A stretch of DNA of 20,711 nucleotides, from positions 1-20,711 of the forward strand of contig JAFTKI010000035.1 in NCBI GenBank assembly GCA_017453335.1, written 5' to 3'. Below the pieces are notes generated by a model. That model saw only the letters and a program-made list of their open reading frames with translations, was not told where the DNA came from and did not search any database. The translations under genes were made by a program, and so were the position numbers. Position 1 is the stretch's first letter; every line of letters begins with the position of its first letter. The stretch is from Clostridia bacterium (GTDB lineage Bacteria; Bacillota_A; Clostridia; Oscillospirales; CAG-272). Positions 1 to 20,711 of the stretch are shown here, one piece after another.

Positions 1-652
1 AGCGAACTACCGAAGAATGGCTATAGATATAGAACTCCTCTTGGCTCGGCATCCACTTCTTTTCTTTGGGAGGGAATGTCGCATCAAATGCCTCGACCGC
101 GGCGGTGTCCTCACAACAGTCGGCGGCGGTGGAGGGAATGTACATCCACTTTCTGCCGTCGAGTACGCCCGGAACAAGCTCTGCAACGAGCAGGGCGGTA
201 GGGAAGTTTCCGTCCACGACGAAACTGACGTTCTTCCTTTTGCAGCTTACGAAACCACGGCTGACGTAGTTGCCGGGATTGCCGAAATTGATGTTCACAT
301 CGTAGCCCATCTTGCGAGCTACCTCAAAGGAATGCTCAATCAGCATCTTGCCGAGCTTTTGCCTTTGATATTCGGGTGCGACGCAAAGCGGTCCGAAGGA
401 AAGTATCTCCTTGCGCTCGCCATTTTCGTCCTCAAGCCAAGCTTTGGTGTACATAATGTTGCCGACGATCTCGCCGTCTTTTTCAAGCACGAATGCAAGC
501 GCGGGGATAAAATCGGGATGATTTCGCATCATATGCACGAAATAATGCTCGTCAGCCCCCGGCTTGTAGACGTTCCAAAACGCCTCGCGTGTGAGTTCTT
601 CTACTGCTCTGTAATCTTTTTCAGTTTCTAAACGTATCGTCAAATTGTTCAT
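1..652 (-). CDS. GNAT family N-acetyltransferase (3' end outside window)
   Basis: The minus strand reads an open frame from an ATG at 652 to the window edge with no stop, giving at least 217 residues. The start is set by an AAAGGA ribosome binding site just upstream (minus strand). Residues about 90-106 hold the acetyl-CoA pyrophosphate-binding motif (VAPEYQRQKLG), followed by a conserved-looking GF turn at 133-134. By family knowledge it should transfer an acyl group from acetyl-CoA to an amine, in the cytosol; the substrate cannot be read from sequence. A sigma-70-like promoter lies about 155 bases upstream. The opposite-strand frame over this stretch is a shadow. Family confident, substrate unknown. 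Confidence 0.88.
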   Translation of the reverse strand, partial: MNNLTIRLETEKDYRAVEELTREAFWNVYKPGADEHYFVHMMRNHPDFIPALAFVLEKDGEIVGNIMYTKAWLEDENGERKEILSFGPLCVAPEYQRQKLGKMLIEHSFEVARKMGYDVNINFGNPGNYVSRGFVSCKRKNVSFVVDGNFPTALLVAELVPGVLDGRKWMYIPSTAADCCEDTAAVEAFDATFPPKEKKWMPSQEEFYIYSHSSVVR

Positions 653-806
653 TTTTTGATCCTTTCATTATTGTGACGCTCAATATACGAGAGGATTGCC
701 GAGAATGTATTTGCAAGCCTCTCGCTTACGCTACAATCTCCAAAAGGTTGGTGTTTTTCAAACAGCACACTCCGATCAAAATATTCAAGCCGTGGCTTGT
801 AGGTAC

Positions 807-835
807 ATTATAGCATAAAATTTTAAAATCTGCAA
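807..835 (-). promoter_or_regulatory. Sigma-70-type promoter for the leftward GNAT gene
   Basis: On the minus strand there is a -35 TTGCAG (830-835), a 17-base spacer and a -10 TATAAT (807-812) preceded by TGC (extended -10). Transcription would begin near 800 and leave a leader of about 150 bases before the GNAT start at 652. The leader contains two inverted repeats: CAAGCC/GGCTTG at 786-799, and CGAGAGG/CCTCTCG at 688-694 and 718-724 around a 23-base loop. I do not recognise a known riboswitch in it. The rest of the gap up to 877 is AT-rich and shows no gene. Confidence 0.7.
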
Positions 836-877
836 TATCCCAAAAGGTTTTGCATGTAATTTACAAGGCTTTTTTTA

Positions 878-1405
878 TCATATTCCGTAGGACCCCGTCA
901 GCGGGTCCTGAAAAATGCCGATTTCGGGGGTAAAAAACGTAAACACCACAAAGAGCAGAGCCAGCACCGAAAGCATGGCAATTGCCGGCTTGGGGGACTG
1001 ATGGCGCAGCTTTTCATCGTGAAAGAGTCGGGTTTCAAAGAGATACGAGACAGCGGCGGAAATAAAGAAAATGACGATATTGATCCAATCCGGGGATTTT
1101 CCGATGACGCCGTTATAGGTGTAAAAGAGTACGGGGATCAGGGTGATTCCAAGAAGAATTCCGCGCAACTTTACACTCCAAAAATCGTCACGGTCGGGGA
1201 AGAAAAAGCTTTGCACGACAGCAAAAATCAGCATGGGCCAAAAGAGTAGCTTCATGTGTTCCCAAGTAGATTCATTTACCCCGGATAGTGGCGAGATCCA
1301 TGCAGCTTCTCCCAGCCAATCATACAAAAAGTGTAAAATCGTGCCTCCCAATGAGGTTACGGCAAAGCCTAACAGCTGCCAGAGTCCTATCGAACGTTCT
1401 TTCAT
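878..1405 (-). CDS. DUF6512-like integral membrane protein
   Basis: A 175-residue hydrophobic protein. I chose the ATG at 1405 because a GGAAGGTG ribosome binding site sits 5-12 bases upstream; the frame could be extended to 1501, but the added 32 residues have no binding site and read through AT-rich intergenic DNA. About five membrane helices are visible (roughly residues 7-30, 50-68, 80-104, 108-130 and 140-165). The segment HFLYDW...SGVNESTWEHMKLLFWP near the first helices resembles what I recall of the DUF6512 family, whose function is unknown. A 7-bp inverted repeat (889-909) lies inside the 3' end of the gene without a following T run. No clear promoter was found upstream on this strand. 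Confidence 0.8.
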   Translation of the reverse strand: MKERSIGLWQLLGFAVTSLGGTILHFLYDWLGEAAWISPLSGVNESTWEHMKLLFWPMLIFAVVQSFFFPDRDDFWSVKLRGILLGITLIPVLFYTYNGVIGKSPDWINIVIFFISAAVSYLFETRLFHDEKLRHQSPKPAIAMLSVLALLFVVFTFFTPEIGIFQDPLTGSYGI

Positions 1406-1436
1406 ATTTTCACCTTCCAAAATACTTTGTAGCCTA

Positions 1437-1465
1437 TTGTATTCAAAAAAAATTACGAATATACC
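1437..1465 (+). promoter_or_regulatory. Candidate promoter for a short leader or small RNA
   Basis: TTGTAT (1437-1442), 17 bases, TATACC (1460-1465). A transcript starting near 1472 would run about 95 bases into the intrinsic terminator at 1517-1567. The -10 is imperfect and the region is AT-rich, so this may be chance. Confidence 0.3.
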
Positions 1466-1516
1466 CGATGAGACGTTGACTTTTTTTGAGGTTTTTTCCA
1501 TAAAGGGAAGAATGCG

Positions 1517-1567
1517 AGCATTCGCGGTGCACTGCCATCCGGCAGATGTGCCGCGGGTGCTTTTTTT
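1517..1567 (+). terminator. Intrinsic terminator upstream of the methyltransferase operon
   Basis: A long hairpin: AGCA (1517-1520) pairs with TGCT (1558-1561), and inside it CGCGG...CTGCC (from 1523) pairs with GGCAG...CCGCG (to 1555) with one bulge, two wobbles and an ATCC loop. It is followed at once by seven T (1561-1567). It is oriented on the plus strand, where no gene lies upstream in this window: both genes to its left read leftward. It may therefore end a short leader or small RNA, or insulate the operon promoter at 1632-1660. The minus strand lacks a T run after the stem, so it should not terminate leftward reading. Confidence 0.75.
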
Positions 1568-1598
1568 GCATATTCAGGCGGAAATATCTGTGGTTTTG

Positions 1599-1613
1599 TT
1601 TCAATTTTTGAAA
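1599..1613. promoter_or_regulatory. Small inverted repeat, possible operator
   Basis: TTTCAA and TTGAAA are separated by three T, 19 bases before the -35 box of the operon promoter. The position suits a regulator site, and the first gene of the operon is an AraC-type regulator, but AraC proteins usually bind direct repeats and the sequence is low in complexity. Confidence 0.25.
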
Positions 1614-1631
1614 AAAAGAAAAATCACCATA

Positions 1632-1660
1632 TTTACAATCACGCAAAAACAAGTTATAAT
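1632..1660 (+). promoter_or_regulatory. Promoter of the corrinoid methyltransferase operon
   Basis: TTTACA (1632-1637), a 17-base spacer and a consensus TATAAT (1655-1660). Initiation near 1667 gives a leader of about 67 bases before the AraC start at 1734. It also rules out the TTG at 1665 as the start codon, because that codon would lie at or before the transcription start. Confidence 0.75.
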
Positions 1661-1733
1661 ATGATTGGTACGTGCTTCTATATACGGCAGGGAGCCTTTT
1701 TCGGCACGGCAAACATTGATCGTGAGGTTTGAC

Positions 1734-3266
1734 ATGATGAATGATACAAGCAAATTGAATATCTATCACGAGATCTTTTCCTGCGAAAAGGTTTACGATG
1801 CCGAAAAAGCATGGACGGAGCTGAAAGCGCACGACGATACCGAGGTCAGTATGGTGATCGGGGGCAACGGCATCCATTTGGTGTTGGACCAGGCCATTCC
1901 GTGCAAGGAGGGAGATATTTTTGTGACACCCTCCAATATTCCGCACCGCTTTTTCTTGGAAAATGACGGAGAGCATCTTACTGTCCGTCAGCTACGATTT
2001 TTTATCGGAGAGGACCATGCTTCCTTCGAAAAGCGTTGTGGATTGTTTCAGGACGGCTCCGTAACCGCGTACGCCATGTTGAATCGTTCCATGACAGAGC
2101 AGATCGGTGCTTTGTACGATGCCATCGAGCAAGAGATAATGGAGCGGAAAAAGCTGTGGCGCGACGCGGTGGGGAGTAATCTCTCATTGCTTTTGATCAA
2201 TGTAGAGCGATATATCGACAGCTCTATTAAAAATCACTCTGCGGTTTCCACGAATGAATGGAACGTGGTGCTGACCGCCATACAGATCATCAAAAACAAT
2301 TGCGCCGATGTGAATTTGACGCAGGGCTCTCTTGCTGAGACGCTGGGCATCAGTAAGGCTCATTTGAGCAGGATCTTCCAAAATCTGACAGGGAAGGGCT
2401 TTGCCGAGTATTTGCGCACCGCCAGGATCGAGTATGCCTGCAAGCTGTTGCGGGAAAGCAAGTTGACGGTCGAGGAGATCGTTGCCGGCTGCGGGTTGCG
2501 AGACGTTCCCTCATTTTATAAAAATTTCCAAGCGTATACGGGGATCACCCCAAGCGAGTACCGACGCGCTATTATACAAGATAACGAAAAAAACAAAAAT
2601 AACAATACAACTTCAAAAGGAGAAAGAATCATGGTGGTTTTGAGCGAAATTTCGGAGAACCTGCAAAAGGGTAAGGCAAAGATCGTAAAGGAGCTGGTTC
2701 AGCAGGCGATTGACGAGGGAGCAAATCCCGAGCAGATCCTGAACGAGGGACTGCTGGATGGCATGAACATCATTGGTGAAAAGTTTAAGAACAACGAGGT
2801 GTACGTGCCCGAGGTTTTGGTAGCGGCACGTGCTATGAACATGGGAACGCAGATCCTGAAGCCCTATCTTGCCGCAAACGGCGTGCAGGCAACGGGTAAG
2901 GTCTGCATCGGTACGGTGCAGGGCGACCTCCACGACATTGGCAAGAATCTTGTCAAGATGATGATGGAGGGCAAGGGACTCGAAGTGGTTGACTTGGGTA
3001 CCGACGTAGCTCCCCAGACCTTTGTGCAGACTGCCATTGAGCAGAACTGCCGGGTTATTTGCTGCTCCGCACTGCTTACTACCACCATGGGTGTGATGGA
3101 GGAGGTCGTGAAAGCCGCAGAGGCTGCCGGAATTCGCGACAAGGTGAAGATCATGGTTGGCGGAGCCCCCGTGAACGAGGACTTCTGTAAGAAGATCGGC
3201 GCGGATTGCTATACCGTAGATGCGGCAAGTGCGGCAGATGCGGCAGTGGCTTTCTGCAAGGCGTAA
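1734..3266 (+). CDS. AraC-family regulator fused in frame to a corrinoid protein
   Basis: One uninterrupted frame of 510 residues. Residues 1-278 are an AraC-type activator: a cupin-like sensor domain (about 5-95, with the TPSNIPHRF element), a helical linker, and a two-helix-turn-helix DNA-binding domain (about 178-278) ending in the family signature GITPSEYRR. Residues 279-299 are a polar linker rich in Asn and Lys. Residues 300-510 are a complete corrinoid-binding protein, described separately. I chose ATG 1734 (or 1737) because TGAGG lies at 1723-1727. AraC genes normally stop soon after the PSEYRR motif; here no stop is present, yet a strong internal ribosome binding site and ATG follow. 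Both a fusion protein and a separately started corrinoid protein are possible. An A7 run at 2587-2593 matters: one extra A would create a TAA within a few codons. Confidence 0.82.
   Translation: MMNDTSKLNIYHEIFSCEKVYDAEKAWTELKAHDDTEVSMVIGGNGIHLVLDQAIPCKEGDIFVTPSNIPHRFFLENDGEHLTVRQLRFFIGEDHASFEKRCGLFQDGSVTAYAMLNRSMTEQIGALYDAIEQEIMERKKLWRDAVGSNLSLLLINVERYIDSSIKNHSAVSTNEWNVVLTAIQIIKNNCADVNLTQGSLAETLGISKAHLSRIFQNLTGKGFAEYLRTARIEYACKLLRESKLTVEEIVAGCGLRDVPSFYKNFQAYTGITPSEYRRAIIQDNEKNKNNNTTSKGERIMVVLSEISENLQKGKAKIVKELVQQAIDEGANPEQILNEGLLDGMNIIGEKFKNNEVYVPEVLVAARAMNMGTQILKPYLAANGVQATGKVCIGTVQGDLHDIGKNLVKMMMEGKGLEVVDLGTDVAPQTFVQTAIEQNCRVICCSALLTTTMGVMEEVVKAAEAAGIRDKVKIMVGGAPVNEDFCKKIGADCYTVDAASAADAAVAFCKA
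2617..2622 (+). promoter_or_regulatory. Internal ribosome binding site before the corrinoid domain
   Basis: AAGGAG stands 8 bases before the in-frame ATG at 2631, inside the frame that encodes the AraC-corrinoid linker. It is as strong as any other binding site in the operon and supports independent translation of the corrinoid protein. Confidence 0.8.
2631..3266 (+). CDS. Corrinoid (B12-binding) methyltransferase protein, MtaC/MtbC type
   Basis: From ATG 2631 this is a 211-residue protein, the usual length of MtaC/MtbC/MttC-type corrinoid carriers. Residues 1-85 form the helical cap domain, with GLLDGMNIIGEKF and a YVPEVL...ARAMNMG stretch. The Rossmann-like B12 domain follows with the base-off signature Asp99-x-His101-x-x-Gly104 (GDLHDIGKNLV), SALLTTTM at about 146-153, and a GGAPV turn near 177. 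His101 should be the lower axial cobalt ligand. The protein would shuttle a methyl group between the UroD-fold enzymes encoded next. Its frame is continuous with the upstream AraC gene, so it may also exist as a fusion. The next gene follows after 31 bases. Confidence 0.93.
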   Translation: MVVLSEISENLQKGKAKIVKELVQQAIDEGANPEQILNEGLLDGMNIIGEKFKNNEVYVPEVLVAARAMNMGTQILKPYLAANGVQATGKVCIGTVQGDLHDIGKNLVKMMMEGKGLEVVDLGTDVAPQTFVQTAIEQNCRVICCSALLTTTMGVMEEVVKAAEAAGIRDKVKIMVGGAPVNEDFCKKIGADCYTVDAASAADAAVAFCKA

Positions 3267-3297
3267 GTGTTCCTAATACCTTTGGAGGAAGATAACC

Positions 3298-4518
3298 GTG
3301 ACAGAGAATGATAAGTTGATAGTGAGAGAGCTTGCCAAGAAATACATGGTGCTTGTTTGCACGGAAAATTATGAAAAGATGGTAAATCGATTTCGCGACA
3401 CCAACGACCTCAAACCGGTGCGTCCTCCTGTGATCCTGGCCGAGATCCCGTGGTACCAGATGAATATGGATAACGAGCTGACCTGCGTATGCGAGGATGC
3501 GCGTGTGCGAGAGGTGGAGCTGTATTTTCGAAAGGCTATTTTCTATATGACGCACTTCAAGGCAGATCATCTTTACGAGCCTTGCTTTGACGTTAAATGC
3601 GTAGTGGAATCCACTGGGATGGGGCTTGCGCCTGTCAGCGCGGACTTGAAGCGGACGGACGCTGCCAACAAGATCGTGTCCCGCGAATTTGTGGATATTC
3701 TGGAGGATGAATCCGCTCTGGAGCAGCTACACGATCCCGTGTTTACGCTTCGTCCCGACAAGGACGCGGAAAACATGGAATTTTACACCGAGCTACTGGG
3801 GGATACGATTCCGATACGGCAGGTGGGCTTTGATCATCTCTACTTCGCCCCCTGGGATACGATTACCCGATTCCGTGGCGTGGAGCCCATCTTGATGGAT
3901 ATGTACGATCGACCGGAGTATCTTCATGAGATCATCAAAAAATTTGTTTCCGCCGCGCATGCGCAGTTGGATTTTGCGGAAAAGAATTTGAACGTGGTCT
4001 CCAGGCACTCTCTCCATTGTACTCCCTCCGTTGTGTCCGGACTGGAAAAGGAAGGACTGAAGGCTACTTGGTGCCGCAGTATGGCACAGACCTTTGGCGT
4101 CATTTCCCCCGCCATGTTTGAGGAGTTTGAGGTGGATTATCTGCTTTCCGTGGCGGAGCGGTTTGCCTACACCTACTACGGCTGCTGTGAGCCTCTGGAC
4201 GATAAGATCGGGGTGCTGAAAAAAATCCCCAATTTGCGCAAGATCGGTTGTTCCCCTTGGGCGAGCGTGGAAAGATGCGCCGAGCAGATCCGTGGCGATT
4301 ATGTGCTTGCGCGCAAGCCCAACCCCGCCCACGTTGCAATCCAAACCGATCCGGACGTGATCCGACGCGAGATCGAGGAAACCGTTCGGGCGTGCATCAA
4401 GTACGGCTGTTCCTATGATTATGTATTGAAGGATATCAGTACGGTATCTCACCGCCCACAAAATCTGATTGTCTGGGCGCAAACGGTCAGCGACGTACTT
4501 GATCAATACTACGGCTAA
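3298..4518 (+). CDS. UroD-superfamily putative corrinoid methyltransferase 1
   Basis: 406 residues from a GTG start, with GGAGG about 10 bases upstream. The fold family is the uroporphyrinogen decarboxylase superfamily, which includes MtaA, MtbA and CmuA; the context next to a corrinoid protein and activator points to methyl transfer, not heme synthesis. The metal-site region is atypical: where MtaA-type enzymes have His-x-Cys-Gly, this protein has Tyr-Gly-Cys296-Cys297-Glu298, with another Cys at 318 (GCSPW). A KPNPAHVA segment follows near 340-347. The protein is longer than the other three family members in the operon. It may act on the methyl donor; the substrate is unknown. Superfamily assignment is firm, the reaction is inference. 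Confidence 0.82.
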   Translation: MTENDKLIVRELAKKYMVLVCTENYEKMVNRFRDTNDLKPVRPPVILAEIPWYQMNMDNELTCVCEDARVREVELYFRKAIFYMTHFKADHLYEPCFDVKCVVESTGMGLAPVSADLKRTDAANKIVSREFVDILEDESALEQLHDPVFTLRPDKDAENMEFYTELLGDTIPIRQVGFDHLYFAPWDTITRFRGVEPILMDMYDRPEYLHEIIKKFVSAAHAQLDFAEKNLNVVSRHSLHCTPSVVSGLEKEGLKATWCRSMAQTFGVISPAMFEEFEVDYLLSVAERFAYTYYGCCEPLDDKIGVLKKIPNLRKIGCSPWASVERCAEQIRGDYVLARKPNPAHVAIQTDPDVIRREIEETVRACIKYGCSYDYVLKDISTVSHRPQNLIVWAQTVSDVLDQYYG

Positions 4519-4543
4519 AGAAAATTAAAATGAGGTAAGAGTT

Positions 4544-5668
4544 ATGACAACGCGTGAACGTTGTATGAATATCCTGCATTACAGGAATGCGGACCGTATG
4601 CCTGCGATCCATTTTGGATATTGGAAGCAGCTGCTTGACGAATGGGCGGCGCAGGGACATATCACGCAGGAATTGGCTGACACCGCCATTCGTGACGGAT
4701 CGGCGGCGGATCGGGAGCTGGATAAGATCCTTGGTTGGGATTGCGGATGGAACAGCATCATTGATTGTAACAAGCGTTTGAATCCCCGGTTTGAGCAAAA
4801 GGTATTGGAGGTTCTTCCGGACGGTTCTCAGCGCATTGTTACGAAAAATGGCGTTATCGAAAGGATCAAGCCCGGCGTTGTATCCATACCATCCGAGGAT
4901 GATTATCTGTTGAAGGACAGGGAAGCCTTTGAAAAGCTTTTTAAGCCCAAAATGCAGTTTTCTGCCGACCGATTGGATCAAGAGGCTATCATTAAGCGAT
5001 TCAACGAGCTGCACGCTTGCGATATTCCCGTAGGAGTCAACGTGGGAAGCATCATGGGGGAGATTCGCGACATCACCACCGTGATGGGGATGAGTTATCT
5101 GATGTACGACGAGGACGAGGATCTGTTTGCGGATATCGTGGATACCTATGCCGAAATGCAGTATCAATGTGTGGAAGCAATCTTGAATCTGGGATTGCCC
5201 TTTGATTACGCGCATTATTGGGAGGATATCTGTTTTAAAAATGGCCCATTGCTTTCCCCGCAAATATTTGACGAGCTTTGCGCAAAGCATTATAAAAAGC
5301 GCAACGAGCTGTGTCACAAGCATGGAATCGACATTATCTCCCTGGATTGTGACGGCGTGGTGAAAGAGCTGATCCCTACATGGATTGACAATGGCGTAAA
5401 CGTGTTGTTTCCCATCGAGGTTGGTGTTTGGGGTGATCAGTTTGAAGCCGCACGCAAAAAGCACGGTGAGCGGCTTCTTGGTGTGGGCGGCATGGATAAG
5501 ACTGCCTTTCGCAAGGATCGCGCCGCGGTGGACGCGGAGATCGCGCGGATGGAGCGGCTGGCTTCCTTGGGCGGGTTTATTCCTTGCCCTGATCATCGGT
5601 TGATGCCGGGATCAAAATTTGAGCTTGTACAGTATTACGCTGAGAAGATCAAGGAAATTCGTTTTTGA
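4544..5668 (+). CDS. UroD-superfamily putative corrinoid methyltransferase 2
   Basis: 374 residues from ATG 4544, with GAGG about 10 bases upstream and 25 bases after the previous stop. It belongs to the UroD superfamily but shows Asp268-Cys-Asp270-Gly at the place where zinc-type members carry His-x-Cys-Gly, plus a conserved-looking C-terminal CPDHRLMPG (His351) before the last helix. It lacks the N-terminal Arg-rich porphyrinogen-binding signature of HemE as I recall it. Co-transcription with the corrinoid protein suggests transfer of a methyl group from a small O-, N- or S-methyl compound to Co(I). A long antisense open frame covers most of this gene and is treated as a shadow. Confidence 0.82.
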   Translation: MTTRERCMNILHYRNADRMPAIHFGYWKQLLDEWAAQGHITQELADTAIRDGSAADRELDKILGWDCGWNSIIDCNKRLNPRFEQKVLEVLPDGSQRIVTKNGVIERIKPGVVSIPSEDDYLLKDREAFEKLFKPKMQFSADRLDQEAIIKRFNELHACDIPVGVNVGSIMGEIRDITTVMGMSYLMYDEDEDLFADIVDTYAEMQYQCVEAILNLGLPFDYAHYWEDICFKNGPLLSPQIFDELCAKHYKKRNELCHKHGIDIISLDCDGVVKELIPTWIDNGVNVLFPIEVGVWGDQFEAARKKHGERLLGVGGMDKTAFRKDRAAVDAEIARMERLASLGGFIPCPDHRLMPGSKFELVQYYAEKIKEIRF

Positions 5669-5684
5669 CGGAGGAGATCGTTCT

Positions 5685-6653
5685 ATGACCGGAGCGGAGA
5701 GAGTAAAAAATACCATACTGGGGCTTCCCGTGGACCGTCAGCCCATCTACGCGTGGGTCAGATCCAATCTGACCGACGAGATCACGGAGGCCTTCGGATC
5801 AGTGGAAAATTTTGAGGATCGCTACGAGTTTGACGCGGCGCATATCTTCGGAGCACCCAACGTTTTGGACAAGGATGGACTGGAGGCGTTGCGCGGACAG
5901 GTTGACGAGCTGACACCGGATATTCTCCTGGAGCATCTCGACCTTTATGTAGAACCCACGGTAGACAATTGCAAAAAATTGAAGAAGTCGCTGGATTTTT
6001 ATCGTGCCAAGGGGCGCTTCTGCTATATTCAAACCCCCGGATTTTTTGAATATTTCAACGATGTGTTTGGTATACAGAATCAGTTGATGTATCTTTTGCT
6101 TTACAAGGATGAGCTTGCGGAGCTTTATGCAAGACAAGCGGAGTGGATCGTGAAATTCGCAGATATCTGTATCGACTTGGGGGCGGATTGCATCCATATT
6201 TCCGACGACTGGGGATCACAAAAGGACTTGATGTTTGATCCCAAGCTTTGGGAGGAGCTGATCAAGCCCAATTTGAGAAGAGTGATCGACCACGTGCATT
6301 CCAAGGGCGTGTTCGTCAGCCTGCATTCAGACGGTTGTATCGAAAAGGTTGTTCCCGGGCTTGCAGAGATCGGCATTGACATGGTGCACCCCTGGCAAGA
6401 AAGCGCGGGGATGTCTTACGATCTATATCTGGAACGGTATTCCGATCGTTTTGCGATTCTCGGTGGCTTATGCGTACAGACTGCCTTTGGGATCTTGACG
6501 CAGGAGGAGCTTTTGTCCGAGGTGAAGCGTGTATTTGACAAAATGCACGGAAAGCGCTGGATCTGCTGTACCTCGCACTTTGTGCAAAAGCATTGCTCAA
6601 TAGAGGATCTCACGGCGGCATACGATCTGGTATATCAATTAGCGAGAGGATAA
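5685..6653 (+). CDS. UroD-superfamily putative corrinoid methyltransferase 3
   Basis: 322 residues from ATG 5685, which has GGAGGAGA ending 7 bases upstream and lies 16 bases after the previous stop. The frame stays open back to 5619, but that part overlaps the preceding gene and has no binding site. UroD-type barrel features include HISDDWG at about 171-177 and LHSDGCIE at 213-220 (His214, Asp216, Cys218), with a C-terminal Cys/His group at Cys294, Cys295, His298, His303 and Cys304. These residues could form a metal site different from both neighbouring paralogues. Role in the operon is inferred as a donor-specific methyltransferase or a second acceptor enzyme. Confidence 0.82.
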   Translation: MTGAERVKNTILGLPVDRQPIYAWVRSNLTDEITEAFGSVENFEDRYEFDAAHIFGAPNVLDKDGLEALRGQVDELTPDILLEHLDLYVEPTVDNCKKLKKSLDFYRAKGRFCYIQTPGFFEYFNDVFGIQNQLMYLLLYKDELAELYARQAEWIVKFADICIDLGADCIHISDDWGSQKDLMFDPKLWEELIKPNLRRVIDHVHSKGVFVSLHSDGCIEKVVPGLAEIGIDMVHPWQESAGMSYDLYLERYSDRFAILGGLCVQTAFGILTQEELLSEVKRVFDKMHGKRWICCTSHFVQKHCSIEDLTAAYDLVYQLARG

Positions 6654-6661
6654 GATATAAA

Positions 6662-7675
6662 ATGGGAAAATATGATATGAGGCAATGGATTGACAGCTTG
6701 AAGGGAAGCGGCGCGAAAAAGCCACTTCCCATCCTGTCTTTCCCCTGTGTTAGTCTGTTGGGCGTAACCGTTCGCGAATTGATCTCGGACAGCACGCTTC
6801 AAGCTAAGGGAATGAAGTTGGTCGCCGAGCGAACCGACGCGGCGGCAGCGGTCAGCTTTATGGACCTCTCGGTGGAGGCCGATTGCTTTGGTACAACGGC
6901 CTGTGTATCGGATGATGAGGTTCCAACGGTCAAAGGCAGATTGATCAATGATATGGATGAGGCGGAGACGCTTGCCGTTCCGCCCATTGGAAGCGGACGT
7001 ACGCAGATTTACATTGATGCAATCAAAAATGCTGCTGAAATGATCACCGACCGCCCCGTGCTGGCGGGCATGATCGGCCCTTTCTCCCTGGCGGCACGCT
7101 TGCTTGACGTGTCGGAGATCATGATCGATTGCTACGAGGACCCCGATATGGTTCATACGGTGATGGAGAAGGTCACACAATTTTTGATCGAATACGCCAA
7201 GGCTTACAAGGCAGTGGGTGCCAACGGTGTGATGCTGGCAGAACCGGTTTCGGGACTGCTTTCACCTGCCTTGGAGGCGGAATTTTCCGCTCCCTACGTC
7301 AAGCGTATCGTAGACGCGGTGCAAACCGAGGATTTTGTCCTCATCTACCACAACTGCGGAGGAAATACCCCATTGATGGTGGACTCCTTCCTTTCTTTTG
7401 GCGCGGCGGCATACCACTTTGGAAACGCCGTGGATATGAAGGAGATGTTGGAGAAGTTCCCGATAGGTGTCCCTGTTATGGGCAATGTGGATCCCGCGGG
7501 CGTGCTCCGTATGGGAACTCCCGAGGTAGTCAAGCGTACAACGCTTGAAATTATGGAGAAGTGCTGCGAATATCCCAATTTCGTGATCTCTTCGGGGTGT
7601 GATATCCCGCCCATGACTCCTTGGGAAAATATAGGTGCATTTTTTGAAGCGGTAAGGGAATACTATGGAAAATAA
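6662..7675 (+). CDS. MtaA/MtbA-like methylcobamide:thiol methyltransferase
   Basis: 337 residues from ATG 6662; GAGAGG lies about 12 bases upstream and the previous gene ends 8 bases before. This is the member of the four that keeps the zinc signature of MtaA/MtbA: His230-x-Cys232-Gly-Gly and Cys313 (SSGCDIPP). In methanogens these residues hold a zinc that activates the thiol of coenzyme M to accept a methyl group from methyl-Co(III). The N-terminal IGPFSLAARL (138-147) and MGNVDP (273-278) elements also fit the family. In a clostridial host without evidence for coenzyme M, the acceptor is unknown. The next gene starts inside this one (11-base overlap), indicating tight coupling. Confidence 0.87.
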   Translation: MGKYDMRQWIDSLKGSGAKKPLPILSFPCVSLLGVTVRELISDSTLQAKGMKLVAERTDAAAAVSFMDLSVEADCFGTTACVSDDEVPTVKGRLINDMDEAETLAVPPIGSGRTQIYIDAIKNAAEMITDRPVLAGMIGPFSLAARLLDVSEIMIDCYEDPDMVHTVMEKVTQFLIEYAKAYKAVGANGVMLAEPVSGLLSPALEAEFSAPYVKRIVDAVQTEDFVLIYHNCGGNTPLMVDSFLSFGAAAYHFGNAVDMKEMLEKFPIGVPVMGNVDPAGVLRMGTPEVVKRTTLEIMEKCCEYPNFVISSGCDIPPMTPWENIGAFFEAVREYYGK

Positions 7676-8240
7676 GGCGCTTTTTGCAAGGCTTTCCACG
7701 GCGGCATTGGAATTGGGGGCACACAAGGCGGGTGTGATCTCTGCTGACTGGATCGAAACCGACCGATCCTTTCGGGACATGTGCACCGCCAATTCCTGCG
7801 GCGTGTACGGTAAATGCTGGATGTGCCCACCCGACGTAGGGGAGATCGACGCGCTGATGGCGGAGATCAAAGATTATCGTTATGCTTTGGTGTATCAAAC
7901 CGTGTCGGAGTTGGAGGACAGCTTTGATTTTGAGGGTATGGTGGCGGCGAAGAAGCGAACCTATCCCTTGGCGCAAAGTTTGCGGTCCGTGTTTGCGGAG
8001 GAAAAGATCACCCACGTGCTGCATCTTGGCGCGGGAGGCTGCGGTGTCTGCAAGACCTGCGCCAAGCGCACGGGTGAGCCTTGCCGCTTCCCTGAGAAGG
8101 CGATGGCATCCTTGGAGGCGTACGGAATCAACGTTTCACAGCTTGCCAAGGCGGCGGGTATGAAGTACATCAACGGACAAAATACCGTGACGTATTTTGG
8201 AGCGGTGCTGTTTTCGTTTGACGGAGATGATCATGAATAA
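7665..8240 (+). CDS. DUF2284 cysteine-rich, probable metal-binding protein
   Basis: 191 residues; the ATG overlaps the end of the upstream methyltransferase gene by 11 bases, and the last codons overlap the start of the activator gene by 8. Two cysteine groups stand out: Cys40, Cys45-x5-Cys51-x2-Cys54 (CGVYGKCWMCPP) and Cys126-x2-Cys129-x2-Cys132-x7-Cys140 (CGVCKTCAKRTGEPC). I recognise the DUF2284 family, described as predicted metal-binding. The patterns resemble iron-sulfur ligands. Being sandwiched between a methyltransferase and a reductive activator suggests that it supplies low-potential electrons to the activator, but this is inference. No signal peptide or membrane segment. Confidence 0.85.
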   Translation: MENKALFARLSTAALELGAHKAGVISADWIETDRSFRDMCTANSCGVYGKCWMCPPDVGEIDALMAEIKDYRYALVYQTVSELEDSFDFEGMVAAKKRTYPLAQSLRSVFAEEKITHVLHLGAGGCGVCKTCAKRTGEPCRFPEKAMASLEAYGINVSQLAKAAGMKYINGQNTVTYFGAVLFSFDGDDHE

Positions 8241-9738
8241 AAAGATTTTTGTAACCGTCAACGGCAAGCGTGAGGCTTCCGTGGCGGGGCTTACCCTTTC
8301 CGAGATCCTTCGTGGCGAAAAGCCGTGCGGCGGTCACGGCAGATGCGGAAAATGTAAGGTCAAGGCAAGGGGAGCGCTCTCTCCCTTTACCGACGCGGAG
8401 AAGACATTGCTTTCCGCTGAGGAATTGGCAAGGGGCGTTCGTCTGTCTTGTCTGACACGAGCTCTTGGAGATTGTGAGATCGAGACGGCGGACAGCGCAA
8501 AGGGAGAACGGATCGTCACCGACGGCGTGTTGCCGGCATTTGCGATCCGACCTGCCTTTGCGGGGTACGGCGTGGCGATAGACGTGGGGACCACCACCTT
8601 GGCGGCAAGATTGTACGACACGGCAGGAAATTTGCTGGCGGAGGCATCACGCCTCAACCCTCAGCAGGTGTGGGGAGCGGATGTGATCTCGCGCATCGAG
8701 GCAGCCTTATCAGGCAAGGCGCGGGAGTTATCCAAGGCGATCAGATCCGCCTTGAACGGTATCATCACAGAATTGACCGATATTGCCAATATTCCGACCA
8801 ATACCGTTGATGGCGTTGTGATCACGGGAAACACCGTCATGCTGTCCTTGCTAACAGGAGAGAACGTGGAGCCCTTTTCCCATGCTCCCTTTGGTGCCAA
8901 ACGGCTGTTTGGCGAATTTGTTTCGGCGGCATCGTTGGAGCTGTCCAATTTACAAGCCGACACGCAAGTGTATTTTCCGCCTTGTATCTCGGCATTTGTT
9001 GGGGCGGATGCCATCTGCGCGATCCTCGCCACCCGACTTTGCGATGGAGATACCGCCATGCTGGCGGATATCGGCACCAACGGCGAGATCGCCATGTGGC
9101 ATAATGGCAAGCTTTTCGTTTGCGCTACCGCCGCAGGTCCTGCATTTGAGGGCGTCGGTATTTCCATGGGTATGCGAGGTGCCGAAGGGGCGATTGACAA
9201 GGTCACCGTCGAAAACGACGTTTTAAAAGCCCACGTAATAGGGGGGAGCGTCCCCGTCGGTATTTGCGGTAGCGGACTTGTGGACGCGGTTGCGTGTATG
9301 CTCGATTTGGAGCTCCTTGACGAAAGCGGATATCTGGAGGAGGATAAATTTCTCATCCAAGCTTCCGTTTATCTGACACCCAAGGATATCCGCATGCTTC
9401 AGCTTGCCAAAAGTGCCATCTGCGCAGGGGTGGTGACTCTGATCAAGCGGATGGGGGCGGATGCTTCGGACGTTGCAACCCTTTTTATTGCCGGCGGTTT
9501 TGGTAATTACCTTGATCGGGAAAGCGCCGCAAGGATCGGCTTGATCCCGCGTGCCTTGACGGAAAAAACGCAGGCGGTAGGCAACGCTGCTCTTGGCGGT
9601 GCGGTCATGCTGTTGCTCAACCAAGAGGCGTGTGAGAAAGCCGAAGCGTTGGCGAGGAGCGCTGTCGTAGTGGATCTGTCGACGGATCCCGTGTTCTCCG
9701 AGCAGTATATGTCGGGCATGATGCTGGACGAGGTTTAA
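8233..9738 (+). CDS. Reductive activator of corrinoid proteins (RACo/RamA-like, DUF4445 ASKHA)
   Basis: 501 residues from ATG 8233; GGAG at 8223-8226 fits this start better than the ATG at 8227. An N-terminal ferredoxin-like domain carries Cys32-x5-Cys38-x2-Cys41 and Cys73, a [2Fe-2S] pattern. The rest is the ASKHA ATPase domain: phosphate-1 loop AIDVGTTT (115-122), ITGNTVM (197-203), DIGTNGE (279-285), AGPAFEG (301-307) and a late AGGFGNYLD. By family knowledge such proteins use ATP to reduce oxidised Co(II) corrinoid protein back to Co(I). It is shorter than the roughly 630 residues of Carboxydothermus RACo, apparently in the region between the iron-sulfur and ATPase domains. Last gene of the operon; a terminator follows 7 bases after the stop. 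Confidence 0.92.
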   Translation: MNKKIFVTVNGKREASVAGLTLSEILRGEKPCGGHGRCGKCKVKARGALSPFTDAEKTLLSAEELARGVRLSCLTRALGDCEIETADSAKGERIVTDGVLPAFAIRPAFAGYGVAIDVGTTTLAARLYDTAGNLLAEASRLNPQQVWGADVISRIEAALSGKARELSKAIRSALNGIITELTDIANIPTNTVDGVVITGNTVMLSLLTGENVEPFSHAPFGAKRLFGEFVSAASLELSNLQADTQVYFPPCISAFVGADAICAILATRLCDGDTAMLADIGTNGEIAMWHNGKLFVCATAAGPAFEGVGISMGMRGAEGAIDKVTVENDVLKAHVIGGSVPVGICGSGLVDAVACMLDLELLDESGYLEEDKFLIQASVYLTPKDIRMLQLAKSAICAGVVTLIKRMGADASDVATLFIAGGFGNYLDRESAARIGLIPRALTEKTQAVGNAALGGAVMLLLNQEACEKAEALARSAVVVDLSTDPVFSEQYMSGMMLDEV

Positions 9739-9745
9739 AAAACAG

Positions 9746-9787
9746 AAAAAGCATTGAAAAAACAAGCGGTTTTCAATGCTTTTTTTA
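9746..9787 (+). terminator. Strong intrinsic terminator ending the operon
   Basis: AAAAAGCATTGAAAA (9746-9760) pairs perfectly with TTTTCAATGCTTTTT (9770-9784) around a 9-base loop, followed by more T. The run of A before the stem makes it usable in both directions. Confidence 0.92.
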
Positions 9788-9808
9788 TTCGGAGCTCTGC
9801 GGAAATTG

Positions 9809-9837
9809 TTGCAATGCATAAGGGTTTGTGATATAAT
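9809..9837 (+). promoter_or_regulatory. Promoter of the CrtC/AttH-like gene
   Basis: TTGCAA (9809-9814), 17 bases, TATAAT (9832-9837). It lies directly after the operon terminator, so the downstream gene has its own transcription unit with a leader of roughly 85 bases. Confidence 0.75.
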
Positions 9838-9929
9838 GGGGTAAAGGATTTTATAGGGGAACCAATGTGCATCAAAATTTTGGAAGACATGGCTTTATCA
9901 AGTGCAATAGAGTAAAGGATGAAAGAATT

Positions 9930-11045
9930 ATGAAAAAAATACAAAAATCAATCCACCCGAATGATGATCTCCATTATCAAAAAATGGGGTTAAACAAGCA
10001 TATGGTGGAGATTTGGGAGGACGGATCCCGCGTTGATGGCTCCAAGGGATGCTACGAGTGGTGGTATTACGATTCCCACTATCCCGACGGAACAGTACTG
10101 GTTTTATTCTTCTTTTCTAAAATGCCCATCGACGTTAACGGACCAATCAAGCCGATTGCATCTATGGAATTGACGCTTCCCGACGGTACAAAATTTTCCG
10201 AGGAGGTATATGCCTCCATTGAGGAAAGCCACTATGCCAAGGATAAATGCGACGTCAAGATCGGGGAATGTTGGTGTCGGGGAGATCTCAAGCATTATGA
10301 TGTGGTATTCAAGGGGAAGACTATGCGTGCACGTCTCACACTTGAAGGCACAATCCGCGCTTGGCGTTCACAGACGGGAAGTATTTTCTTTGGCGATAAC
10401 GAGGAGCATTATTTTGCATGGCTTCCCGCCATTCCCGAGGGCAACGCCATTGCGGACGTTGTCTATGACGGCGGAAAGACACTCCATTTGGAGGGGTCGG
10501 GCTATCACGATCATAACTGGGGCAACGTTTCCATGATCAAGCTGATGCACCATTGGTATTGGGGCAGAGCGAAGATCGGGAACTACAAGGTGATCTCCTC
10601 ATGGATCACCGCAGGAAAAAAATACGGATACAAGGATCACGACGTTTTTATGATTGCCAAGGACGGCGAGATCTTAGGGGATAACTCGAACCATACGTTA
10701 CAATTCCTGCCCGAGGGTAGATATATTGATGAGTACACGGGTAAGCCGGTGTATAACAAGGTCATCTACAAATACACGACCGAATCGGGAGACGACTATC
10801 GAATCACCTATGATCGTAGCGGAGATATCAATAAAACGCGCTTCGTGGACGTGCTCCCAAAGCTGCTTTCGGTTCTTGCCAAAATGATCGGATTTGACGG
10901 CGGGTATTTGCGTTTTGAGGGAATTGCAACTGTTGAAAAGATAGAAGACGGCGCGATTGTCGAACAGGTCACCGCCCCGGCCGTATGGGAATTGATGTAT
11001 TTCGGCAAATCCTGTGCGGATGAAAAATATAGAGCAAAGCAGTAA
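9930..11045 (+). CDS. CrtC/AttH-like lipocalin-fold protein
   Basis: 371 residues from ATG 9930 (AAAGGA about 10 bases upstream; the frame is open back to 9867 but without a better site). Two signature regions are visible: EWWYYDSHYPDG near 43-54, and GSGYHDHNWGN at about 189-199 followed by HHWYWGRAKIG. These match the carotenoid 1,2-hydratase (CrtC)/AttH family, a double lipocalin-like fold that binds hydrophobic ligands. No signal peptide is evident, so it should be cytosolic. No carotenoid genes are nearby, so hydration of a carotenoid is not implied; a different lipid or isoprenoid ligand is more likely. It is flanked by its own promoter and by the deoD promoter. Confidence 0.75.
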   Translation: MKKIQKSIHPNDDLHYQKMGLNKHMVEIWEDGSRVDGSKGCYEWWYYDSHYPDGTVLVLFFFSKMPIDVNGPIKPIASMELTLPDGTKFSEEVYASIEESHYAKDKCDVKIGECWCRGDLKHYDVVFKGKTMRARLTLEGTIRAWRSQTGSIFFGDNEEHYFAWLPAIPEGNAIADVVYDGGKTLHLEGSGYHDHNWGNVSMIKLMHHWYWGRAKIGNYKVISSWITAGKKYGYKDHDVFMIAKDGEILGDNSNHTLQFLPEGRYIDEYTGKPVYNKVIYKYTTESGDDYRITYDRSGDINKTRFVDVLPKLLSVLAKMIGFDGGYLRFEGIATVEKIEDGAIVEQVTAPAVWELMYFGKSCADEKYRAKQ

Positions 11046-11084
11046 CGGCGAGGAAGAAACGCTGATTGTTTTTTGCAAATAATG

Positions 11085-11113
11085 TTGATTTTTGACATCA
11101 GATATGGTATACT
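11085..11113 (+). promoter_or_regulatory. Promoter of the deoD-nucleotidase operon
   Basis: TTGATT (11085-11090), 17 bases, TATACT (11108-11113), with TGG before the -10 (extended -10). The perfect TTGACA at 11092 is only 10 bases from this -10 and so is unlikely to pair with it. Confidence 0.65.
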
Positions 11114-11169
11114 CTAACTGACCATAATAAATTTGAAGTCTGAATAAAATGAAAGCAGAGGTATAAAAA

Positions 11170-11883
11170 ATGGCTACCGCACACATTAACGCAACCCCCG
11201 AAGATTTCGCTTCCACCGTCTTGATGCCCGGAGATCCCCTCCGCGCAAAGATGATTGCGGAAAAATATCTGGAGAACGCAGTTCTCGTGAATAATATCCG
11301 AGGTATTCAGGGCTATACGGGGAACTACAAGGGCAAACGCGTGTCGGTTATGGCAAGTGGAATGGGAATGCCGTCCATGGGGATTTATTCCTACGAGCTG
11401 TTCAAATTCTTTGGCGTCAACAACATCATCCGTGTCGGCTCCGCGGGCGCATTGAAAGACGATATTCACGTTCGAGACATCGTGATCGGTATGGGCTGCT
11501 CGACCGATTCCAACTTTGCGGCAAACTATAACCTTCCCGGCGTATTCGCACCGCTTTGCAGCTATGAGGTTATGAGCAAATGTGTGGAGTGTGCTAAGGA
11601 AATGGGGGCGACGTATCATGTGGGGAATTTGTTGTCCACCGACGTTTTCTATGCCGATGATGCGAGCGTAAACGAGCGTTGGGCGAGAATGGGTGTGATG
11701 GCAGTCGATATGGAGGGCGCGGCTCTGTATATGAACGCCGCGAGATTGAACAAACATGCCCTCGTCATTTGTACCGTTTCCAATCACATTATAACCGGGG
11801 AGGAAACGACTGCGGAGGAAAGACAGAATTCCTTTGGTGAAATGATCACGCTTGCGCTCGAAACAGCATTAAAGCTGGATTAA
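11170..11883 (+). CDS. deoD: Purine nucleoside phosphorylase, DeoD type
   Basis: 237 residues with end-to-end resemblance to E. coli DeoD (starts MATxHINA; MPGDPLRAK at 19-27; RVGSAGA at 88-94; VDMEGAA at 179-185). The enzyme splits purine nucleosides with phosphate to base and ribose-1-phosphate in the cytosol. The start has an AGAGG site about 9 bases upstream. An important oddity: the catalytic motif reads CTVSNHI, so residue 205 (E. coli Asp204, which protonates N7 of the purine) is Asn; the codon is AAT at 11782-11784. Arg218 (E. coli Arg217) is kept. Activity or base preference may differ from that of E. coli. A nucleotidase gene follows after 10 bases, so the pair forms a salvage operon. 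Confidence 0.93.
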   Translation: MATAHINATPEDFASTVLMPGDPLRAKMIAEKYLENAVLVNNIRGIQGYTGNYKGKRVSVMASGMGMPSMGIYSYELFKFFGVNNIIRVGSAGALKDDIHVRDIVIGMGCSTDSNFAANYNLPGVFAPLCSYEVMSKCVECAKEMGATYHVGNLLSTDVFYADDASVNERWARMGVMAVDMEGAALYMNAARLNKHALVICTVSNHIITGEETTAEERQNSFGEMITLALETALKLD

Positions 11884-11893
11884 AGGAGGAAAA

Positions 11894-13528
11894 ATGAAAA
11901 AAATAATGGCGAAATTTTTATCGGTTAGCCTTGCTTGTTGCCTGCTACTGTCTATGCTGACGATGGTGTCTTGCACGGATAAAGAGTTTGAGGACATCGT
12001 GATTCTTTACGAGAACGACGTGCATTGTGCCATAGAGGGATACTCCAAAATTGCGGCTATGAAAGCAGAACTGGCGAGTGAATTTAAACACGTAGGAGTG
12101 GTCAGTTCGGGAGATTTCGTGCAAGGCGGAACGCTTGGTGCCGTCTCCAAGGGCGAGTATATCATCAACCTTATGAACAAGGTTGGATATGATGCGATCG
12201 CACTCGGCAACCACGAATTTGACTATCAGCTTCCGCGCTTGACGGAGCTGAACGCCTTATCGAACACTCAGTTTATATCCTGCAACTTTGCAAAGATCGG
12301 TGAGGATCGGTCGTGTTTTGAACCGTACACCATCGTGAGCTACGGCGATGTGGAGGTTGCTTATATCGGTATCACCACTCCGCATACGCTGACTTCATCA
12401 AGTCCGGCACAGTTCAGGGATGACGACGGAGAAATTATCTATACCTTCAATGAAGAAAATCTGTACGAGATCGTTCAGGCAAATATCGATGCTGTTGAGG
12501 ATGCGGGAGCTGATTTTGTGATCGCGCTTTCTCATATCGGTTACGGCGAGCCCGGCGAATTGACAGATATTACCGATATTATTGAGAATACCGACGGATT
12601 TGATGTCGTTCTTGATGCCCATTCTCACAGCGTGATCGAAGAAAAAAAGGTTCAGGATAAAAGCGGCGATGACGTGATTCTTTCCTCCACGGGAACGAAG
12701 TTTGAGTATATCGGCAAGCTTACCATCACCGAGGATGGACTTGACACCGAGCTTGTCAGGACAGAAACTTACGAAAAGACCGATGCGACAGTCGATGCCT
12801 ATATTGCAGAGATCAACGAGAGCTATGCAGAGCTTGGCAATCGCAAGATCGGAATCGGTTCTGTTGCGCTGAATACCCATGACGGTGAGATTCGTCTTGT
12901 CAGAAACAGTGAGACCGCGCTGGGAAATCTTTGCTCAGATGCGCTCCGTGTGATGACAGGGGCGGATATTGCGTTTGTTAATGGCGGCGGACTTCGCGCA
13001 CCGATCAATGCAGGGGACGTTACGTTCAACGATATTTATTCGGTTTTCCCGTTCAATAATCAGGTCGTAACGGCAGAGGTCACGGGGCAGATCATCCTTG
13101 ATATGCTCGAAATGGGCGTCATGAACTATCCTGACGAGGACGGCTCTTTTCCCCATATGTCGGGACTTACGTTCTCAATCAACAAATCGATTCCCAGCGC
13201 AGTCAAGGTCGATGGAAACGGTTTCTTTACGGGCGTTGATGGAGAATACCGCGTGTATAACGTGAAGATTCTTACTGAGGCCGGTACATATCAACCGATT
13301 GATCCGGAAGCGGCGTATACCATTGCGGGATTTAACTACTTTCTGATTGATTTTGGAGGCGGTATGTCCATGTTTAAGGATGCCAAAATCCTTGATGCCG
13401 AGGGAACACTTGATGTTGAAGTGCTTGAAAACTACATCGTAGACCATCTTGGTGGCGTAATCGGTGAGCAATATGCGGAGCCCCAAGGAAGAATTACCGT
13501 GACCGAGGGTCGTGATACCGTATCATAA
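11894..13528 (+). CDS. 5'-nucleotidase / UshA-family metallophosphatase lipoprotein
   Basis: 544 residues. A lipoprotein signal peptide runs over residues 1-26 (KK, then a hydrophobic core) with a variant lipobox MVSC at Cys27, so the protein should be anchored outside the membrane. The N-terminal metallophosphatase domain has the two-metal motifs Asn41-Asp42-x-His44, GDFVQG (Asp74), GNHE (Asn106, His107), SHIG (His214) and HSH (His243, His245). The C-terminal nucleotidase domain shows GNLCSDAL (344-351), NGGGLR (363-368) and FPFNNQ (385-390). It should dephosphorylate external nucleotides; the nucleosides, once imported, could be cleaved by the upstream phosphorylase. The ribosome binding site AAAGGAGG overlaps the deoD stop codon. 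Confidence 0.92.
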   Translation: MKKIMAKFLSVSLACCLLLSMLTMVSCTDKEFEDIVILYENDVHCAIEGYSKIAAMKAELASEFKHVGVVSSGDFVQGGTLGAVSKGEYIINLMNKVGYDAIALGNHEFDYQLPRLTELNALSNTQFISCNFAKIGEDRSCFEPYTIVSYGDVEVAYIGITTPHTLTSSSPAQFRDDDGEIIYTFNEENLYEIVQANIDAVEDAGADFVIALSHIGYGEPGELTDITDIIENTDGFDVVLDAHSHSVIEEKKVQDKSGDDVILSSTGTKFEYIGKLTITEDGLDTELVRTETYEKTDATVDAYIAEINESYAELGNRKIGIGSVALNTHDGEIRLVRNSETALGNLCSDALRVMTGADIAFVNGGGLRAPINAGDVTFNDIYSVFPFNNQVVTAEVTGQIILDMLEMGVMNYPDEDGSFPHMSGLTFSINKSIPSAVKVDGNGFFTGVDGEYRVYNVKILTEAGTYQPIDPEAAYTIAGFNYFLIDFGGGMSMFKDAKILDAEGTLDVEVLENYIVDHLGGVIGEQYAEPQGRITVTEGRDTVS

Positions 13529-13536
13529 TGGTAAGG

Positions 13537-13560
13537 ATCGGCAAGATGTCCGTTGCCGAT
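13537..13560. repeat. Hairpin after the nucleotidase gene
   Basis: ATCGGCAA (13537-13544) and TTGCCGAT (13553-13560) form a perfect 8-bp stem with an 8-base loop. No T run follows, so it is at best a weak terminator or an RNA-stabilising stem. Confidence 0.6.
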
Positions 13561-13588
13561 GAGCGATTCGAGAAGAATATCAACAAGC

Positions 13589-13630
13589 ATGGCGAGGGCA
13601 CAGCCGGGTTCGCGGCTGTGCCCTCGCCAT
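13589..13630. terminator. Perfect 17-bp hairpin, terminator-like
   Basis: ATGGCGAGGGCACAGCC (13589-13605) and its exact complement (13614-13630) flank an 8-base loop, GGGTTCGC. The stem is very stable and lies between the nucleotidase and radical SAM genes, but only three T follow. It may terminate, block exonucleases, or be a copy of a dispersed palindromic element. It lies just before the likely start of the radical SAM gene and inside that gene's upstream open frame. Confidence 0.6.
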
Positions 13631-13645
13631 TTACACGAAGAACAT

Positions 13646-14407
13646 ATGAATCCATATCTGAAACATCTGAACAAGATCGAATTTGTCGTGACCTACGCCT
13701 GCACGGGGCGGTGCAAACACTGTTCCGAGGGGAATCACACCTCTTGCGGTGAGCGGATCGATCCGCAAATTGCCGCGGATGCGGTGCGAAAGATCGCGGC
13801 GGAGTACGATATTAAAACTGTGATGACATTTGGCGGCGAGCCGCTACTGTACCCAGACGCGGTCTATGCAATCATGACAGCCGCTAAGGAGCTGAATATT
13901 CCCAAACGTCAGGTCATTACCAACGGCTATTTTTCAAAGAATGCCGATAAGATTCGTGCGGTCGCAGAGGGACTTGCCGCGTGCGGCGTGAATGATCTTC
14001 TTTTGTCGGTGGATGCCTTCCATCAGGAAACGATTCCGCTTGACATGGTGAAGCGGTTTGCCGCAGAGGCAAAGGGGTGTGGCATCCCGATCCGCCTGCA
14101 GCCTGCGTGGCTCAGGAGTGCGACAGATGACAATCCGTACAACAGTAAAACGCGCGAGATACTCAACAGCTTTGCGGAGATGGCAAGCTCCGTAAACGAG
14201 GGAAACGTCATTTTCCCCGAAGGAAACGCGCTGAAATATCTCGCGGAGTATTTCACGGATGAGCTTCCCGGAAATCCCTACTTGGACGATCCGCGCGACG
14301 TGCGTTGTGTGTCGTTCTCACCTAATGGCGATGTTCTATGTGGAAATGTGTATGAGCGCGATATTATGGAAATTATAAAGGATTATGAACCGAGTATTGT
14401 CATTTAA
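13646..14407 (+). CDS. Radical SAM protein
   Basis: 253 residues from ATG 13646. The frame is open back to 13553, but that extension would translate a 17-bp palindrome and has only a TTG start. The binding site before 13646 is weak (GAAGAA). Cys19-x3-Cys23-x2-Cys26 (CTGRCKHC) is the [4Fe-4S] motif that reduces S-adenosylmethionine, followed by GGEP at 63-66. Near the C terminus RCVSFSPNGDVLCGNVYERD resembles the beginning of an auxiliary cysteine region, but the protein ends about 25 residues later, so it may be shortened at the C terminus. The substrate is unknown; no short peptide precursor gene was identified beside it. Confidence 0.82.
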   Translation: MNPYLKHLNKIEFVVTYACTGRCKHCSEGNHTSCGERIDPQIAADAVRKIAAEYDIKTVMTFGGEPLLYPDAVYAIMTAAKELNIPKRQVITNGYFSKNADKIRAVAEGLAACGVNDLLLSVDAFHQETIPLDMVKRFAAEAKGCGIPIRLQPAWLRSATDDNPYNSKTREILNSFAEMASSVNEGNVIFPEGNALKYLAEYFTDELPGNPYLDDPRDVRCVSFSPNGDVLCGNVYERDIMEIIKDYEPSIVI

Positions 14408-14439
14408 CATTATAAAGAAAATTTATATGGAGGTTTGAT

Positions 14440-14913
14440 ATGGATTCCAATGCTCTCGAAATTGTAAAAAAAGAGAATATAGAAACACTCAATCAAATAT
14501 TAGAAGCATATCGTGGTGCAGAACGAAAAAGCAAAATCATTCTTGAAATTATTTTGGTGATTTGGGCAGCCGCCCTCTATTTTGTATTGTTTGATTTACT
14601 CGGAGGACTATGGGGATTTGTTTTAACGATTGCCGTTATAGCCATAGGTGTTTTGTGTGTCGAAAAATTAGGAATAACGTTTAATAATGCGCCTATGTCG
14701 GATGCAAAGCTTGCATATCGAGCAAGTGTTGCTATGTGGATTCTTATTGAAATCGAAAAGGGAACATATCGTACAGATATAGCTAATGTTATAGGTGTTA
14801 GTAGCGGAAATCATGTAGCTTTGTATAAGAATTTTATCAAACTATATCCCGAGTTTGCAAGTAAATCACTTGAGAAGTTGGCTAAGATTGAAACCACCTA
14901 TAAGGATATGTAG
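14440..14913 (+). CDS. Two-helix membrane protein, family not recognised
   Basis: 157 residues with a strong ATGGAGGT ribosome binding site. A charged N-terminal helix (1-30) precedes two membrane helices (about 33-53 and 56-76, separated by a short LLGGLWG turn), and the rest is soluble and helical, containing a possible helix-turn-helix-like stretch (IEKGTYRTDIANVIGVSSGNH as two pieces around 108-128). Both ends are probably cytosolic. The DNA is visibly AT-richer than its neighbours, as in the next gene 12 bases downstream, which suggests that the two arrived together. I do not recognise a family; a membrane partner or effector of the downstream HEPN-like protein is conceivable. Confidence 0.65.
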   Translation: MDSNALEIVKKENIETLNQILEAYRGAERKSKIILEIILVIWAAALYFVLFDLLGGLWGFVLTIAVIAIGVLCVEKLGITFNNAPMSDAKLAYRASVAMWILIEIEKGTYRTDIANVIGVSSGNHVALYKNFIKLYPEFASKSLEKLAKIETTYKDM

Positions 14914-14925
14914 GCTATAAGAAAA

Positions 14926-15711
14926 ATGGATAATAACAATTTGAAATTAGAAGATGGCTTTTTGGATTTAAAACTAAATGAGGCAATAACTGCATTTAGA
15001 GAAGAACATAAAACTGAATATAGGGTGCTTTTAAGGGTTAAGTCTTTTTTGTATGAAGTACAAGACTGCTTTGTCGGTAAAACGGTTTCCGAGCAGGATA
15101 AGTTTCTTGCGGCTTCCATTGTAGAACTGAACAAACTATTCCAAAGTGCGGTTTTGCTTTATGAAAGAGGGCTTCCTGAAGCCGCTAATATTGTAGTGAG
15201 AAGTATTTTGGAATTATCATTTAAGACAATTGAATTGATAAGAAATGAAAACTTTTTGCAAGAATTGAAAATGGATATTAACACCAATGTATCAAAAACG
15301 CTTCGTAATATTAAAGAAAACGAGCTTTATGATATGGTTTCTCAAACTCGACTTGATGAATTGTTATCGACTTCTCAACAACTGAAAACGCAATATGGTA
15401 ATGGCGATATTAGTGTCAAAAAGCTAACCGAACGTAACAAAATGCCAAGAGAATATATATTATACCGAATGTTTTGCGATTATCCTCATCAATCACTTAA
15501 AGTAATTGATGAAATTATTGATTATACTCCGGACGGTGTGAACTTGAACGGGGATTTGAGGTCGTATGATTTTTCTCATTCAATTTTAATGTTGGTAAGT
15601 ATAACAATGATCTCATTTCCAAAGCTTCTTGAGCATTCGCTGATTGATGAAAAATTGAAAGAACAATTTGAGTTATTGCAGAAGGAATTTGAGGAAATTT
15701 ACACTCCGTAA
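14926..15711 (+). CDS. DUF5677-like, HEPN-type helical protein
   Basis: 261 residues, mostly helical, in AT-rich DNA. The segment GLPEAANIVVRSILELSFK (82-100) resembles the DUF5677 family, which I associate with HEPN-like helical proteins. Two Arg-x(4-6)-His arrangements of the kind used by HEPN ribonucleases are present: Arg181-x6-His188 (RMFCDYPH, at the place where DUF5677 proteins carry a conserved Tyr-Arg...His) and Arg212-x5-His218. HEPN proteins often serve as RNases in toxin-antitoxin or phage defence systems; here this is an inference. The ribosome binding site is weak, so translation may be coupled to the upstream membrane protein gene. Confidence 0.62.
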   Translation: MDNNNLKLEDGFLDLKLNEAITAFREEHKTEYRVLLRVKSFLYEVQDCFVGKTVSEQDKFLAASIVELNKLFQSAVLLYERGLPEAANIVVRSILELSFKTIELIRNENFLQELKMDINTNVSKTLRNIKENELYDMVSQTRLDELLSTSQQLKTQYGNGDISVKKLTERNKMPREYILYRMFCDYPHQSLKVIDEIIDYTPDGVNLNGDLRSYDFSHSILMLVSITMISFPKLLEHSLIDEKLKEQFELLQKEFEEIYTP

Positions 15712-15723
15712 AGGAGAAAAAAT

Positions 15724-16713
15724 ATGACCAACCAAGAAATTTTGAAAATCGCAATGGCGCAATCTGCCGTTGACCTTTGCGCCGAGCCTTCTGATTTTGA
15801 GAAAAGCAAGAACGTGGTCGTCACGTCGCGTGAGAATAATGGCGCGAGGCGGTACTTGAAGCTGCCGTTTTCCTGTCAGCTCGTGTCCTACGGAAACAAC
15901 GTGGTGGCATCGGTGTCGCCCGAATTCCGCGAGATCGCGGAGAATTACATCAACAAATATCCCGTGGAGCATCTGTTTGAAACACCGCATTTGCATGTGC
16001 TCAACGATGCGTTGATGGAAAAAGGGCAGAAGATCTGCTTTATGGCGGAGTATTTTTTGCCGGATATGAATGCTTTGAACCAACGGGCAGTCACGCCCTT
16101 GTTAAAAGTTTGCAACCTCGACTTCTCGCGAGATCCGACCGCCAAAGGCGGCCGCCCTTCGGGTTTCGACTGCGTCCGCCCGTGTCATCCTGAACGGAGC
16201 GTAGCGGAGTCGAACTGCAAAGCAGCGCAGAGCGTAGTGAATGCGGGATCTCGGGCGGACTTCGCTCAAGATGACACGCGAGGGCGGATATGTCGAGATT
16301 TGGATGAAGCAAAGTGCTACGAAATGCGGCTTTTGACGCAGCCCGACTTTGCCGACCTATACCTGCCCGAATGGTCGAACGCTCTTTGCAAGGACAGAAA
16401 GCACCTTGACGTGCTCGGCGTAGGCGCATACGACGGTGACAAGCTCGTCGGACTTGCGGGATGCTCTGCCGATTGCGATACCATGTGGCAGATCGGCATT
16501 GACGTGCTTCCCGCATATCGCAGGCAGGGAATTGCCTCAGCGCTCACCAGCCGTCGTGCCATCGAGATTTTGAACCGCGGAAAAGTGCCGTTTTACTGCG
16601 CCGCCTGGTGTAATATCAGATCTGTCCGCAATGCCATCAAAAGCGGCTTCCGTCCCGCATGGGTGGAAATGACGGCAAAGCCCTGCGAGATGGTGGACGG
16701 GATGAATCAATAA
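15724..16713 (+). CDS. GNAT acetyltransferase interrupted in frame by a repeat
   Basis: 329 residues with a good AAAGGAG site. The N-terminal part (1-118) and the C-terminal part (199-329) look like one continuous GNAT-type protein of about 250 residues, with the acetyl-CoA motif VLPAYRRQGIASAL at 261-274 and a GF turn at 308-309. Between them, residues about 119-198 are translated from repeat DNA: a CHPERSVAES...DFAQDDT stretch that I recognise as the typical translation of a dispersed palindromic repeat. The insert keeps the frame. Whether the protein still folds is unknown; the insert falls at the junction between the N-terminal region and the acetyltransferase domain, where a loop could be tolerated. 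Confidence 0.8.
   Translation: MTNQEILKIAMAQSAVDLCAEPSDFEKSKNVVVTSRENNGARRYLKLPFSCQLVSYGNNVVASVSPEFREIAENYINKYPVEHLFETPHLHVLNDALMEKGQKICFMAEYFLPDMNALNQRAVTPLLKVCNLDFSRDPTAKGGRPSGFDCVRPCHPERSVAESNCKAAQSVVNAGSRADFAQDDTRGRICRDLDEAKCYEMRLLTQPDFADLYLPEWSNALCKDRKHLDVLGVGAYDGDKLVGLAGCSADCDTMWQIGIDVLPAYRRQGIASALTSRRAIEILNRGKVPFYCAAWCNIRSVRNAIKSGFRPAWVEMTAKPCEMVDGMNQ
16081..16317. repeat. Palindromic dispersed-type repeat inserted in a GNAT gene
   Basis: About 237 bases of hairpin-rich, GC-rich DNA; the exact ends cannot be fixed from one copy. The core is an inverted repeat: TCCGCCC plus GTGTCATC (16175-16189) faces GATGACAC (16270-16277) and GGGCGGA (16282-16288). An outer pair CTCGAC (16117-16122) faces GTCGAG (16292-16297). 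Smaller palindromes sit inside the left half (TCTCGCGAGA; CCGCC/GGCGG). The core resembles the TGTCATCCTGA...TCAAGATGACA elements common in many uncultured bacterial genomes. No transposase is encoded, so it would be non-autonomous. No second copy was seen in this window. Confidence 0.78.
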
Positions 16714-16732
16714 GAATTTGACGGGGGTGCCG

Positions 16733-17248
16733 ATGCGAACAAAACGGGTTGTGGTCGTACCTTATGATGAAGCATGGAAAAATGCTTTTGAAGAAATCAA
16801 GACTGAGATTGAAGCTGAAATCGGCGCTTTAATTATCGGCATTGAACATGTCGGAAGCACCTCTGTCGAAGGAATGTCTGCGAAGCCTTGCATTGATATC
16901 GATGTGATTATCAAGGATTATTCGGTATTTGGCGAGATCGTCAGAAAGCTTGGCGCGATTGGATATATCCACGAGGGCGACCTCGGAATCAAGGACAGAG
17001 AAGCATTCAAATATACTGATAAGCCCCATTTGATGTTGCATCATTTATATGTGTGTCCGCAGGATTCGGAAGAATTACGCCGCCATATTACATTCAGAGA
17101 TTTTCTCCGACGCACCCCCGAAGCTGTTCGGAAATACAGCTTGGTAAAAGAAAAAGCCGCCGCGTTATTTCCCGATGAGATAGAGCAGTATATCGCATTC
17201 AAGTCCCCGTGCATTGAAGAACTGTATAAAGAATGCGGTTTGAAATAA
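16733..17248 (+). CDS. GrpB family nucleotidyltransferase-like protein
   Basis: 171 residues from ATG 16733, with GGGGGT ending 5 bases upstream. The frame is open from a TTG at 16718, but the ATG is favoured. The nucleotidyltransferase-like core is clear: EHVGSTSVEG with Gly41-Ser42, then DIDV with Asp55 and Asp57, and the family sequence KPHLMLHHLYV followed by FRDFLRR. GrpB-family proteins belong to the polymerase-beta-type nucleotidyltransferase fold; physiological substrates are poorly known. It starts 19 bases after the repeat-bearing GNAT gene and is co-directional with a run of small accessory enzymes. Confidence 0.9.
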   Translation: MRTKRVVVVPYDEAWKNAFEEIKTEIEAEIGALIIGIEHVGSTSVEGMSAKPCIDIDVIIKDYSVFGEIVRKLGAIGYIHEGDLGIKDREAFKYTDKPHLMLHHLYVCPQDSEELRRHITFRDFLRRTPEAVRKYSLVKEKAAALFPDEIEQYIAFKSPCIEELYKECGLK

Positions 17249-17302
17249 ACAGATTCCAATGACCGAACAGTTTGGAAAATAAGTATTTGACGAGGTGAGG
17301 AA

Positions 17303-17770
17303 ATGCTTGAATTGTATGAACCTCATATCGAGGACTTGTGGTTTAAGGAAAAAATGATGGATGATGAGCAGACGATGGCTTACAATCACGCCTATGGAGG
17401 TACAATCCCGTTTCCAAAAGAAAAATGGATAAATTGGCATCAACGATGGATTACAGACCACAGCGGAAAGCGTTTTTACAGATACATTCAGGATAATGAT
17501 GCTTTCGTTGGTGAGGTAGCATATTATTTTGACGAAGAAAGACAGATTTACATTGCTGATGTCGTTATTTACGCTCCGTATCGTGGAAAAGGATATGGTC
17601 GCAAGGCGTTACAGCTTCTATGCGAAATTGCAAAAGAAAACGGCATAAAGGAACTCTATGATGATATCGCCATTGACAATTCTTCTGTTGAATTATTCCT
17701 CAAATGTGGATTTGAGGAAGTGCTGCGAAGTAACGAGTATATTTTAGTAAAAAAAGAATTGTGGAATTAA
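17303..17770 (+). CDS. GNAT family N-acetyltransferase
   Basis: 155 residues from ATG 17303, with GAGGTGAGG just upstream. The core motif A is VVIYAPYRGKGYGRKAL (87-103), with the Arg/Gly-x-Gly-x-Gly acetyl-CoA loop, followed by AIDNSSVELFLKCGF (123-137), the usual beta4-alpha4 and GF signature. Residues 30-50 (GGTIPFPKEKW...) resemble small single-domain acetyltransferases whose substrate is unknown. The DNA here is AT-richer than in the genes to its right. Cytosolic, no signal peptide. Confidence 0.88.
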   Translation: MLELYEPHIEDLWFKEKMMDDEQTMAYNHAYGGTIPFPKEKWINWHQRWITDHSGKRFYRYIQDNDAFVGEVAYYFDEERQIYIADVVIYAPYRGKGYGRKALQLLCEIAKENGIKELYDDIAIDNSSVELFLKCGFEEVLRSNEYILVKKELWN

Positions 17771-17795
17771 CAAATCTAATTTTCAGAGCAAAACA

Positions 17796-18356
17796 ATGAA
17801 AACAATTTACACAAGTGAGAGAAAAGCATGGCGCGAGTGGCTTGCCGAGCACTTTGAAACGGAAAGTGAGATTTGGTTCGTTTTTCCGATGAAGGAGTCG
17901 GGCGACAAGGCGCTTTCCTACAACGATGCGGTAGAAGAAGCTCTTTGCTTCGGTTGGATCGACAGTACCATTAAGCACATTGATCCCACGCACCGCGCAC
18001 AGCGATTTACACCGAGAAAAAAGGGAAGTCCCTATTCGCGCCCGAACATAGAACGACTGATTTGGCTTGACGAACAAGGGCTGCTTCACCCAAGCATACG
18101 GGAAGGTGTGCTCCCCTTGATTCGTGCGCCGTATGTTTTCCCAACGGATATCATCGATGCCATAAAGAACGATGCCGTTGCGTTTGAAAACTACGAGAAA
18201 TTGTCTGAGCCTTACAAGCGCATTCGTGTCGCTTATATCGATGCGGCAAGAAAACGCCCCGACGAGTTCAAAAAGCGACTTGAAAGCTTTATCAAAAAGA
18301 CGCGCGAAGGGAAATTGATTGTTGGCTACGGTGGAATCGATAAGTATTACGGATAA
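17796..18356 (+). CDS. YdeI/OmpD-associated family protein
   Basis: 186 residues. The family signature is well kept: WREWLAEHFETESEIWFVF (12-30), the ALCFGWIDS element (50-58), and QRFTPRKKGSPYS (69-81), followed by a helical C-terminal half ending in AARKRPDEFKKRLESFIKKT. YdeI/OmdA-like proteins have been linked to bacteriocin or peptide tolerance, but the biochemical role is not settled. The ribosome binding site is weak (CAGAG). It sits 25 bases after the GNAT gene. Confidence 0.88.
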   Translation: MKTIYTSERKAWREWLAEHFETESEIWFVFPMKESGDKALSYNDAVEEALCFGWIDSTIKHIDPTHRAQRFTPRKKGSPYSRPNIERLIWLDEQGLLHPSIREGVLPLIRAPYVFPTDIIDAIKNDAVAFENYEKLSEPYKRIRVAYIDAARKRPDEFKKRLESFIKKTREGKLIVGYGGIDKYYG

Positions 18357-18387
18357 GATGAAAATTACGATTTGAAGGAGTATCGCC

Positions 18388-19038
18388 ATGCTTGAAAAGA
18401 TGGCTGAATTTTTTGAAAATAGATTAAACGGATACGATGAACACATGATGACGGGCATTGAAGCGGCAGACGAGTTCTATCCGTTCACCGCAAGTCTGCT
18501 GCCGACAGCTAAAGGTAGCCGTGTTCTTGATTTAGGCTGTGGTACGGGTTTGGAGCTGGAAAAATATTTTCCGCTCTGTCCGTCAGCAAGGGTGACCGGC
18601 ATTGACCTGTCCGAGGCAATGCTGAATGCGCTGAAAAAGAAATTCACGGATAAGGACATCACGTTGATCGTCGGCTCATATTTCGACGTTCCGCTGGGTG
18701 AGAACGTCTTTGACGCCGCCGTTTCCGTGGAAAGCTTGCACCACTTCACAAAGGACGAAAAGATCCCACTTTATAAGAAACTGCACACCGCGCTGAGGGC
18801 GAACGGCTACTTGATTCTGACCGATTATTTTGCTGCCACCGATGATGAGGAACAGACGCACCGAAATAACCTGAACGCATTGAAAGCGGAGCAGGGAATC
18901 CGCGATGACGAGTTTTATCACTATGATACACCGCTCACCGTACAGCACGAAACCGAAGCACTGCTTGAGGCTGGATTTGCATCGGTTCAAGTGCTGAAAT
19001 CTTGGGGCGCGACATATACGATCAAGGCGGTTAAATGA
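18388..19038 (+). CDS. Class I SAM-dependent methyltransferase
   Basis: 216 residues with a strong GAAGGAG site. The Rossmann-type methyltransferase core is evident: motif [10 protein letters not shown] (46-54), the acidic end of strand 2 at GIDLSEAML, motif II/III around [13 protein letters not shown], and a late strand GYLILTDYF. It should transfer methyl from S-adenosylmethionine to a small molecule. Methyltransferases of this general kind cannot be assigned a substrate from sequence. The upstream frame of the next gene overlaps its stop by 4 bases, but the likelier start of that gene is 32 bases further on. Confidence 0.9.
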
Positions 19039-19070
19039 TTTCATTTGATTCAGGTACAGAGGATATTGCT

Positions 19071-19724
19071 ATGATTTTAGAAACAAACCGCCTCATTCTC
19101 CGCTCGTGGTGCGAGAGTGACGCAGAGGATTTATACACATACGCCAGCGACCCCGAGGTGGGTCTGCCTGCCGGATGGCCGCCTCACACAAGCGTGGAGA
19201 ATAGCCGCGAGATTATCCGCACGGTGCTGTCCGCGCCCGATACCTTTGCCGTGTGCCTGAAAGAAGACGGTAAGCCAATCGGCAGCATCGGTTTTCACCG
19301 CAACGACCTTGCCGAAGCGGACGATGAATACGAGCTTGGCTATTGGATCGGCAAGCCGTTCTGGGGGCAGGGACTCATTCCCGAGGCATCGCGCGAGATG
19401 CTTCGTTACGCGTTCGATGATCTCGGTATGAACCGCATCTGGTGCGGCTATTACGATGGCAACGAGAAAAGCCGCCACGTGCAGGAAAAGCTGGGATTCG
19501 TCTATCAGCGCAAGACCGAGGGGATCGAAGTGTCGCTCCTCGGCGAGATCCGCACAGGGCACTCCAATCTCATGACAAAGGAGCGTTGGCAGAAGGTCAA
19601 TCTGTTCCGTCAGCAGAAGAAGTTACTCGACACATTCCTTGACAGCGGCGCGATCTCCCAAGCTCAATACAATAAGAGCTTCGGAGACCTGCGCGACTTG
19701 ATGGAAATGCACGGGGTTGAATAA
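19071..19724 (+). CDS. GNAT acetyltransferase, RimJ/RimL type, with C-terminal helical tail
   Basis: 217 residues from ATG 19071, which has AGAGGAT about 8 bases upstream; an in-frame ATG at 19035 overlaps the previous gene. The RimJ/RimL-like pattern is clear: [10 protein letters not shown] (4-13), GSIGF (71-75), [20 protein letters not shown] (87-106) with the acetyl-CoA loop, then [13 protein letters not shown] (131-143). Residues about 172-217 form an added helical tail ([19 protein letters not shown]...) that is not part of the GNAT fold. The last codons run close to the next gene, whose start follows after 16 bases. Confidence 0.88.
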
Positions 19725-19740
19725 ACAAAAAGGTACGAAA

Positions 19741-20409
19741 ATGAAGATTGAAAACAACATTCTGAAGCACTATCTGAAAAACGTATATTTCATCACCGGA
19801 ACTGCATACGCCGGCAAGTCTACAACGGTCAAGATGCTTGCCGAGCGGTACGACATGGTGTGCTGCGGTGAGAATTATCACATGGCGGTCTCCGAGATCG
19901 TGGCAACACCCGAAACGCATCCCGATCTCTGCTACAACAGGAGCCTCACCGATTGGCGCGAATTTGTCACTCGCACGCCCGAGGAATACGAGCGGTGGAT
20001 GTATGCTGTAGGTCGCGAGGCGGCAGAGTTTGAGGTTGCCGAGCTGATCGCCATATCGCAAGACAAGAAGGTGATCGTGGATACAAATATTCCTCTTGAT
20101 GTTCTCAAGGAAATCTCCGATTACAATCACGTCGCAGTCATGCTATCGCCGCAGTCCATGATTGTGGATCGCTTCTTTGACCGCGAGGATCCCGAAAAAC
20201 AGTTTCTTCTCGGCGTGATCGACAGCTGTGATGATCCCTCAGCTGTTATGGACAACTATCGCAAGGGTCTGGAACGTATCAACAGCAAAGAACACTACGA
20301 CGAATACGCAAACAGCGGTTTTTTCACGGTCGTGCGCGAGGAAAACGGCACGGATACGAGAGAGCAGGTTTGCGATATGATCGCCAAGCATTTTGGACTT
20401 ATGGAGTGA
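19741..20409 (+). CDS. P-loop NTPase, small kinase-like protein
   Basis: 222 residues from ATG 19741, with AAAAGG about 8 bases upstream. Walker A is GTAYAGKST (20-28). VIVDTNIP further on could be a Walker B-like strand, followed by MLSPQSMIVDRFFDRED, which looks like a lid region with Arg residues. This is typical of small AAA/kinase-like P-loop proteins annotated without a substrate. It might phosphorylate a nucleotide or small molecule. Co-directional with the flanking genes, with a 4-base gap to the deformylase-like gene. Confidence 0.8.
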   Translation: MKIENNILKHYLKNVYFITGTAYAGKSTTVKMLAERYDMVCCGENYHMAVSEIVATPETHPDLCYNRSLTDWREFVTRTPEEYERWMYAVGREAAEFEVAELIAISQDKKVIVDTNIPLDVLKEISDYNHVAVMLSPQSMIVDRFFDREDPEKQFLLGVIDSCDDPSAVMDNYRKGLERINSKEHYDEYANSGFFTVVREENGTDTREQVCDMIAKHFGLME

Positions 20410-20413
20410 AGAT

Positions 20414-20711
20414 ATGATTAAAGAACTGATGCATGATCCGATATTCCTTGCAGGAAAGTCGGAGGTCGCTACGAAAGAGGATTTGCAGGTTGCACAGGAC
20501 TTGCTTGATACGCTGATGGCGCACAGAGAAACCTGTGTCGGCATGGCAGCGAATATGATCGGCGTGCGTAAGCGCATTATCGCCTTTCTTGACGAGAGCG
20601 GATTAGCTCCGGCTCGCGGTTCATCCGCGAGCAAATATACGGTGATGCTTAACCCTGAAATCATCAATAAGGACGGTGCTTACGACACCGAGGAAGGCTG
20701 TCTGTCGCTTC
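20414..20711 (+). CDS. Peptide-deformylase-like protein (3' end outside window)
   Basis: The frame from ATG 20414 is open to the window edge (99 residues seen); GGAGTGAAG precedes it and overlaps the stop of the previous gene. The motif EGCLSL at 94-99 is deformylase motif 2 with the metal-ligand Cys. Motif 1 reads VGMAANMIG (42-50): the catalytic Gln of GxGxAAxQ is replaced by Met. The HExxH metal motif would lie beyond the window. Residues about 62-73 (SGLAPARGSSAS) fall inside a palindromic insert that interrupts the expected strand between IIAFLD and TVMLNPEI. Function as a deformylase is plausible but not certain because of the Gln change. Confidence 0.8.
   Translation, partial: MIKELMHDPIFLAGKSEVATKEDLQVAQDLLDTLMAHRETCVGMAANMIGVRKRIIAFLDESGLAPARGSSASKYTVMLNPEIINKDGAYDTEEGCLSL
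20612..20632. repeat. Perfect palindrome inside the deformylase-like gene
   Basis: GCTCGCGG (20612-20619) and CCGCGAGC (20625-20632) flank a TTCAT loop. The element is translated in frame as part of an apparent insertion of about 12 residues. It would form a very stable hairpin in the mRNA. Confidence 0.7.

Follow-up and report, generated by a model that had tools for sequence, protein, structure and literature searches.

Within the 20,711 nucleotides analysed here (the window, from a Clostridia bacterium), a single stop-free frame of 510 codons plus stop (1734..3266, plus strand) joins an AraC-type regulator to a corrinoid carrier and holds a ribosome-binding site at the border between the two. 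The questions raised by this locus are whether the two parts are truly one gene, whether that gene gives a second, shorter protein from the inner site, and what a regulator would do with a methyl-carrier domain. To our knowledge, little is known of how bacterial corrinoid methyltransferase operons are regulated. The features of the frame, with the evidence for each in brackets, are the following.

1734..3266, plus strand: long product of 510 aa, an AraC-type regulator joined to a corrinoid carrier (translation, Pfam, homologues).
1812..2015, plus strand: cupin-like or AraC ligand-binding domain, residues about 27-94 (weak Pfam matches, strands in the model).
2331..2567, plus strand: AraC helix-turn-helix (HTH) domain, residues 200-278 (HTH_18, 78.4 bits).
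2568..2630, plus strand: linker of 21 residues (279-299) that bears the inner ribosome-binding site (sequence, alignment, model).
2615..2622, plus strand: inner Shine-Dalgarno sequence AAAAGGAG, 8 bases ahead of an ATG (sequence, comparison of fusions).
2631..3266, plus strand: predicted short product, a free corrinoid carrier of 211 aa from the inner ATG (comparison, motifs).

The HTH_18 match exceeds its Pfam gathering score of 33.6, which places the regulator part with the AraC/XylS proteins; HTH_AraC matches as well, and this part closes with PSEYRR, its last residue being 278. In the carrier part, both B12 domains, B12-binding_2 at residues 304-376 (72 bits, gathering score 23) and B12-binding at residues 389-504 (89.5 bits, gathering score 32.1), score above the Pfam gathering values, as expected of a corrinoid methyl carrier, and the motifs GDLHDIGKN, SALLTTT and GGAP are all present. 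GDLHDIGKN contains the DxHxxG sequence of corrinoid methyl-carrier proteins, which we take to be their cobalt-ligand motif. Translation and Pfam thus confirmed what a preliminary description of this DNA had stated, namely an AraC domain running to PSEYRR, a 21-residue linker and a full corrinoid protein. Of its term 'MtaC-type', the assignment to the corrinoid carriers stands but the label is loose, as the best NCBIfam models were MtgC (205.4 against a cut-off of 370) and pyl_corrinoid (189.4 against 215.3), both below their cut-offs. No MerR-type HTH, the mark of the CarH/LitR regulators, was found among the 9 Pfam families listed, the HTH being that of AraC. At the N-terminal side, the matches to cupin-type families were weak (ARD at residues 27-94, AraC_binding at 31-89 and Cupin_2 at 29-79), and residues G44, G46, P56, C57 and D61 of this domain are invariant in 38 aligned fusions. 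The cysteine C57 (window positions 1902-1904), present in 38/38 of these sequences, is a possible ligand or metal site of the cupin-like domain.

An AlphaFold2 model of the fusion, obtained with an alignment of 38 rows (mean pLDDT 83.8, pTM 0.50), was confident over most of the regulator and carrier parts, and its sole inner stretch with pLDDT below 50 comprised residues 289-293, in the linker. Fold matches of the model included the corrinoid proteins 7xcn, 4jgi and 1y80, the AraC-type chains ToxT and Rns, and the B12 parts of the MerR-type regulators 5c8f and 8jbs. By sequence, the closest solved proteins were 1y80_A (E 6.7e-54), 7xcn_M (1.8e-42), 4jgi_A (2.4e-35) and 2i2x_B (1.3e-23).

The linker contains a run of seven A (2587-2593), and the preliminary description had offered the alternative that a sequencing or assembly slip in this run joins two normal genes; homopolymers are prone to sequencing error, and one extra A would, according to that description, create a stop. 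A search of 5.8 billion proteins, proposed there as a check for the combination of AraC and B12-binding domains, gave 3237 matches, the best 120 of which, the window's own among them, were examined. In this set, 117 of the 119 other homologues were at least 450 aa long, and homologues as little as 57% identical, among the matches listed, continue through linkers that differ in length and sequence, most of these linkers ending in KGE.IM, KEE.IM or similar in the alignment of the best 120. The DNA of 43 fusions was also compared, consisting of the window and 42 further loci, 36 of them reached by protein or HMM search and 6 found among 80 listed contig loci with a peptide pattern; all 43 are open through the linker, despite linkers of other sequence and length. 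The base error is thus rejected as extremely improbable.

Genome samples, each of which includes its centre genome, picked for its fusion, showed how the fusion is distributed. It was found in 9/394 genomes of an order sample, in 31/295 genomes of a family sample (32 fusions), in 5/20 genomes of a second family sample and in 1/250 genomes of a third, namely its centre G003, and samples around G002 and G005, which overlap with the 295-genome family sample, held no fusion beyond the centres and those already known. Judged by these comparisons of sequences, the fusion is real and widespread; the true N-terminal (upper) starts of its members are uncertain. One of the 43 fusions, L192, which is devoid of the inner Met, stands outside the 42-fusion tables, the tree of start changes and the tests, and its genome, G625, was counted once, under its other fusion.

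Some candidates were set aside in the course of these comparisons. For plasmid spread of the fusion there was a single match, 77% identical over 20% of the query. Locus L068, at first a candidate fusion, was dropped once it proved to encode a URO-D methyltransferase fused with a corrinoid domain; it constitutes another type of carrier-domain fusion in one open frame (L068:6951-8708). Unfused AraC regulators were seen to adjoin a same-strand corrinoid carrier gene in L193:2116-4125, L196:7017-9044, L194 and L195, and the AraC tree excluded these regulators through its score filter, while four other AraC rows lay beyond long branches.

The ATG at 2631 is in frame with the long product, 8 bases past AAAAGGAG. 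A simple pattern detected, in 115 of the best 120 of 3237 proteins, a Met where the corrinoid part starts and, close to it, residues able to encode a Shine-Dalgarno sequence; four were without that pattern, P0012 (Arg), P0044, P0073 (Val) and P0079 (Val), and P0084 was missed by it, its Met being visible by eye. At the DNA level, an inner start was scored as retained when an ATG or GTG had a Shine-Dalgarno match of at least 4 bases, a criterion fixed after the sequences had been seen. By this criterion, an in-frame start with its Shine-Dalgarno sequence is conserved at the domain border, as in a nested gene, in 31/42 fusions (the window and 41 others), with 30 ATG and one GTG (L184). Matches of at least 4 bases preceded 30/30 ATGs at the corrinoid start compared to 19/606 other in-frame ATGs, and matches of at least 5 bases preceded 27/30 compared to 7/606 in the same genes. 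A match of at least 5 bases precedes 28/31 retained starts. When the residues were fixed and the codons recoded synonymously according to the codon usage of each gene, 500 trials gave on average 8.0 such matches and never more than 14, so that the strong inner ribosome-binding site claimed for 2615-2622 and ATG 2631 proved to be beyond chance. The GAG core lies 8-9 bases ahead of the start in 28/31 retained fusions and occurs in one codon register in 22 fusions and in another in 9; therefore, the nucleotides are kept where the residues differ.

The RNA around retained starts was less folded than about 98% of same-gene windows (median rank 0.02), whereas lost sites had a median rank of 0.34 (retained vs. 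lost, p 9e-6), a result to which the A-rich flexible linker, possibly favoured for its flexibility too, could contribute; in the window alone, a longer stretch and its shuffled versions showed no such difference, the native sequence not being the more weakly folded. Two other origins for these observations were considered. The inner Shine-Dalgarno sequence and ATG could be unused relics left when a stop codon was lost and two genes became fused, an event easily imagined from the unfused araC genes beside a carrier gene in L193-L196, but the regulators of L193, L194 and L196 are distant (31-32% identity) and two of the three have a PocR sensory domain in Pfam. Moreover, the signal is kept where the AraC part is only 30% identical to that of the window (L189, L190), it occurs in two codon registers and with one GTG replacement, and its absence accompanies a second carrier gene, as described below, all of which makes a relic very improbable. 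A free carrier could also arise from an internal promoter, which consensus scans can miss, or by proteolysis of the linker, which is weakly predicted in the model. This is improbable as well, though less so than a relic, since what is conserved is a Shine-Dalgarno sequence with a start codon, and since just one promoter-like match, a weak one (2091-2120, 9 of 12), was found in the plus-strand interval from 1734 to 2631.

The inner start is missing from 11/42 fusions (L001, L004, L006, L162, L164, L172, L173, L175, L187, L188 and L191). Its loss corresponds to six changes on the protein tree, and supported branches make five of these unavoidable. Borderline cases are L172, with a Shine-Dalgarno match before TTG, and L173, with a 4-base match before TTG, and Shine-Dalgarno-like bases persist with no start codon in L162 and L188. 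In 5/11 of these loci (L162, L164, L172, L175 and L187), the fusion has a free carrier gene as its immediate downstream neighbour, the one after L162 being broken in frame in the assembly. No retained fusion has such a gene directly downstream, the sequence available behind L002 and L183 being shorter than 300 bases. The start was lacking in 5/5 fusions with an adjoining carrier gene compared to 6/37 without one (Fisher 0.0005).

The same relation was examined in 41 genomes, some of them maybe incomplete and with that of the window left out. A second carrier gene was detected at E 1e-65 or better in 10/11 lost-start genomes compared to 2/30 retained ones (Fisher 6e-7). In the eleventh, G632, the carrier gene is found at a looser threshold in two pieces at contig ends (L232, L233), and with it the counts become 11/11 vs. 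2/30 (Fisher 2.5e-8), which amounts to a natural experiment. When TTG was taken as a start, a separate carrier was present in 9/9 vs. 4/32 genomes (Fisher 2e-6); when a match of at least 5 bases was required, in 11/14 vs. 2/27 (Fisher 7e-6); and when the broken and two-piece genes were left out, in 9/11 vs. 2/30 (Fisher 8e-6). With kinship allowed for, about 4.9 of 5 independent pairs on supported branches ran as predicted and 0 in the opposite direction (sign test p 0.0625).

The exceptions, with a retained start plus a free carrier gene, are G518 and G625, and the latter also has a second fusion, L192, devoid of the inner Met. Aside from those just named in G625 (the second fusion and a free gene) and in G518 (a free gene), the matches in retained genomes at 1e-25 were open frames of 780-884 codons with 31-39% identity, whose size suggests methionine synthase. 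In G628, no methyltransferase homologue adjoins the lost-start fusion L188, and another contig (L231) carries an operon that includes a carrier gene preceded by a Shine-Dalgarno sequence of its own. At L165 (G518), where the inner start is retained, the free carrier gene lies upstream on the same strand and is 87% identical to that of the window.

As the inner start is conserved and a separate carrier exists in all 11 genomes examined in which it is lacking, two products are the most likely outcome, and both the long regulator and the free carrier are very probably made. The idea of two products had already been put forward for the window, and comparison supports it well, through the conserved start, its two registers and the other carrier of the lost-start genomes.

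The surroundings of the fusion are as follows; MtA to MtD are labels given here to genes of the operon.

1632..1660, plus strand: promoter-like TTTACA-17-TATAAT (11 of 12), upstream of the fusion (consensus match only).
3298..4518, plus strand: MtA, 406 aa (unmatched in sequence comparisons with Pfam, NCBIfam and PDB).
4544..5668, plus strand: MtB, URO-D-like methyltransferase (Pfam match just below the cut-off).
5679..6653, plus strand: MtC, URO-D/MtaA-like methyltransferase (Pfam, NCBIfam).
6659..7675, plus strand: MtD, MtaA/MtbA-like methyltransferase (Pfam, NCBIfam).
7665..8240, plus strand: DUF2284 metal-binding protein (Pfam).
8197..9738, plus strand: RACo/AcsV-like corrinoid reactivation protein (Pfam, NCBIfam).

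The consensus promoter scan gave 5 matches in the region compared to a mean of 2.3 in shuffles. MtA, possibly a divergent methyltransferase, has a homologue of at least 50% identity in 13/42 other fusion loci. Of these 42 loci, 40 have one or more homologues of the methyltransferases in the window's operon, 35 have a homologue of MtD, 26 of DUF2284 and 25 of RACo. These homologues make autoregulation of such an operon likely, and the long form probably regulates its own operon in the window. Past the methyltransferase operon, the frame at 9867-11045 matches a Diels-Alderase N-terminal domain (29.6 bits, cut-off 27), and an inverted repeat with 27-nt arms, 78% complementary, lies inside an acetyltransferase frame (16173-16286), where it may be a small repeat element translated in frame. 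The window contained no Rfam match at the gathering score and no tRNA.

With respect to the corrinoid domain of the long form, the motifs GD(L/M)HDIGKN, S(A/S)LL(T/S)TT and GG are present in 43/43 fusions, and DxHxxG is intact in 43/43, including those whose genome has another carrier gene; because 6 fusions came from peptide patterns that contain the motif, the unselected test comprises 36. Identity of the corrinoid part to that of the window had a median of 70% in lost-start fusions compared to 81% in retained ones (p 1.4e-5), whereas the AraC part showed no drop (38% vs. 39%). The reference of 38 other proteins, from which L189 and L190 were left out, has 93 corrinoid columns with a constancy of 95% or more, and 71 of these are preserved in 10 or more of the 11 lost-start fusions. 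By its sequence, the fused domain of the lost-start proteins, which on this view has ceased to provide free carrier, still looks able to bind corrinoid. As the motif is intact even beside another carrier gene, the data suggest that the long form uses B12 itself, and the simplest reading appears to be that the regulator uses its corrinoid domain.

What the domain would be used for is less certain. Since the two forms share their codons in retained fusions, the need for the short form as a carrier is enough to explain the conservation, so that the long form could carry its corrinoid domain as a passive tail or a tethered carrier with no role in sensing. This seems rather unlikely, given that the lost-start fusions, with a separate carrier in the genome, keep the domain and the B12 motif while other positions differ. 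Slightly less unlikely is that the cupin domain senses a small substrate and the corrinoid domain modulates the response by docking a substrate-loaded methyltransferase, not through the state of its cobalt. The weak cupin and AraC_binding matches and the invariance of G44, G46, P56, C57 and D61 in 38 aligned fusions favour this view, but sensing by the cupin domain alone does not account for the intact B12 motifs. That B12 or its methylation state is the signal of the long form, much as the preliminary description had proposed for the cobalt or methylation state of the corrinoid, is, in our estimate, a more plausible reading than these two, although evenly poised in itself.

The comparison of sequences documents the fusion, the conserved inner start, the loss of this start together with the presence of a second carrier, and the preserved B12 motif; we infer that both products are made, which promoter the long form binds and that the B12 state controls its binding to DNA. 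As an explanation of the whole locus, a nested two-product gene, encoding a regulator-carrier that reads the corrinoid plus a free carrier, is a likely one. Translation from 1734 would yield an AraC-type DNA-binding regulator ending in a complete corrinoid (B12) methyl carrier, and translation from the ATG at 2631, with its own ribosome-binding site, would yield the free 211-aa carrier, which would serve the operon's methyltransferases and the RACo-type reactivator. The long form would regulate this operon, its carrier domain reading the corrinoid pool as loaded, reduced or methylated, because the methyltransferases of the free carrier could dock on the long form too. As a tentative proposal, held with less confidence than the foregoing, the operon's methyltransferases might methylate or demethylate the cobalt of this one-component regulator and so switch its DNA binding, while the nested start supplies the free carrier. 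If this were true, transcription would read methyl-group flux directly, through the regulator's working copy of the pathway's carrier subunit.

The operon resembles the Type 1 mlp clusters, which are corrinoid methyltransferase gene clusters of the UroD superfamily in bacteria and archaea (Kountz and Balskus, PMC10418091). In the available parts of that article there is no occurrence of AraC, and the passages with 'regulator' and 'fused' concern other matters; the accessible text of other papers matching the terms had AraC under nitrogen fixation only, or ARACHNE as a false match. The preliminary description knew of no AraC-corrinoid fusion, and no description of one was found in the open-access literature either, a scope that leaves most subscription journals outside. 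AraC regulators, corrinoid carriers and nested genes are each known, and we could not find their combination described in that literature. The sequences themselves are already in public records, since the sources give names to some homologues, among those listed 'cobalamin-dependent protein', 'helix-turn-helix domain-containing protein' and 'corrinoid protein of di/trimethylamine methyltransferase'. Such names describe one protein per locus and illustrate that a product can escape gene callers.

The corrinoid carriers MttC (7xcn) and MtaC (2i2x) and those of Moorella (1y80) and Desulfitobacterium (4jgi) are free proteins; the fusion shares with them both B12 domains and the DxHxxG motif, but here the domain doubles as the C-terminus of an AraC regulator. 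AraC regulators, in turn, usually end at the HTH. As in the AraC/XylS proteins, a cupin-like N-terminal domain and an AraC HTH are present, with ToxT and Rns as fold matches, but behind the HTH comes a further domain of about 210 residues, that of an enzyme subunit. Among trigger enzymes and nested in-frame genes, PutA and the short form of CheA offer parallels for a pathway protein that also regulates and for a short product from an inner start, although no example with a regulator and a methyl carrier in one gene was found in the open-access literature searched. Finally, the B12 photoreceptor regulators CarH/LitR, represented by the fold matches 5c8f and 8jbs, also combine a B12-binding domain with an HTH, but their HTH is of the MerR type, whereas that of the fusion is of the AraC type and its B12 part is a methyl carrier that has an inner start to itself. 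The family offers a regulator whose presumed signal-reading domain would also belong to the enzyme system.
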